A stretch of DNA of 64,000 nt from Rhizobium rhizogenes (GTDB lineage: Bacteria > Pseudomonadota > Alphaproteobacteria > Rhizobiales > Rhizobiaceae), in contig NZ_CP019701.2 of the NCBI RefSeq assembly GCF_002005205.3, positions 1,116,001 through 1,180,000 of the forward strand, written 5' to 3'. Both the position numbers and the translations under genes were made by a program. The notes under the pieces are model-generated. The model saw nothing but the letters and a program-made list of their open reading frames with translations. It searched no databases and had not been told where the DNA came from. Shown piece by piece: positions 1 to 64,000 of this stretch. Every line of letters begins with the position of its first letter. The first letter of the stretch is position 1.

Positions 1-134
1 AAATCGCGGGCGTGCAATTTAATCGTATTTTAATGGCCGAAAGCGCCGGGCAAAGGGGTTTCACCAACCGTTCCCATGGTCTAGAAATACGTCGGACTGC
101 CCGGTCCGGCCATTTCCCCGGAGATACAATCCCC

Positions 135-512
135 ATGCTCAATATCGCTCTTGTCGCCACAGGCGGCGCAATCGGTTCCGTTTTCCGTTATCTGGTCGGC
201 GTGTGGAGTGTGCGACTGGCGGGGCTGAATTTCCCCTGGGGGACGCTGGCGGTCAACGTGGTCGGGTCTTTCCTGATCGGTCTGCTGGTCGAGCTTGTGG
301 CGCGTCGGCTGAACGCCTCGATGGAGATGCGCCTGTTTCTCGTCACCGGCGTACTCGGCGGGTTCACCACTTTTTCGTCCTTCTCTCTCGATGCGGTCTC
401 GCTGTTCGAGCGTGGTACGCTTGGGCTTTCGGCCGTTTACGTGCTTGCAAGCCTTGTGGTTTCCATCGCCGCGGTTTTCGCCGGGCTGGCCTTGGGCCGC
501 AGTTTGTTCTAA
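135..512 (+). CDS. crcB: Fluoride exporter CrcB/Fluc family
   Basis: A 125-residue membrane protein of the CrcB/Fluc family, which exports fluoride through a dual-topology dimeric channel. Four hydrophobic segments are visible. The family signatures are present: GGxxGxxxRY at about residues 10-19, GTLxVNxxG at 36-44 and GGFTTFSSFS at 75-84. The reading frame is open upstream to position 12, but the start at 135 gives the normal family length and begins directly at the first helix. The next gene, a pseudouridine synthase, starts 66 bases downstream on the same strand. I looked for a fluoride riboswitch upstream and saw none. The identification is firm; fluoride specificity is known from the family, not shown here. 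Confidence 0.93.
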   Translation: MLNIALVATGGAIGSVFRYLVGVWSVRLAGLNFPWGTLAVNVVGSFLIGLLVELVARRLNASMEMRLFLVTGVLGGFTTFSSFSLDAVSLFERGTLGLSAVYVLASLVVSIAAVFAGLALGRSLF

Positions 513-578
513 AGGCTTGGTCCAAACGGCGCGCCGGTCAATAGGGCGCGCGATCAGGACAGAAAGACTGGAAATTTC

Positions 579-1568
579 ATGGCAGGTATCGAGCATATCA
601 AGGTCGAGGCCGACGAGGCCGGTATGCGCCTCGATCGCTGGTTCAAGATTCACTATCCCGGGCTTGGTTTCGGGCAGCTGCAGAAGCTGCTGCGCTCCGG
701 CCAGGTGCGCGTGGATGGCGGCCGGGTGAAGACGGATGCGCGGGTGCAGCCGGGACAGATGGTGCGTGTGCCGCCGGTCGATTCCGATATGAAGACCAAG
801 ACCGGCCCGATCGGCTCGAAGGACCTCAAGCATTCCGAAGATGGCGAGCTTCTGGCGCGCATGCTGCTGCATGAGGATGACAAGGTCTTCGTTTTCAACA
901 AGCCGGCCGGCATTGCCGTGCAGGGCGGTTCGGGTGTCACCCGCCATATCGATGGGCTGCTGGAAGCCTGGACCAACCAGAAGGGCGAAAAGCCGCGTCT
1001 GGTGCACCGCCTCGACCGCGATACGTCGGGCGTGCTGGTGGTTGCCCGCACCCGGGGCGCGGCGCAGAAGCTGACGGCCGCCTTCCGCGAACGCGATACC
1101 AAGAAAACCTATTGGGCGCTGGTCAAGGGCGTGCCGCGCAAGCATCAGGACAAGATTTCCACCTGGCTCGTCAAGGAACAGACGATGGATGGCGATCGTA
1201 TGCGCATCGCCAAGCATGGCGAGGAGGGGGCCGACCACGCCATTTCCTATTACCGCGTCATCGACACCGCCGCGCAGAACCTCGCCTGGCTGGAAATGGA
1301 GCCCTATACCGGCCGCACCCACCAGCTGCGCGTTCATGCGCTGCATATGGGCCATCCGATCATCGGCGATCCCAAATATTACATCGACGATCCGAACTGG
1401 GATTTTCCGGGTGGTATTCAGAAGCGCCTTCACCTGCATGCGCGTCATATCGACATACCGCACCCTTCCGGCGGCCGGCTTCGGGTCAGCGCACCCCTGC
1501 CGCCGCATATGGTGCAGACTTGGAACCTGCTCGGTCTCGACGTGGCCGATGGCGATAGGGAAGACTGA
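579..1568 (+). CDS. RluC/RluD-type 23S rRNA pseudouridine synthase
   Basis: A 329-residue RluA-family pseudouridine synthase that isomerises uridines in RNA, most likely 23S rRNA. An S4 RNA-binding domain spans about residues 16-62. The catalytic signature HRLDRDTSG lies at 143-151 with Asp146 as the nucleophile, and the downstream GRTHQLRVH segment is typical of the family. Length and domain order fit RluC or RluD. Which rRNA position it modifies cannot be read from the sequence, so no symbol is given. The stop codon is 5 bases before the ATG of the HAD phosphatase gene, so the two are probably co-transcribed. Confidence 0.92.
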   Translation: MAGIEHIKVEADEAGMRLDRWFKIHYPGLGFGQLQKLLRSGQVRVDGGRVKTDARVQPGQMVRVPPVDSDMKTKTGPIGSKDLKHSEDGELLARMLLHEDDKVFVFNKPAGIAVQGGSGVTRHIDGLLEAWTNQKGEKPRLVHRLDRDTSGVLVVARTRGAAQKLTAAFRERDTKKTYWALVKGVPRKHQDKISTWLVKEQTMDGDRMRIAKHGEEGADHAISYYRVIDTAAQNLAWLEMEPYTGRTHQLRVHALHMGHPIIGDPKYYIDDPNWDFPGGIQKRLHLHARHIDIPHPSGGRLRVSAPLPPHMVQTWNLLGLDVADGDRED

Positions 1569-1573
1569 AAACG

Positions 1574-2242
1574 ATGAAGCTGGTTCTTTTCGATTGCGAC
1601 GGCACGCTCGTGGACAGCGCCGGCCTGATCCATGCCGTGATGTCCGAAACCTTTGCCGATTTTGGCAAGCCGCGGCCTGATCTCTCCGAGACCAAGGCGA
1701 TCATCGGCCTGACGCTGGATATCGCTATCGCCCGCATGCTCGGTAAGACGCATGTGGATGAGGAGGCGCTGGCGATGACGCGGCGTTACAGGGAAGTTTA
1801 TCATCCGCTGCGCGAGCGTCCTGAAATGACGACGCCACTCTTCGACGGTATCGCGCCGTTGATCGAAACGCTTTCGAAACGGGATGACGTGCTGATCGGC
1901 GCGGTGACCGGCAAGGGCCGGCGAGGGCTCACGCATATTCTCGAGACGCACGGCTTTGCCGATCACTTCATCGTCTCACGCACGGCGGATGACTGCCCCT
2001 CCAAGCCGCATCCGGCCATGGTGATGGAATGCTGCCATGAAACCGGCATGGTTCCGGCCGATACTGTCGTGATCGGCGATGCGATCTATGACATGCAGAT
2101 GGCCAAGGCCGCAGGCGCGAAAGCCATCGGTGTCGCCTGGGGTTATGCCTCGGTTGACGATCTCTGGAAGGCGGGCGCCGATGCCGTCGTCAGCCACCCG
2201 CGCGAAATCCCGGCCTATGTGCCGGCCGATAATCTCCAGTGA
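1574..2242 (+). CDS. HAD-superfamily phosphatase, Gph-like
   Basis: A 222-residue haloacid dehalogenase-fold hydrolase. Motif I is DCDGT with the paired aspartates at residues 7 and 9. Motif II is the AVTGKG segment, the motif III lysine is in SKPHP, and motif IV is the GDAIYD stretch. The helical insertion between motifs I and II marks a subfamily IA enzyme related to phosphoglycolate phosphatase. The substrate cannot be decided from sequence. The gene follows the pseudouridine synthase by 5 bases and precedes the ATP12 gene by 30 bases, so it sits in a tight forward operon. Confidence 0.88.
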   Translation: MKLVLFDCDGTLVDSAGLIHAVMSETFADFGKPRPDLSETKAIIGLTLDIAIARMLGKTHVDEEALAMTRRYREVYHPLRERPEMTTPLFDGIAPLIETLSKRDDVLIGAVTGKGRRGLTHILETHGFADHFIVSRTADDCPSKPHPAMVMECCHETGMVPADTVVIGDAIYDMQMAKAAGAKAIGVAWGYASVDDLWKAGADAVVSHPREIPAYVPADNLQ

Positions 2243-2272
2243 CCTTTTCTACCCGACTGATGAGGACGTGCC

Positions 2273-3067
2273 ATGCGTGATCTCCTGAACGACCTTTCGG
2301 AGGGCCTGAGCCATCCCGACCCGATCCTGCGCGCGCAAATCCAGATGCAGAAGCCGTTACCGAAACGGTTCTACAAGGATGTCACCGTCGCCGAGGCGGA
2401 GGAGGGTGGCTTCACCATCCATCTTGATGGCAAGCCGCTGCGCACTCCGGCCAAGAAGCCGCTGATCGTGCCGACGCAGGCGCTTGCCAGCCTGCTTCGC
2501 GATGAATGGGACGCGCAGAAGGAAGTGGTGAACCCGGTGGTCATGCCGGTATCGCGGCATGTGAACACCGCAATCGACGGCGTCGCCACCGACACCCAGG
2601 CGGTTTTCGAGGATATCCTCCGTTTTTCCTCCTCCGATCTCCTGTGTTACCGCGCGGGCGATCCGGAAGCGCTGGTTGCGCGGCAGACGGACCATTGGGA
2701 TCCGGTTCTGGACTGGGCGGCCAATGTGCTCGGCGCCCGTTTTATTCTTGTCGAAGGCGTCATGCATCGCGACCAGCCGCGTGAGGCAATCGCGGCCTTT
2801 GCGGTGACGCTGAGGAAATACGATACGCCGATTGCGCTCGCCGCACTGCATACCATGACGTCGCTGACCGGTTCCGCCATTCTGGCTTTGGCGCTGGCGG
2901 AAGGAGAGCTGACGCTGGAGGAGACGTGGGCGCTCGCCCATCTCGACGAAGACTGGACCGCCGAGCAATGGGGTGAGGACGAGGAGGCGCTGGAACGCCG
3001 TGCCGTCAGGCTCATCGACATGCGCGCCGCGCTCAACGTTCTGGAGTCGCTGAAGAGCGCCTCTTAA
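2273..3067 (+). CDS. ATP12-family F1-ATPase assembly chaperone
   Basis: A 264-residue protein of the ATP12 family, known from mitochondria as the chaperone for the F1 alpha subunit and widespread in Alphaproteobacteria. The N-terminal KRFYKDV segment, the LDGKPLRTPAKKPL motif and the later WDPVLDW stretch are the recognised signatures. A GAGGACG ribosome-binding site precedes the ATG. The protein is soluble with no signal peptide. It closes the forward run that begins at crcB. The bacterial function is inferred from the mitochondrial homologue. Confidence 0.88.
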   Translation: MRDLLNDLSEGLSHPDPILRAQIQMQKPLPKRFYKDVTVAEAEEGGFTIHLDGKPLRTPAKKPLIVPTQALASLLRDEWDAQKEVVNPVVMPVSRHVNTAIDGVATDTQAVFEDILRFSSSDLLCYRAGDPEALVARQTDHWDPVLDWAANVLGARFILVEGVMHRDQPREAIAAFAVTLRKYDTPIALAALHTMTSLTGSAILALALAEGELTLEETWALAHLDEDWTAEQWGEDEEALERRAVRLIDMRAALNVLESLKSAS

Positions 3068-3127
3068 CGCTTTTCTAACCCTGATCGCCGAACATGCGGT
3101 TACCTCACGTTAGGGGAGCCGCTGATC

Positions 3128-3616
3128 ATGAACACCACGCTGGAACGCCTTGGCATTGTCGTGCTGGCGTGTTTCGCGCTCATGTCTTTCAGGCTGGAAC
3201 CGGAAGCGACAAATACCGACCGGCTGCTTTACGATGTGCGTGGCGCATTTGTCGCCGCACGCCCGGATGTCGCGCCGGCGCTGATGCAGTCCATCCATGC
3301 GCAGGTACAGAGCGCAATCCGCACGACGGCGCGTGGCGAGACAAGGCCGCGCGTGGTGTTGACCATTCGCCTTACATCCGTCACGCGCGCGCCGTTCCTG
3401 TTTGGAGAGCGGGCCTCGGCCAAGGTGATTGTCCGTGCCGCAGCGGTGGCGACGGGTGAGGTGATCGCCGAGGCGAAATTCACCGCCACTGTCGTCAGCT
3501 TCGATAATCAGTCAATCGAGCAGGAACTCGCCTATGGCGTTGCCGAACGGGTAATCCGCGAATTCCGGCTGAGCCGTCCCGGCCCCACGACACTGGCGAC
3601 CGCCCTGTTTCCGTAA
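3128..3616 (+). CDS. Uncharacterised exported or membrane-anchored protein
   Basis: A 162-residue protein that I do not recognise beyond a conserved rhizobial type. Residues 8-22 form a hydrophobic segment that may be a signal peptide or anchor. The remainder is predicted soluble, with a central run of beta-strand-like sequence. A GGGGAG ribosome-binding site lies ten bases before the ATG. Codon use matches the neighbours. It follows the ATP12 gene by 60 bases and may belong to the same transcript. No catalytic motif is visible. Confidence 0.7.
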   Translation: MNTTLERLGIVVLACFALMSFRLEPEATNTDRLLYDVRGAFVAARPDVAPALMQSIHAQVQSAIRTTARGETRPRVVLTIRLTSVTRAPFLFGERASAKVIVRAAAVATGEVIAEAKFTATVVSFDNQSIEQELAYGVAERVIREFRLSRPGPTTLATALFP

Positions 3617-3710
3617 ATGACGCAAGGCGGGGGCGCGAAAGCCAATCGTCTGCCGTTTGCTCTGCAAACTCACCCCCCGGAAAAATCGCATCTCAACGCC
3701 TTGAAACTCA

Positions 3711-3774
3711 CATACGTCACGTATCTTAATTGACATACGCTGCGTACGTCACTATCTCGCATACGTAACGTATG
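3711..3774. promoter_or_regulatory. Three tandem palindromic operators upstream of the RidA gene
   Basis: Three 15-bp near-perfect palindromes lie in 64 bases: CATACGTCACGTATC at 3711-3725, CATACGCTGCGTACG at 3734-3748 and CATACGTAACGTATG at 3760-3774. Start-to-start spacing is 23 and 26 bases. The last ends 73 bases before the RidA start. Arms of six bases around a three-base centre suit a dimeric TetR-type repressor, but no regulator gene is adjacent. Seen directly; the function is inferred. Confidence 0.6.
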
Positions 3775-3847
3775 TGAAGGGGCGTTCGAAGCTTTGAAAG
3801 CAATGCTTCGCCCGTCCATTGCCACTCAGCCACAAAGAGAGATGCAA

Positions 3848-4237
3848 ATGACTAAACGCGAAGCGATTTTCCCCGCCAACAGGCACGCGCTATACGAAGA
3901 GCACGGCTATTCCGCAGCTATTCGATCCGGTGACCTCCTTTTCGTTTCCGGTCAGGTTGGCAGCCGTGCCGATGGAACGCCTGAACCAGACTTTGAACGT
4001 CAGGTCCGGCTGGCCTTTGAAAATCTCAAGGCCACGCTCGCTGCAGCGGGTTGCACCTTCGACGATATCGTGGATGTGACGACGTTCCACACGGACCCGG
4101 AAAACCAGTTCGGAACGATCATGACCGTCAAGCAGGAGATTTTCAGCAAGTCGCCTTACCCGAACTGGACTGCTCTGGGTGTCAACTGGCTCGCCGGCTT
4201 CGATTTCGAGATCAAGGTCATCGCCCGCATCCCGTAA
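3848..4237 (+). CDS. RidA/YjgF-family protein
   Basis: A 129-residue Rid-family protein. The LLFVSGQVG segment and the DIVDVTTFHTD segment are family signatures. The archetypal RidA deaminase carries an active-site arginine in a PARSCVEV-like stretch near the C-terminus. Here that region reads PNWTALGVNW, so the arginine appears to be missing and imine deaminase activity is doubtful. Members of this type are often paired with catabolic oxidases. The start at 3848 follows an AGAGAG ribosome-binding site; a frame from 3794 is open but overruns the leader. Three palindromic operators lie upstream, so expression is probably repressor-controlled and inducible. Confidence 0.87.
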   Translation: MTKREAIFPANRHALYEEHGYSAAIRSGDLLFVSGQVGSRADGTPEPDFERQVRLAFENLKATLAAAGCTFDDIVDVTTFHTDPENQFGTIMTVKQEIFSKSPYPNWTALGVNWLAGFDFEIKVIARIP

Positions 4238-4257
4238 TGTCGGGTCAGGCCCGAAAC

Positions 4258-4280
4258 GGCGGCGCTGCAAGCGCGCCGCC
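4258..4280. terminator. GC-rich hairpin between convergent genes
   Basis: An inverted repeat with arms GGCGGCGC and GCGCCGCC sits between the convergent ends of the RidA gene and the S-formylglutathione hydrolase gene. There is no strong T-run on either side, so it may be a weak or Rho-assisted terminator. Confidence 0.35.
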
Positions 4281-4296
4281 GGCTTGCTTTCCATCC

Positions 4297-5130
4297 TTAT
4301 CCGAGACGGTCGGCATGCCACTTCAGATGGTCGTCCATGAAGGTGGAGATGAAATAATAGGAGTGGTCGTAGCGATCGTGCATGCGCAGCGTCAGGCCGA
4401 TATCCGTGCCCTTGATCGCTTCTTCGAACAACCAGGGGCGCAGACCCTTTTCAAGGAAACTGTCGGCCTTGCCCTGATCGATCAGGAATTCAGGAAAACG
4501 CGCACCATCCTCGACCAGCGAGCAGGCGTCATATTGGCGCCATGCGGCCCGGTCGGCACCGAGGTATTTTTCCAGCGCCGGTTCGGACCAGTCGGCGGAA
4601 GAGGGGGCGACAATCGGCGCAAAGGCGGAGCAGCTTTTGAACCGGTAGGGATTCCTGAGCGCGATGGTCATCGCGCCATGGCCGCCCATCGAATGACCGA
4701 AGATGCCCTGGCGGCTCATGTCCGCGCGGAAATGCTGGCCGATAAGGGCTGACAGCTCTTCCGTGACATAGCTGTACATATGGTAGTGCTCCGACCACGG
4801 CTCCTGCGTGGCGTCGAGATAAAAGCCGGCGCCCTTGCCCATCTGCCAGTTGGTCAGCTCGTCCGGCACGTCATTGCCGCGCGGACTCGTATCCGGGCAG
4901 ACGATGATGAGACCGAGTTCCGAGGCCATGCGGCGATATTCGCCCTTTTCCATCACATTGGCATGGGTGCAGGTGAGGCCGGAAAGATACCAGAGAACCG
5001 GGCAGGGCTCGTGGATCGCCTTCGGCGGCACATAGACCGCAAAGGTCATTTCGCATTTCAGGGTTTCGGATGTGTGCGAAAACACGCCCTGCATGCCGCC
5101 AAAGGCCGTATTTTGCGAAATGATGTTCAT
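4297..5130 (-). CDS. fghA: S-formylglutathione hydrolase
   Basis: A 277-residue esterase-D-family enzyme that hydrolyses S-formylglutathione to formate and glutathione in formaldehyde detoxification. The nucleophile elbow GHSMGG lies at 145-150 with Ser147. The likely acid is Asp223 in QGKADSF and the base His256 in YDHSYYF. The early YLSGLTCTH and CPDTSPRG segments are typical. Length is normal for the family. An AAAGGAATGG ribosome-binding site precedes the ATG. No glutathione-dependent formaldehyde dehydrogenase gene is next to it; the neighbour on the same strand is a DUF1345 gene, 29 bases away. Confidence 0.95.
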   Translation of the reverse strand: MNIISQNTAFGGMQGVFSHTSETLKCEMTFAVYVPPKAIHEPCPVLWYLSGLTCTHANVMEKGEYRRMASELGLIIVCPDTSPRGNDVPDELTNWQMGKGAGFYLDATQEPWSEHYHMYSYVTEELSALIGQHFRADMSRQGIFGHSMGGHGAMTIALRNPYRFKSCSAFAPIVAPSSADWSEPALEKYLGADRAAWRQYDACSLVEDGARFPEFLIDQGKADSFLEKGLRPWLFEEAIKGTDIGLTLRMHDRYDHSYYFISTFMDDHLKWHADRLG

Positions 5131-5159
5131 GAAGCCATTCCTTTAAGAAAGTTCCCGGT

Positions 5160-5873
5160 TCAGCCCGCAAGCGAGACCGCGGCATTGACCGCCGCCGCCA
5201 CCAGAACCGTGTTGAAGAAGAAAGAAACGATGGAGTGCAGCAGCGTCACCTTGCGCATGGCGGTGGTGGTCACGCCCACATCCGATGTCTGCGCCGTCAT
5301 GCCGATCACCACGGCAAAATACAGGAAGTCATAACCGCATGGCTCCTTCGTCGCCGGAAAATCCATGCCGCCGCGATGCTGGCGCTTGCCGTCCACGGTC
5401 GCCGGCCGCCAGTATAGATGCGCATAGTGCAGGGCGGTCATCGTGTGGATTGTCAGCCAGCCGAAGATCACCGAGGCAAAGGCGATAAGCAGGGTCCAGA
5501 CCGTTTCGCCCGTATGGTTGAGCGCCTGAAACAGCGAGACGACGGCAACGCCGACCGCAAGCAGCGTGACGGCAATGATGGCGATCGCCGGAAGATCGTC
5601 GCTATCGGCATGGGCCTTCAGATGCTGCGCCGTCAGTCCCGGCAGGCGAAGCGCAACCAGCGCCAGATAGGTCAGGAAAAAGAAAACGGCGGCAATCTCT
5701 ATGGCAAGGGCAGGCGCGAATGCCAGCGCCAGCGCGAGGCTGAAGGCGCCGACGAGAAAGGCAATGACGAAAGGCCGATGGCGACGATAGGCATCGCCGC
5801 CGGGATTAACCGGGCTCTTGGGGTTGGCTGGGCCCTTGGGGCTGGCTGGACTCTTCGGATTTGCCGGGGTCAT
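5160..5873 (-). CDS. DUF1345 multi-pass membrane protein
   Basis: A 237-residue inner-membrane protein of the DUF1345 family. About five hydrophobic segments are visible. The YFAVVIGMTAQTSDV stretch near the C-terminus is the family hallmark. The frame is open further upstream to 6023, but that would overlap the YaiI gene by 125 bases, so the ATG at 5873 is preferred. The N-terminal 20 residues are a low-complexity run of PKSP/PKGP-type repeats, unusual for a membrane protein and perhaps a disordered tail. Function unknown. Confidence 0.82.
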   Translation of the reverse strand: MTPANPKSPASPKGPANPKSPVNPGGDAYRRHRPFVIAFLVGAFSLALALAFAPALAIEIAAVFFFLTYLALVALRLPGLTAQHLKAHADSDDLPAIAIIAVTLLAVGVAVVSLFQALNHTGETVWTLLIAFASVIFGWLTIHTMTALHYAHLYWRPATVDGKRQHRGGMDFPATKEPCGYDFLYFAVVIGMTAQTSDVGVTTTAMRKVTLLHSIVSFFFNTVLVAAAVNAAVSLAG

Positions 5874-5898
5874 GGGCGACGCCTTTCTGTTTGCAGCG

Positions 5899-6354
5899 TC
5901 ACTTTTTGACACGGCGGCAGAAACGGTCAAGCGTCTCCAGAAAGGCGGAGCGGTCACGCGGTGAAAAGGCGGCGTTGTATCCCTTGCTTTCACCCGTTTC
6001 GCGCAGATGCGCGCCAAGATCACGCATCGCGGTCGCCATGCCGATATTCGACTGGTCGAAGACGCGCCCCGCCGGTCCCGTCACCAGAGCACCCTTTGCG
6101 ACGCAGCGTCCGGCCAGCGGCACATCGGCGGTGATGACGATGTCGTTTTCGCCGGCATGTTCGGCAATCCAGTCATCCGCCGCATCGAAACCGGCCGACA
6201 CGATGACGTTTTTCACCATCGGATCACGCGAGGGGCGCAGGCCGGAATTGGCGACGAAGGTCACCTGCAGCCCGTGCCGCTCCGCCACTTTCAGGATCTC
6301 CGGCTTCACGGGGCAGGCATCGGCATCGACATAGATTTGCGGGTTTTTCGACAT
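5899..6354 (-). CDS. YaiI/YqxD-family (DUF188) protein
   Basis: A 151-residue protein of the UPF0178/DUF188 family, a PIN-like nuclease fold whose substrate is unknown. The N-terminal VDADACPVK motif and the ITADVPLAGRCV segment are characteristic. The ATG at 6354 starts just before this motif; an 18-residue upstream extension is open but lacks family resemblance. The gene ends 25 bases before the DUF1345 start and may be co-transcribed with it and with fghA. Confidence 0.88.
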   Translation of the reverse strand: MSKNPQIYVDADACPVKPEILKVAERHGLQVTFVANSGLRPSRDPMVKNVIVSAGFDAADDWIAEHAGENDIVITADVPLAGRCVAKGALVTGPAGRVFDQSNIGMATAMRDLGAHLRETGESKGYNAAFSPRDRSAFLETLDRFCRRVKK

Positions 6355-6481
6355 GGGCACTCTTTTGGACAATTCCTGCGATGCTTTTAAGGGCAAATAC
6401 GGCAATTACCAAGCCTGCTTTCGCCGAAATGCCAGCTTGCTGGCTGGGCAGGGGCGGGGCTTGCGATCATCCTGCAACTCA

Positions 6482-6498
6482 CATACGTTCACTCTATG
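6482..6498. promoter_or_regulatory. Possible diverged operator upstream of DUF5680 gene
   Basis: CATACGTTCACTCTATG is an imperfect palindrome. It and its upstream flank share the 13-mer AACTCACATACGT with the first operator in front of the RidA gene at 3706. It sits 21 bases before the DUF5680 start. A shared regulator is an inference. Confidence 0.3.
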
Positions 6499-6519
6499 TT
6501 CTTTTTCGGGAGGGTACCG

Positions 6520-6972
6520 ATGCTGGAAGAATTCATCGTGCAGGCCAAATCCGCGACCTATGTCGGCGGCGGCAGCAAATCCAGGACCTCCACCCGTAAG
6601 GGGTCGCATGATCTCACTTACCGGCAGGGTGAGTGGGACTATATCGACAGCTATTTCGGCGGGACCGATTTCATCGGGCAGGAGGTGATCTGGCATGAGG
6701 GCGTCGCGCTCTGGGCGATGAATTATTATGGCCGCATCCTGAGGCCGGACATGATCGACGGCACGATTGCCGGCAGGGTCATTCAGGCATCACTTTCCGC
6801 ACTTTATCAGGAGGGCCGGTTTCTTGGCGATTTCACCCATCACGTCGGGGAGCTGGTCTATGTCGATACGAATGCGGGTGAAGCTCGGTCCTTCACGGGC
6901 ATCGAGAGGATTTACCGGGGCGACGTCGAGACATACCGGCTTGACTATCACGGCGGGATGATAAAGCCCTAG
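6520..6972 (+). CDS. DUF5680-like protein
   Basis: A 150-residue soluble protein. The pattern FIVQAKSATY near the N-terminus, followed by SHDLTY, then DSYFGG and GWxxxYYG-like aromatic segments, fits the DUF5680 family, which also occurs as a C-terminal domain of some XRE regulators. Here no helix-turn-helix is attached. The start at 6520 has a GGGAGGG ribosome-binding site; an earlier ATG at 6496 has none. The next gene on the same strand begins 31 bases downstream, so the pair is probably an operon. Function unknown. Confidence 0.68.
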   Translation: MLEEFIVQAKSATYVGGGSKSRTSTRKGSHDLTYRQGEWDYIDSYFGGTDFIGQEVIWHEGVALWAMNYYGRILRPDMIDGTIAGRVIQASLSALYQEGRFLGDFTHHVGELVYVDTNAGEARSFTGIERIYRGDVETYRLDYHGGMIKP

Positions 6973-7003
6973 ATTAAAGACACTGCCATCGACAGGATGC
7001 ACA

Positions 7004-7807
7004 ATGGCAAATGGCGACGTTCAGTATTTCAAGGCGGCTCTCTATTTCGACAGCGAGCCCGGGATTTCGGAGGAGAGCCTGACGGAAGCCTGGGGCGCGG
7101 AAGGCTATGAATGCGAGTTGGTGAACGACAAGGGTGTCTTTGACGGCCTTCGCGGTGCGACCAGAGTTTTTGTCGGTACACCGGAGCCGGTAACGGCTCG
7201 GCTTGCGCCGGCGCATTATCCGGCAGTCGCACGGGCTGACGTCGACTGGTCGTCGCTCTTTTGCGTCGATGCAAAAGCGGCATATGACGATCTACGCCAG
7301 GCCACACACCAGTGCGAGTTCGGACTTTTCATCATCGCGGATGAGGATAATCCTGAAATCGCCCACAACGAGATCGCCTCGACCCTGCTTGGCATCCATC
7401 AGGTCGCCCCGATGCGGGCCGTCGTATTGCATTACCTGGACATGATCGTCGGCCGCGCCAATCTGGATGACTATCTGAACTATGCAAACAGCCATCTCGA
7501 TCAACCGCAGCAAATGGCTGCGATGCTCGCCTTCGGAGCCTTTGTGACGGAGGAGGGCGAGGCGATCACAGCCTGGACGACGGGCCTGAACCGTTTCGGA
7601 CAGACGGATATTCTCTACGAAATGAAGGCCGGCGACGCCACGCAAGCGCTTCTGACCATATTCGGCCTGGCGCATCTCGTGGTCAGCGGAAGGCGGCGGT
7701 TTGCCGCCGGTGAAGCCATCACCTCTCTCGACCTTCTCGCGCGGCTGGAGCCTGCCGAACTGCACGGCCAGCCCATGCTGCGTGTCGTGCGGCACGGCGC
7801 GGAGTAA
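7004..7807 (+). CDS. Uncharacterised soluble protein
   Basis: A 267-residue protein with no signal peptide, membrane segment or motif that I can name with confidence. It is acidic and reads like a two-domain alpha/beta protein. The central part contains the HYLDMIVGRANLDDYLNY stretch. An AGGA ribosome-binding site lies nine bases before the ATG. It follows the DUF5680-like gene closely on the same strand. The overall layout vaguely recalls DUF4261-type proteins, but I would not assign that name without a profile search. Confidence 0.65.
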   Translation: MANGDVQYFKAALYFDSEPGISEESLTEAWGAEGYECELVNDKGVFDGLRGATRVFVGTPEPVTARLAPAHYPAVARADVDWSSLFCVDAKAAYDDLRQATHQCEFGLFIIADEDNPEIAHNEIASTLLGIHQVAPMRAVVLHYLDMIVGRANLDDYLNYANSHLDQPQQMAAMLAFGAFVTEEGEAITAWTTGLNRFGQTDILYEMKAGDATQALLTIFGLAHLVVSGRRRFAAGEAITSLDLLARLEPAELHGQPMLRVVRHGAE

Positions 7808-7870
7808 CGGTCTCGTTTGCGGGCAGTCGGGAGCGATGATGGTTCACCGCCCCCGTTTTTCGTTATCGGC

Positions 7871-8527
7871 TCAGCCGGGCTGCTTCGTCTTGCGCAGATA
7901 GGGAAGAACCGTGTCGTAGGAGCCGAAACGGGCAATTGCATCTTCGTTGGAGACGGCGGCGGTGATGATGACGTCTTCGCCCTGTTTCCAGTTGGCCGGC
8001 GTCGCTACCTGATGCCTGGACGTCAACTGGATGGAATCGATGGCACGGAGAATTTCCTCGAAGTTGCGGCCGGTGGTCATCGGGTAGGTGAGGACCAGCT
8101 TGATCTTCTTGTCGGGACCAATGACGAAGACCGAGCGCACCGTCGCATTGTCGGCCGGCGTGCGGCCTTCGGAACTGTCGCCGGCCCCGGCGGGCAGCAT
8201 GTCATAGAGCTTCGCCACCTTCAGGTCCTTGTCGCCGATCAGCGGATAATCGACATTGAAGCCGGTCGCGGTGCGGATATCGTTTTTCCATTTCTCGTGG
8301 CTTTCGACCGGGTCGACCGAAATGCCGATGATCTTCACGCCGCGCTTTTCGAATTCCGGCTGCAGGCCACCCATTGCACCCAGTTCGGTGGTGCAGACAG
8401 GTGTGAAATTCTTCGGATGGGAAAACAGCACCGCCCAGCCGTCACCGATCCAGTCGTGAAAGCTCACCGGACCATGGGTGGTCTCGGCGGTAAAATCCGG
8501 TGCTATGTCGTTGATACGCAGGCTCAT
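7871..8527 (-). CDS. 1-Cys peroxiredoxin (Prx6 type)
   Basis: A 218-residue AhpC/TSA-fold peroxidase that reduces hydroperoxides. The peroxidatic cysteine is Cys45 in FTPVCTTE. It is the only cysteine in the protein, which places it with 1-Cys (Prx6-like) enzymes and means the resolving thiol must come from a partner. The SVDPVESH segment and the long C-terminal region after residue 160 are typical of this subfamily. The start at 8527 has a GGGAGAA ribosome-binding site; the longer frame to 8578 is not needed. No dedicated reductase gene is adjacent. Confidence 0.92.
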   Translation of the reverse strand: MSLRINDIAPDFTAETTHGPVSFHDWIGDGWAVLFSHPKNFTPVCTTELGAMGGLQPEFEKRGVKIIGISVDPVESHEKWKNDIRTATGFNVDYPLIGDKDLKVAKLYDMLPAGAGDSSEGRTPADNATVRSVFVIGPDKKIKLVLTYPMTTGRNFEEILRAIDSIQLTSRHQVATPANWKQGEDVIITAAVSNEDAIARFGSYDTVLPYLRKTKQPG

Positions 8528-8628
8528 ATGGTGGTTCTCCCTAATGATTTGAACTGAAATCCTGATGGTTTTCGGCAATCCGTTTCCGGCGCCGGAGCTT
8601 AGAGTGTCGGCGTGAAATGACCAGTCTT

Positions 8629-9519
8629 TTATCGTGCGCCTCCGGCATTGCCGAGCAGCGGAAGTTTGCGAAGTTCCCGCGAAAGCTCAATGACGCTCCA
8701 TGGCAGATATTCGGTTATGGCCAGTCCGACGATGTCCGACATGGACGATATCGACAGAAGAATCTGCTGGATTTGCGACAGGGTCATGCGACCTTTGGCC
8801 ACGCCGTCAAACGCGTCCGGCCGGGCGGACGGATTACGGAACAGAAGAAAATCATAAAGGCCCGGATCGAGCGCATCGAGGTCGAAGTGGATTGCCGCAT
8901 GTTTCAGGCCGCGCGCCTTCAACCACGCCGTCACCGGTGCGACGCCATTTTGCAGGTCCTCCGGAGAAAGGCGGGTAATACCGTGTTTTGTGATGAAGTC
9001 GGTTTCGTAAGGCGTCGTCTCCGTCAATCCGACATAAAGCACGTTTTCCGGTTTCACCCGGTTCGGAACGGTCGCGACGAAATCCGCGTCACCTTCGCCC
9101 ATCAGCACCGCAAGCAGGTGCGCATGGGCGTTTGGATATTGCAACGCTGTCATGATGTCTGGATGGGCATCGATCCAGATCACCGCCAGATCGTCCCGGT
9201 AGCGGCTGTTGAGATAGGATACGGGGCCGAGATTGACGAGGCAGTCACCGCCAAGCGTGACGATGGCGTCGGGATTATGCCTGCCGATCGCCGCATGAAC
9301 CTGATCGAGAATGGCAAGGTTCACCTCGCGGGATCTTATGCCGGCACTGACCGGACGCGCGCCGCTGTCAGCCGGCGGCGGAACGGCGATGGTTTCCACC
9401 GGGCCCTCCGGATCTGGCGCAATGGCCGAAAGAACCCGGCCGCCAATATAATAATCCGGATTATCGCCGCCTTGCCAAAGGGGCAGGTTGAGGCGAAGCA
9501 CGTTTCTGGGGTCGATCAT
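8629..9519 (-). CDS. Arginase/ureohydrolase-fold protein
   Basis: A 296-residue member of the arginase family, which hydrolyses guanidino compounds at a binuclear manganese site. Metal-binding motifs DAHPD at 117-121 and HFDLDALDP at 211-219 are intact. The first motif, GGDHS in arginase and agmatinase, reads GGDC at 90-93, so one His ligand is replaced by Cys. This is seen in some arginase-like proteins of unknown substrate, so agmatinase or arginase should not be assumed. An AGAGGAT ribosome-binding site supports the start. No arginine or polyamine genes are nearby. Confidence 0.85.
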   Translation of the reverse strand: MIDPRNVLRLNLPLWQGGDNPDYYIGGRVLSAIAPDPEGPVETIAVPPPADSGARPVSAGIRSREVNLAILDQVHAAIGRHNPDAIVTLGGDCLVNLGPVSYLNSRYRDDLAVIWIDAHPDIMTALQYPNAHAHLLAVLMGEGDADFVATVPNRVKPENVLYVGLTETTPYETDFITKHGITRLSPEDLQNGVAPVTAWLKARGLKHAAIHFDLDALDPGLYDFLLFRNPSARPDAFDGVAKGRMTLSQIQQILLSISSMSDIVGLAITEYLPWSVIELSRELRKLPLLGNAGGAR

Positions 9520-9734
9520 CGGTCGGATCCTCTGTAGCAGGCGTCATATCGGCCATGGTGACCGGCAAAGCGGGCAGGGAGGCGCCGCCTGCCGCTTCCT
9601 GCCTGATATAGGTCGGTAAAGCCGCGTGCCAATGACATCCCGTCACAACAGGCAGTCGACGGTCAAAATCATCGACAACACCGGTTGAATGTCGCTGGCG
9701 CCGCCGTTATTCCGGAGTGGATCGGGGACCATTC

Positions 9735-10949
9735 ATGACAACATCCTCTGCGCCGGTTTCAGCGGCAGTTCGGGCACGCATACCGCCCACCGTATGGGTT
9801 CTTGGTTTCGTCAGCCTGCTGATGGATATCTCCTCGGAGATGGTGCAGACGCTGTTGCCCTATTATCTCGTCTCGGGGCTCGGTGCGTCCGCTGTCACGG
9901 TCGGTTTCATCGAAGGCCTGTCGGTCGCCATCGCGACCACTACCAAGCTGTTCTCCGGGATCATCGCGGACTGGACGCGGCGGCGAAAAATGCTCGCCGT
10001 GCTTGGATATGGTCTTGGCGCCATTTCCAAGCTCGCCTTTCCCTTCGCCACTTCGCTCGGCTGGATTGTCGCTGCCAAGGCGATGGATCGGGTCGGCAAG
10101 GGCATTCGCGGAACACCGCGTGACGCCCTCATCGCCGATGTGACCCCCGCTGAAATCCGGGGAGCGGCCTTCGGGCTGCGAAAGTCGCTCGATACGGTCG
10201 GCGGTTTCATCGGGCCGCTGGCGGCCATGGCGCTGATGTTTGCGCTGAGTGAAAATGTTCTCGCCATTTTCTGGATCGCGGTCATCCCGGCTTTCCTGTC
10301 GGTCTTCATTCTCATGATCGGCGTCAAGGAGCCGGATGCACCGGCACAAACGAAAGCGGAAAAGCCATTCCGGGCCGCCGATTTTGCAAAGCTAAACCCG
10401 GCGGTCTGGATCGTCATCTTCGGGGCGTCGCTCCTGACCTTTGCACGGTTCAGCGAAGCGTTCCTGCTGCTGAAATCCGAAGAGGCGGGGTTCAGGCCGG
10501 CATGGATACCCGTCACGATGATCATCATGCACGCTGTCTACGGCCTGACGGCCTATCCCGCCGGACGGCTTTCGGACCGGATCGGCCGGTCGGGAATTCT
10601 CGCCGCAAGCGTGGCGGTGCTGGCCGCATCCTATCTTGCGCTCGCTTTTGCCAATTCCATCCCGCTGTTCCTGACCGGAATTCTGCTGTGGGGGCTACAT
10701 ATGGGCCTGTCCCAGGGTTTGCTCGCAACTCTTGTCGCGGAAACCGCGCCTCCAAACCTCAAGGGAACCGCCTTCGGCGTTTTCAACCTGATGACGGGTG
10801 TGGCGGTGCTGATCGGTAATGTCCTCGCCGGGTTGCTGTGGGACCTCCATGGTTCATTCGGCACCTTCTTGATGGGGGCAATATTGTCCCTCGCGGCATT
10901 GCCGGTTTTGATCTGGATATCCCGGCGAAGATCCGCTCCGGCCGGATAA
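9735..10949 (+). CDS. Major facilitator superfamily transporter
   Basis: A 404-residue, roughly 12-helix MFS permease. The loop 2-3 motif is recognisable as GIIADWTRRRK, and a second copy lies in the C-terminal half as AGRLSDRIGRS. The FRKSLDT-like GLRKSLDTVGGFIGP segment resembles drug-efflux or uncharacterised exporter subfamilies. The ATG at 9735 has a GGGGA ribosome-binding site; a GTG at 9717 is possible but weaker. Substrate unknown. It is flanked by an arginase-like gene on the other strand and a GST gene. Confidence 0.85.
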   Translation: MTTSSAPVSAAVRARIPPTVWVLGFVSLLMDISSEMVQTLLPYYLVSGLGASAVTVGFIEGLSVAIATTTKLFSGIIADWTRRRKMLAVLGYGLGAISKLAFPFATSLGWIVAAKAMDRVGKGIRGTPRDALIADVTPAEIRGAAFGLRKSLDTVGGFIGPLAAMALMFALSENVLAIFWIAVIPAFLSVFILMIGVKEPDAPAQTKAEKPFRAADFAKLNPAVWIVIFGASLLTFARFSEAFLLLKSEEAGFRPAWIPVTMIIMHAVYGLTAYPAGRLSDRIGRSGILAASVAVLAASYLALAFANSIPLFLTGILLWGLHMGLSQGLLATLVAETAPPNLKGTAFGVFNLMTGVAVLIGNVLAGLLWDLHGSFGTFLMGAILSLAALPVLIWISRRRSAPAG

Positions 10950-11080
10950 GGCGCACGCCTGAGCCAAGATTGTCTTCGCCGGTCGAAGCGCCTATTCTGA
11001 TACGGCATCCCTTTGCCGCTTCAGCCGGCGCTGAAAGCCGCGCGCACGCCGTCTCCAAAACCATGTGATGGAGAATACCG

Positions 11081-11746
11081 ATGACGATCACGATTACCGC
11101 CTTTGAACGCTCGCCCGATGGCGGCAAGGGTCTTGCCCGTGACATGCGCGTCCGCTGGGCGCTGGAAGAGGTGGGGCAGCCTTACGACGTCCGCCTTCTT
11201 TCCTTCAAGGCGATGAAGCAGCCGGAGCATCTCGCGCTTCAGCCATTCGGTCAGATTCCGACCTATCAGGAGGGCGATCTCGTCCTGTTCGAATCCGGTG
11301 CCATCGTTCTCCATATAGCCGAGCGCCATACCGGCCTGCTGCCGAAGGATACGGATGCGCGGGCAAGGGCGATAGGCTGGATGTTCGCCGCGCTCAGTAC
11401 CATGGAGCCGCCGATCGTCGAGCATTTTGTCACCGGCTTTCTCGAAAGGGACAAGAGCTGGCACGGTGAGCGCCTGCAGATCGTTGATGAACGCATTCGC
11501 ACACGGCTCGCTGAATTATCCCGTCATCTCGGTGGGGCCGACTGGCTGGAGCGGACATTCAGTGCCGGTGACCTGATGATGATATCGGTCCTGCAAAGGA
11601 TAAAAAGTTCGGGCATCCTTGATGAATATCCGAACCTTTCCGCTTACGTGGCCCGAGGCGAGGCGCGTCCGGCCTATAAGCGCGCCTTTGCCGATCAGCT
11701 GGCGGTTTTCAAAGCCGCGTCGGATGCCGGAAGAAATAAAGTTTAG
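11081..11746 (+). CDS. Glutathione S-transferase family protein
   Basis: A 221-residue GST. The N-terminal thioredoxin-fold half contains RVRWALEEVG and the cis-proline region QIPTYQEGDLVLFESGAI, where the ES pair contacts the glutathione gamma-glutamyl group. The C-terminal half is all-helical. The start has a GGAGA ribosome-binding site. Class and substrate cannot be fixed. The LysE-type exporter gene follows 149 bases later on the same strand. Confidence 0.88.
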   Translation: MTITITAFERSPDGGKGLARDMRVRWALEEVGQPYDVRLLSFKAMKQPEHLALQPFGQIPTYQEGDLVLFESGAIVLHIAERHTGLLPKDTDARARAIGWMFAALSTMEPPIVEHFVTGFLERDKSWHGERLQIVDERIRTRLAELSRHLGGADWLERTFSAGDLMMISVLQRIKSSGILDEYPNLSAYVARGEARPAYKRAFADQLAVFKAASDAGRNKV

Positions 11747-11895
11747 GTCGCTTTTTTTCGTTGTGAATCTCAGTTGCAGATCGATATCCCGGCTGCACAT
11801 CAGGATTGCATTTGCTGAAAGGATAATTCTAACCTCGATGGCATCAGGCGGAGGATTCGATCTCCGCAACGGGGCCGGAAGAGGGGACTTGTAAC

Positions 11896-12528
11896 ATGCC
11901 GGAGACAGCCAGCCTGTTTGCTTTTGCCTTGATCGCGCTCGGCATGGTGCTCACGCCCGGGCCGAACATGGTCTATCTGATTTCAAGATCCATTTGCCAG
12001 GGGCCGGCGGCGGGCCTGATTTCCCTGGGTGGCGTCGCCCTCGGTTTTGTTTTTTACATGATGTGCGCGGCCTTCGGGATCACCGCGATCGTCATGGCCG
12101 TTCCCTATGCCTATGACGCACTGCGGCTTGCCGGCGCTCTTTATCTGCTCTATCTGGCATGGCAGGCCGTGCGGCCGGGCGGAAGATCGCCGTTTCAGGT
12201 GCGCAACCTGCCCAAGGACGGTCCGCGCAAGCTGTTCATGATGGGTTTTCTGACCAACCTGCTTAATCCCAAGATCGCCGTCATGTATCTGTCCCTGCTG
12301 CCGCAGTTCATCAGCCCTGACCATGGCAGCGTCCTGAGCCAATCCCTTATCCTTGGCTGCACCCAGATCGCCATCAGCGTCAGTGTCAATTCGGTGATCG
12401 CCATCGCTGCCGGATCCATCGCGATTTTCCTTGCCAGCCGCCCGACCTGGCTGGTGGTGCAGCGATGGCTGATGGGCACGGTGCTGGCCGGGCTCGCCAT
12501 ACGCATGGCAACGGAAGCACGCCGCTAG
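11896..12528 (+). CDS. LysE/RhtB-family amino-acid exporter
   Basis: A 210-residue protein with six hydrophobic segments. The TPGPNMVYLISRS motif near residues 24-36 and the GFLTNLLNPK motif near 120 are LysE/RhtB hallmarks. It probably exports an amino acid or derivative. A GAGGGG ribosome-binding site lies nine bases before the ATG. No Lrp- or LysR-type regulator gene is directly adjacent. Confidence 0.9.
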   Translation: MPETASLFAFALIALGMVLTPGPNMVYLISRSICQGPAAGLISLGGVALGFVFYMMCAAFGITAIVMAVPYAYDALRLAGALYLLYLAWQAVRPGGRSPFQVRNLPKDGPRKLFMMGFLTNLLNPKIAVMYLSLLPQFISPDHGSVLSQSLILGCTQIAISVSVNSVIAIAAGSIAIFLASRPTWLVVQRWLMGTVLAGLAIRMATEARR

Positions 12529-12541
12529 GGTCGCCCGGCTC

Positions 12542-12744
12542 TCAGCCGCGCAATCCGCATCCGGAAACAATATCATCGACGACGCGGGCGAGGGGTGCCG
12601 TGGCGTCGATGGTCATCGCGTGGTCGGGTAGGCGAGTTCCCGGTCGCCGTAAATGACATGGTAATCGCGCCGCTGCAGCTATATGGCGACTGAAGTCTCG
12701 CCGGTGCGGGAAACGCCTTCGATCAGGTAATTGCGAAGCCCCAT
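12542..12744 (-). pseudogene. Decayed P-loop nucleotide kinase-like gene
   Basis: Reading back from 12744, the reverse strand opens with MGLRNYLIEGVS and continues as a P-loop kinase N-terminus of a type common in Rhizobiales. The P-loop reads GVSRTGET where GVSGTGKT is expected, so the catalytic Lys is lost. A stop codon follows five codons later. The next segment reads LQRRDYHVIYGDRELAY in the same frame, then runs into another stop. In another frame the text IDATAPLARVVDDI, a plausible C-terminal end, follows after only about 20 codons. This is an internally deleted, frameshifted remnant. A GGAAAG ribosome-binding site is still present. Confidence 0.7.
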
Positions 12745-12863
12745 TTTCTTTCCGATACACCGGAACTTTGGAAAAGACACGACTGCCGGTTTATGGCGCA
12801 GGATCGTAACAGTTCTTCAAATGGACGGGCGAGGGCCTGCAGATTCAGGCCCTCGCGATGGCT

Positions 12864-13514
12864 TCAGAGAACGTCAGCCGCCGTGGCAGGCCGCCATAAG
12901 CGCTTGGGATCAAATCCGGCGCAGACATCGATAATGATCCGGCTGCCGTTCCTGACGCGCCGCCGGAGGATGTCGGGACGGTCGGATTCCGTTTGCAACA
13001 GGCCGTTGTCGTGAAGCAATTGCAGCCGGGAACGGGAAAGTCCCAGTTCCGATGCCAGCAGGCGGTCAAGGCGTATGCCGGTCATCAACGGGACGACCAG
13101 CTCTATCTCGGCTTTTTCCCATTCGTGCCATGTCCTGTCGGGAGGGTCGCCCATGATCGATTTTTCAATCTCAAACGCGGCAAACTCATCGATGCGTTGC
13201 GATTTGCGCCTGAGGGCATCGATATTGAACATTTCCGCCCGTATCCATTGCGGGTCGTTGGACTGCAGGGCGTCCAGAACCGCGGGGCTTATATCGCGCA
13301 CCGCCTGCCGTTCGAATATCGGCCGGTTCCAGGTCTTCTCGCAGGCGAGGCATTTATAGATGAGCCAGGCATCAAGCCTGCGGCCATTGGCATTCAGCCG
13401 GATCTTGCCGCTGGATTGAAAGGCTCTCAGACCGCCGCATCCGCTGCAGGCAATCCAGGGCTGGGGGGCTATTTGAGGAATGATGGTCCAACGGACCCGA
13501 AATGTGTCGCACAT
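12864..13514 (-). CDS. DUF1062 protein with zinc ribbon and S4-like region
   Basis: A 216-residue protein that I assign to DUF1062. Cysteine pairs C23-x2-C26 and C55-x2-C58 form a likely zinc ribbon in the first 60 residues. Residues 146-199, starting IRLDRLLASELGLSRSRLQ, look like an S4 RNA-binding domain: a conserved RLDR start, a serine-rich turn and a basic helix. The combination suggests contact with structured RNA. Starts at 13532 and further upstream are possible; 13514 has a GGAAGA site eight bases before it. The gene lies in a low-density region beside a pseudogene. Confidence 0.72.
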   Translation of the reverse strand: MCDTFRVRWTIIPQIAPQPWIACSGCGGLRAFQSSGKIRLNANGRRLDAWLIYKCLACEKTWNRPIFERQAVRDISPAVLDALQSNDPQWIRAEMFNIDALRRKSQRIDEFAAFEIEKSIMGDPPDRTWHEWEKAEIELVVPLMTGIRLDRLLASELGLSRSRLQLLHDNGLLQTESDRPDILRRRVRNGSRIIIDVCAGFDPKRLWRPATAADVL

Positions 13515-14137
13515 ATCGTCTTGGTCTTCCATTTGGAAGTCCACCAAGATGGTGCAGGAGAAATCCCTGACGGGAACGGTGTGGCGATGTTCTGGGTGAC
13601 TGAAGAGCTGGAGCAGCGGCGCTGCACAGGGCACATTTTGACGATGCCAAACCGGTCTCTTGCCACCACCCGATGAACATGATCATACGCCGACAGCATG
13701 ATGCCGTCAGGCGATACGGGTGAAACTGGATTGAGACCGGTATTTACTTAGGCAAAGTCTACCTCGATATGCCAACGCTCTTCGAGGACATCAGTAACAA
13801 ATGATCGCGTCGAGAGGGAGCCTTTCGATATAGCCCCAGACAGAAACAGAAGCTGTTGCGGCTTTTATGCAACTTGGTCCTGTCGGCCAGAAGCTCCAAT
13901 TCTGGCCAGAGTTCGGACAAGGCAGGAATATTGAAAGAAGGACCGGGCGTTTGCGAGAGAGGCGAAAACCTACTTTAACGGCTATGCGATCTCGCACCGC
14001 TCCTCTTGCGTCTGTCGCCCGTATGACGGGTTTGTAACATCGATGGCCGTAAAACTGTTTGCCATATATAAAGCAGATAGCCGCAGGGAGACTTGGGGCG
14101 GTTCAGTTGAGGTGTCAACCATGCATTGGAACGTAAA
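13515..14137. other. Gene-poor stretch, no supported coding sequence
   Basis: About 620 bases without a convincing gene. Several short open frames exist on both strands, but none has both a ribosome-binding site and a recognisable protein pattern. The segment before 14138 should carry the promoter of the small lipoprotein gene. Its lower GC content and lack of coding periodicity suggest eroded or acquired DNA. Confidence 0.5.
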
Positions 14138-14251
14138 ATGAACGGAAATCTTCCCAGAATTATTGTTCTGGTGGTGTTCGCGGCTGTCGCATTGTCTCTG
14201 GCGGGATGCGGCTCATGGCCATTCAACGGAAAACCAATGCCGGTATTGTAA
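14138..14251 (+). CDS. 37-residue lipoprotein
   Basis: A short frame begins MNGNLPRI, continues with a 13-residue hydrophobic stretch and ends the signal with LSLAGC, a good lipobox cleaved before Cys24. The mature part would be only 14 residues, from CGSWPFNGK to the stop. Two basic or polar residues precede the hydrophobic core, as in a type II signal. Small lipoproteins of this kind act in the outer membrane or as entericidin-like peptides; no specific family is recognised. The ribosome-binding site is weak. Confidence 0.5.
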   Translation: MNGNLPRIIVLVVFAAVALSLAGCGSWPFNGKPMPVL

Positions 14252-14643
14252 TTTCGATTCGAGAAGGCCCTTCCTTGCCGGCGTCGCAGCGGTGAAGTTC
14301 GATAACTTTATTAGGAAAGACAATGAGTTGCAGATGAATCTCAAACTTATATGATAGGTTTGGCACCGCACGCGAGCTCGCTGTCGAATGCGCATTCGAT
14401 CCGAAAGGCAAGAGCGTCGGATCGCACGATGGTGTGCATAGTCACCGCCCGGTAAAACCCACAGGCAATGTTCTGGCGAGTTAAAGATGCGACGTTTCCG
14501 GCAAGATGGAAACGCGACACGCTCTCGATGACAGGCACAAGGGTCCGGCTGCCGAACTGCCCGGACGGTCGGGGTTGCAAGGGCAGGGTGGGAATGTCGG
14601 CCTTGGCTTCCTCACCCAAAGACGGCCGCACTGCCCTTCGACG
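14252..14643. other. Intergenic stretch without recognised gene
   Basis: About 390 bases. A 94-codon reverse frame (14347-14631) is open but starts and ends without family resemblance or a ribosome-binding site. No repeat, RNA or terminator was recognised. Confidence 0.4.
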
Positions 14644-15051
14644 TTACGCTAGTTGGAGCCCTTGCGTGGGAGGTAGTTCAAGGCCGTTGGGCAATGATAT
14701 CCAGATTACCGTTTGCGCTTCCGGAGAGTGGCGCGACAGATGGCCTTTGCCATGTGTGTCGGCGACTAACACAAAGCTGCCGGCCGAAACATGTCGTATT
14801 TCGCCGTCGCTCGTCTCGTATTCGACTGGGCCGTCGAGTCTAACAGTTAGAACTGGCTCTGGCACCTTATGCCACGACACTTCTCGCATCCCAGCCGGGA
14901 TGTGAGCGATGCGCACGCCAGAGGCTGCATAGCTGGCACTCACATCAAAGGGAACCGCTTCCGGATGCACTGACCGCTTGGTGGTCGGCAAATCAATCTC
15001 ATCGAAATGAGATTCACCGTCCGGCGAGGCGTAGATGCGCAGGCACTTCAT
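14644..15051 (-). CDS. Small cupin-like protein
   Basis: A 135-residue protein with the beta-strand pattern of a single-domain cupin. The PEPVLTVRLDGPVEYET segment resembles cupin motif 1 and the GSFVLVADTHGKGH segment resembles motif 2. Histidines are fewer than in classical metal cupins, so the metal site is uncertain. An AAAGGA ribosome-binding site lies 11 bases before the ATG. It stands alone in the accessory patch, with no obvious partner. Confidence 0.68.
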   Translation of the reverse strand: MKCLRIYASPDGESHFDEIDLPTTKRSVHPEAVPFDVSASYAASGVRIAHIPAGMREVSWHKVPEPVLTVRLDGPVEYETSDGEIRHVSAGSFVLVADTHGKGHLSRHSPEAQTVIWISLPNGLELPPTQGLQLA

Positions 15052-15231
15052 TGAGGGCGTCCTTTCGGGAGATATGAACAGGCGGCGAAGGTATCACGGT
15101 CTTGATGACATAGCCGCCGCAGGCAAAGATCGCATAAGATAGATTATGGAACTTTTTGATGCTTGTGACGGCTATTTGCGGGCTGCCAGCATCCATATCT
15201 CCCCGAAAAGTGCGATGATGAAGCAACCGAG

Positions 15232-16005
15232 TCAAGGGCGCTGGCATGTCAGAATGAAGCGCCTGTAGACAAAGGTACGCAGCCTGTTGCGCAGGTTGGC
15301 ATTTTTCCGCTGTGCTTTCGCTATCGGGGCATGGGAATGGAGTTCTATCTTCACGAAGCCTGCAGCGGTCAGCAGCGGCGTCAGCATCTGAGGTCGCAGC
15401 CCCTGGCCGAATGGAAGCGCCTTCATGATGGCCGCATGGCGGTTGCCCAGGGCGCCGTCATAATTCCTGTCTTCACCCACCACATGATCGATGAGCGAAA
15501 TAAGCAGGCCCGCAAGACGTCCGGCCGGTTTCGGCGTCGCCCAGTCGCCATCGAAAAACAGAAGCCGACCGCCGGGACGGAGAAGCCTGAACCATTCGCG
15601 GAACGTCTGTTCGGGCTGCGTCAAAGTCCAGACCAGATGCCGGCAGATGATCGCGTCATAGGATGCTTCGGGTTCCATGGTGTTTTCGGCATCCGCCATG
15701 ATGAAGCGCAGCCGCGGTTTGCCGGCGTGTTTGGCGCGCGCCACAGCCAGCATCGCCTCTGAAAAGTCGAGTGCCGTAACATCGTGGCCGAGATCGTGGA
15801 TCAGGCGCGTCACCTCGCCGGTGCCGCAGGCCAGTTCGAGAACACGTTTCGGCTCCGGGCCGATCAGCTGCCGGATCGGTTTCTGCCACGCATCAGCCTC
15901 CGGACCGGCGGCGATCCTGTGTCCGAAGGCGAGATCGAAGGTCTCCGATCTTTTCGACCAGTAGTCGCGGATTTCTTCCTTGAGATCGAAATTACCGCCA
16001 TCCAT
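15232..16005 (-). CDS. Class I SAM-dependent methyltransferase
   Basis: A methyltransferase of about 257 residues. Motif I reads VLELACGTGEVT, followed by the acidic residue of TALDFSEAML and the motif around FIMADAEN; a later LLRPGGRLLFFDGD is the post-motif. The start at 16005 has an AAGGA site; ATG at 16029 is the alternative. It is the last gene of the operon behind the cobalamin riboswitch, 44 bases after the second permease. Its place suggests it modifies a compound handled by that transporter, such as a metal chelator or corrinoid precursor, but the substrate is not known. Confidence 0.85.
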   Translation of the reverse strand: MDGGNFDLKEEIRDYWSKRSETFDLAFGHRIAAGPEADAWQKPIRQLIGPEPKRVLELACGTGEVTRLIHDLGHDVTALDFSEAMLAVARAKHAGKPRLRFIMADAENTMEPEASYDAIICRHLVWTLTQPEQTFREWFRLLRPGGRLLFFDGDWATPKPAGRLAGLLISLIDHVVGEDRNYDGALGNRHAAIMKALPFGQGLRPQMLTPLLTAAGFVKIELHSHAPIAKAQRKNANLRNRLRTFVYRRFILTCQRP

Positions 16006-16049
16006 CGTGTCGTTCCTTGTGTGTTCCATGTTCAAGCTCAGCGAAATGA

Positions 16050-16811
16050 TCAGTCGGAAGCGTCGAATACGGTGTTGAGCGTCGCAACCGTGATGGCGAT
16101 TGCGATGCCGGGCCAGATCATCAGGCTTGGATGATCGAAGATGAAAACGCGATATTCAAACAACATCGAGCCCCAGTCCGGTTTGGAAGGGTCCGCGCCA
16201 AGCCCGATAAAGGCCAGCGAGGCATAGGCGGTGACGGCAAACCCCGCCTGATTTCCGGTATGAGTCACCATCAGCGGCAGGATATTCGGCAGAAGATGGC
16301 GCAGGACCATCCGCAAGGGCGGAACGCCCAGCGCCTGTGCGGCATGGACAAAGGGTTGCCCAAGCACACGCCGGCTGAGGGAATGGGCAAGCAGAGCCGT
16401 CGGGCCAATGCCGGCAAGACCAAGCGCCAGCCCGGCCGTTATCGGCGTCAGGCCAAAAATAGCCGCCGCCGTCAGCGCGATGATGAGCGTCGGAACGGTG
16501 ATGAAGAATTCGCAACAGCGCAACACCACCCTCTCCTGCCAGCCACCCAGCACCGCGGCGCCGGCGCCGAGCAAGGTGCCACCGGTAAAGGCGATGGTGC
16601 CGACCGACAGAACCACAAGCGCGGTGCGCCATCCGCCCGCCATGAGGCGCGCAAGAAGATCGCGGCCGAGATGATCGGTTCCCAGCAGATGCTGCGCCGT
16701 CACACCGGAATGGCGGGCCAGGATATCCACGGCATCAGGATCATAGGGCTGCCAAAGGGCGCTGAGGAGCAGGAAGAGGGCCAGGATGGCGAGCGCGAAA
16801 TACCGGAGCAT
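16050..16811 (-). CDS. ABC permease, DppC/NikC type
   Basis: A 253-residue inner-membrane permease of the peptide/nickel family. The LGTDHLGRDLLARLMAGG segment after the first helix is diagnostic of DppC/NikC-like subunits. The EAA loop lies in the region around VHAAQALGVPPLRMVLRH. Five to six hydrophobic segments are visible. The ATG overlaps the stop of the preceding permease by one base, so the two are translationally coupled. It would pair with that permease and the binding protein, in a cobalt- or corrinoid-related importer controlled by the riboswitch. Confidence 0.88.
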   Translation of the reverse strand: MLRYFALAILALFLLLSALWQPYDPDAVDILARHSGVTAQHLLGTDHLGRDLLARLMAGGWRTALVVLSVGTIAFTGGTLLGAGAAVLGGWQERVVLRCCEFFITVPTLIIALTAAAIFGLTPITAGLALGLAGIGPTALLAHSLSRRVLGQPFVHAAQALGVPPLRMVLRHLLPNILPLMVTHTGNQAGFAVTAYASLAFIGLGADPSKPDWGSMLFEYRVFIFDHPSLMIWPGIAIAITVATLNTVFDASD

Positions 16812-17725
16812 CAGACGAGCCGTGGATCCAGAAGGCGCTGAAACAGCTGCACGATCAGGTTCATGAAGAGCAGCCACAGCGCGATGACCATCACATAGGC
16901 CTGCAGCACCATCTGGTCTCGTACCGCGATGCTTTGCACAAGGAACTGGCTGATGCCGGGAAGATTGAAGAGGATTTCCATGGTGGCCGTTGAGCCGATC
17001 ACCCACCCCGCCTCCGAGCGCACCGCCGAAAGCAGGGCATAAAACGCACCGCGATGCGCGTGGCGCCAGAGCGCCTGCCGATGCGAAAGTCCCTTGGCGA
17101 GAGCGGTGCGAAAATACGGCTGTCGCGTGGTTTCGATCATGTCACGGCGGTAGATACGTGCAAAGACGGCAGCCGAATGGGAGGCGATGAGAAGGACGGG
17201 CAATATGATTGCTGTGATGTCGGTTCCGAAGGGTCGAATCCAGCGTAGCTGGACGCCGAGAACCCAGAGCAGGACAAGCCCCAGCCAGAAACCGGGAACA
17301 GCCTGCACGAAGACCGAAAATGCCCGGCTGGCACGATCGGCAATGCCACTCGGCCGCGCCGCAGCGCTGAAACCGAGCGGTACGGCGACGGCAATGGCGA
17401 GGAGAAGGCCGGAAATACCGAGCATGAGCGAGAGAGGCAGACGGTCGATAAACTCCGCAAAGACGGATTCGCCGGTGCGGAAAGATCGTCCCCAGTCACC
17501 GGCAACGAAATCCGAAAGCCAGTGCAGATAGCGCAGGATGAGCGGGCGATCGAGGCCCCACCCTTCCCGCAGCGCCGCAGCGGTTTCGCTCGTGGCCGTC
17601 AGGTTCCACACCCGAATGGCAATCTGCACCGGATCGGTGGGCATCCATGCGATGAGCGTGAAGGATGCGAATGAAAGCGCAACCATTCCCAACATGGAAT
17701 ATATGCCGAACCGGAGCAATTGCAT
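16811..17725 (-). CDS. ABC permease, DppB/NikB type
   Basis: A 304-residue permease of the binding-protein-dependent peptide/nickel class, with an N-terminal helix, a periplasmic loop and five further helices. The WGRSFRTGESV segment and the EAA-loop region RTALAKGLSHRQALWRHA are typical of DppB/NikB proteins. It starts six bases after the binding-protein stop and overlaps the next permease by one base. No ATPase gene accompanies the two permeases in this operon. Confidence 0.88.
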   Translation of the reverse strand: MQLLRFGIYSMLGMVALSFASFTLIAWMPTDPVQIAIRVWNLTATSETAAALREGWGLDRPLILRYLHWLSDFVAGDWGRSFRTGESVFAEFIDRLPLSLMLGISGLLLAIAVAVPLGFSAAARPSGIADRASRAFSVFVQAVPGFWLGLVLLWVLGVQLRWIRPFGTDITAIILPVLLIASHSAAVFARIYRRDMIETTRQPYFRTALAKGLSHRQALWRHAHRGAFYALLSAVRSEAGWVIGSTATMEILFNLPGISQFLVQSIAVRDQMVLQAYVMVIALWLLFMNLIVQLFQRLLDPRLV

Positions 17726-17731
17726 CTGACC

Positions 17732-19228
17732 TTACCGCGCTTCGCCTATGTCGCCGCGCAGGACATAATAGTCGGAACCCCACGGCTCGTAGTTCTGCAG
17801 CCGCTTCGAAAGGCCGACATACCAGACCGGCGAAACCAGGAAGGATGCGGGAACGTCGGCAAACAGCTTTGCCTGCGCATCAAGCGCGATCGTGGCCCGT
17901 TCGCCGGCATCGCCCGCCGTCGCGAAACGATCGAGAATGGCATCGAATTCAGGCGAGGCGTATTTCGCATAATTGAGCGAGGCGCCGCTGCGCAGCATCG
18001 AATTGAGGAAAAAGGCCGGATCTCCGTTCGGTGCGGTATGCTGCGCCCAGAGGGCGATGTCGAATTCACCGGCGGCAGCCACGTCCTGAATATTTTCAAC
18101 GACCTTCGTGTCGAGTTCGATGCCTATTCTGGCAAGCTGCGCCTTGACCACCGGCAGCACGGTGACGAGGTCCGGGCGCTGCGGATAGGTAATGGCGAGA
18201 AGGCGAAGCGGCGTGCCGTCCTTCTCCCGCTTCCCTGCCCCGTTTTTCGTCCAGCCGGCTTCGTCGAGAAGCGCTTCGGCCTTTACAAGATCGGTCTGTC
18301 GCTGCTCTTTCCCGGCAAAGGGGAAATAGGCGGCATAGGCGCCGGTCGCGGGTTCACCGCCATTGATCGCAGCGGCGAGTTCCCTGCGATCGAAGCCGAG
18401 ATCGAGCGCCTGGCGCACCTTGATATCGGCGGTAATCGGCCTCGTTGTGTTCAGGAAAGCGAGATATTGATAACCGACAGGGAAAGACTTGATCGTCAGA
18501 TCCGGATTGGTTTTCAGACGGCTTACGACTTCTGACGGCAGACCGAAAGCAAGATCCAGCTCGCCGGCTTCCAGCGCCAGCGTCATGCTCTGCGCATCGC
18601 CGAACCTGCGGAAATCAACCGGAGAACGGGCATCAGCATCGGCAAAATGGGTGTTCGGCGAGAGCGTCAGTGATGTATCCGCCTTGAAATCTGCAATCTG
18701 ATACGGCCCGGTGAACAGCGCCTTCCCGTCGGTTGCAGGCTTGTAGGCGATCAGCGGCCATTCCGCGAAAAGCGCCTGAAGAAAAGCCACCGGCTTTTCC
18801 GTGGTAATCATCAGTGTCAGGTCGTCGGCCGCCTTGAAATCCAGCTTTCCACCCGTTGCCAGCGCCGCCTTGTTGGTTGCAAACGTATGGTCGAAACCGG
18901 CGGCAAGTGCAGCCGCCGTTACAGGCGAACCATCGGAAAAGGCGTGGCCCGGTTTCAGCGTCACTTTCCAGCTGAGATCGCCGGTGCGTTCCGCTTTTTC
19001 GGCAAGACCGGGCACTAGCCGCCCTTCCCGGTCGACGGTGAAGAGGTTTTCACCCACGCCATGGCTGACGAGCGCCCAGCCGTTCGATCCCTTTGCCGGG
19101 TCGAGACCGCTCGTGATGTAGGTGGCGCCGACACGCAATGGCTCGGTGGCGAGAGCGCTGGCGCCCACACCCGTGATCAGGGCCGCAAGCCCGGCCACGG
19201 CCAGACGTGAAAAGCTCTTTGCCGACAT
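17732..19228 (-). CDS. Family-5 ABC solute-binding protein
   Basis: A 498-residue periplasmic binding protein of the peptide/nickel family (SBP_bac_5). A signal peptide ends near residue 28 at SALATEP. The body shows the family pattern: an N-terminal GLDPAKGSNGW region, a LKPGHAFSDGSPVTA motif, and a later LALGFDRRELAAAING-like motif. The ATG at 19228 gives a proper signal peptide; the longer open frame does not. It lies 16 bases after the CbiX-like fusion gene, behind a cobalamin riboswitch. Cobalt chelates or corrinoid precursors are the likely ligands. Layout resembles, from memory, the CbtJKL cobalt system of Sinorhizobium meliloti. Confidence 0.88.
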   Translation of the reverse strand: MSAKSFSRLAVAGLAALITGVGASALATEPLRVGATYITSGLDPAKGSNGWALVSHGVGENLFTVDREGRLVPGLAEKAERTGDLSWKVTLKPGHAFSDGSPVTAAALAAGFDHTFATNKAALATGGKLDFKAADDLTLMITTEKPVAFLQALFAEWPLIAYKPATDGKALFTGPYQIADFKADTSLTLSPNTHFADADARSPVDFRRFGDAQSMTLALEAGELDLAFGLPSEVVSRLKTNPDLTIKSFPVGYQYLAFLNTTRPITADIKVRQALDLGFDRRELAAAINGGEPATGAYAAYFPFAGKEQRQTDLVKAEALLDEAGWTKNGAGKREKDGTPLRLLAITYPQRPDLVTVLPVVKAQLARIGIELDTKVVENIQDVAAAGEFDIALWAQHTAPNGDPAFFLNSMLRSGASLNYAKYASPEFDAILDRFATAGDAGERATIALDAQAKLFADVPASFLVSPVWYVGLSKRLQNYEPWGSDYYVLRGDIGEAR

Positions 19229-19244
19229 TCTATTTCCTCTCATG

Positions 19245-20036
19245 CTATTCGGACAGATTACGAAGCCGCTGTTTGCGGCCGGTCGGGTGGTAGGCGAAAT
19301 CGTCAACGACGCGGCCGCCCAGCAGATGTTCGGCAACGATACGGTCGACTGCCTCTTCCGTGACGCCGCCATAATAGGTGCCCTCGGGAAAGACCTGCAG
19401 GACGGGCGCAAGGTTGCAGGGGCCAAGACAGGTGGACTTGGCGGTCATGGTGCCCTCACCCGTAATCCGAAGCTTCTGTCGCTCCTGCTGGTTGCGCAGA
19501 TGGCCCCAGATCGCATCCGCACCCGCCGAATTGCATGGACCACCCTGGCAGACGAGCACGCGGCGCTTCTGTGCCGGGACCAGCGATCCCTCGCCAGCCG
19601 GGCGAACAGGCCCAGAGAGGTCAAGCGCCTGCGCCGTTTCGGCAAGATCTTCAAGCAGACGCGCCATCAGGCCGCTCGCTGTGGGGCTTGCTGTTATGGA
19701 AAGGGACGGCCACGGCCTGACGTCGCCTGCCCGCCATCGTTTCAATGTCTTGGTCATCCAGTTGTGAAAACTGGGCTCCAGTGGCAGCATCAGTGGAATG
19801 ATCAGGATATGGCTGACATCCTCATCGATCAGATTAAGCAGCTCTTCGCGGAGTGACGGTGTTCCCTGTTCCGTGAAGGCGATGCGAACGGTCCTTGCGC
19901 CGCAAAGCCCTTCAGCCTGCATTGCCAGACGCTGCATGTCCTGATGAGGCGCGGCGGCAAAGGCCGACTTCGCGACCAGCAGCACGGCGTCGGGCGCAGA
20001 CGGCTCGTATTGGGTTGGTTGGATACTGTCTGTCAC
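19245..20036 (-). CDS. CbiX-like domain fused to a thioredoxin-like [2Fe-2S] ferredoxin
   Basis: A 263-residue two-domain protein. Residues 15-135 resemble CbiX, the small cobaltochelatase of cobalamin synthesis. The catalytic GHGSR motif of true chelatases is replaced by AKSAF at 22-26, while a His remains in EPSFHNW at about 91. Residues 158-245 form a thioredoxin-like ferredoxin with C163-x4-C168 and C203-x3-C207 as cluster ligands. The start is a GTG, since the overlapping ATG is followed at once by a stop. It is the first gene behind the cobalamin riboswitch, so it is expected to act when B12 is low. Chelatase activity is doubtful; a metal-binding or redox role is an alternative. Confidence 0.8.
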   Translation of the reverse strand: MTDSIQPTQYEPSAPDAVLLVAKSAFAAAPHQDMQRLAMQAEGLCGARTVRIAFTEQGTPSLREELLNLIDEDVSHILIIPLMLPLEPSFHNWMTKTLKRWRAGDVRPWPSLSITASPTASGLMARLLEDLAETAQALDLSGPVRPAGEGSLVPAQKRRVLVCQGGPCNSAGADAIWGHLRNQQERQKLRITGEGTMTAKSTCLGPCNLAPVLQVFPEGTYYGGVTEEAVDRIVAEHLLGGRVVDDFAYHPTGRKQRLRNLSE

Positions 20037-20139
20037 ATTGCCTCATTCACGAGGCGGTGTCGAAAATGACAGGGTCTCCGGCTAAAGACCGGAAACAGCC
20101 ATCATTCCCATGGCACCCCCCGACCACGGAATTACATGA

Positions 20140-20330
20140 TGTCAGGCAGGTCTCCTGGCTTGCGGGTCGAGGCCGTCTCACCTGTCTTCCCGGCATCGCT
20201 GCCAGTGACATCGTGGGCGATAGGCTCACCGCTTACAGTTGCGGGACAGCTCCGGAATTTAACCGGATTCCCTCTTAGCTTCCGCCGGGCGGCGGAAGAA
20301 CCATGACGGAGCGACCCTACACTGCCGCCG
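20140..20330 (-). promoter_or_regulatory. Cobalamin (B12) riboswitch
   Basis: Reading the reverse strand, the conserved elements occur in order: a 5' GTCATGGTTCTT segment, AGAGGGAATCCGGT, the core AGCTGTCCCGCAACTGTAAG, CACTGGC, GGGAAG and the 3' GCCAGGAGACCTGCCTGACA. These are the adenosylcobalamin aptamer hallmarks. The 3' end is 104 bases before the CbiX-like gene. Adenosylcobalamin binding is expected to switch off the downstream transporter operon. Boundaries are approximate. Confidence 0.95.
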
Positions 20331-20493
20331 GTTACTGTCAACCGCCTGCACGGGTAGTCTGATTTCTGCGCAACAAAGCTTTGCGGGAATGTTACGTTAT
20401 AAAATAACGTTAAACACGTGGCGCGTAACGTCGTCAAGGCTCTCTCTTGTGAAACAGTCTATCGAGACTGATGTGATCGGATGTCGGATGGCC

Positions 20494-21387
20494 TCAGCCC
20501 TGACCTTTCGCCATCGTCAGATAATCCACAACTGCGCGAGCATGCACGGGAAGCCCGGCGAAACTTCGCGCGCAGATAAGAAGATGACGGCGTGCCCAAA
20601 CGTCGGAGATCGCGACGGTCTTGAAGGACAAATCGGCCTGATATCGGCGGGCATAAACCTCCGGCACGATGGCAAGCCCGACGCCGCTGCTGACCATGGC
20701 GCAGATATCCTCGAAACTATCCAGACGGATACGCAGTTTGAACGGCCGGCCTTCACGCGCCGCATGGATTGCCAGATGCCCCTGAAGCGCGCTTTCCGCA
20801 GGCAGACCGACAAAAGGTTCGTCGAGAAGCTCCGCGAAAGTCACCATCTTCCGGGCCGCGAGTGCATGGCTGGCAGGTGTGATCACAACCAGCCTGTCGA
20901 TCTCGAAAGGCCGTGTTTCCAGCGTTCCCGTGTCGGTCGTGTCTGCCGCAATGCCGATATCCGCTTGCCCGGCGGCGACGGCCGCAACCACATCGGGGCT
21001 CTGGCGCTCCTCGAGGTCTATGTCGATTGTCGGGTGATCCACGAGATATTGCCGAAGGGCGCCGGGAAGATGCGCCATTGCCGCCCGCCCCGAGAATATC
21101 CGGACCTGTCCCCGCAGGCCCCGCGCATAAAGCTGGAGATCGCCCCTCATCTGTTCCATCTGCCCGAGAACGATACGGGCATGGTGGGCCAGGGCCTCCC
21201 CCGCCGGCGTCACCCTGACGCCACGGGCACCCCGGTCGAGAAGCGATACGCCGCTCATCTCCTCCATGCCGCGGATACGCGCGCTGGCGGAGGGCAAGGC
21301 CATCCCCGCGCGGTCTGCTCCCTGCGTAATACTTTCCGCCTCGACCACGTGAAGGAACAGACGGAGATCGGTCAAGTCGAAGCGCAT
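20494..21387 (-). CDS. LysR-type transcriptional regulator
   Basis: A 297-residue LysR regulator. The N-terminal winged helix-turn-helix spans about residues 1-60, with the recognition region around ALPSASARIRGME. The remainder is the periplasmic-binding-like effector domain. The start ATG at 21387 begins MRFDLTDLRLFL. It precedes the riboswitch operon on the same strand but is separated by more than 160 bases. Divergent to it lies a small open frame. Its target is not evident. Confidence 0.88.
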   Translation of the reverse strand: MRFDLTDLRLFLHVVEAESITQGADRAGMALPSASARIRGMEEMSGVSLLDRGARGVRVTPAGEALAHHARIVLGQMEQMRGDLQLYARGLRGQVRIFSGRAAMAHLPGALRQYLVDHPTIDIDLEERQSPDVVAAVAAGQADIGIAADTTDTGTLETRPFEIDRLVVITPASHALAARKMVTFAELLDEPFVGLPAESALQGHLAIHAAREGRPFKLRIRLDSFEDICAMVSSGVGLAIVPEVYARRYQADLSFKTVAISDVWARRHLLICARSFAGLPVHARAVVDYLTMAKGQG

Positions 21388-21509
21388 TCGCCCCCTCCAG
21401 TCGGGACCCTTCGGATTATCCTAAGGGCTCCCTTGTATCTTCCGCATTGTGCGGAGTCACGGATGGCGATCATTGTCGCCATAGTTTTATTGACCCGGAA
21501 CGACGATCC

Positions 21510-21704
21510 ATGGACGCCTCCGAAGCCCTTCTCCGCGCCATCGCCTTCAGACTGGCGCTGCTTGTCCTTGCTGTTTTTGCCGCAAGGACGCTCCCCGATA
21601 ACAGACCGGCAATTGATGCAACGGTGACCGCTGCGGCCACTTACGGATCGCCGCTTCCAGACGAGGACAGCACGGCCTTGGGCGACATGGTTTTGTACGA
21701 TTAG
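21510..21704 (+). CDS. Small hypothetical membrane protein
   Basis: A 64-residue frame with one hydrophobic segment at about residues 10-28 and a soluble tail. It lies 122 bases divergent from the LysR gene, the usual place for a LysR target, but the ribosome-binding site is weak and I know no homologue. It could be chance or a remnant of a larger gene. Confidence 0.35.
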   Translation: MDASEALLRAIAFRLALLVLAVFAARTLPDNRPAIDATVTAAATYGSPLPDEDSTALGDMVLYD

Positions 21705-21867
21705 ACAAGCGGCGCCGGGCTACGCGTAAACTTATGTTTCGGCCGTTGCCGACAGAAAGCGACCGACTATCGATTGCACCATGTCAGCCTCTTCGATCCG
21801 GAGATCGTATTGATGATTTGTAATTTCATATAAATATCAATTAATAAAGGTGCTTTTCTAATCTTGT

Positions 21868-23649
21868 TTATAACTCACCGGAGGCCTCCCGGCGTCTCAG
21901 TTCGAGCTCTTCGCTGTAGCGCCTGAGCGTATGGCTTTCGGTGAGCAGGCCAACCGGGCGGTTCTCGATCTTGTCATTGACGACGACCAGCGCTTCGCTT
22001 TCCGTGGCGTCGAAGGCGGCGGCCGCCTGACGGGCATTCATGGTCGGCAGCAGCACATCGTTCTTGTATTGCAGATAGGTTTCGAGGCTGATCTTGCTCG
22101 GGTCGCGATCCATCGGATCGGCGTAGATTTCCGGCACGAGGACGATACCGGCATAACGTCCGTCATCATGGGTCATGATCACCCGCTGCGTCGAACCGAG
22201 TGGGAATTTCTCCTTGAAGGCTGCAAGCCCCATGCTGACATTGGCCTTGCGGATATCGGCGCGCATCATCCTGCCGACGGTGAGATCGCGGATCCAGCCA
22301 ATATCATGGGCGCTGCGAATGCTCTCTCCCCGGAGATGAAAACGCCAGGTCGCGAAAGAATAACCGAAGGTGGTGCGCACCACGAGCGAGGTGGTGATGA
22401 CGGCTGCCAGCACCAGCGCGGTGATCTGGAAGTCGCCGGTCAGCTCCAGCGCCAGAAATGTCATCGTCAGCGGACCGCCGATAATGGCGGCGGCAAAGGC
22501 GCTCATGCCGATCACGGCATAAACGATCGGCGATGTCGACCCATAGCCGATATAGGGTGCGCAGAGCGCGAAAATCTTGCCAAGCAGCGAGCCCATGAAC
22601 AGCGAGGCGAAAAACAGGCCACCACGGAAATTCGAACCGATGGAGATGGCGCTGGCCGCCGCCTTCAGCAGAAACAGTCCGGCCAGCCCGTATATCGTCA
22701 GCTCCGCATCGATATTGAGATGCAGCGCCCCATGGCCGCTTGACAGCACCTGCGGCGAAATCAGCGCGAGACCGCCCACTGCCACGCCGCCAATGGCAGG
22801 GCGCAGCCAGCCGGGAATGGCGCTTTTGCGCGCCGTCTCCTCGATGAAGGACACCGTCTGCATGAGCACGATACCGATCGCCGCGCACACGATGCCAAGA
22901 AAGATCGCCGGCACATAATCCGCCGGTGTCACGCGGCTGGCATCGATAATATCGATCGATATGCCGTGACCGCCAATAACGCCGATGACAGTGGTGGCGA
23001 CCAGCGCCGAGACGATGAGCGGCGCAAGCGTGACGACGGTGTAGGTGCCGATGATGAGTTCGATGGCGTAGAACGCCCCAGTCAGAGGCGCATTGAAGGC
23101 GGCCGCAATCGCTCCCGCCGCGCCGCAGCCGACAAGGATGCGCATGTCCCCTCGCCGCAGCTTCAGCTTGATGCCGATCTTCGAGGCGACGCCACTGGCA
23201 ATCTGCGTATAACCGGCCTCGAGCCCGACGGAGGCGCCAAAACCGTTGGAGACGATATTCTGCACGCAGACGATGATACTGTCCGTCAAGGACAGGCGGC
23301 CGCCGTGAAGTGCATTGGCCTCGATGGGGTCGACCATGGGCTTCTTGCGGGTCTTTGAAAGAATGAAGATGATCAGGCCGAGCACGATGCCGCCGATGAT
23401 CGGCCCGGCCAGCACGGTCCATCCGGACAGGTCGCTGCTGCTCAGCCGCTCGACACCGAAGACCAGCACATGCAGCGCCGTACTCAAGGCGCCGATCAGC
23501 GCCACCAGGAGTCCCGCCGCGATGCCGATGAAGACGGCGAGGACCACCAGCCCCAGTTCGCCGCGCCGGAACATGGCCCGCAGCCTGCTGGCGCGCAGAT
23601 TGTCGAAGAAGCTCGCCATACTGGGTGCACGGAAAGGCTTGGTCGACAT
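21868..23649 (-). CDS. ClC-family chloride channel or transporter with CBS domains
   Basis: A 593-residue protein: about 10-12 membrane segments over residues 35-430, then a cytosolic region (about 445-593) with two CBS-like halves. The gating glutamate motif is kept in altered form as GLEAG within GASVGLEAGY, instead of GREGP. The GxFxP-type motif appears as GSNFRGGLF. The first GSGIP motif is not evident, so this is a divergent ClC branch. An AAAGGAA site precedes the ATG. Chloride/proton exchange or channel activity is known for the family, not shown here. Confidence 0.85.
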   Translation of the reverse strand: MSTKPFRAPSMASFFDNLRASRLRAMFRRGELGLVVLAVFIGIAAGLLVALIGALSTALHVLVFGVERLSSSDLSGWTVLAGPIIGGIVLGLIIFILSKTRKKPMVDPIEANALHGGRLSLTDSIIVCVQNIVSNGFGASVGLEAGYTQIASGVASKIGIKLKLRRGDMRILVGCGAAGAIAAAFNAPLTGAFYAIELIIGTYTVVTLAPLIVSALVATTVIGVIGGHGISIDIIDASRVTPADYVPAIFLGIVCAAIGIVLMQTVSFIEETARKSAIPGWLRPAIGGVAVGGLALISPQVLSSGHGALHLNIDAELTIYGLAGLFLLKAAASAISIGSNFRGGLFFASLFMGSLLGKIFALCAPYIGYGSTSPIVYAVIGMSAFAAAIIGGPLTMTFLALELTGDFQITALVLAAVITTSLVVRTTFGYSFATWRFHLRGESIRSAHDIGWIRDLTVGRMMRADIRKANVSMGLAAFKEKFPLGSTQRVIMTHDDGRYAGIVLVPEIYADPMDRDPSKISLETYLQYKNDVLLPTMNARQAAAAFDATESEALVVVNDKIENRPVGLLTESHTLRRYSEELELRRREASGEL

Positions 23650-23751
23650 GCTGTTCCTTTTCGGGCGGCGTCAAGGCGCGACGCCCTTCCTCTTCATTGT
23701 TTCAGAGCACATCCTTGTCCCAGGACCGGAAACCGCTTTGGGGGGACGTGC

Positions 23752-24576
23752 TCAGGGCGCTTCGATCTCGACCTCGAAACACATCTGGTCATAAGCCGGT
23801 TCAACATTATCAGGCGTTTCACGCATCACCGTCTCATAATCGAGCGGAATGTGCATATGGGTCAAGATCGCCCTTTTGGGGGCAAATCTCTCGATCCAGC
23901 CGAGCGCCTGTTCCAGCGACAGATGGCTGGGGTGGTAACGGTGCTGCAGCGCGTCGATGACGAGGATATCAAGGCCGGCAAGTTTGGGCAGGCTTTCAGC
24001 CGGAAAATCGCTGACATCGGTGCAATAGGCGACATCGCCGATGCGAAAACCGAGCGAATGCACGTCGCCATGCTGCTGCATATGGACCTTAAATTCTATC
24101 GGCCCGCCTGCCCCGTTTATCACCACCGGCGTATCCATGTCCGCGATGATCCTTGGCTCGACGATGGGCGGATAGCTGCTGCCCGGCGGTGTTTCAAGGC
24201 AATAGGCAAAACCGTCCTTTATGCGCGCCATGGTAATGCGATCGGCATAGATCGGAATACGGCCCTGCTGAATGGCGAAATAGATGCGCAGATCATCGAT
24301 GCCATGCAGGTGATCGGCATGCGCATGCGTGTAAAGCACGGCATCGACCGCCTCGACCTTCGCCGCGATCATCTGCTCGCGAAAATCCGGACCGGTGTCG
24401 ATGACGACAGTCGTCTTGCCGCCATCCGGGCCGATCTGCTCCACCATGAAGGCCGTGCGCGTACGCCGGTTCCTGGGGTTTTCAGGATCGCAGGCGCCCC
24501 AGTCGCCGTTGATGCGCGGAACGCCGGGAGACGACGCGCATCCGAGAACCGTGAAGCGGCGACGGTAAGTTGCCAC
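23752..24576 (-). CDS. MBL-fold metallo-hydrolase
   Basis: A 274-residue metallo-beta-lactamase-fold protein, PhnP-like in layout. The zinc motif THAHADHLHG provides the classic HxHxDH ligands. Further ligands are likely in the C-terminal ILTHMHIPLDY region. The N-terminus VLGCASSPGVPRINGDWGACDP is typical of this subfamily in Alphaproteobacteria. The start is GTG at 24576, two bases after the tatD stop, so it is the last gene of the rlpA-to-MBL cluster. The likely reaction is phosphodiester hydrolysis; the substrate is unknown. Confidence 0.87.
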   Translation of the reverse strand: MATYRRRFTVLGCASSPGVPRINGDWGACDPENPRNRRTRTAFMVEQIGPDGGKTTVVIDTGPDFREQMIAAKVEAVDAVLYTHAHADHLHGIDDLRIYFAIQQGRIPIYADRITMARIKDGFAYCLETPPGSSYPPIVEPRIIADMDTPVVINGAGGPIEFKVHMQQHGDVHSLGFRIGDVAYCTDVSDFPAESLPKLAGLDILVIDALQHRYHPSHLSLEQALGWIERFAPKRAILTHMHIPLDYETVMRETPDNVEPAYDQMCFEVEIEAP

Positions 24577-24578
24577 GC

Positions 24579-25361
24579 CTACACCCTTGTCATCTTGGAG
24601 AAGCAGCGGAAGGCGTTTTCGGTGGTGATTTCCGCCATGCGTTCATAGGAAACGCCATGAACCTCGGCCAGAACCTCGGCCGTATTGACCACATAGGACG
24701 GCTCGTTGCGTTTCCCCCGCCAGCGCTTCGGCGCAAGATAGGGCGCATCGGTTTCCACCAGCAGCCGGTCAGGCGCAACGGTGGCGGCGATATCGCGGAT
24801 ATCCTGCGATTTCGGGAAGGTGAGAATGCCGGAGAAGGAAACATAACCGCCAAGCTCGACACCGGTTTTCGCCAGCTCAGGACCAGCGGAGAAGCAGTGC
24901 AGAATGAAGGGGAATGCTCCCTTGTCGCTTTCCGCGCGCAAAATAGCAGCCATGTCGTCATCGGCGCTGCGGCTGTGAATGACGAGCGGCAGCTTCGTCC
25001 GTCTTGCCGCCTCGATATGGCGAATGAGGCCGGTTTTCTGGTCTTCCGGCTTCTGCGTGTCGTAGAAATAATCCAGTCCCGCCTCGCCGATCGCCACGAT
25101 CTTGTCGTGGCTCTCGGCCAGCCGCACCAGATCGTCAGCCGAGATATCCAGTTCCTCGGCTGCGCTGTTGGGATGCGTGCCGACCGAGCAGAAGACCGAC
25201 GGATATTTTTCCGCGATCTTCAGAAGCTCGGGCAGACGACGCACCCGGGTCGAGATCGTCACCATCTGGCTGACGCCCGAAGCATGGGCGCGGGCGATGA
25301 TATCGTCGCGCTCAGCCTCGAAATCGGGAAAGTCCAGATGGCAATGCGTATCGATCAGCAT
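24579..25361 (-). CDS. tatD: TatD-family metal-dependent hydrolase
   Basis: A 260-residue TatD-type TIM-barrel hydrolase, probably a 3'-5' exonuclease. Signatures are the N-terminal DTHCHLDFPDF metal motif, GEAGLDYFYD, HSRSADDD, and the C-terminal VETDAPYL. The ATG at 25361 has an AAGGCG site; an upstream GTG at 25376 would overlap metG. It is sandwiched between metG (11 bases upstream) and the MBL gene, the standard order in Alphaproteobacteria. Confidence 0.92.
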   Translation of the reverse strand: MLIDTHCHLDFPDFEAERDDIIARAHASGVSQMVTISTRVRRLPELLKIAEKYPSVFCSVGTHPNSAAEELDISADDLVRLAESHDKIVAIGEAGLDYFYDTQKPEDQKTGLIRHIEAARRTKLPLVIHSRSADDDMAAILRAESDKGAFPFILHCFSAGPELAKTGVELGGYVSFSGILTFPKSQDIRDIAATVAPDRLLVETDAPYLAPKRWRGKRNEPSYVVNTAEVLAEVHGVSYERMAEITTENAFRCFSKMTRV

Positions 25362-25372
25362 GGTTGTCGCCT

Positions 25373-26923
25373 TCACGCTTCCGGTGCGACGTAACGCGGG
25401 AAGACCGGCTTCGGTGCTTCGAGCGGCGTGCCCGGAACCAGACGACCGGCCTCGCCGAGCGCGGCGAAATCGCGCTTGTCGGCGGGGGCAGCGACGAGAT
25501 CAAGCAGCTTGTCGCAGGATTCCGGCATGAAGGGCTGCAGGAGGATGCCGATCTGGCGCACCACTTCCGCCGTGACGTAAAGCACGGTGCCCATGCGCTC
25601 CGGATCGGTCTTCTTCAGTGCCCATGGCTCCTGCGATGCGAAATAACGGTCGGTTTCCGAAACGACGGCGATGATGGCAGCGAGCGCGCGGTGAAGGAGC
25701 TGCTTGCCCATCTCCTCGCGGCAGACCGCCAGCAGGCCGTCGGCGGAAGCGAGCATCGCCCTGTCTTCATCGGTGAATTCGCCGGGCGCAGGAATCTGGC
25801 CGTCGCAATTCTTGACGATCATCGACAGCGAACGGCTGGCGAGATTGCCGATGCCGTTGGCGAGATCGGCATTGATGCGGGTGGCGATGCCTTCTTCGCT
25901 GTAGCTGCCGTCCTGGCCGAAGGAAACTTCACGCAGGAAGAAATACCGGACCTGATCGAGACCGAAATGGCTGACCAGATTGACGGGATCAACGACGTTG
26001 CCGAGCGACTTCGACATCTTCTCGCCCTTGTTGAGCAGGAAGCCATGCGCATAAACGCGCTTGGGCAGCGGCAGCTTGGCGCTCATCAGGAAGGCAGGCC
26101 AGTAGACCGCGTGGAAGCGGATGATGTCCTTGCCGATGATGTGCACGTCGGCCGGCCAATATTTGGCGCGCGGGCCGTTCCTGTCTTCGATGTAACCCGT
26201 GGCGGTGATGTAGTTGGTCAGGGCATCGACCCAGACATACATGACGTGCTTGGGATCGTTCGGAACCTTGATGCCCCAGTCGAAGGTGGTGCGGGAAATC
26301 GACAGGTCCTTCAGGCCGGATTTGACGAAGGAGATGATCTCGTTGCGCCGCTCGGCCGGGCCGATGAATTCAGGGTTTTCCTCGTAGAGCTTCAGCAGCC
26401 TGTCCTGGTATTCGGAGAGCTTGAAGAAGTAACTTTCCTCTTCCACCCATTCCACCGGCGTGCCCTGCGGCCCATAGCGGACGCCGTCAGCGCGCACTTC
26501 CGTTTCGTCTTCGCCGTAATAGGCTTCGTCGCGCACGGAATACCAGCCGGCATAGCTGTCCTTGTAGATGTCGCCGCTATCGGCCATCAGGTTCCAGATA
26601 TTGCGCGAGGTCTCGTGGTGACGCTCTTCCGTGGTGCGGATGAAATCGTCATTCGAGGCGTTGAGCAGCTTGCCCATCTCGCGGAACTGGTCGGAATTGC
26701 GCTGCGCCAGCTCTTCCGGCGAAATGCCTTCCGCCCGCGCCGTCTGCTGCATCTTCTGGCCGTGTTCGTCGGTGCCGGTCAGGAAGAACACATCCATTCC
26801 ATCCAGACGCTGGAAACGTGCCATGGCGTCCGTCGCAATCAACTCATAGGCATGGCCGATATGCGGCTTGCCGTTGGGATAGGAGATCGCGGTGGTGATG
26901 TAGAATGGTGTCTTGTCTGTCAT
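25373..26923 (-). CDS. metG: Methionyl-tRNA synthetase
   Basis: A 516-residue class I synthetase charging tRNA-Met. The HIGH motif appears as KPHIGHAY near residue 20 and KMSKS as [11 protein letters not shown] near 300. The helical anticodon-binding domain follows. Length and the absence of an extra C-terminal tRNA-binding domain fit the short MetG form of Alphaproteobacteria. It lies in the conserved cluster between holB and tatD. A RIME-type repeat occupies the 305-base gap on the holB side. Confidence 0.97.
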
Positions 26924-27062
26924 GACGGTCGATCGACTTTACAGGCTGTTTTTTGGATAGACCGCTCTTAAACCATTGTTCGCAGCAGCGAAAGAAAAAG
27001 CGTACGTTTTGTACGACGGCTTGAGGACAAAGTGGATTTTGGCGAACGCTCGGCTCCGCACT

Positions 27063-27177
27063 CCGTCACCCCGGACGAGATCCGGGGTCCAGCGCGATCA
27101 AGTCCTTGGTCGCAAAAGACTCGTCTCACGGCGCAGACGCGCCGTGGCTGGATGCCGGCTCAAGGCCGGCATGACGG
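27063..27177. repeat. RIME-type palindromic intergenic element, copy 1
   Basis: A 115-base element bounded by CCGTCA and TGACGG, with a terminal hairpin at each end (around CCCCGGACGAGATCCGGGG and GCCGGCTCAAGGCCGGC). The centre contains AAGTCCTTGG and AGACTCGT, shared in opposite orientation with the copy at 52985. Outside it, the 15-mers CGTACGTTTTGTACG (27001-27015) and CGTACGTTCCATACG (27202-27216) flank the element. It fills most of the metG-holB gap of 305 bases. Confidence 0.8.
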
Positions 27178-27228
27178 AAGAGGTTTACACGCCATCGAAA
27201 TCGTACGTTCCATACGATCCCTCGCCCG

Positions 27229-28254
27229 TCAGACGCCGCGAATATCTTCCAGAATGGAGAGCACCATCTGCTTCTTGTCGAGATTATAGGCCTGCGCCAC
27301 GCTGATGCGCTCCGACAGCGTCGAGGAAAGCCGCGCGTGTTTTTCCGCCGCCGCGATATCGCCGGCCATCGCTGCTGCCCGGGCCCGCTCCATCAGCTCT
27401 TCCGTCACGTGCTCCATGAAGAAGCCGAGAACGATATCGCCGTCCTTCTGCGCCAGAACCTCGGCGAGCTTGTGCATGCGCTTGCGCGCGCCCGGCCCTT
27501 CGGCCGTCATGACCTCGGCAAAGGCCTCGACAATGTCCGAGCCGCCGTAATTCATAAGCTTCAACGCCTGCGCCACGCTGCCTTTTGAGGCGGCAAGCAG
27601 GGCGTCGCGTTTTTCGCCGGATGGGCTGATGCCGAGATGATCGAGCGATTGCACCATGGCCGCATCGGAAAGCGGCAGGAGCCTGAGTGGCATGCAGCGT
27701 GAGCGGATGGTCGGCAGCAATTTTCCCGGCGCATGCGACAGGACGAGGAACATCGCCCGTTTGGGCGGCTCCTCCAGTATTTTCAGGATGGCGTTCGCGG
27801 CATTGCGGTTGAGATCATCAGCCGGATCGATGATGACGATACGCCAGTTGCCGGTGCCCGATGTCTGGGAAAAGAAGTGCCCTGCCCGCCGCACCTCGTC
27901 CACGGTGATGGCGGATTTCACGCGACCGGTCTTTTCATCCACCGGACGGGTGAGATGCAGCAGATTATGAGAGGCACCGGCGGTGATCTGCCGGCTGACG
28001 AGCGATTGCGGATCGGGATCGGCAAGGACATCCGGCGCCGAAGACGGATCGGGATGGCTGAGCACATGATTGGCGAAACGGAAGGCGAGCGTCGCCTTGC
28101 CGATCCCTTCCGGTCCTTCGATGAGAATGGCGTGGTGGCCCTTGCCGGAACGATAGGATTGGGCGAGGAACGCTTCGACTTCCTCATGCCCGAAAAGCTT
28201 CGTGTTCTGCTGCGGTGCGATCGCACCGTCGAGAACGCCCTGAACCTCACTCAT
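27229..28254 (-). CDS. holB: DNA polymerase III subunit delta prime
   Basis: A 341-residue clamp-loader ATPase-fold protein. A P-loop-like GPEGIGKAT lies near residues 47-55 and the SRC motif appears in TIRSRCMPL, as in delta prime. The start ATG at 28254 overlaps the end of tmk by eight bases, so translation is probably coupled. The tmk-holB pairing is widely conserved. Confidence 0.92.
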
Positions 28255-28927
28255 GCGCCGCGCCCGCCGCAGTTCCCAGTTGTTCGAGCAAGGGCTCGAC
28301 AAAGGACATCACATCCTCCGCCACCTTCGCCTCCGGCTGGTCGGCATTGACGATCCGGCAGCGACGCGGCTCGGCCAGCGCAATGTCGAGATAGGCTTCC
28401 CGCCGCTTCTCGTGGGTTTCGATTTCCTCTTTTTCGAACCGGTCGGGCGCAGCCCCCTCATCCGCGCGTTTTCGGGCGCGGGCCAGCCCCTTTTCAGCGG
28501 CGATATCGAAGATCAGCGTCAGTTCCGGCACCACACCGTCGATGGCAATGCGTTGCAGCGTTTCGATGAAATCCGGCTCCAGATTGCCGGTCGTACCCTG
28601 GTAGACACGGGAGGAATCAAGAAAGCGGTCGCAGAGCACGATCTCGCCACGCGCAAGCGCCGGGCGAATGACCTCCTCCACATGGTCGTTGCGCGCCGCC
28701 GCAAACAGGATTGCTTCCATGCGCACGCCGAAGGATTCCGCCGCACCCGACAGAATCACATGCCGCACTGCCTCCGCACCCGGCGAGCCGCCAGGCTCGC
28801 GCGTCACGACGACGGTGAAGCCGCGGCCGCGAAGCGCCTCGGCAAGCGTGCGAATCTGTGTCGACTTGCCGGCACCCTCGCCGCCTTCGAAGCTGATGAA
28901 CAGTCCAGTCTTTTCGGCCAATGTCAC
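28247..28927 (-). CDS. tmk: Thymidylate kinase
   Basis: A 226-residue kinase converting dTMP to dTDP. The P-loop is [11 protein letters not shown] near residues 13-23. The DR motif appears as CDRFLDSS near 100, and the [10 protein letters not shown] segment is a Tmk hallmark. The start appears to be GTG at 28927. The gene overlaps holB at its 3' end. Length is slightly above the usual 205-215 residues because of the N-terminus and tail. Confidence 0.95.
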
Positions 28928-29058
28928 GTCCTGCGAGGAATTCCCGGAAATATTGAAATGCCTGTTTACAGCATCGAACCAAAAAGTGTGAAGCGCTTTT
29001 CAGAAAATCCGGTGCCTGAACAAAAGCATAGAGGGAAAGTGGGGCAAAGCGCGGATTT

Positions 29059-30231
29059 TCAGAGCCAGAACAGCAGCAGTTCTTTCAACGCACCCGCCGC
29101 ATTCTGGGTCAGCGAGCCCTTGCCGACCGAACCCTTGGTATAAAGCGGCACTTCGCGCAGCAAGCGCTCGCCGGAAAAAACCTTAAGCGTTCCCGCATTG
29201 GCGCCAGCGTCCAGCGGCGCGTTCAATGGCCAGCGATAGACAATCCGTCCGGAAATTCGTTCCGGATTGTTGACGGGCACCAGCACGCTGACATCTTCCT
29301 TCGGCGAGAGATCGACATAGGACGCATCGCCGCCATAGACGCTCACCGACCCCACCACTTCATCCTTGCTGAAAAGATGGCGTTTTTCAAAGGCCGTCAG
29401 GCCCCAGTCCACCACACGACGGGCTTCCTCCTGCCGTGTCTTGTCGTCAGTCATGCCTGACAGCGCCAGATAGACCCGCCGCCCCTCGCGCTCGGCCGAA
29501 ATGACGGCGGCAAAACCGCTGCCTTCGGCAAAACCGAGCCCGAGGCCGTCTATACCGCTGCCCGGCATCAGCAGCGAGTTCTTGTTACGCTGGAAAATCC
29601 GGTTCCATTCGAAATCGGGCTTGGTGAAAAGCGCGTAACGGTCGGGATAGGTATCATGCAGATGCTGGGCAAGGCGCACCATGTCCCTGGCGGTGGTCCT
29701 GTTGCCCGGATCGGGAAGCCCCGTGGAATTGGTAAAGGTGCTGCGGCTCATGCCAAGCGCACCGGCCCGCTCCGTCATGCGCTTGGCAAAGGCCGCGTCG
29801 GATCCCGCCATGCCTTCGGCGATGATGATGCAGCCATCATTGGCATTCTGCACGATGATACCGGTCAGCAGATCATTGACGCTGACGGAGGATTTCAGCG
29901 CCGCGAACATGGTCGAGGTTCGCGACGGCGCACCGCCCGTGCGCCAGGCATATTCCGAGACGGGATAAGCGGTCTCCGGCGTCACCTGCCCTTTTGACAA
30001 GGCATCCAGCACCACCTCCACGGTCAGGAGCTTGGCGAGCGATGCGGGCGGAAAGGGCTGATCCTCATTTTGGGAAAGAAGTACCGTGCCGGTCTCGGCA
30101 TCGATCATATAAGCCTGTTCGGCCTTGGCGATGAAGGGCGCCGTCTGCGATTGCGCCGTACCGGCGCTGAAAAACGCAAAGGCGGCCGCCGCGACGACCG
30201 ACCGATAGGAGCGATGAATGGCTTTGCGCAT
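29059..30231 (-). CDS. D-alanyl-D-alanine carboxypeptidase-like protein with altered active site
   Basis: A 390-residue exported protein of the S11 (PBP5/6) family, with a signal peptide cleaved near residue 28. The SxxK motif is intact as SLAK at 64-67. The SxN motif reads N129-A-N131, so the serine is lost. The KTG triad, expected after DGL, reads G231-L-G233, so the lysine and threonine are lost. The C-terminal PBP5-like beta domain is present. Catalysis as a normal carboxypeptidase is doubtful; a structural or regulatory wall-binding role is possible. It lies between rlpA and tmk. An intact paralogue occurs at 34470. Confidence 0.85.
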   Translation of the reverse strand: MRKAIHRSYRSVVAAAAFAFFSAGTAQSQTAPFIAKAEQAYMIDAETGTVLLSQNEDQPFPPASLAKLLTVEVVLDALSKGQVTPETAYPVSEYAWRTGGAPSRTSTMFAALKSSVSVNDLLTGIIVQNANDGCIIIAEGMAGSDAAFAKRMTERAGALGMSRSTFTNSTGLPDPGNRTTARDMVRLAQHLHDTYPDRYALFTKPDFEWNRIFQRNKNSLLMPGSGIDGLGLGFAEGSGFAAVISAEREGRRVYLALSGMTDDKTRQEEARRVVDWGLTAFEKRHLFSKDEVVGSVSVYGGDASYVDLSPKEDVSVLVPVNNPERISGRIVYRWPLNAPLDAGANAGTLKVFSGERLLREVPLYTKGSVGKGSLTQNAAGALKELLLFWL

Positions 30232-30305
30232 GAAACCGCCCAGTCCTGCCTGCCGTAACCGGCTGCCCGCGATGAAGGCGAGAAGCAGCCGTATTCTTCA
30301 ATTCG

Positions 30306-31394
30306 TCAGCGCGACTTCGCCTGCTGACGCTTCACATGGGCGAGTATCGATTGCTCGTTGAGCGCGCCACGATCGACGAGCACGCTGTCAAAGGCGCGCG
30401 CCGTTCTGGAGACCGTAGCAGATTCCTCCGAATAGGCCGCCGCATATTTGGAGGACGGGGTCGGCACGCGCAGATAGTTGCCGCCGGGTGCTGCCGGCTC
30501 ACGCAGGAAATTGCCTTCCGGCCGCTCGGCAAGGAAGGGCCCGATTTCCGGCAGGATCGCGAACTGCTCGAAAGCCGGTGCCGGGCCGCTGACCAGCGGC
30601 ATGGCCTGAAGCGCAGCATTCTTCTTGGAACCGACGAGCGCCGTCTGGGCGGAGCCGCCATAACTCGGGTTCGATGCAGGAGCCGGAACGAAATTCGGAG
30701 ACGCCGAAGCCACCATGACGCCCGTGGCGATCTGCCCTTCCGGCGCCACGCCCGGCGAGCGCGACCCCTTCGGAACATAGGATGCCATCAGATAGGGCAT
30801 GTCGTGCCCGTCAAGCGGCGCGCGGCCGGCATATTGCACGCGCACATTCGCTGTACCGGTAGCCTTCATGTCGAGCAGATCGGCCGTCTTGCTGGAAACG
30901 TCGATCAGGCGCCCTTCATGGAATGGCCCGCGATCGTTGACGCGCACCAGAACGGAAGCGCCATTTTCCATGTTGGTGACACGCGCATAGCTCGGCAGGG
31001 GAAATGTCGGATGTGCGGCAGAAAGATGTTCTTTGTCGTAAACTTCGCCATTCGCCGTCAGGCGGCCGTGGAAGGCTGAACCGTACCAGGAGGCAAGACC
31101 GGTCTTGTTGTAACCCGGCTCCTCTTTCGGAAAATAACGGCGGCCCTTCACGGTATAGGCATTGCCGATCAGCTCTCGCCCGCCGCCCTTGGGAATGCTC
31201 CTGCCATCGGCGACACGCGGGCTGGCTTTGACGCCATATTCCGACTCGGAAAAATATTCCTTGCTGCGCTTGGGTTTGGGCTTGGTTTCAGACGTGGTGG
31301 AACACGACGCCGTTGCGGCGCAAAGCACGGAAATTGCAAGCCACTTCGCACCCGATCTGGTGCTGATGCCGAGTTTCTTGACCGTAGAATTCAA
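30306..31394 (-). CDS. rlpA: RlpA-like septal ring lipoprotein
   Basis: A 362-residue lipoprotein with a lipobox at ATASCS (Cys about residue 31). The double-psi beta-barrel domain is at about 90-190, with GLASWYGSAFHGRLTANGE, ARVTNMENG and VRVNDRGPF. RlpA proteins bind or cleave denuded glycan at the septum. No C-terminal SPOR domain is recognisable; the tail is low-complexity and Ala/Pro-rich. The only in-frame start before the signal is TTG at 31394, with a GGGG stretch nearby. It heads the reverse cluster rlpA-dac-tmk-holB-metG-tatD-MBL. Confidence 0.88.
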   Translation of the reverse strand: MNSTVKKLGISTRSGAKWLAISVLCAATASCSTTSETKPKPKRSKEYFSESEYGVKASPRVADGRSIPKGGGRELIGNAYTVKGRRYFPKEEPGYNKTGLASWYGSAFHGRLTANGEVYDKEHLSAAHPTFPLPSYARVTNMENGASVLVRVNDRGPFHEGRLIDVSSKTADLLDMKATGTANVRVQYAGRAPLDGHDMPYLMASYVPKGSRSPGVAPEGQIATGVMVASASPNFVPAPASNPSYGGSAQTALVGSKKNAALQAMPLVSGPAPAFEQFAILPEIGPFLAERPEGNFLREPAAPGGNYLRVPTPSSKYAAAYSEESATVSRTARAFDSVLVDRGALNEQSILAHVKRQQAKSR

Positions 31395-31712
31395 ATCGTC
31401 TGCCCCACGCTGCTATTGGCTCGGAGAACCGCACCCTCACTTGCCTCGATTATTTGCCCCTGCCATCGAAGCACCTAACAGTCGCTTAATCTTGTGCATA
31501 ACGTGGCGAAAATGCGAACGACTTTTGCAAATTCGATAAAATTGTAACGAACGTGGTTAATGATCGGTATCTTTTCAGGGTGTCCGTCAGGCACATTTCC
31601 CCTGCCCGTTCCTTCCTTTCGCAAGGGCATCCCGAGGAACAAACCGGTCGCAACCGCGTTTCCTCCGCGCAGATAAACGAGCTTTCCGCCGGTTTCGGCT
31701 GAGGGAGGAAAC
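31395..31712. other. Divergent promoter region between rlpA and a secreted-protein gene
   Basis: This 318-base gap separates two divergent genes and must hold both promoters. I see no coding sequence, RNA structure or known operator. The sequence near 31490-31560 is AT-richer than its surroundings and is the likely promoter area. Confidence 0.45.
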
Positions 31713-32069
31713 ATGATCAAGTCGATTAAAACCACGGGCAAAACCGCAGGCCTTGCGCTCATTCTCGCAATGGCCTCCGTCGCGGCACCCATTCCCGCAA
31801 GCGCACAGGATATGGAATTGAGGATCGGCCCGGACGGCGTCCGCCCTGTCATCCGCGATCGTGATCGCGACAGTGACCGAGACCGCCGTGGCCCGCCACG
31901 TATGCGCGGCTGCAGCGAACGCGAAGCCCGCGCCGCCGCCCGTGACGCCGGCCTGCGCGATCCGGAAGTGGTTCGTGTCACACCCGGCCGCGTTGTGGTT
32001 GAAGGCTTCACACGCCGCGGACCAAGCCGCATTACCTTCGCCAACGAACGCGGCTGCCCGGAAATCTGA
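31713..32069 (+). CDS. Small secreted protein with Asp/Arg-rich linker
   Basis: A 118-residue exported protein. A signal peptide ends near residue 31 at PASAQD. A short linker of alternating Asp and Arg follows (about 48-60), then a compact domain with cysteines at about 67 and 115 that could form a disulfide. The middle contains EREARAAARDAGLRDPEV, a helix-turn pattern seen in small antitoxin-like or periplasmic proteins of rhizobia. Function unknown. A hairpin with a short T-rich tail lies 26 bases after the stop. Confidence 0.7.
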   Translation: MIKSIKTTGKTAGLALILAMASVAAPIPASAQDMELRIGPDGVRPVIRDRDRDSDRDRRGPPRMRGCSEREARAAARDAGLRDPEVVRVTPGRVVVEGFTRRGPSRITFANERGCPEI

Positions 32070-32094
32070 TGTCGGGACGCTTCTTAAACCGTGG

Positions 32095-32120
32095 AGCCCG
32101 CCGAAAAAGGGCGGGTTCTT
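32095..32120 (+). terminator. Rho-independent terminator after the secreted-protein gene
   Basis: Hairpin with arms AGCCCGCC and GGGCGGGTT around a GAAAAA loop, followed by TTCTTC. It lies 26 bases after the stop codon on the same strand. Confidence 0.55.
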
Positions 32121-32220
32121 CATGTCGGGAGATGCGGGGAATATGCCGATGGCGTAACGACAAGCACGCGGCGGACAATAACCCGACCCACGACGTTTTG
32201 TGCTCGTCTTCATGGATATA

Positions 32221-32310
32221 TGGCAGATGGGGTGGGATTCGAACCCACGGTACGCTCTCACGCACGCCGGTTTTCAAGACCGGTTCCTTAAACCACTCGG
32301 ACACCCATCC
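32221..32310 (-). tRNA. tRNA-Ser(UGA)
   Basis: A 90-base class II tRNA on the reverse strand. The 5' end is GGATGGGTG, the anticodon loop is CTTGAAA giving anticodon UGA (reads UCA codons), the long variable arm is CGTGCGTGAGAGCGTACC-like, the T-loop is GGTTCGAATCCC, and CCA is encoded at the 3' end. The acceptor stem is seven pairs starting with a G-U pair. Confidence 0.97.
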
Positions 32311-32398
32311 TTCGGTGGTGAGGCTTTATAGCGGTTTGAAAAAGGCCGTCAATCCCGCCCGCGCAAGCCGCCCTGGTCCTCCTGTTTCCGTTGGCTTG

Positions 32399-32563
32399 TC
32401 ATTGTCCTGGCGTCGTTGCCGGCGGCAGCAGCGATCCCTCGCCTGAGGGAACATTCGGAACCTGCTGAGCCGAATCAAACAGGGTCAGGCTGAGAACGAT
32501 TGCAACAAGCACCAGCAACAGCGCCACGAAGAAAATTCCGGATTTGTCCATGCGTCTGCTCAT
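32399..32563 (-). CDS. 54-residue single-pass membrane protein
   Basis: A short frame begins MSRRMDKSGIFF, has one strong hydrophobic helix at about residues 9-29, and ends in a Pro- and Gly-rich tail with the sequence ATTPGQ. Two basic residues before the helix suggest the N-terminus stays in the cytoplasm. It is too short for many gene-finders. It lies 89 bases upstream of tRNA-Ser on the same strand. Function unknown. Confidence 0.6.
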   Translation of the reverse strand: MSRRMDKSGIFFVALLLVLVAIVLSLTLFDSAQQVPNVPSGEGSLLPPATTPGQ

Positions 32564-32825
32564 GTCCGGTTATGTTAGGGTGGAATATGGGGAATTCGAG
32601 GCAACAGGCAGAATCGAAAAGCATGCGGCGCCGATTGTCCTTTCGCTTCCGCCGATTTGCAACCGGCGAAGAATCTCTCTGGCCCTTCAGCCACGGCAAC
32701 CCGTCATCCAGTTCCTCCGCGTGACGCCCTCTCCTCAACTTCGCAATGAGCAAAATTTATGCGCCGGCGTACTGTTTGGGACGGAAATGGCCTATCACGT
32801 CAGCACTATTGTCGCTTATATAGTC

Positions 32826-32897
32826 ACATCGCTCCCGGGCATTGCCCAACTTTCCCCGAGCGATCAACCTGCCCCGCCATCTGCGGGGCTTTTTTTT
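32826..32897 (+). ncRNA. Putative small RNA, MmgR/suhB (alpha-r8) type
   Basis: No forward gene explains the strong forward terminator at 32871-32897. Upstream of it, arms ATCGCTC (32828-32834) and GAGCGAT (32858-32864) enclose a GGGC-ATT-GCCC hairpin and an unpaired CCCAACTTTCCCC, a CU-rich pattern seen in Rhizobiales trans-acting RNAs. A TATATAG box ends just before 32826. Expected length is about 70 nucleotides, close to MmgR. Family assignment is from memory of that RNA, not from a search. Confidence 0.58.
32871..32897 (+). terminator. Strong Rho-independent terminator
   Basis: Arms GCCCCGC and GCGGGGC around CATCT are followed by eight T residues. It terminates forward transcription and marks the 3' end of the putative small RNA. 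Confidence 0.88.
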
Positions 32898-32967
32898 GGC
32901 GTCGCTTATAGAGGACGTCCGGCCAAGACAGGCCACGCCAGCGCACGCACCTTATACCTTTTATCGC

Positions 32968-33195
32968 TTAAACGCCGATTCCCGGTCCGCCATCACCGTG
33001 CCGTCCTCCATCCCGGAGAATATCCTCGAACAGGTTGAGCAGCGCCGGCGGCAAGGTGTCGGAAAGTTCGGCAATGATTTCGTTGGCGCGATTATAGGAA
33101 TAGATGGCGCAGAGCGTCAGGACCAGGACCAATATCCACGGCCAGATCGGCTTGCGCCGCTGCGGCTCCCCGTTCGGTTGTTGCGGTAACGTCAT
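32968..33195 (-). CDS. Small single-pass membrane protein
   Basis: A 75-residue protein: a proline-rich, basic N-terminus (QRRKPIWPW), one helix at about 17-35 and a soluble C-terminal part ending in Gly-rich sequence. It begins 15 bases after the zinc-ribbon gene on the same strand, so the two are likely an operon. No known family. Confidence 0.65.
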   Translation of the reverse strand: MTLPQQPNGEPQRRKPIWPWILVLVLTLCAIYSYNRANEIIAELSDTLPPALLNLFEDILRDGGRHGDGGPGIGV

Positions 33196-33210
33196 TCCGG
33201 CACCTTCCGT

Positions 33211-33474
33211 TCAGGCCTTGACGCGCGGTTCGCCTCCCGGCGCATAGGCGGTTTTCTGCAGGAAACGGAATATATTGCCGCATTGCGCGCAGCGGATCAT
33301 GAAATCCGTCGGATCGCCCGAGGCGCGTTCCGTGCGAAATCCCCGGGGCATGTCATCGATGCGAAAATCGACGTCACGGCGGGTTTTGTCATCCGATTCC
33401 GACACTTCGGCGAAACCCTGATGGCCGCATTTGGAACATTCGAGTTTCCGGGAATATCTGTCGCGCGCTGCCAT
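33211..33474 (-). CDS. Small zinc-ribbon protein
   Basis: An 87-residue protein with two Cys-x2-Cys pairs, in LECSKCGHQG near residue 13 and IRCAQCGNIF near 62. They should bind one zinc. A basic, charged middle region contains DFRIDDMPRGF. The ATG at 33474 is chosen because the upstream extension has no resemblance. Such proteins can be transcription or RNA-associated factors, but the role is unknown. Confidence 0.72.
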   Translation of the reverse strand: MAARDRYSRKLECSKCGHQGFAEVSESDDKTRRDVDFRIDDMPRGFRTERASGDPTDFMIRCAQCGNIFRFLQKTAYAPGGEPRVKA

Positions 33475-33610
33475 ATGCCGTCCTCTGCTTGTCGCTATCA
33501 GGTAACAGCGGCAAAACATCATTTCAATGGCGATCGCCGCAGGTTAAAGCTTTGTCAGCCCATTTCCGGCCCGGAAACCGCATTGGCGGCAAGAGTGAAT
33601 TTGGAGGCCC

Positions 33611-34330
33611 ATGCAAAACGAAAGCCCCCTGTTTTCATCGTCTCTGATGCGCCGCGTCGCCGTCATTGCCGGAATCCTCCTCATTGTCGTCATCGTGCTC
33701 AATGTCGGCATCAAATGGTACGGCGAACGGATTCTCAAGGCGGGCCATACGACGGCAACCGATACGGTGGAGATCACCATCGGCAACGACCGGCTGAAAC
33801 TTGCGAAAAATACGCTGCGCATGCCCGCCGACCGCCAGGGCGGTGAACAGGAACGGATCGATCTTTACCTCACCTGGCCCGACCTCAAGGGATATGAGGA
33901 TGCGAATCGCGCCGCATTCGATGATCCAGCTCACGTGACGGGACTGATCTTTATCCAGCTGTCACAAAGCACCATGTCGCAGGATATGTCGGGCCGTTTC
34001 GGGCCGATCTATGCCCGGTTGACACAGGGAGAGCCCGTGCCGCTGAAACACGGGCTGCTGCTACACCGTCTGCGGCCGGATTCGGGGTACGGCAAGGAGG
34101 TCGTATTGACCGGACAGCGCGAGGGCGAGAGCGATTACGTCGTGCGCTGCCTGCTGCCGCAAAAGCCCGAGGAAACAACGGGCAGCGATTGCCAGAGGGA
34201 TATCCATGTCGGCCAGGATCTCACCCTGTTCTACCGTTTTTCCGCAAGCCTGCTGCCGCAATGGCAAAAGCTCGACGCGGATGTGAAAGCTTATGTCGAG
34301 CAGCGCCTCTTAAAAGACGGAAATACGTGA
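33611..34330 (+). CDS. Uncharacterised membrane-anchored protein
   Basis: A 239-residue protein with a single N-terminal helix at about 15-33 and a large domain that should face the periplasm. The domain includes ITIGNDRLKLAKNTLRMP and a later CLLPQKPEE...DCQRDI region with two cysteines. A GGAGG ribosome-binding site is ideal. It is conserved in type among rhizobia as far as I can judge, without a name. The intact D,D-carboxypeptidase gene follows 139 bases later on the same strand. Confidence 0.72.
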   Translation: MQNESPLFSSSLMRRVAVIAGILLIVVIVLNVGIKWYGERILKAGHTTATDTVEITIGNDRLKLAKNTLRMPADRQGGEQERIDLYLTWPDLKGYEDANRAAFDDPAHVTGLIFIQLSQSTMSQDMSGRFGPIYARLTQGEPVPLKHGLLLHRLRPDSGYGKEVVLTGQREGESDYVVRCLLPQKPEETTGSDCQRDIHVGQDLTLFYRFSASLLPQWQKLDADVKAYVEQRLLKDGNT

Positions 34331-34469
34331 AACGCCATGGCACAGTTTGCGCGCCAAAAGTCGCATTTTATGGAAGGCGGATACCTTTCATAAACCACTT
34401 GGTAACGCCATCCCGATAAAGTTTCTTCCCGGAGCAATCGGGCGGGGCGTGTCCGAGCGGAATAGAAAT

Positions 34470-35948
34470 ATGCGATTGAAGAGTTCAGCAGTGTTGAAAA
34501 GTCTATCTGGGGCACATTCGCGCAAGGCGGGTGCGACGTCTTTTGTAAGGTTTCTGGCGTTGACCCTTGCTGCGGCGTTCATAACCGCAACATCCGTTGG
34601 CACCGCACAGGCCGATCCGAAATATGCGGGCATCGTCATCGACGCCAAGACCGGCAAGGTTCTTTACGGCGAGGATCCGGATGGTTTGCGTTATCCCGCT
34701 TCGCTGACGAAGATGATGACGCTTTATCTGACGTTCGAGGCGCTGAGCGCCGGCCGTATCTCGCTGGATTCGAAAGTGCCTGTGTCGGCCAATGCCGCCA
34801 AGGAGCCGCCATCCAAGCTCGGTGTGCGCGCCGGTGGCAGCATCACCGTCGAGCAGGCAATCCTCGCGCTCGTCACCCGCTCCGCCAACGACATGGCAAC
34901 CGCACTTGGTGAATATCTCGGCGGCTCGGAAGACCGTTTCGCCAGAATGATGACCGCCAAGGCCCGCGCACTCGGCATGACCCGTACGACCTATCGCAAC
35001 GCCAACGGCCTGCCCAACACGGCGCAGATGACGACGGCGCGTGACCAGGCCCGCCTCGGCATCGCCCTTCGTCAGCATTATCCGCAATATTACGGCTATT
35101 TCTCCACCCGTACCTTCAATTTCGGCAAGCAGGTCATCGGCAATCACAACCGCCTGGTCGGAACCGTCAGGGGCGTGGACGGGATCAAGACCGGTTACAC
35201 CCGTGCAGCCGGCAGCAATCTTGCAACCTCGGCGCAGATCGATGGCCGCTCCATCGTCGCCGTCGTCCTTGGTGGGCGCTCCAGCGCCGCCCGTGACGCC
35301 ACGATGCGCAAGCTCGTTGCAACCTATCTGCCGCAGGCCTCCCGCGGTGGCAACAGCAACCTGATCGCACAGACGCGGTCCGCGCCGATCGAGGAACCGG
35401 TCGCAGTGGCGGCAGCCGTTCCCTCCGTTGCAGTTGCCGCGACGGATTCCGGTCTGCCGCATGCAGGCCCGGTACCGCAGGCCCGTTATGAGGAAGCACC
35501 GGTCACGGCCTTTGCCGCCTCCTCTTCCAACGCCGCCGTAAAGGCCATGGAAGCCGCCACCTGGCAGAAGGGCAAGGACCCTATCGTTCAGGCGCCCATC
35601 CCACCGGACCGCAAGTTGATCACCAACTCGACCAAGGTGGACAATATCGTCACGGCTTCCGTCGCCTCCCCTTCGGTTTCGGCCAGGTCCGAGGCTCCGC
35701 AGGGCGGCTGGGTGATCCAGATCGGCGCATCGCCGGATGAAAACTCCGCCCGCGGCCTGTTGCAGAGCGCCCAGGAAAAAGGCGGCGCGGCCCTGCGCTC
35801 CGCAAAACCCTTCACGGTGGCGTTCAGCAAGGACGGCTCCCAGATCTACCGCGCCCGTTTCGGCGGCTTTGATGGCCAGAACGCCGCGGTAAATGCATGC
35901 AATGCATTGAAAAAGAAAGGCGTCAGCTGCTGGGCGTCGCTCCAGTAA
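34470..35948 (+). CDS. D-alanyl-D-alanine carboxypeptidase with SPOR domain
   Basis: A 492-residue exported S11 peptidase trimming pentapeptide side chains of peptidoglycan. A signal peptide ends near residue 48. All three active-site motifs are intact: SLTK at 78-81, SAN at 138-140 and KTG at 240-242. After an Ala/Pro-rich linker (about 330-410), residues about 412-492 form a SPOR domain that binds denuded septal glycan (GGWVIQIGASPDENSA start). ATG at 34470 fits the signal. It contrasts with the Dac-like protein at 29059, which has lost two motifs. Septal targeting is inferred from the SPOR domain. Confidence 0.93.
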   Translation: MRLKSSAVLKSLSGAHSRKAGATSFVRFLALTLAAAFITATSVGTAQADPKYAGIVIDAKTGKVLYGEDPDGLRYPASLTKMMTLYLTFEALSAGRISLDSKVPVSANAAKEPPSKLGVRAGGSITVEQAILALVTRSANDMATALGEYLGGSEDRFARMMTAKARALGMTRTTYRNANGLPNTAQMTTARDQARLGIALRQHYPQYYGYFSTRTFNFGKQVIGNHNRLVGTVRGVDGIKTGYTRAAGSNLATSAQIDGRSIVAVVLGGRSSAARDATMRKLVATYLPQASRGGNSNLIAQTRSAPIEEPVAVAAAVPSVAVAATDSGLPHAGPVPQARYEEAPVTAFAASSSNAAVKAMEAATWQKGKDPIVQAPIPPDRKLITNSTKVDNIVTASVASPSVSARSEAPQGGWVIQIGASPDENSARGLLQSAQEKGGAALRSAKPFTVAFSKDGSQIYRARFGGFDGQNAAVNACNALKKKGVSCWASLQ

Positions 35949-36031
35949 GAGACGTTTCCGCAGGCGGTGTTTCATTCCCGACCCATCGCCTGTCTCCTCG
36001 AATTGTGTAATGTGTAGCGAGGCTTTCCAAG

Positions 36032-36292
36032 ATGGCAGTTAACGAGAATTATTCGGACATTGCGTCTGGCAACGGGCAAAGCAGCCTGTCGGTTCTGCAT
36101 CCCATTCACGAGGCGGCGATGCGTATCGCCGATCTCGGTCTCAACCGCTCCAAGGCGAAGACGCGTGATCTCGTCAGCCTGCTTCTGTCGCATGGCGCCC
36201 GCGCATGGCGCGCCAATCAGCCGGAAGCCAGCATCCACCTTCACGTCGCCCGCCGTTCCGGACGCGCACCGATCCATATGCGTATTCGGTAA
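36032..36292 (+). CDS. Small conserved hypothetical protein
   Basis: An 86-residue soluble protein without cysteines. A helical middle segment (IADLGLNRSKAKTRDLVSLL) is followed by a basic, His- and Arg-rich end (HLHVARRSGRAP). The frame is complete, with a likely RBS at GCGAGG 10-15 bases before the start. A bidirectional terminator follows. Function unknown. Confidence 0.65.
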   Translation: MAVNENYSDIASGNGQSSLSVLHPIHEAAMRIADLGLNRSKAKTRDLVSLLLSHGARAWRANQPEASIHLHVARRSGRAPIHMRIR

Positions 36293-36318
36293 AAGACACC
36301 AACCAAAAGACAAGCCAA

Positions 36319-36357
36319 AGAAAAACCCCGCGGTGCCTGTGCGCCGCGGGGTTTTTA
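36319..36357. terminator. Bidirectional terminator between the small gene and gyrA
   Basis: A hairpin with arms AAAAACCCCGCGG and CCGCGGGGTTTTT around TGCCTGTGCG lies between convergent stop codons. A-run and T-run on both sides allow it to work for both directions. Confidence 0.9.
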
Positions 36358-36383
36358 TTAACGGCTGGAGGAAACGAGGCGGC

Positions 36384-39176
36384 TTATGCCTCGCTCTCCG
36401 GCGCCTCAGGCGCATCCGGCACAGAGCCGTCCGCTTCTTCGCCATTACCATTGTCGGCTTCGTCGTCGCCCTCAGGCTCGTTGATGCGCTCCACGGAAAC
36501 CACCTTCTCATCTTTCGCGGTGGAGAAGATGGTGACACCCTTGGTGGCGCGGCTGGCGATGCGGATACCGTTTACCGGCACGCGGATAAGCTGGCCGCCA
36601 TCGGAAACGAGCATGATCTGGTCGCCTTCGTCGACGGGGAATGCCGCAACGAGTTCGCCGATCTCGGCCGTCTTCGAAGTGTCGGTGGCACGGATACCCT
36701 TGCCGCCGCGACCCGATGTGCGGAAATCATAGGAGGACGAGCGCTTGCCGAAACCCTTCACCGAAACCGTCAGCACGAATTCCTCGCGTGCCTTCAGCTC
36801 CTGATAACGCTCTTCGCTCAGCTCACCCTCTTCCGTCACTTCCTCGCCAACGAGTGCAATATCTTCCTCGTCGACACCAGCGGCACGCCGTTCGGCTGCC
36901 GAGCGCTTGAGGTAGGCGGCACGTTCCCACGGCTCAGCCTCCACATGGCCGACAATGGTCATGGAGATGATGCGATCGCCTTCGGCCATGTTGATGCCGC
37001 GCACGCCGACCGAATTGCGTCCGGCAAAGACACGTACATCGTCCACGGGGAAGCGGATGCACTGGCCAAGCGCGGTCGTCAGCAGCACGTCGTCGCGGTC
37101 CGTACAGGTTTCGACGGAGAGGATTTCATCGCCCTCCTCATCGAGCTTCATGGCGATCTTGCCATTGCGGTTGACCTGCACGAAATCGCCGAGCTTGTTT
37201 CGGCGAACCGTGCCGCGCGTGGTCGAGAACATCACATCAAGCGTTTCCCAGGTGCTTTCGTCCTCGGGCAGCGGCATGATGGTGGTGATGCGCTCGCCGG
37301 GCTCCAGCGGCAGCATGTTGATGAGGGCCTTGCCCTTGGACTGCGGCGTGCCGATCGGCAGGCGCCAGACCTTTTCCTTGTAGACGATACCACGCGAGGA
37401 GAAGAACAGCACCGGCGTATGGGTGTTGGCCACGAAGAGACGGTTGACGAAATCCTCGTCGCGCGTCGCCATGCCGGAACGCCCCTTGCCGCCGCGACGC
37501 TGTGCGCGATAGGTGGTCAGCGGCACGCGCTTGATATAGCCGAGATGCGAGACGGTGACGACCATGTCTTCACGGGCGATGAGGTCTTCATCATCCATGT
37601 CCGGGCCACCCTCGACGATCTCGGAGCGGCGCGGCGTGCCGAATTCGTCGCGAACGGCGCCGAGCTCGTCCTTGACGATCTGCTGGATGCGCAGGCGCGA
37701 GGACAGGATTTCCAGATATTCGCTGATTTCCGCGCCGATCTTGTTCAGCTCGTCGCCGATTTCATCGCGGCCGAGTGCCGTCAGGCGGGCAAGGCGCAAT
37801 TCGAGAATGGCGCGTGCCTGCTCTTCGGAGAGATTGTAGGTGCCGTCATCATTGATGCGGTGGCGCGGATCGTCGATGAGACGGATCAGGCTTTCCACAT
37901 CCTGCGCCGGCCAGCGCCGCGTCATCAGCTCTTCGCGCGCCGAAGCCGGGTCGGGCGCATGCCGGATGACGCGGATGACCTCGTCGATATTGGCAACGGC
38001 GATTGCAAGACCGACCAACACATGCGCACGTTCGCGCGCCTTGCGCAGCAGATATTTGGTGCGGCGGCTGACGACATCCTCACGGAATGCGACGAAGGCG
38101 CGCAGCATGTCCAGCAGCGTCATCTGCTCGGGCTTGCCGCCGTTCAGCGCCACCATGTTGCAGCCGAAAGAGGTCTGCAGCGGCGTGTAGCGATAAAGCT
38201 GGTTCAGGATGACATCGGCATTGGCGTCGCGCTTCAGCTCCACCACGACGCGGTAACCCTGCCGGTCGGATTCGTCGCGCAGATCGGAAATGCCCTCGAT
38301 GCGCTTTTCCTTGACCAGTTCGGCCATCTTCTCGATCATCGACGCCTTGTTCACCTGATAGGGAACCTCGGTGATGATGATCTGCTCGCGGTCGCCGCGC
38401 ATCGGCTCGATGGTCGCACGGCCGCGCATGATGACCGATCCGCGTCCCGTCTCATAAGCCGATCGGATGCCGGAACGGCCCATGATCAGCGCGCCGGTCG
38501 GGAAATCCGGTCCGGGAATGATCTGCATCAGTTCCGGCAATTCGATCGCCGGATTTTCGATGAGCGCGATACAGCCGTCGATGACTTCGGACAGATTGTG
38601 CGGCGGAATGTTGGTGGCCATGCCGACGGCGATGCCGCCTGCCCCGTTGACCAGCAGGTTCGGGAACTTCGCCGGAATGACGACCGGTTCCTGCAGCGTG
38701 CCGTCATAGTTGTCGCGGAAATCGACCGTTTCCTTGTCGAGATCGTCGAGCAGCGAATGCGCGGCCTTTTCCAGACGGCATTCGGTATAACGCTCGGCCG
38801 CCGGCGGGTCACCGTCGATGGAGCCGAAATTGCCCTGCCCGTCGATCAGCGGCAGGCGGAGCGACCAGTCCTGCGCCATACGCGCCAGCGCGTCGTAGAT
38901 CGCCATGTTGCCGTGCGGGTGGAATTTACCCATCACGTCACCGGTGACGCGGGCGCACTTGACGTATTTCTTGTTCCAGTCGATGCCGAGTTCGGACATG
39001 CCGTAGAGAATACGGCGATGAACCGGCTTCAGGCCGTCTCGCACATCGGGAAGCGCGCGGGACACGATAACGCTCATGGCGTAATCGAGATACGACCGCT
39101 GCATTTCCTCCATGATGGAAATCGGTTCAATGCCTGGCGGAAGCTTTCCGCCGCCGGGGGGGCTCTGGTCAGTCAA
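36384..39176 (-). CDS. gyrA: DNA gyrase subunit A
   Basis: A 930-residue type IIA topoisomerase subunit that introduces negative supercoils with GyrB. The catalytic tyrosine is Tyr130 in AERYTE. The C-terminal wrapping domain carries the GyrA box QRRGGKG, which separates it from ParC. The quinolone region reads [10 protein letters not shown]: Asn90 and Met91 are at the positions of E. coli Asp82 and Ser83, and Asp95 matches Asp87. Extra acidic residues form the tail. The start appears to be TTG at 39176, since no in-frame ATG precedes the conserved start. Confidence 0.96.
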
Positions 39177-39392
39177 AACGGATCACATTCTCTGTTAAGA
39201 ATCGGATGGATTTTTATAGCGGAAACAGCCACGTTAAGCCAATTTCCCGGCGAGTTTTGAACAGGCTTTTGCGTCATTTGCAAGACGAGCGCCGCTTTTC
39301 ACGATTTAGCCCGGCAAAAGCGCGCCACTCCCTTTCAAAGTCCCGGCGACTTGCGTAGGCTTGCGTCTAAAAACAAAACCGACGGGGAAAGA

Positions 39393-40022
39393 ATGGCCAG
39401 CAGCGAAACGCTCATCAACGCGCTTACCACACTTCTGGTCACACTCGATCCGCCGGGGCTTGCGCCCGTCTTTCTGGCGCTGACCGCCGGCATGACGCGC
39501 GACCAGCGCAGCCAGGTGGCGCTGCGCGGTTCCATCATCGCCTTCGGCATCCTCGCCGTCTTTGCCCTTTTCGGCCTTGCCATCCTCAACCTGCTCGGCA
39601 TTTCGCTTGGCGCCTTCCGCATCGCCGGCGGCCTTCTGCTGTTCTGGATTTCCTTCGAGATGATTTTCGAGAAGCGTCAGGAGCGCAAGGAAAAGACCTC
39701 CGAGATCGCCATCACCAAGGACCACCTTCACAATCTGGCGGTCTTTCCGCTGGCACTCCCCCTGATCGCCGGACCGGGCGCCATTTCCGCCACCGTCCTT
39801 CTCGCCGGAACGATGAAGACCACCATCGAGATGGTCGTGCTCATCCTGATCCTCGCTTTCGCCATGGCTCTCGTCTACACGGCCCTGATCGTTTCGGAGC
39901 GTATGGACCGGTTTCTCGGCAATACCGGCCGCGCCATCCTCACCCGGCTGCTCGGCGTTCTGCTTGCGGCGCTTTCCGTGCAATTCGTGGTCGACGGCAT
40001 AAAATCGGCCTTCGCTTTCTGA
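39393..40022 (+). CDS. MarC-family membrane protein
   Basis: A 209-residue protein with about six hydrophobic segments. The LVTLDPPGLAPVFLALT start and the PLALPLIAGPGAISATV motif in the middle are MarC signatures. A GGGGAAAG ribosome-binding site sets the ATG at 39393. The family has no agreed transport function, and the old link with multiple antibiotic resistance is not secure. It is divergent from gyrA. Confidence 0.9.
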   Translation: MASSETLINALTTLLVTLDPPGLAPVFLALTAGMTRDQRSQVALRGSIIAFGILAVFALFGLAILNLLGISLGAFRIAGGLLLFWISFEMIFEKRQERKEKTSEIAITKDHLHNLAVFPLALPLIAGPGAISATVLLAGTMKTTIEMVVLILILAFAMALVYTALIVSERMDRFLGNTGRAILTRLLGVLLAALSVQFVVDGIKSAFAF

Positions 40023-40154
40023 GCCGCCCACGCATGGCGAGACCTGCGCAATAAATTCCTGCCAATCGTTGAAATGCAGGAAAATCCTCCCTTTAAATCC
40101 GGCTGCCGCTTCGGCTAAAAGACGCATGTTTTTTCGGATTCGAAAGTTATCTCC

Positions 40155-41303
40155 ATGCGTTCCACGCTGCGCCGCCTGATCCCGGATGCCGCACCCGTCA
40201 GTAACAGGGAAAGGCTGCGCTCCGCGACCGGCGCCTTCGTCGGCATTCTGCTGACCGGTCTTCTGGGTAGCCTCGCTCTTCGTTTCGACCCAACCCTGCC
40301 CGCCATGATCGCGCCGATGGGCGCATCGGCCGTGCTTTTATTCGCGGTCCCCTCCAGCCCGCTGGCCCAGCCCTGGTCGATCCTGTGCGGCAATCTCGTA
40401 TCGGCTTTCGTGGGGGTGACGGTGGCGCTGCTCCTTCCGGACCCATTCCTCGCCAGCGCCCTTGCCATCAGCCTCGCCATCGCCGCCATGATGGCGCTGC
40501 GCTGCCTGCACCCGCCAAGCGGCGCGGTGGCGCTGACGGCCGTTCTCGGCGGCCCCGCGGTGCACAGCCTCGGATACGGTTTCCTGCTGTGGCCGGTCGC
40601 CGGAAATTCGCTGATCCTTCTTGCGCTCGCGCTCGCCTATAACAATGCCACCGGCCGCGCCTATCCGCATGGCCTGAAGCTTGGAAAGGCCGCCCACGGC
40701 ACCACCGATCCGACGCCTATCCAGAAAATCGGCTTTTCCTCCACCGATCTCGATGAGGTGCTGAAGGAATATGACGAGGTTCTCGATATCGATCGTGACG
40801 AACTGGAAACCATCCTGCGCAAAACCGAGCTGCGCTCCTGGCGCCGCCGCGCGCTGCATCTCGATTGCGCCAGCGTCATGTCGCGCGATGTCGTCGGCGT
40901 TGCCCCTGAGGACAGCCTGCGCCACGCCCATGCGCTGATGCACAGCCATCATTTCAAGGCACTGCCGGTCACCAATGACAGGGCGGAAATCGTCGGCATC
41001 GTTACCCAGACGGATTTTCTGGAAAAGGCAAGCTGGAGAAACGGTCGCCCGTCGATCGGTTTCCTGCAGCGGCTGCGCCTCATCTTCTCAGGCGCAAGTG
41101 CCCCCAACGATACCGTCAAGGACATCATGACTTCCCCCGTGAGAACCGTGCGGCCGGAAACCTCGATCGAGGAAGCCATCATCCGCTTTGCGGAGGAAGG
41201 GTTGCATTATCTGCCGGTGATCGATGCCAGGGGCAAGATGGTGGGCATCGTGTCGCAATCCGACGTCATGGTTGCGATGCTGGTGGACAAGGTCGCGGCA
41301 TAG
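40155..41303 (+). CDS. HPP-family membrane protein with two CBS domains
   Basis: A 382-residue fusion. Residues about 20-165 are an HPP domain of four or five helices, containing the LHPPSGAVALTAV signature that names the family. After a linker of about 65 residues, a CBS pair occupies about 235-380: VMSRDVVGVAPEDSL starts the first and IMTSPVRTVRPETS the second. HPP proteins have been linked to nitrite transport in cyanobacteria and chloroplasts; the CBS pair suggests nucleotide control. It follows marC by 132 bases. Confidence 0.88.
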   Translation: MRSTLRRLIPDAAPVSNRERLRSATGAFVGILLTGLLGSLALRFDPTLPAMIAPMGASAVLLFAVPSSPLAQPWSILCGNLVSAFVGVTVALLLPDPFLASALAISLAIAAMMALRCLHPPSGAVALTAVLGGPAVHSLGYGFLLWPVAGNSLILLALALAYNNATGRAYPHGLKLGKAAHGTTDPTPIQKIGFSSTDLDEVLKEYDEVLDIDRDELETILRKTELRSWRRRALHLDCASVMSRDVVGVAPEDSLRHAHALMHSHHFKALPVTNDRAEIVGIVTQTDFLEKASWRNGRPSIGFLQRLRLIFSGASAPNDTVKDIMTSPVRTVRPETSIEEAIIRFAEEGLHYLPVIDARGKMVGIVSQSDVMVAMLVDKVAA

Positions 41304-41359
41304 CCTGCCGCGATACCGAAGTGCCTGCCTCTCCCTGGGGGGGCGGCAAGACGGGGCGG

Positions 41360-41629
41360 TTAGCGTCTCGCCTTCAGGAGACGCTGCCATAGCGTGCCGC
41401 CAAAGAACCGTCCGAGCACGACGAAATAGGCGATGATCAGCGCAAAGGCGACAAAGGCAGGCACGCCATTCAGGGCAAAACCCTGTGGCGTGCGCCCGCC
41501 CGCAACCGCTGCGACGAGAAATCCGGCGGCGAAAAACGCCGTCCAGAAATCAAGGAAGAAAGCGAGAATGATGCGCCAGGTAGCCGGTTGTTTTGTCGCC
41601 GGCTGTTTCGGTGCGGATTCGTCACTCAT
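41360..41629 (-). CDS. Small two-helix membrane protein
   Basis: An 89-residue protein with helices at about 19-42 and 53-73. The FLDFWTAFFAAGF segment and a basic end (LWQRLLKARR) recall the RDD or related small membrane families, without a firm match. It ends convergently with the HPP gene and starts 41 bases after the ssb stop on the same strand. Confidence 0.68.
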   Translation of the reverse strand: MSDESAPKQPATKQPATWRIILAFFLDFWTAFFAAGFLVAAVAGGRTPQGFALNGVPAFVAFALIIAYFVVLGRFFGGTLWQRLLKARR

Positions 41630-41670
41630 GCCTGTCTCCTGTCACGCCTTTACGTATTCTCGCCGTCCGT

Positions 41671-42210
41671 TCAGAACGGGATATCGTCGTCCATGTCGTT
41701 GGAGAAGCCGCCGGAAGGCTGGCCACCGCCCCGCGAAGAGCTGCCGCGCGACGAAGACTGCTGGTCGTAACCGCCGCCATAACCCGAGCCACCGCCGCTG
41801 CCATAGTCATTGCCACCGCCGAAATCACCGCCACCGCTGCGGCCGCCGCCACCTTCGCCACGACCGTCGAGCATCGTCAGCGTGGAGTTGAAGCCCTGCA
41901 GCACGATTTCGGTGGAGTAGCGGTCGTTGCCGGTCTGGTCCTGCCATTTGCGCGTCTGCAGCTGGCCTTCGATATAGAGCTTGGCACCCTTCTTGACATA
42001 TTGCTCGACGACCTTGCACAGGCCTTCGTTGAAAACCACGACGGTATGCCATTCGGTCTTCTCACGGCGCTCGCCGCTGTTGCGGTCGCGCCAGGTCTCC
42101 GAAGTGGCGATGCGCAGGTTGGCGATCGGGCGGCCATCCTGCGTCCGGCGGATTTCGGGATCGGCGCCCACGTTTCCGATCAGAATTACCTTGTTTACGC
42201 TACCAGCCAT
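41671..42210 (-). CDS. ssb: Single-stranded DNA-binding protein
   Basis: A 179-residue SSB. The OB fold covers residues 1-110 and starts [16 protein letters not shown] Gly/Ser-rich linker follows, and the C-terminal acidic tip ends DDDIPF, which binds repair and replication partners. The ATG at 42210 is the family start. It is divergent from uvrA, and a LexA-type box lies in the shared 306-base gap, so SOS control is likely. Confidence 0.96.
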
Positions 42211-42367
42211 CTCGTCATCCTGTCCGCCAGCCATCATGACCGGCAATTGCATTTCAAAAAATTCGCCACACAATAGCTGCCGCTGCCCGCAAAGGGCACC
42301 GCAAGCATGGAACTATCCACAAAGAATAATCTTATGCTGCGGGAGCAGACATTCGCGCTTGCAATTC

Positions 42368-42382
42368 GTTCCTTTTTTGTTC
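42368..42382. promoter_or_regulatory. LexA (SOS) box, alphaproteobacterial type
   Basis: GTTCCTTTTTTGTTC is an exact GTTC-N7-GTTC direct repeat. It lies between the divergent ssb and uvrA genes, 158 bases from the ssb start and 135 from the uvrA start. The rest of the 306-base gap shows nothing else I can name. Confidence 0.85.
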
Positions 42383-42516
42383 TATTAAATCGCAGATTTC
42401 GAGTCAAGCATTCCGAAAAGCTGCGACCGATTGGGAATAGACCTCGACACGTCCGGCTGCGTCACTACATAAGGACGCGCCGCCATCAAGCCTGTTGTTT
42501 TTATCCGAGCCTTGTC

Positions 42517-45438
<2,922 letters not shown>

Positions 45439-45470
45439 TTGTCGGGACACCGATGGTCCCCGAGCCTTCT

Positions 45471-45508
45471 CCGTCATTCTCGCTCTTGAGGCGAGGATCC
45501 ATGATCAG
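45471..45508. repeat. Partial RIME-type element
   Basis: CCGTCATT followed by a CTCGCTCTTGAGGCGAG hairpin and GATCCA matches the terminal half of the 115-base RIME-type elements at 27063 and 52985. The second half is not recognisable, so this is a degraded or half copy. Confidence 0.5.
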
Positions 45509-45592
45509 AAAACACACCGGCCGTCGCTGAAAGCTGGAGAATGGCGATAGCGCGGCGGGTTGGAAACGGCGCAGAATTGGGAGGAACAGCAT

Positions 45593-46393
45593 ATGTCGAC
45601 ATCAGGCACGATCCGCACCGGTATCGGCGGTTGGACCTTCGAGCCATGGGAAGGCACGTTTTACCCGGAAAAACTGCCAAAGAAGCGCCAGCTGGAACAC
45701 GCCAGCCGGCAACTCACGGCCATCGAGGTGAACGGCACCTATTACAGCAGCCAGAAGCCGGAAACCTTCGCCAAATGGGCATCAGAAGTGCCTGAGGATT
45801 TCGTATTCTCGCTAAAGGCAAGCCGCTTCGTCACCAACCGCAGGGTTCTGGCCGAGGCCGGGGAATCCATGACGAAGTTTTTGACTCAAGGGCTGACGGA
45901 ACTCGGCTCCCATCTCGGCCCCATCCTCTGGCAATTCGCCCCCACGAAGAAATTCGACGCGGATGATTTCGGCGCCTTTCTGGCGCTCCTGCCTGAAAAG
46001 CAGGATGGTATCCGCCTTCGCCATGTGGTCGAGGTGCGCAACCCGACATTCCAGGTGCCGGAGTTCATCGATCTTCTCGCCAGACACAAGGTTGCCGTCG
46101 TCTGCGCCGATCATCACGATTACCCGATGCTGCCTGATGTCACGGCCGATTTCGTCTATTGCCGCCTGCAGAAGGGCGAAGACGACATCGCAACCTGTTA
46201 CCCGAAGACGGAGATCGGCCACTGGGCAGAACGGGTCGAGACCTATGCGGCGGGCGGCGTACCCGACGATCTGCCGCTGATCGCGCCCGACCGGAAAGCG
46301 GAAAAAACGCCGCGTGACGTTTTCGCCTTCTTCATCACTGGCGGCAAGGTCAATGCACCCAACGGTGCGCAGGAATTGCAAAAGGCTGTCTGA
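45593..46393 (+). CDS. DUF72-family TIM-barrel protein
   Basis: A 266-residue protein of the DUF72/YecE family. The start IRTGIGGWTFEPW, the EVNGTYYSSQKPETF segment and the later HVVEVRNPTF stretch are typical. A GGGAGGAACA ribosome-binding site selects the ATG at 45593. Family function is not settled. It follows uvrA at 154 bases with a partial repeat between them. Confidence 0.9.
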   Translation: MSTSGTIRTGIGGWTFEPWEGTFYPEKLPKKRQLEHASRQLTAIEVNGTYYSSQKPETFAKWASEVPEDFVFSLKASRFVTNRRVLAEAGESMTKFLTQGLTELGSHLGPILWQFAPTKKFDADDFGAFLALLPEKQDGIRLRHVVEVRNPTFQVPEFIDLLARHKVAVVCADHHDYPMLPDVTADFVYCRLQKGEDDIATCYPKTEIGHWAERVETYAAGGVPDDLPLIAPDRKAEKTPRDVFAFFITGGKVNAPNGAQELQKAV

Positions 46394-46581
46394 GTGACGC
46401 GGTGACGCTGACCACCGGATGCTGCAGCGTCACCGATAAATCGTCGTACCGAAAAACATTCGGTATCCGGAGAATAGACAGCTCGCGTCTCATTCCCGTC
46501 ATCTCACGCCGGCAAGAATGCCAATGACGACACAAGGCGTTTCGCCGGCAAAAGGCTGTCGTTATCAGAGGGCTGGCCGGA

Positions 46582-47106
46582 ATGAATATGATCGAGACGG
46601 AACGTTTGCGCCTGCGCCATTGGCGGGAGGACCATTTTGAAGCCTTCGCCGCAATGCAATCCGATCCGGAGGTGATGGCCGATCAGGGCGGCCCGGCGGA
46701 CGAGACGCGGAGCAGGGAAAAATTCGAGCGCTACCGCAGGGCAGAACGCGAACAGGGCATCGCCCGCTGGGCGGTTGAAAATCCCGATGGCCTGTTTCTC
46801 GGTTATGCCGGCGTCATGCCGCGCTTGTCCGAAGATCATCCACTTGGCCCGCACCACGAAATCGGCTGGCGTTTCATAAGGCAGGCCTGGGGAAAAGGGT
46901 ATGCGACCGAAAGCGCAAAAGCCGCGCTGACCCATGCTACCGGATACGCGGGAATAGCTGGGATCATCGCCTATACCAGCCCCGATAATTTTCGCTCCCA
47001 GGCCGTCATGTCGCGCCTTGGCCTGATCCGCGAACCATCGCGCGATTTCTCCATGCCCGGTCATACGGACAGGGAATGGCGGGGGCTAGTTTGGGTCGCT
47101 CCCTAG
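46582..47106 (+). CDS. GNAT-family N-acetyltransferase (RimJ/RimL-like)
   Basis: A 174-residue acetyltransferase. The start IETERLRLRHWR and the motif EIGWRFIRQAWGKGYATES, whose RQAWGKGYAT part forms the acetyl-CoA pyrophosphate loop, place it near RimJ/RimL. The C-terminal region around SRLGLIREPSRDF completes the fold. Substrate unknown. A palindromic repeat follows the stop. Confidence 0.88.
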   Translation: MNMIETERLRLRHWREDHFEAFAAMQSDPEVMADQGGPADETRSREKFERYRRAEREQGIARWAVENPDGLFLGYAGVMPRLSEDHPLGPHHEIGWRFIRQAWGKGYATESAKAALTHATGYAGIAGIIAYTSPDNFRSQAVMSRLGLIREPSRDFSMPGHTDREWRGLVWVAP

Positions 47107-47210
47107 AGCAGTCCGGTCTAAATAGAACAGCCGGATCTGCTCCGGCCCTTTGTTTTTCCGCACGTTCCGGACGTAAAACCACTACGCAGTTTTACTCGAA
47201 ATGCTCCAGG
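47103..47210. repeat. Palindromic intergenic repeat
   Basis: The 3' flank of the acetyltransferase gene carries an inverted repeat with arms GAGCAGTCCGG and CCGGATCTGCTC, then a second segment ending in CGAAATGCTCC. Sequences of this kind are scattered through Agrobacterium and Rhizobium intergenic DNA. Only one copy is in this window, so the repeat identity rests on memory. Confidence 0.5.
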
Positions 47211-47294
47211 ATATCCCCCGATTGAGGCTGCGGAACTCTCCGCAACGCCCTGGTCGCCGACGGCATAAAATCGCAAGAATGCCGTTTCCAGCCT

Positions 47295-48305
47295 TCAGCC
47301 CGCCAGTTCCTTCGTCGGGTTGAAATCGATCGCTGCGAAAGCCGCCTCAATCACCTCCGTCCCTGCACCCGGACGGCTGGCGTCGCTGGAGAGGATTTGC
47401 CGGAAACGGCGCGCGCCCGGCATGCCCTGAAACAGACCGACCATATGGCGGGTGACGTGGTTGAGACGCCCACCCGCAGCAATATAATCGGCGGCATAGG
47501 CCATCATCGCGTCGCGCACCCCCATCCAGTCGGCTTGCCGGGCCTCGTCACCGTAGATGCGGTGATCGACATCGGCGAGAATGGAGGTGTTGTGATAGGC
47601 GGCACGGCCGAGCATGACGCCATCCATATGTTTCAGATGGTCACACGCCTGATCGAGATCGGCGATACCGCCATTGATGCCGACGAAGACATCGGGATTT
47701 TCCCGTTTCATACGATAGACGAGATCATAATCGAGCGGCGGCACCTCGCGGTTTTCCTTCGGCGAGAGCCCCTGCAGCCAGGCCTTGCGCGCATGGATCC
47801 ACACGGCATCCGCGCCGGCCGCGACAACATGCGTCAGAAAATCCGGCAACACGGTTTCCGGCTCCTGATCGTCCACCCCGATACGGCATTTGACAGTCAC
47901 CGGCACAGTCGCAACCGCCTTCATCGCCGAAACGCACTGCGCCACGACTTCGGGCTCGCGCATCAGGCAGGCGCCGAAGGTGCCGGATTGCACCCGATCC
48001 GAAGGGCAGCCGACATTGAGGTTGATTTCGTCATAACCGTAATCGCCGGCAATCCGCACCGCCTCGGCAAGCTTGGCCGGGTCCGATCCGCCAAGCTGCA
48101 GCGCGACAGGATGTTCCTGCGGATGATAACCGAGCAGCCTGTCGCGCTGGCCATGGATGATGGCATCGGCAACGATCATTTCGGTAAACAGCAGGGCGCG
48201 CTTCGACAATTGCCGGTGCAGAAATCTGCACCTTGTGTCGGTCCAGTCGATCATGGGGGCCACGGCGAAGATTTTTTCGCCGCTGGCAAGCGCTTGTCTG
48301 TACAT
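47295..48305 (-). CDS. dusA: tRNA-dihydrouridine synthase DusA
   Basis: A 336-residue flavin-dependent enzyme that reduces uridines in the tRNA D-loop. The FAVAPMIDWTDTRCRF start, the catalytic cysteine in LNVGCPSDRVQSG (about Cys99) and the CRIGVDD segment are DusA-type signatures. Length is normal. It is divergent from the FAH-family gene. Confidence 0.95.
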   Translation of the reverse strand: MYRQALASGEKIFAVAPMIDWTDTRCRFLHRQLSKRALLFTEMIVADAIIHGQRDRLLGYHPQEHPVALQLGGSDPAKLAEAVRIAGDYGYDEINLNVGCPSDRVQSGTFGACLMREPEVVAQCVSAMKAVATVPVTVKCRIGVDDQEPETVLPDFLTHVVAAGADAVWIHARKAWLQGLSPKENREVPPLDYDLVYRMKRENPDVFVGINGGIADLDQACDHLKHMDGVMLGRAAYHNTSILADVDHRIYGDEARQADWMGVRDAMMAYAADYIAAGGRLNHVTRHMVGLFQGMPGARRFRQILSSDASRPGAGTEVIEAAFAAIDFNPTKELAG

Positions 48306-48443
48306 GGATTAACCTCTTTGCGCCGGCTTCTACAGCAAAGGACCGTAAAAAGCCAGTTTTGCGCTCGACAGCATTTTCAACTGGAAATCAGCCCGGAATC
48401 GCGGGACAAGAATTGCACCTTAAAGAGACGACAGGAAATTCTC

Positions 48444-49133
48444 ATGGCCGCCACCGTCATCCCCGCCCCGAAACCCGTTCTTCTGCCCGTTGAGGGCACG
48501 GATGAGATGTTCCCCGTGCGGCGGGTCTATTGCGTCGGTCGCAATTATGCCGATCACGCCATTGAGATGGGCCATGATCCCTCGCGCGAGCCGCCCTTTT
48601 ATTTCCAGAAGAACCCGGACAATCTTCTGCCCGCCGGCAATGATTTCCCCTATCCGTCCCTGTCCTCGAACGTGCATTACGAGGTTGAATGCGTCGTGGT
48701 GCTGAAAAGCGGCGGCGCGGATATTCCGGCGGACGAGGCCCTGAACCATGTCTGGGGTTATGCCGTCGGTATCGACATGACCCGCCGCGACCTGCAGGAC
48801 GGGCTGAAGAAGATGGGCCGTTCCTGGGAAGGCGCCAAGGCGTTTGAATATTCCGCACCGGTTTCCGCCATCGTTCCCGCGGACAAGATCGGCCATCCCG
48901 CCACCGGCGCGATCTGGCTTGATGTCAATGGCGAGCGCAAGCAGACGGGCGATCTCGCACAGATGATCTGGAAGGTGCCGGAAGTGATCGCCGAGCTTTC
49001 CAAGCTCTTCACGCTTGCCGCCGGCGACGTGATCATGACCGGCACGCCGGCCGGGGTTGGCCCGATCCTGCGTGGTGACCGCATCGACTGCGGCGTCGAT
49101 GGTGTCGGCACGCTGTCGGTCACGGTCGCCTGA
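48444..49133 (+). CDS. Fumarylacetoacetate hydrolase-family protein
   Basis: A 229-residue FAH-fold enzyme. The VYCVGRNYADHAIEM start, the metal ligands in VHYEVECVVVL and VGIDMTRRD, and MTGTPAGVGP at the end are typical of small FAH-family members (acylpyruvase or oxaloacetate tautomerase/decarboxylase-like). The ATG at 48444 has an AGGAAA site. Substrate is not decided. The gamma carbonic anhydrase gene follows by 35 bases. Confidence 0.9.
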   Translation: MAATVIPAPKPVLLPVEGTDEMFPVRRVYCVGRNYADHAIEMGHDPSREPPFYFQKNPDNLLPAGNDFPYPSLSSNVHYEVECVVVLKSGGADIPADEALNHVWGYAVGIDMTRRDLQDGLKKMGRSWEGAKAFEYSAPVSAIVPADKIGHPATGAIWLDVNGERKQTGDLAQMIWKVPEVIAELSKLFTLAAGDVIMTGTPAGVGPILRGDRIDCGVDGVGTLSVTVA

Positions 49134-49168
49134 TCGCTGCCGGCGCATAATCCAGAGGGAGAAACCAA

Positions 49169-49702
49169 ATGCCGCTTTACCGCCTCGCCGAACGGGTGCC
49201 GCAAACCCCTGCCCCGGATCGTTACTGGGTCGCCCCCGATGCCAATGTCATCGGTTCGGTGACGCTCGGCGAAGACGTCGGCATCTGGTTCGGCGCGACA
49301 TTGCGCGGTGATAACGAGCCGATCAGCGTCGGGCGCGGCACCAATATTCAGGAAGGCGCGATGGTGCACAGCGATCCCGGCTTTGCCGCGACCATCGGCG
49401 AAATGTGCACAATCGGCCACCACGCCATCGTGCATGGCTGCAGCATCGGCGACAATTCGCTGATCGGCATGGGCGCAACGATCCTGAACGGCGCGAAGAT
49501 CGGCCGCAACTGCCTCGTTGGCGCCAATGCGCTGGTGACGGAAGGCAAGGAATTCCCGGATAATTCGCTAATCGTCGGCTCGCCGGCGCGGGCCATCCGA
49601 ACACTGGATGACGAAGCCGTCGCCGGCCTGCGTCGTTCCGCGGAAAAATACATTGAGAACTGGAAGCGTTTTTCGAAAGATCTGGTGATTATCGAAGGAT
49701 GA
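49169..49702 (+). CDS. Gamma carbonic anhydrase-family protein
   Basis: A 177-residue left-handed beta-helix protein built of hexapeptide repeats (GSVTLGEDVGIW, GCSIGDNSLIG and others). The metal-ligand histidines appear in MVHSDPG and IGHHAIVHG. The family includes active anhydrases and acyl-CoA-related proteins such as PaaY/CaiE. A GAGGGAG ribosome-binding site precedes the ATG. It is probably co-transcribed with the FAH-family gene. Confidence 0.92.
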   Translation: MPLYRLAERVPQTPAPDRYWVAPDANVIGSVTLGEDVGIWFGATLRGDNEPISVGRGTNIQEGAMVHSDPGFAATIGEMCTIGHHAIVHGCSIGDNSLIGMGATILNGAKIGRNCLVGANALVTEGKEFPDNSLIVGSPARAIRTLDDEAVAGLRRSAEKYIENWKRFSKDLVIIEG

Positions 49703-49707
49703 GTAAC

Positions 49708-49727
49708 GGTGGGCAGCCATGCCCACC
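49708..49727. terminator. Hairpin between convergent genes
   Basis: GGTGGGCA and TGCCCACC flank a GCCA loop between the gamma carbonic anhydrase stop and the zur stop. There is no clear T-run, so it may be a weak bidirectional terminator. Confidence 0.4.
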
Positions 49728-49740
49728 CCGCAAACAAAGC

Positions 49741-50154
49741 CTATGACGCGCAGTTGGCGCAGAGACCGCGAATCTCGATGGTGGTCTTTTCCGCCTTGAA
49801 CTTGCTGTCCTTCACCCAGCGCTCAAGACGGTGGTCTATTTCGTGATCATGGAACTCGGTCACCTGCCCGCAGGATTCGCAGATGGCGAAAGCCACGGTG
49901 CCATGGTGGTGCGAGCAGCATTCGGCCTGCGTGTGCGTGCAGGCAACGAAAGCGTTGAGGCTTTCCAGCCGGTGCACGAGACCGAATTCCACCAGCTTTT
50001 CCAGCGCCCGGTACACCTGCAGCGGCGCGCGGAACCCGTCATCCCGCAGCTTGTCGAGGATCATATAGGCGCTGAGCGGCTGATGCGCGTTTGACAGGGC
50101 ATTCATGACCAGCGACTGGTTCTTGGTGAGGTTCTGCTGGGTTTGAGCATTCAT
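49741..50154 (-). CDS. zur: Zinc uptake regulator Zur (Fur family)
   Basis: A 137-residue Fur-family repressor. A winged helix covers residues 1-70. The structural zinc site is made of Cys92-x2-Cys95 and Cys132-x2-Cys135. The His-rich SHHHG segment at 81-85 and FHDHEIDH at 101-108 belong to the regulatory metal site. It overlaps znuB by four bases (ATGA). Position within the znu operon identifies it as Zur rather than Fur. Confidence 0.95.
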   Translation of the reverse strand: MNAQTQQNLTKNQSLVMNALSNAHQPLSAYMILDKLRDDGFRAPLQVYRALEKLVEFGLVHRLESLNAFVACTHTQAECCSHHHGTVAFAICESCGQVTEFHDHEIDHRLERWVKDSKFKAEKTTIEIRGLCANCAS

Positions 50155-50969
50155 GATCTGCCTCCTTCATCCGCGGAGCGGGAGAAACCCGGCGCCGGCA
50201 ACAGGCTTATAACGAACAGGATCACCGCGGCAACCACGATGGAGGGGCCGGACGGCGTATCATAGGTCAGCGAGCCGAACAGGCCGCCGATAACGGCAAT
50301 GGCGCCAATCAGCGACGCGACCACCGCCATTACTTCCGGCGTGGCGGAAAAACGTCTGGCGGTGGCAGCCGGTATGATCAGCAGCGAGGTGATGAGCATG
50401 ATGCCGACCACCTTCATCGCAATGGCGATCACCAGCGCCATCAGCAGCGTGAAGATGAGCTTCGCCCGCTCCGGATTCAGCCCCTCGGCTTCAGCCAGTT
50501 CGGTGTTGACGGTGGAGGCGAGCAGCGACCGCCACAAGAAGACCATGGAGACGATGACCACCAGCCCGCCGCCCCAGATCAGCGCGATATCGCTGCGGGT
50601 GACGGCAAGAATATCGCCGAACAGGAACGAGACGAGGTCGATACGCACCCAGCTCATGAAAGCGACGATGACGAGGCCAATGGCGAGAGCCGAATGGGAC
50701 AGGATGCCAAGCAATGCGTCGGACGACAGTGCCTGTCGCCGCTGCAGAAAAATCAGCAGGATCGAAACGGCGGACGCCACCAGAAAGACGCTGATGATGA
50801 GGTTGAGCTGCAACAGCAGCGAGAGCGCGACACCAAGCAGCGCCGAATGGGCCATCGTATCCCCGAAATAGGCCATGCGCCGCCAGACCACGAAACAGCC
50901 GAGAGGCCCGGCGGTTAGAGCAACGCCGACGCCGGCGACCATGGCGCGAACGAAGAAATCGTCAAACAT
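50151..50969 (-). CDS. znuB: Zinc ABC permease ZnuB
   Basis: A 272-residue permease of the metal-type ABC-3 family with about eight hydrophobic segments. The start MFDDFFVRAMVAG and the GDTMAHSALLGVAL segment are typical. The ATG at 50969 overlaps the znuC end by eight bases, and the stop overlaps zur by four, so the three genes are translationally coupled. Confidence 0.94.
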   Translation of the reverse strand: MFDDFFVRAMVAGVGVALTAGPLGCFVVWRRMAYFGDTMAHSALLGVALSLLLQLNLIISVFLVASAVSILLIFLQRRQALSSDALLGILSHSALAIGLVIVAFMSWVRIDLVSFLFGDILAVTRSDIALIWGGGLVVIVSMVFLWRSLLASTVNTELAEAEGLNPERAKLIFTLLMALVIAIAMKVVGIMLITSLLIIPAATARRFSATPEVMAVVASLIGAIAVIGGLFGSLTYDTPSGPSIVVAAVILFVISLLPAPGFSRSADEGGRS

Positions 50970-51879
50970 GCCGTTCTCCCTGCGCGTGTTTCGAGGGCGC
51001 TTGCTCCCCATGTTCATGGCCGCAACCGCATTCGTCGCCATGGTCATCATGATGGTGGCCATGATCATGGGCATGGTGGTGGCCGTCTTCAGGATGGCAA
51101 TGATCCGTCACCGAACCATCCGCGTGCTGCACCCGGCCATCGGGCAGATGGGTGTGGTCGTGGTGGTGGCTGTAGACGGCAAGCGCCCTTGCGGCAGAAC
51201 CGCCGAACAGTCGCATATATTCCGGGCTCTGGCTGACCGCCTGCGGTGTTCCCCGGCAGCAGACATGGCCGTTCAGGCAGATCACGGTATCGGTTTCCGC
51301 CATCACCACATGCAGGTCATGCGAGATTAACAGAATCCCGCAATTACTTGAATTTCTGATGTTTTTTATCAGATCGTACAGCGCGATCTCGCCGGAGAAA
51401 TCCACACCCTGCACAGGCTCGTCAAGAACCAGCAGATCGGGCTTGCGGGCGATGGCGCGAGCCAGAAGCGCACGCTGGAACTCGCCGCCGGAAAGGTGTT
51501 GAACTTCGGCGTTCGCCAGATGTGCGATGCCAGTCGCATTCAACGCCGCATCGATCTCGCGGGCGGGCAGCGGCCCGGTCAGCGTCATCAGCCGGCGTAC
51601 CGAAAGCGGCATGGTCCAGTCCACCGAAAGCTTCTGCGGCACATAACCGACACGCAGGCCGGCAATGCGCGAGACTTCACCCTCGGTCGGTTTCATTACG
51701 CCGATCGCCATTTTCGCGCTTGTGGATTTGCCGGAACCGTTCGGGCCGATCAGCGTCACGATCTCGCCCTTGCTGACGGAAAACTCCACGCCGCGCACCA
51801 GCCAGCGGCCATTGCGCTGCACGCCGGCATTGGCAAGGGAAACCAGTATATCGTTACCCTGACGGGCAGAATGAAGCAT
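50962..51879 (-). CDS. znuC: Zinc ABC ATPase ZnuC with His-rich tail
   Basis: A 305-residue ATPase. The P-loop is GPNGSGKST at about 44-52, the signature LSGGEFQ near 130, and Walker B LLVLDEP near 152. The core ends near residue 235. The last 65 residues are dense in His and Asp (HHHDHTH, HHHAHDHGHHHDD), an extension that probably binds zinc. It faces znuA across a 104-base divergent gap with putative Zur sites. Confidence 0.95.
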   Translation of the reverse strand: MLHSARQGNDILVSLANAGVQRNGRWLVRGVEFSVSKGEIVTLIGPNGSGKSTSAKMAIGVMKPTEGEVSRIAGLRVGYVPQKLSVDWTMPLSVRRLMTLTGPLPAREIDAALNATGIAHLANAEVQHLSGGEFQRALLARAIARKPDLLVLDEPVQGVDFSGEIALYDLIKNIRNSSNCGILLISHDLHVVMAETDTVICLNGHVCCRGTPQAVSQSPEYMRLFGGSAARALAVYSHHHDHTHLPDGRVQHADGSVTDHCHPEDGHHHAHDHGHHHDDHGDECGCGHEHGEQAPSKHAQGERHV

Positions 51880-51921
51880 GGGATTGTCCGTTCGGCGATG
51901 TTGCCTACCGCTATTGCATAC

Positions 51922-51956
51922 GTTATAGAGTTACGCAATAAATGTAATAACATAAC
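51922..51956. promoter_or_regulatory. Putative Zur operator pair
   Basis: GTTATAGAGTTAC (51922-51934) and GTAATAACATAAC (51944-51956, GTTATGTTATTAC on the other strand) share the pattern GTTAT-N4-TTAC in opposite orientations. They lie in the divergent znuC-znuA promoter region. Zur control is inferred from position and the zur gene in the operon. Confidence 0.5.
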
Positions 51957-51983
51957 TATACTTCTTCAAGTGGAGTGCATTGC

Positions 51984-52967
51984 ATGAAATCGATCCTGAT
52001 CCCGCTCATGGCGTCGGTGGCAATAGCGGCCGCCGCTTCGGGCGCCACAGCCGCGCCCGATGTCGTGGTCTCGATCAAGCCTGTCCACTCACTCGTGGCG
52101 GCCATCATGCGCGGTGTTGGTGAGCCGCAGCTCATCGTAGAGGGTGCCGCCTCGCCGCATACCTATAACCTGCGGCCCTCCAATGCGCGCAAGCTGGAAA
52201 ACGCGGATGTGGTGTTCTGGGTTGGGCCGGGGCTGGAAGCTTTCCTGGAAAAACCGCTGGAGGCACTGGCCAGCAAGGCGACGGTCGTGGAACTGGAAGA
52301 CGCCAAGGGTTTGGAAAAGCTGCCTTTCCGTGAAGGCGGCCCCTTCGAGGCGCATGACCACGGCGAAGAGGGTCATGAAGACCATGCGGATGGCGAGGCG
52401 GCACACGATCATGGCCATGACCACGGCGACCATGATCATGGGCACGGCGCCTATGATACCCACCTCTGGCTCGATCCGGCCAATGCCAAGGCCATGGCGC
52501 AGACGATCGAAACCGCACTGATTGCGGCCGATGCCGGCAATGCCGCGACCTATCAGGCCAACACCAAAAAGCTGATCGACGATCTCGACGCACTCGACAC
52601 GGAACTGGCTGAAACGGTCAAGCCGATCAAGGACAAGCCTTTCATCGTCTTTCACGACGCCTATCAATATTTCGAGCACCGTTATGGCGTGAAGACGGCG
52701 GGGTCGATCACCGTCAGCCCCGAGACCCTGCCCGGTGCGGACCGCGTCAAGCAGATGCAGGAAAAGGTTCGCCAGCTGGGCGCAACCTGCGTTTTCGCCG
52801 AACCGCAATTCGAGCCGAAATTGATCTCGGTCATCACTGAAGGCACGACGGCAAAGTCCGCGACGCTCGATCCCGAAGCGGCCACGCTGGAGCCCGGTCC
52901 CGACCTCTATTTCAAGCTGATGCGCGGCATTGCCGGCTCGCTGAAGGATTGCCTGGCACAGCCGTGA
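51984..52967 (+). CDS. znuA: Zinc-binding periplasmic protein ZnuA
   Basis: A 327-residue cluster-9 solute-binding protein. A signal peptide ends near residue 24. Zinc-ligand histidines are likely His59 in SPHTYN and His160 in DTHLWLDP. The flexible His-rich loop runs from about 124 to 154 (many HDHG repeats). The ATG at 51984 has a GGAG site; an upstream GTG is in frame but less likely. It is divergent from znuC-znuB-zur. Confidence 0.95.
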   Translation: MKSILIPLMASVAIAAAASGATAAPDVVVSIKPVHSLVAAIMRGVGEPQLIVEGAASPHTYNLRPSNARKLENADVVFWVGPGLEAFLEKPLEALASKATVVELEDAKGLEKLPFREGGPFEAHDHGEEGHEDHADGEAAHDHGHDHGDHDHGHGAYDTHLWLDPANAKAMAQTIETALIAADAGNAATYQANTKKLIDDLDALDTELAETVKPIKDKPFIVFHDAYQYFEHRYGVKTAGSITVSPETLPGADRVKQMQEKVRQLGATCVFAEPQFEPKLISVITEGTTAKSATLDPEAATLEPGPDLYFKLMRGIAGSLKDCLAQP

Positions 52968-52984
52968 GCGATAACGCTTCTTTT

Positions 52985-53099
52985 CCGTCATTCCGGCCTT
53001 GAGCCGGAATCCAGCAGATGCGCGTCCGCGCGACGGGAAGACTCGTTTCGGCCCAAGGACTTGGGCTTGCTGGATGCCGGCTCGAGGCCGGCATGACGG
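52985..53099. repeat. RIME-type palindromic intergenic element, copy 2
   Basis: A 115-base element with CCGTCA and TGACGG ends and hairpins at each end (CCGGCCTTGAGCCGG and GCCGGCTCGAGGCCGGC). The internal text, read on the other strand, shares AAGTCCTTGG and the AGTCTT/AAGACT region with the copy at 27063. It lies between znuA and the LacI gene end. Equal length of both copies supports a single family. Confidence 0.85.
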
Positions 53100-53158
53100 C
53101 GAGTAAGTGGCAGCCCGCAACAGAGGCGGGTACGAAGCATCGATTCCGACGCTGCTCT

Positions 53159-54715
<1,557 letters not shown>

Positions 54716-57229
54716 ATGATCTCTTCTTCCACGCCCGAAACCACCATCGATCTGGCCGGGCTCTGGCGCCTGAGTTCGGTGGAGGGAGACCATGCCACCG
54801 AGCTTTCCGTCCCAGGCGATATTCACACTGCGCTCAAAAACGCGGGCATCATTCCCGATCCCTATCACGGTGCCAATGAAAACGCGGTGCAATGGGTGGC
54901 GCAGCGGGACTGGATCATTGAGCGCACATTCATCCTCGATGAGGCCGATGCCAGCTGGTATCTCGATATCGATTATCTCGATACCGTCGCCATCGTCTTC
55001 GTCAACGATGTCCCGGTCCTGAGCGCCGACAATTGCTTCCGCCGTTACCGCCCCGATATTTCGCGCGCCGTGCGACCGGGTGAAAACACCATCCGCATCC
55101 ATTTCCATTCCAACATCGTGGCCGGTGCGGAGCGTCAGGCGCGGCAGCCCTTTTATATTCCCTATCACCCCGGCAATTCGCCGATCGCCAATGGCAACAT
55201 GCTACGCAAGCCACAATGCCATTTCGGCTGGGACTGGAACATCGCCATTGCGCCGCTTGGGCTTTACGGCAAAATCCTGCTGAAACGCCTCGATACGGCC
55301 CGCATCGAGCATGTCGTCACCTCGCAGCACCATGTCGAAGGCGGCGTCGAACTGCATGTGGCGATCACGCTGTTTGCCGAAGGCCCGGCAAGCCTGCCGG
55401 TCTACCTCTCCCTCAACGATGAAAGACTGCGGCTCGATTGTGGCGTCGGCGCGGGCGAAACCGTCGTGCACCACGTTTTCTTCGTGGAAAATCCGCAACT
55501 CTGGTGGCCGGCCGGCAGTGGTGAGCAGACACTCTACCGGCTGACGGTGGAATTGCCCGACGAGACCGTCACCCGGCAGATCGGCTTCAGGACCATAGAA
55601 CTACTGACGGACAAGGATGAAGCGGGCAGCCGTTTCGCTTTCCGCATCAACGGCCGGGAAATTTTCTGCCGCGGCGCCAACTGGATTCCGGCAGATGCGC
55701 TTTATTCGCTGACCAGCCGGGAAAAGACCGAGGACCTTCTCTGCTCCGCGGTCGAGGCCAACATGAACATGATCCGCGTCTGGGGCGGCGGATTTTATGA
55801 AGAAGACTGGTTCTACGATCTCTGCGATCGTCTTGGCCTGCTGGTCTGGCAGGATTTCATGTTCGCCTGCAATCTTTATCCCTGCAGCGAGGACTTTCTC
55901 GACAATGTCGAACACGAGGTCGATTACCAGGTGAAACGCCTGTCCTCGCATGCCTCCATCGCGCTGTGGTGCGGCGATAACGAGCTGGTGGGCGCGCTGA
56001 CCTGGTTCGATGAATCCCGCAACAATCGCGACCGCTATCTCGTGGCCTATGATCGTCTGAACCGCACCATCGAACGGGCGCTGAAAAAAGCCGCCCCCGA
56101 AGCGCTCTGGTGGCCATCGAGTCCCGCGTCGGGTTATCTCGATTACGGCGATGCATGGCACGCAGATGGCTCCGGCGACATGCATTACTGGTCCGTCTGG
56201 CACGAGAATAAGTCGTTCGACAATTACCGGTCGGTCAAACCGCGTTTCTGCTCCGAATTCGGCTTCCAGTCCTATACATCCATGCCCGTCATCCGCACCT
56301 ATGCGGAAGACAAGGACATGAACATCGCCTCCCCGGTCATCGAGCTGCACCAGAAGAATGTCGGCGGCAATGAACGGATCGCCGGCACCATGTTCCGTTA
56401 TTTCCGCTTCCCCAGGGATTTCGAGAACTTCGTCTATCTGAGCCAGGTCCAGCAGGCACTGGCCATCCGCACGGCTGTCGATTACTGGCGCTCGCTGAAA
56501 CCCCATTGCATGGGCACGCTTTATTGGCAGTTGAACGACACATGGCCGGTCGCCTCATGGTCGAGCCTCGATTATGGCGGCGGCTGGAAGGCGCTGCATT
56601 ATGCCGCCCGACGGTTCTTCCAGCAGGTCACGGTCTCGGCCATTCCCTCCAGGGATGGACGACAGGTGAGCTTTTCCATGGTCAACGACACAGCGGAGGA
56701 CGTCGAGATCGACATGAACATCGTTGCGCTGACCATGGACGGCAACCGCGTGCCGCTGAAATCCGCCAACGGCACATGCGCGACGGATAAGGCCGCGACG
56801 CTGACAGAAATCGACATGGACAGCCTGCCGGATGGCGCCCTCCTTGCGTGGAGCTTCATTGCCTCCAACGGCATGACCGGCGAAGGCCATCACGTGCGCG
56901 ACACCTACAAGGCGCTGGAGCTTCAGCCCGCCGGGTTGGATCTGTCAGTCGGCCCGCTGAAAAACGGCCAGTTTGAAATCGATGTCACCGCCGCCGGTCT
57001 CGCCCTCTTCGTCATGCTGGAGGCGGACCAGCCGGGTCGATATTCGGACAATCTGTTCGATCTTTCCGCCGGCGAAACGCGCCGCATCATCTTCACCCCG
57101 AAGGCGGATGGCCCCCAGCCACATTTCCGCATCTTCGATCTTCATACCTGCCAATCCCCGCCCAATCTCGGGCCAATCCCGGCATTGAAACCAAGTGGAG
57201 AAAGGCATAACCATCCCTCTGGGGAATGA
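54716..57229 (+). CDS. Beta-mannosidase, glycoside hydrolase family 2
   Basis: An enzyme of about 837 residues that cleaves terminal beta-mannose. Jelly-roll and immunoglobulin-like domains precede a TIM barrel, as in GH2. The acid/base glutamate is expected in WCGDNEL and the nucleophile in FCSEFGFQSY. The GGFYEEDWFYDLCDRLGLL segment is typical of beta-mannosidases. No signal peptide is visible, so it should act in the cytoplasm on imported disaccharides. The start at 54716 has an AGGA site; 54701 is an alternative. The reductase gene follows by 84 bases. Confidence 0.9.
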   Translation: MISSSTPETTIDLAGLWRLSSVEGDHATELSVPGDIHTALKNAGIIPDPYHGANENAVQWVAQRDWIIERTFILDEADASWYLDIDYLDTVAIVFVNDVPVLSADNCFRRYRPDISRAVRPGENTIRIHFHSNIVAGAERQARQPFYIPYHPGNSPIANGNMLRKPQCHFGWDWNIAIAPLGLYGKILLKRLDTARIEHVVTSQHHVEGGVELHVAITLFAEGPASLPVYLSLNDERLRLDCGVGAGETVVHHVFFVENPQLWWPAGSGEQTLYRLTVELPDETVTRQIGFRTIELLTDKDEAGSRFAFRINGREIFCRGANWIPADALYSLTSREKTEDLLCSAVEANMNMIRVWGGGFYEEDWFYDLCDRLGLLVWQDFMFACNLYPCSEDFLDNVEHEVDYQVKRLSSHASIALWCGDNELVGALTWFDESRNNRDRYLVAYDRLNRTIERALKKAAPEALWWPSSPASGYLDYGDAWHADGSGDMHYWSVWHENKSFDNYRSVKPRFCSEFGFQSYTSMPVIRTYAEDKDMNIASPVIELHQKNVGGNERIAGTMFRYFRFPRDFENFVYLSQVQQALAIRTAVDYWRSLKPHCMGTLYWQLNDTWPVASWSSLDYGGGWKALHYAARRFFQQVTVSAIPSRDGRQVSFSMVNDTAEDVEIDMNIVALTMDGNRVPLKSANGTCATDKAATLTEIDMDSLPDGALLAWSFIASNGMTGEGHHVRDTYKALELQPAGLDLSVGPLKNGQFEIDVTAAGLALFVMLEADQPGRYSDNLFDLSAGETRRIIFTPKADGPQPHFRIFDLHTCQSPPNLGPIPALKPSGERHNHPSGE

Positions 57230-57313
57230 CAGGTGCGCCCGCACCTGTTTTCATCGGTTCAAAGGGTTGCCGGGTTCTCCGGCAGCCAGTCATCAGCAAG
57301 TGGAGGAAGACCC

Positions 57314-58345
57314 ATGGTTTGGCAACCGGCCGAAAACCGATACGCGTCCATGAAATACAATCATTGCGGCAAGACCGGCCTGAAACTGCCGGCAATCTCG
57401 CTGGGGCTCTGGCACAATTTCGGCAACGATACGCCGCACCAGACGAAACAGGCCATTTGCCGCCGTGCCTTCGATCTCGGCATCACCCATTTCGATCTCG
57501 CCAACAATTACGGCCCGCCGCCCGGCAGCGCTGAAACCGCCTTCGGTGAAATCCTGAAGTCGGATTTCGCCGGCTATCGCGACGAGATGATCATTTCCTC
57601 CAAGGCCGGTTACAACATGTGGCCCGGCCCCTATGGCGAATGGGGCAGCCGCAAATATCTGATCTCTTCCTGCGACCAGAGCCTGAAGCGCATGGGGCTG
57701 GACTACGTCGATATTTTCTATTCCCACCGTTTCGACCCCAACACGCCGCTTGAGGAAACCTGCGGCGCGCTGGACCAGATCGTGCGCTCGGGCAAGGCGC
57801 TTTACGTCGGCATTTCCTCCTACAATTCGAAGCGCACCCGTGAGGCCGCCGCCATCCTCAAGGACCTCGGCACGCCCTGCATCATCCATCAGCCGAGCTA
57901 TTCGATGATCAACCGCTGGATCGAGGAAGACGGTCTCGTCGATACGCTGGAAGAACTGGGCATCGGCTCTATCGTCTTTTCGCCGCTGGCGCAGGGCATG
58001 TTGACGACGAAATATCTCGGCGGCGTGCCGCAGGGAAGCCGTGCATCGCAGAGCAAGTCGCTGAACCCGGCTTTCCTCAACGAGCGCAATGTTGAAAACA
58101 TCCGCTCCCTCAACAGCATTGCCGAGCGGCGTGGCCAGACGCTGGCGCAGATGGCGATTGCCTGGGTTCTGCGCGGCGGTCGCATCACCTCGGCGCTTAT
58201 CGGCGCAAGCCGTGTCGAACAGGTTGAAGACTGCGTGAAGGCACTTGAAAAATCGGACTTCACAGCCGAAGAGCTTGCCGAAATCGACCGTTACGCCAAG
58301 GAAGCGGATATCAACCTCTGGGCAAAATCCGCCGAACGCGTCTGA
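57314..58345 (+). CDS. yghZ: Aldo-keto reductase, YghZ (L-glyceraldehyde 3-phosphate reductase) type
   Basis: A 343-residue AKR. Extensive resemblance to E. coli YghZ is visible: SLGLWHNFG, FDLANNYGPPPGSAE, SKAGYNMWPGPYG and FYSHRFD. The tetrad Asp, Tyr, Lys and His lies in these segments. An ideal GGAGGAAG site sets the ATG. YghZ reduces L-glyceraldehyde 3-phosphate and methylglyoxal with NADPH. Placement after the beta-mannosidase suggests a sugar-linked role. Confidence 0.92.
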   Translation: MVWQPAENRYASMKYNHCGKTGLKLPAISLGLWHNFGNDTPHQTKQAICRRAFDLGITHFDLANNYGPPPGSAETAFGEILKSDFAGYRDEMIISSKAGYNMWPGPYGEWGSRKYLISSCDQSLKRMGLDYVDIFYSHRFDPNTPLEETCGALDQIVRSGKALYVGISSYNSKRTREAAAILKDLGTPCIIHQPSYSMINRWIEEDGLVDTLEELGIGSIVFSPLAQGMLTTKYLGGVPQGSRASQSKSLNPAFLNERNVENIRSLNSIAERRGQTLAQMAIAWVLRGGRITSALIGASRVEQVEDCVKALEKSDFTAEELAEIDRYAKEADINLWAKSAERV

Positions 58346-58354
58346 TTGAGGAGA

Positions 58355-58379
58355 GACCGCCCGGTTCTGCCGGGCGGTC
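58355..58379 (+). terminator. Hairpin after the aldo-keto reductase gene
   Basis: GACCGCCCGG and CCGGGCGGTC flank a TTCTG loop eight bases after the stop. The T-run is short, so strength is uncertain. Confidence 0.5.
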
Positions 58380-58535
58380 TGCACACTGCAAAAGCTGGGC
58401 CGAAAACCTCAAAACAAAAGATTAACTCCCACCCATAACCATTAATAACCATTACATAAATGTAATTTTAAATTCAGTTTCCGTTCATGCGTTTATTCGT
58501 AAGTTCTTCTCATCGAAACCCGAGAGGAAACTTCC

Positions 58536-58862
58536 ATGAAAAAGTTCGTCACCATTCTTCTGGCAGCCACCGTTCTTGCAGCTCCGATGGCACAGGCCCA
58601 AAGCCGCCACGACGATCGCCATCGCGGCGTCACCGTCGAGCGTCAGGTCACCACCAAGAAAGTCATCGTCAAGAAGCACCGCTGGGATCGCGGCCAGCGC
58701 CTCTCGGCCCGTGAGCGCCGCAACATGGTGGATCGCCGTGACTACCGCCGTTACCACCTCGCAGAACCGCGCCGCGACCAGCGCTGGGTGCGCGTCGACA
58801 ACCAGTTCCTGCTGATCAACGCCGTTAGCGGCCTCATCGTCGGCCTCGCCGCCGCCCGCTGA
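58536..58862 (+). CDS. RcnB-family periplasmic protein
   Basis: A 108-residue exported protein. A signal peptide ends near residue 22 at AQAQS. The mature part is rich in Arg, His and Asp, then carries the RcnB pattern DYRRYHLAEPRRDQRWVRVDNQFLLI and a short hydrophobic end. RcnB in E. coli tunes nickel and cobalt efflux; here no rcnA gene is adjacent. A GAGAGGAAAC site precedes the ATG, and a strong terminator follows. Confidence 0.88.
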   Translation: MKKFVTILLAATVLAAPMAQAQSRHDDRHRGVTVERQVTTKKVIVKKHRWDRGQRLSARERRNMVDRRDYRRYHLAEPRRDQRWVRVDNQFLLINAVSGLIVGLAAAR

Positions 58863-58883
58863 GTTGAACCAGCAACCGAAATG

Positions 58884-58914
58884 AAAAAGGCCCGCTTGCG
58901 CGGGCCTTTTTGTT
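58884..58914. terminator. Bidirectional terminator between RcnB-like gene and gnd
   Basis: AAAAAGGCCCGC and GCGGGCCTTTTT form a hairpin with a TTGC loop between the convergent stops. T-runs on both strands suit both directions. Confidence 0.9.
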
Positions 58915-58929
58915 TGTCGTTTAAGCCGA

Positions 58930-60360
58930 TCAGAAAATGTCGGCGCCGCTGCCCCATGGGCCATGCGGCTTGTCCACACCGTCGGTGCGTTCGAAACCAT
59001 GCGCGCCGAAGAAGTCGCGCTGCGCCTGAATGAGGTTGGCGCTGCCACGACCGCGGCGATAGGCGTCGAAATAGCCGAGTGCCGAAGCCAGCGCCGAAAC
59101 CGGCAGGCCCGACAGGACGGCATAGGAAACCACGCGGCGCAGCGGCGCATCGGTATCCTTGACGATGGCGGAGAAGGCAGGTGTCACGATAAGATTGGCC
59201 ACATGCGGGTCCTTGGTGAAGGCCGAGGTGATCTCATCGAGGAATTCCGAGCGGATGATGCAACCGGCGCGCCAGATGCGGGCGATCGTCGGCATCGGCA
59301 GGTTCCAGTTAAACTCCTTCGAAGCGGCCGACATGATGGCGAAGCCCTGCGCATAAGCACCGACCTTGGCGGCCAGAAGCGCGCTTTCCAGATCGGCGAT
59401 GAAGGCCTTTCTGTCAGCCGGTGCCGCCGCGAGGGTCGGCAGCCCGAAAATCTTCTCGGCAGCTTCGCGCTCATCCTTCTGCGAGGAGAGAATACGGGCA
59501 GCCACGGCCGCCTCGATGGCGGTTGCGGCGACGCCCATGTTCTGCGCCTCGATGACCGACCACTTGCCGGTGCCCTTCTGGCCGGCCTTGTCGAGGATCA
59601 GATCGACCATCGGCTTGCCGGTGATCGGATCGGCGGCGCGCAGAACCTTCTCGGTGATTTCGATCAGGTAGGAATTCAGGCGGCCCTTGTTCCATTCGGC
59701 GAACACATCGGCGATTTCGACGGCGCTCATGCCAAGGCCATCACGCAGGATGCCGTAGATTTCGGCGATCATCTGCATGTCGGCATATTCGATGCCGTTA
59801 TGGATGGTCTTGACGAAGTGGCCGGCGCCGTCATTGCCGAGCCATGCCACGCACGGATCGTCATTATATTTGGCGGAAATGGAGGTCAGCACCTTCTCGA
59901 CGCGCTTCCAGCTGTCCTCGGTGCCGCCGACCATGATCGACGGTCCGTGACGCGCGCCTTCTTCACCGCCGGAAACGCCCATGCCGATAAAGGTCAGGCC
60001 GCTATCCTTCAGATTGTCGAAACGGCGGATCGTATCGCGGAAATTGGCATTGCCGGCATCGATCATGATGTCGCCATTGGCGAGATGGGGCTTCAGGATT
60101 TCCATCTGCTGGTCAACAGGATCGCCGGCCTTGATCATGATGATGATCGGGCGCGGAGGACGAATTGCAGCGACGAATTCCTCGATGGTTTCGCAGGGAA
60201 TGATCTGGCTCTGCAGTTCGCCCGCATCGGCGTAGAATTTTCGTGTAACTTCCGGGGTTCGGTTGAATACGGCAATCTTGTTGCCCTTTTCCGCGATGTT
60301 CAACGCCAGGTTCGAGCCCATGACGCCGAGACCGATCAAACCGATTTCTGCCTGTTCCAC
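58930..60360 (-). CDS. gnd: 6-phosphogluconate dehydrogenase (decarboxylating)
   Basis: A 476-residue enzyme converting 6-phosphogluconate to ribulose 5-phosphate and CO2 with NADP. The nucleotide-binding GLGVMGSNLALNIAEKG starts at about residue 10. The substrate signature GAGHFVKTIHNGIEY carries the catalytic lysine. VSGGEEGARHGPS is also typical. The start is GTG at 60360 with a GGAGG site. Length is normal for the long, dimeric Gnd form. Confidence 0.96.
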   Translation of the reverse strand: MEQAEIGLIGLGVMGSNLALNIAEKGNKIAVFNRTPEVTRKFYADAGELQSQIIPCETIEEFVAAIRPPRPIIIMIKAGDPVDQQMEILKPHLANGDIMIDAGNANFRDTIRRFDNLKDSGLTFIGMGVSGGEEGARHGPSIMVGGTEDSWKRVEKVLTSISAKYNDDPCVAWLGNDGAGHFVKTIHNGIEYADMQMIAEIYGILRDGLGMSAVEIADVFAEWNKGRLNSYLIEITEKVLRAADPITGKPMVDLILDKAGQKGTGKWSVIEAQNMGVAATAIEAAVAARILSSQKDEREAAEKIFGLPTLAAAPADRKAFIADLESALLAAKVGAYAQGFAIMSAASKEFNWNLPMPTIARIWRAGCIIRSEFLDEITSAFTKDPHVANLIVTPAFSAIVKDTDAPLRRVVSYAVLSGLPVSALASALGYFDAYRRGRGSANLIQAQRDFFGAHGFERTDGVDKPHGPWGSGADIF

Positions 60361-60523
60361 GGATGTGCCTCCATCTTGCTTTTAGGTGGTCGTGTTGTGG
60401 CACTGTAATCACCAAACGGCAAGGCTAGGCGCGACTGAAACGATTAAATTTTGATGACGCAAATCAGCTTTGCATATTTGCGACAGGTCAGGGCCAGTTC
60501 GAAACCGACCTTTTGCTTCTCCT

Positions 60524-60682
60524 TCAAGAGGGCCGTGGCCGGTCATCCCCATCATCGATTACCCGCCAGGCAGCCCCGTCCATATCGTCATACTGCCCTG
60601 ATCGAACCGACCAGAGGAAGGCGAAAAGCCCGAGCGCGCCCAGAAACAGCGCGACGGGAATGAGATAGATCAGCATGTTCAT
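60524..60682 (-). CDS. ccoS: Cytochrome cbb3 oxidase maturation protein CcoS/FixS
   Basis: A 52-residue protein with one helix (LIYLIPVALFLGALGLFAFLW) and the GQYDDMDGAAWRVI tail, which is the CcoS hallmark. Its start overlaps the ccoI stop by four bases (ATGA). It is needed to insert heme and copper cofactors into the cbb3 oxidase in related bacteria. It is short enough to be missed by ORF cut-offs. Confidence 0.93.
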   Translation of the reverse strand: MNMLIYLIPVALFLGALGLFAFLWSVRSGQYDDMDGAAWRVIDDGDDRPRPS

Positions 60683-62970
60683 GCCAGTTGCGCCCCCTCG
60701 CCCGCAAATCCTGTTTTTATGTCGTTCCGGGGACGGATGGTTTCAGCCGCACCGGCAAGGCGCAACGCATTGGCAACGACGATCAATGAAGATGTCGACA
60801 TCGCAATGGCCGCGATCATCGGCGTCGCATAACCGGCAATCGCAATCGGCACGGCGATGATATTGTAACCGATTGCAAGCGCGAAGTTCTGCCGGATAAG
60901 CCTTCCTGCCCGCTGCGATGTCTCGATCGCAAAAGGCACGGCATCGAGATCCTCCTGCATGAACACGAAATCCGCGGCTTGACGGCCAATATCGGCGGCA
61001 GTGGCGGGCGCCATGGAAACATGGGCCGCGGCAAGCGCCGGCGCATCGTTGATACCGTCTCCCACCATCAGCACCCTGCGACCCTCGCTGGCAAGTTCGG
61101 CGCAGCGCGCCGCCTTGTCCTTCGGCGACAGGTCCGCACGCCAGTTGCCAATCCCCAGTCGCTGCGCCATGGCGCTGACGGCGGCGGCCCGGTCACCCGA
61201 AACGATTTCCTGCACAAGGCCCCGCGCAGACAGGCTACGCAAAGCCGCAACCGCACCCGCGCGCGGATTATCCTCGAAGCCGAAGCTTGCCAGTTGGTGG
61301 CCATCGAGCGACAGCACCACTTCCGACCGCGCATCGCCATTGTCGGTCCGTGCCTCATCCGGGCAGGCGAAACGGCGATTGCCGAGCCGGTAGATGCCGG
61401 CTTCCGTCTCGGCCTCGACACCCGAGCCCGGAATTTCCCGCACCACCTCATAAGCCGGCAAGGCACCGCTATAAGCGGCATCCAGGGCTTTCGAGAGAGG
61501 ATGACGCGAATGCGCGGCAAGTCCCGCCGCAATTGCCATGGTGGCCGGCTTCACATCACCTGTCTCGACCAGTCTCGGTTTACCAACGGTCAGCGTGCCG
61601 GTCTTGTCGAACAGCACGGTGTCGATTTCGGCCAGCCGCTCCATGGCCGAGCCTTCCTTGACCATAATGCCGTGCCGGAAGAGCCGTCCAGCGGCCACCA
61701 CCTGCACGACGGGAACGGCAAGGCCCAGCGCACAGGGGCAGGTGATGATGAGAACCGCAATGGCAATCAGCATCGCCTGTTTCCAGTCCCCGCCCAAAAT
61801 GCCCCAGCCGAGGAATGTAACCAGCGCCAGAAGATGCACCACGGGTGAATAATAGCTTGCAGCGCGGTCGGCGATACGGCGGTAACGCGCCCGCCCCCCT
61901 TCGGCCGCCTCCATCAACCCGATCACTTCCGACAGGAAGGAATCCCTGGCCGAGGCGGTCACCCGGGCGGTGAGCGAACCGGTGAGGTTGAGCGTGCCGG
62001 CCTGCAGGCTATCGCCTGCCGCAACGCGGCGCGGCGCGCTTTCACCATTGACGATGGACATGTCGAGATCGCTACTGCCGGAGACGACGATCGCATCCAC
62101 GGCCACACGATCACCTGCCGCAATCGCAATCGACATTCCGGGTTGGACATCGGCAAGCTGGCGGTATTCCCGCGTTCCATCCTCACCGATGACGGTCGCG
62201 CCGCGCGGCGAAAGCCGGGCCAATCCGGCAATGGCCGAGCGCGCCTTGTCGCGCATGATATGGTCCAGCGTGCGGCCGATCAGCAGGAAGAACAGCAGCG
62301 ATACGGTCGCGTCGAACCAGGCATGTTCACCGTGATGGATCGTTTCCCACAGCGAAACGGCATAAGAGAGCGTGATGGCAAGCGCGATCGGCACATCCAT
62401 GTTGGTGCGGCCGTGTTTCAGCGCGTTCCAGGCAGATTGATAGAAGAAGCGCCCGCCATAGATCAGCGCCGGCGCGGCAATCATCGCCGAAATCCAGTGG
62501 AACATGTCGCGCGTCGCCGCATCCGCCCCCGACCAGACGGAGACGGACAGAAGCATGATATTGGCGGAGGCAAAACCGCACAGCGCCACCGCCCTGATCA
62601 GCTGCGAGCGCAACGCGTCGGAAGCATCCTGCCCGCTGGCGAAAAGATGAGTGCGGTATCCCGTCGACAGAATTGCACGGGCAATCTCGGCGGGATCGGT
62701 CCTGACGCCATTGACCTCTTCCCTCCAGACAACCGCGACACGTTTGGACGACAGGTTCACCCGTGCCCGTTCCACCTGTGGCAAACGGTTAAGCGCAGTC
62801 TCGATGGTTGTGATGCAGGCGCCGCAATAAACATCCGGCACGCTGAGATCGGTCTGACGCAGCCCCTGCCCCAGATCGCGGCTCGCCAGCAGCAATTCCT
62901 CCGACGATGGTGGATTGACCGGCTCGCCGAGTTGAAGCGAGCCTTCCGTTCCCGGTGCGCAGCAGCTCAT
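60679..62970 (-). CDS. ccoI: Copper-transporting P-type ATPase CcoI/FixI
   Basis: A 763-residue P1B-type ATPase that exports copper to the periplasm for cbb3 oxidase assembly. An N-terminal Cys-rich start (MSCCAPG) precedes an HMA domain with C49-x2-C52. The intramembrane CPC motif is in TCPCALGLAVPV, and the phosphorylation site is DKTGTLTVG. About eight helices are visible. It overlaps ccoH and ccoS by four bases on each side, as expected in ccoGHIS. Confidence 0.96.
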   Translation of the reverse strand: MSCCAPGTEGSLQLGEPVNPPSSEELLLASRDLGQGLRQTDLSVPDVYCGACITTIETALNRLPQVERARVNLSSKRVAVVWREEVNGVRTDPAEIARAILSTGYRTHLFASGQDASDALRSQLIRAVALCGFASANIMLLSVSVWSGADAATRDMFHWISAMIAAPALIYGGRFFYQSAWNALKHGRTNMDVPIALAITLSYAVSLWETIHHGEHAWFDATVSLLFFLLIGRTLDHIMRDKARSAIAGLARLSPRGATVIGEDGTREYRQLADVQPGMSIAIAAGDRVAVDAIVVSGSSDLDMSIVNGESAPRRVAAGDSLQAGTLNLTGSLTARVTASARDSFLSEVIGLMEAAEGGRARYRRIADRAASYYSPVVHLLALVTFLGWGILGGDWKQAMLIAIAVLIITCPCALGLAVPVVQVVAAGRLFRHGIMVKEGSAMERLAEIDTVLFDKTGTLTVGKPRLVETGDVKPATMAIAAGLAAHSRHPLSKALDAAYSGALPAYEVVREIPGSGVEAETEAGIYRLGNRRFACPDEARTDNGDARSEVVLSLDGHQLASFGFEDNPRAGAVAALRSLSARGLVQEIVSGDRAAAVSAMAQRLGIGNWRADLSPKDKAARCAELASEGRRVLMVGDGINDAPALAAAHVSMAPATAADIGRQAADFVFMQEDLDAVPFAIETSQRAGRLIRQNFALAIGYNIIAVPIAIAGYATPMIAAIAMSTSSLIVVANALRLAGAAETIRPRNDIKTGFAGEGAQLA

Positions 62971-63467
62971 TGACGTCCCCTGATAACGGCAATCCGCGTG
63001 CCCTCATGCACGATGATCCGGCCGTCCTTGACAGCGGTAACCTCGACGATCCATTGCCCCGGTAGCATGTCATGTGCGCCGGTAAAGACGCCGGTGGTGG
63101 CCGGGGTCAGTTCCATGTCGAAATTCTGGCTTTCACCCACAGGCCGGCGAAAATGCGCCGTCACCGTGTCCGTATCGATCGGGCCTTTATCCGGATGGAA
63201 AACCTCGTAACGCACGGTCTTCTCATCCACCACGAGCCTGCCCTTGATGCCGGTTGCAGCCCGTGCCTTGGCGGCTTCCGCCTTCGCGTTGAACTGCTGG
63301 CTGGCGACATAGGTGTTGGGTACGACGAGCCCGCTCCAGCTGTGGACCGCATTCCAGGCCATGATCATGTTGACGGTGATGATGGTGCCGAAGAACAGCA
63401 CCATGACGCCGAGCATGTGCCAGCCGGTGAAAACGAAGCCGGATGTCTGGCGATTGTTGACTGTCAT
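62967..63467 (-). CDS. ccoH: Cytochrome cbb3 oxidase maturation protein CcoH/FixH
   Basis: A 166-residue FixH protein: one N-terminal helix (about 13-36) with the FVFTGWHML start, then a periplasmic beta domain. It assists assembly of the cbb3 oxidase. Start and stop overlap ccoG and ccoI by four bases each. Confidence 0.93.
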   Translation of the reverse strand: MTVNNRQTSGFVFTGWHMLGVMVLFFGTIITVNMIMAWNAVHSWSGLVVPNTYVASQQFNAKAEAAKARAATGIKGRLVVDEKTVRYEVFHPDKGPIDTDTVTAHFRRPVGESQNFDMELTPATTGVFTGAHDMLPGQWIVEVTAVKDGRIIVHEGTRIAVIRGRQ

Positions 63468-64000
63468 TTTTTCACTCCCGGAGCATTGAAGACCGCATCG
63501 TAGCGGGCCGTTTCGTGGCCGGCCGTATCGCTGACGATGAATTCGAAGTTTTCCGCCGCCCGCGCAATATCCTTGCCCGGCAGGGTGACGAAGACCTTCA
63601 GCGTCGTCGCCTCATCCGGCTCCACCGTCACCTCGAAGGCGCGCGCGGCCGTATCCGGCATGCCGTTTATCTTCATCACCGCATTGGGAAGGCCTTCTAT
63701 CGTCAGGCTCATCACGCGCGGTTGCGGCACCATGTTGAGAATGCGCACGGTATAGCCGTTACGGATCGAACCGTTCGATTCCAGCACATATTGCGGATTG
63801 CGGTCATGCAGGACATTGAGCGCCAGCCGCTCGCGCGTCACCAGCGCAAACAGCATGCCGATGCCAACGGCAGCCCAGATGGCGGTATAAAGCAGCGTGC
63901 GCGGCCGGAAGATGATGCGCCAGTTGAAGTGGCGGACGCGCTTGCTGAAGCTGCCGTCCTCCTCACGCACATTGGCGGGGCGGATCGCGTAGTCGCCATT
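63464..64000 (-). CDS. ccoG: CcoG/FixG cbb3 oxidase accessory protein, 3' part
   Basis: The C-terminal 178 codons of CcoG, cut by the window end. It contains the last membrane helix (LYTAIWAAVGIGMLFALV) and the periplasmic immunoglobulin-like domain of the family. The frame runs off the window at 64000, so the ferredoxin-like part with cluster cysteines is not visible. A GTG at 63970 is in frame but is not the real start. CcoG is implicated in copper reduction during oxidase assembly. Confidence 0.92.
   Translation of the reverse strand, partial: NGDYAIRPANVREEDGSFSKRVRHFNWRIIFRPRTLLYTAIWAAVGIGMLFALVTRERLALNVLHDRNPQYVLESNGSIRNGYTVRILNMVPQPRVMSLTIEGLPNAVMKINGMPDTAARAFEVTVEPDEATTLKVFVTLPGKDIARAAENFEFIVSDTAGHETARYDAVFNAPGVKK

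Follow-up and report, generated by a model that had tools for sequence, protein, structure and literature searches.

An operon in the window, a 64,000-nucleotide stretch of Rhizobium rhizogenes DNA, probably encodes a B12-repressed importer of cobalt, most likely in the form of a Co-chelate, together with a fusion protein that would act in redox or metal handling. The core of this operon consists of four genes that encode a CbiX-like/[2Fe-2S] fusion protein, a family-5 solute-binding protein (SBP), and two permeases (B and C). The same four genes follow a cobalamin riboswitch in 18 of 21 related loci, with no ATPase-like open reading frame (ORF) in any of these 18 operons. The features of the locus are as follows.

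20321-20128, minus strand: cobalamin riboswitch aptamer RF00174 (Rfam, 126.3 bits, E 2.4e-31, full-length model match)
20055-20040, minus strand: hairpin GCCUC-6nt-GAGGC, which would mask the Shine-Dalgarno sequence of the fusion gene (leader folding)
20036-19245, minus strand: CbiX-like/thioredoxin-like [2Fe-2S] ferredoxin fusion, 263 aa, GTG start (Pfam; AlphaFold2, pLDDT 72)
19632..19994, minus strand: CbiX-like domain of the fusion, residues 15-135, chelatase histidines lost
19266..19577, minus strand: predicted [2Fe-2S] ferredoxin domain of the fusion, residues 154-257, with C163, C168, C203, and C207
19228-17732, minus strand: family-5 SBP of the NikA/Opp2 type, invariant His397 (Pfam, NCBIfam, match to 3t66)
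17725-16811, minus strand: family-5 permease B with EAA-type loop (Pfam, NCBIfam)
16811-16050, minus strand: family-5 permease C with EAA-type loop (Pfam, NCBIfam)
16005-15232, minus strand: class I SAM methyltransferase (Pfam Methyltransf_11); alternative start TTG at 16035 possible

The genes of permeases B and C overlap by 1 nt, and 44 bp separate permease C from the methyltransferase gene. The riboswitch, one of seven cobalamin riboswitches in the genome, scores far above the RF00174 gathering cut-off of 31.5 bits, which supports the B12 control of the operon proposed in an earlier note on this DNA.

Conservation of a four-gene core

A riboswitch was found near the fusion gene in all 21 related loci and directly upstream of it in 20. 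The gene order is not unique to one strain: the four-gene set was also identified in Paracoccus and in four sampled genomes of a single family (L146 and L191-L193), one of which is identical to L049. The fifth gene of the order described in the earlier note, the methyltransferase, is missing from 18 of the 21 loci.

The components of the core also occur in other combinations. Operons with the order DUF1636-SBP-B-C were found in three genomes of one family, so that DUF1636 occupies the slot of the fusion; SBP-B-C is accompanied by CobW in another family and occurs in three genomes of a third, and in all of these relatives a B12 box is present and an ATPase gene is absent. CobW GTPases are encoded near such loci in L048, L193, L201, L204, and L208. 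A survey of gene order identified the SBP without the fusion in five genomes and the fusion without the SBP in seven, demonstrating that the pairing of the two is not obligate. In two fusion loci (L142 and L145), no riboswitch was detected in the stretch examined.

Overall, the fusion adjoins three kinds of B12-riboswitch importers, namely, family 5 without an ATPase, family 5 with an ATPase, and the BtuFCD/FecBCD type. For example, in L183, a riboswitch is followed by genes for a TonB receptor, an SBP, a FecCD permease, and an ATPase, and then by the fusion; in L144 and L150, the fusion shares an operon with genes for a TonB receptor, an SBP, and an ATPase. On a Rhodococcus plasmid, the slot of the fusion is taken by an FhuF_C [2Fe-2S] protein in a sister ABC operon with a B12 riboswitch. 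In L186, the gene after CobK (PF02571) encodes a related protein of the ferredoxin type, and this ORF order is repeated in L187-L188; the proteins of L184-L188 are relatives of the ferredoxin type only, with the N-terminal 82 residues unaligned in the profile comparison. A phylum survey (158 of 398 genomes) was not used to estimate prevalence; many of its listed matches cover only the ferredoxin half.

The fusion protein

The fusion matches the Pfam families CbiX (25.9 bits, cut-off 22) and 2Fe-2S_thioredx (44.9 bits), and its predicted structure yields fold matches to CbiX/CfbA and to ferredoxins. The earlier description, a retained CbiX fold in which GHGSR is replaced by AKSAF and to which a four-cysteine ferredoxin is fused, was borne out. 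Residues 15-135 share the fold of the class II chelatases CbiX, CfbA, and SirB, and the fusion profile matches the C-terminal lobe of SirB as well as 3lyh. Unlike those enzymes, in which the catalytic histidines are, for instance, His10 and His74 of Archaeoglobus fulgidus CbiXS (PMC7689651), the fusion does not conserve the catalytic pair, both histidines having been lost, and carries a ferredoxin. Furthermore, no invariant histidine and no conserved metal ligand was found in the CbiX-like domain of the aligned fusions.

All 22 aligned fusions retain the four cysteines, which are spaced CX4C-X34-CX3C in the window's protein. Judged by fold and cysteines, the C-terminal domain appears to be a thioredoxin-like [2Fe-2S] ferredoxin with a predicted cluster, similar to Aquifex aeolicus Fd, Azotobacter vinelandii FeSI, and NuoE, although these are not fused to a chelatase-like domain or located in cobalt/B12 uptake loci. 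No description of the fusion was found in the literature searched, at the level of titles and abstract openings.

A nickel-type transporter without an ATPase

As in the nickel importers NikABCDE and Opp2, the transporter combines an SBP_bac_5 protein with two BPD_transp_1 permeases. The nearest NCBIfam models are Opp5A_nikA for the SBP and Opp2B and Opp2C for the permeases, all scoring under the equivalog cut-offs (252.7 versus 600, 251.7 versus 350, and 166.9 versus 300 bits, respectively). The solved chain closest to the SBP is 3t66, a nickel-binding protein (E 1.7e-45), and His397 is conserved in all 18 aligned homologs from alphaproteobacteria and in both of those from other groups. Both permeases retain the EAA-type loop. 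Permease C (253 aa) is devoid of the long C terminus of many family-5 permeases; truncation was ruled out given that a Fusobacterium homolog, whose operon also contains two ATPase-like ORFs, is equally long. B12-riboswitch control has been predicted for two NikABCDE systems, in Clostridium tetani and Desulfitobacterium hafniense (PMC2667541). In contrast to these systems, the window operon starts with the fusion, or with DUF1636 in its relatives, and contains no NikD/NikE-type ATPase genes.

The earlier identification of ABC uptake genes of the nickel type in an operon that lacks an ATPase holds. A borrowed ATPase is the likeliest energy source, with no donor singled out. Among the matches listed, the nearest family-5-like ATPase is ∼66 kb away. 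The family-5 ATPases of the genome match an Opp2-type ATPase about equally, the best E value coming with 36% identity, and no single donor stood out by similarity (150 of 258 candidates scored). Two candidates for an orphan ATPase were dismissed, C1:2861035 as part of a complete Yej-like set and C1:2847427 as part of a phn cluster; no orphan family-5 ATPase was found in the genome. A dedicated ATPase elsewhere in the genome, for which the earlier note had suggested a search, was not detected and appears improbable, given that the genes of the PF08352 ATPases listed are found close to other family-5 permeases or within a phn cluster. In favor of such an arrangement, a full family-5 gene set, including two ATPases, lies directly upstream on the same strand on Paracoccus pAMI1, so that use of this particular neighbor's ATPase is possible there.

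It could also be envisaged that the importer is a relic that lost its ATPases, with the remaining genes inactive or encoding only a binding or sensing complex. The operon of every four-gene locus examined lacks an ATPase, and the homologous operons of Fusobacterium and Aerococcus contain two ATPase genes each. However, the four genes are intact in the 18 four-gene loci, at 59 to 97% identity, and the EAA-type loops are present. The absence of the ATPase across related loci points to an old trait common to the lineage and not to decay, so that a relic seems very unlikely. A single ATPase that serves several importers is familiar from MsmX, which is shared by several sugar importers. The window operon would resemble this case and that of MsmK (PMC4519317) in the sharing but not in substrate, as those ATPases energize sugar importers.

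The methyltransferase and the CbtJKL system

By sequence comparison, the methyltransferase is a neighbor and not a conserved member of the operon: it is absent from most related loci, as noted above, and two sister genomes carry it but not the operon. Its role as a fixed, operon-closing gene was therefore rejected, although it is perhaps co-transcribed with the operon. A chance neighbor was likewise set aside because in Sinorhizobium and Shinella, orthologs close cobalt operons of the CbtJKL type, which suggests membership in the same cobalt-supply regulon. A B12 box is present in seven of eight CbtJKL-type operons closed by such orthologs. The otherwise unexplained methyltransferase is thereby linked to cobalt-uptake operons of a type known from experiment, CbtJKL being a demonstrated cobalt importer (PMC7689651).

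The earlier comparison with CbtJKL of Sinorhizobium meliloti stands as an analogy and not as homology of the SBPs. The two systems share an adenosylcobalamin riboswitch and, probably, a function in cobalt supply, and an ortholog of the window's methyltransferase lies directly downstream of CbtJKL. However, CbtJKL comprises a BtuF-like SBP, an iron-type permease, and its own ATPase, whereas the window SBP belongs to SBP_bac_5 and not to Peripla_BP_2; no match to the window's SBP or fusion was found in the 30 kb examined of the pSymB stretch with CbtJKL. The window's genome contains its own CbtJKL-like operon elsewhere and a CbtA-like system.

Cobalt or corrinoids

The role in cobalt or corrinoid uptake proposed earlier is supported as likely. 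Cobalt is favored by the proximity of the SBP to nickel-binding proteins, by CobW near such loci together with the methyltransferase slot common with CbtJKL-type operons, and by the persistence of the B12 box and the lack of an ATPase in SBP/permease relatives with another first gene or none. The four invariant cysteines and the FhuF_C protein in the same slot in Rhodococcus argue for a redox role of the fusion. Several observations count against this picture of a cobalt importer with a handling fusion and a borrowed ATPase: the CbtA-like and CbtJKL-like systems already present in the genome, the lack of an evident donor ATPase, a CbiX-like domain that conserves no metal ligand, and the loci without a riboswitch (L142 and L145) together with the nonobligate pairing of fusion and SBP.

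The association of the fusion with TonB receptor and BtuFCD-type genes (L183, L144, and L150), where corrinoids are equally possible substrates, also weighs against cobalt. It fits a less likely alternative, in which the substrates of the importer are corrinoids (B12, cobinamide, or ring precursors), with the fusion acting as a corrinoid-binding reductase that readies Co(III) corrinoids for adenosylation or strips the upper ligand. The relative that follows CobK, the binding of tetrapyrroles by CbiX folds, and the heme binders among family-5 SBPs (heme-binding protein A is among the SBP matches listed) argue for this function. The fusion relatives occur inside BtuBFCD-like corrinoid uptake operons (L183), but the window's transporter is of family 5 and its SBP is closest to NikA. 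Moreover, a BtuF-like annotation does not distinguish B12 from cobalt, CbtJ itself having first been interpreted as BtuF-like (PMC7689651), and the CobW and DUF1636 neighbors and the common methyltransferase point to cobalt.

Under cobalt import, low adenosylcobalamin would open the riboswitch, probably by freeing the Shine-Dalgarno sequence. The SBP, a NikA-type protein by family membership, would then deliver its presumed substrate to permeases B and C, and an ATPase belonging to another family-5 transporter would supply the energy. The cytoplasmic fusion would receive the imported cobalt species and process it by redox chemistry, perhaps by reduction or release, ahead of CobW/CobNST; the neighboring methyltransferase would belong to the same cobalt-supply regulon, outside the conserved unit.

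To our knowledge, the release of cobalt from its carrier and its transfer to CobW/CobNST are poorly known. We tentatively propose that the fusion is a hitherto unrecognized cytosolic cobalt-release or -reduction factor for mechanistically unrelated B12-riboswitch importers of Proteobacteria and Actinobacteria, a cobalt counterpart of FhuF for iron-siderophores, and that its partner in alphaproteobacteria is a lineage of NikABC-type importers that has relinquished its ATPase genes and relies on a shared enzyme instead. Its location beside several unrelated B12-controlled importers makes the fusion family a direct, testable candidate for the release step, and the filling of its slot elsewhere by DUF1636 or an FhuF-type protein adds to the relevance of this candidate. 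If the proposal is correct, this NikABC lineage, having no ATPase of its own, would depend on a shared one to import metal.

Leader and flanking gene

Scans for promoter and terminator patterns gave no clear excess over shuffles (0 versus 1.7; 7 versus 5.3). The adjacent LysR gene (20494-21387) was dismissed as an operon associate: its presence is variable, a protein search finding it in L021 and L044 and not in the operon-bearing L022-L027. Among six leaders folded, the hairpin is present in those of the window, L022, L025, and L031, with a longer-loop version in L038 and a different leader in L043; this hairpin is likely a translational expression platform.

Conservation of the operon and its leader

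The window lies on a 3.0-Mb replicon of a genome that is close to Agrobacterium and has contigs of 3.0 and 2.28 Mb plus a small one. By identity of the first protein, a CbiX-like/[2Fe-2S] ferredoxin fusion, the nearest named relatives are R. rhizogenes GBBC3284 (93%), A. arsenijevicii (86%), and Agrobacterium genomosp. 13 (84%).

Features of the locus (window coordinates)
20321-20128, reverse strand: cobalamin riboswitch, 126.3 bits
20055-20040, reverse strand: hairpin GCCUC-N6-GAGGC
20036-19245, reverse strand: fusion protein gene, GTG start
19228-17732, reverse strand: family-5 substrate-binding protein (SBP) gene
17725-16811, reverse strand: permease B gene
16811-16050, reverse strand: permease C gene
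16005-15232, reverse strand: methyltransferase gene

Among 61 genomes (the window's own, 36 of the genus, and 24 of the order), the own genome and 7 of the 36 genus relatives have the full fusion; an additional five matches cover the ferredoxin alone. All seven genus loci carry the fusion, SBP, and permease B and C genes in order, with the riboswitch directly upstream. A scan of a genome collection yielded 21 fusion loci, a set that overlaps the 61-genome survey (loci L029, L030, and L040 are from genomes counted in both, and L044 is very near one). The four-gene set is present in 18 of them, at 59 to 97% identity per gene; L041 and L045 pair the fusion with a different family-5 system (∼29 to 32% identity) in which ATPase domains are present (Pfam), and L048 has the fusion alone, the rest of the set being absent. 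A cobalamin riboswitch accompanies the fusion gene at all 21 loci; it immediately precedes the gene at 20 and lies behind it in L048. The riboswitch and four genes also occur in four genomes of family f16 (L146 and L191 to L193; L191 is the same as L049). Paracoccus pAMI1 carries them too, and there a complete family-5 system that includes two ATPase genes immediately precedes them.

The hairpin between the riboswitch and the GTG start would cover the Shine-Dalgarno sequence. When five other leaders were folded, it was present in L022, L025, and L031 and, with a longer loop, in L038. Because of this predicted occlusion and its recurrence in related leaders, the window's riboswitch likely exerts translational control. 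The fifth leader, L043, differs from this type: its segment 7850-7970 resembles an intrinsic terminator rather than a Shine-Dalgarno hairpin, so that lineages may vary in how the riboswitch acts. Upstream of the riboswitch lies a LysR-type regulator gene (20494-21387), which was found alongside the operon in no relatives but the closest (L021 and L044).

The missing ATPase

A motif scan (Walker A plus signature) detected no ATPase-like ORF in the operon at any of the 18 four-gene loci. More distant ones have the opposite orientation in L031, L034, and L037; those of L033, L035, and L042 share the operon's strand but lie 4 to 6 kb ahead of the riboswitch. The own genome contains 26 permease-B loci (33 rows, with seven split pairs merged), and 25 of these have a family-5-type ATPase within ∼6 kb, as judged from 150 of 258 ATPase candidates scored; C2:513382, on the second contig, is counted only through a neighboring complete system. 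The window's operon lies ∼66 kb from the nearest such ATPase among the matches listed (same 150 candidates). The closest homologs found outside the alphaproteobacteria, in Fusobacterium and Aerococcus, comprise an SBP, two permeases, and two ATPases, and both window permeases keep an EAA-type loop. The explanation that fits best is that the ATPases were lost long ago and that the ATPase of another system would be used instead.

Elsewhere in the window, an ORF reading as a ZnuC-type ATPase (50962-51879) is accompanied by a permease gene and an SBP gene that belong to it. The own genome contains another family-5 SBP/permease/permease set that lacks a dedicated ATPase gene (L089:12096-17132; C2:511.1-516.1 kb), with an amidase-like gene behind it and a complete family-5 system adjoining.

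Separate distribution of fusion and importer

The fusion also belongs to riboswitch operons of the BtuFCD/FecBCD type. In all six f44-family loci fetched (L139 to L141, L189, L190, and L194), the gene order behind the riboswitch is SBP, FecCD permease, ATPase, and fusion (Pfam for L189). L183 combines such a riboswitch operon and the fusion with a TonB receptor; in L144, a TonB receptor, an ATPase-like ORF, and an SBP precede the fusion; and Azospirillum L150 and Rhodococcus L152 carry a BtuFCD/FecBCD-type set with the fusion, by annotation. Both riboswitches in Rhodococcus have low scores (39.3 and 41.7 bits versus a cut-off of 31.5). On the Rhodococcus plasmid, a second riboswitch operon (L152:8263-12170; SBP, permease, ATPase) ends in an FhuF_C [2Fe-2S]-motif protein, in the slot taken by the fusion in the sister operon. 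CobW-family GTPases adjoin the fusion in L048 and its riboswitch in L193, and lie near the SBP in L201, L204, and L208. Against this picture of riboswitch partners, the examined stretches of fusion loci L142 and L145 lack a riboswitch, and a separate family-5 system accompanied by ATPase-like ORFs lies near the L140 fusion. Next to the L142 homolog (8033-8806) are a gene for an iron-containing alcohol dehydrogenase and genes reading like FolE and Zur.

Conversely, the importer occurs without the fusion. Across 397 genomes of the order, with at most six or three candidates scored per genome, 15 genomes gave a match to the fusion (E ≤ 1e-20) and 13 to the SBP (E ≤ 1e-70). Eight have both (the own genome, four of f16 with the genes adjacent, and three of f44 with the genes apart), seven the fusion only, and five the SBP only. 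SBP loci were fetched from the five SBP-only and the three f44 genomes and scanned for a B12-box pattern, which recovered 24/24 Rfam riboswitches with no extra match in 399 kb. Seven of the eight have the box; the exception, L207, is a 3.7-kb contig with a cut permease and hence uninformative. The box precedes DUF1636 (by Pfam), SBP, B, and C in three f22 genomes, SBP, B, C, and CobW in L201, and SBP, B, and C in the three f44 genomes. None of the seven boxed loci has an ATPase in the operon by motif scan (L203 and L208 are short contigs), and the sole ATPase ORF among them lies 2.7 kb downstream in L204. The DUF1636 proteins (L202:9010-9471, L203:6824-7267, and L208:6627-7073), whose genes come first after the B12 box in these ATPase-less operons, show a CX2C/CX3C cysteine pattern.

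Riboswitch regulon and predicted function

The other six riboswitches of the own genome precede metE (Pfam), ribonucleotide reductase (Pfam), a nitroreductase-family gene resembling bluB, cbtA (Pfam CbtA; a small cbtB-like gene without a Pfam match lies between), a DUF1636-CobW-CobN operon (Pfam), and a CbtJKL-like ABC system. Thus, besides CobW and CobN, the organism has two or more further candidate routes for cobalt. The best-supported reading of the window's operon is a B12-repressed importer of cobalt or a Co-chelate; import of corrinoids is a less likely alternative. The fusion may have a redox or release role, as suggested by its cysteines, operon slot, and neighbors.

The methyltransferase

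At 3 of the 21 collection loci and 5 of the 7 genus loci, the methyltransferase adjoins the operon, and in two sister genomes (L135 and L136) it occupies the same chromosomal place without operon or B12 box. Orthologs (64 to 83% identity) lie behind SBP, iron-type permease, and ATPase genes, by annotation or ORF reading, at eight loci: S. meliloti pSymB, another S. meliloti plasmid, three plasmids of Shinella and one of Ensifer, and genomes G014 and G029, with one small gene intervening in Ensifer and G029. A B12 box lies upstream in seven, with none at Ensifer L199. CbtJKL is described as a BtuF-like system on pSymB with an AdoCbl riboswitch (PMC7689651, PMC12239276), which the pSymB operon, unannotated in its record, appears to fit. 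Because the methyltransferase is patchy beside the operon, is kept without it, and has orthologs ending CbtJKL-like operons, it is, as judged from sequence, a gene of the cobalt-supply regulon and not a member of the ATPase-less operon. In Shinella L151, an unrelated methyltransferase (14078-14776) lies behind the four genes, facing a FecBCD-type system. A paralog of the window's methyltransferase, ∼41% identical, is encoded in the own genome (L055:7140-7964, reverse strand; C2 about 1845.1-1846.0 kb), flanked on one side by a CbtJKL-like system with a B12 riboswitch and on the other by a second system, of FecBCD type, that has two tandem SBPs.
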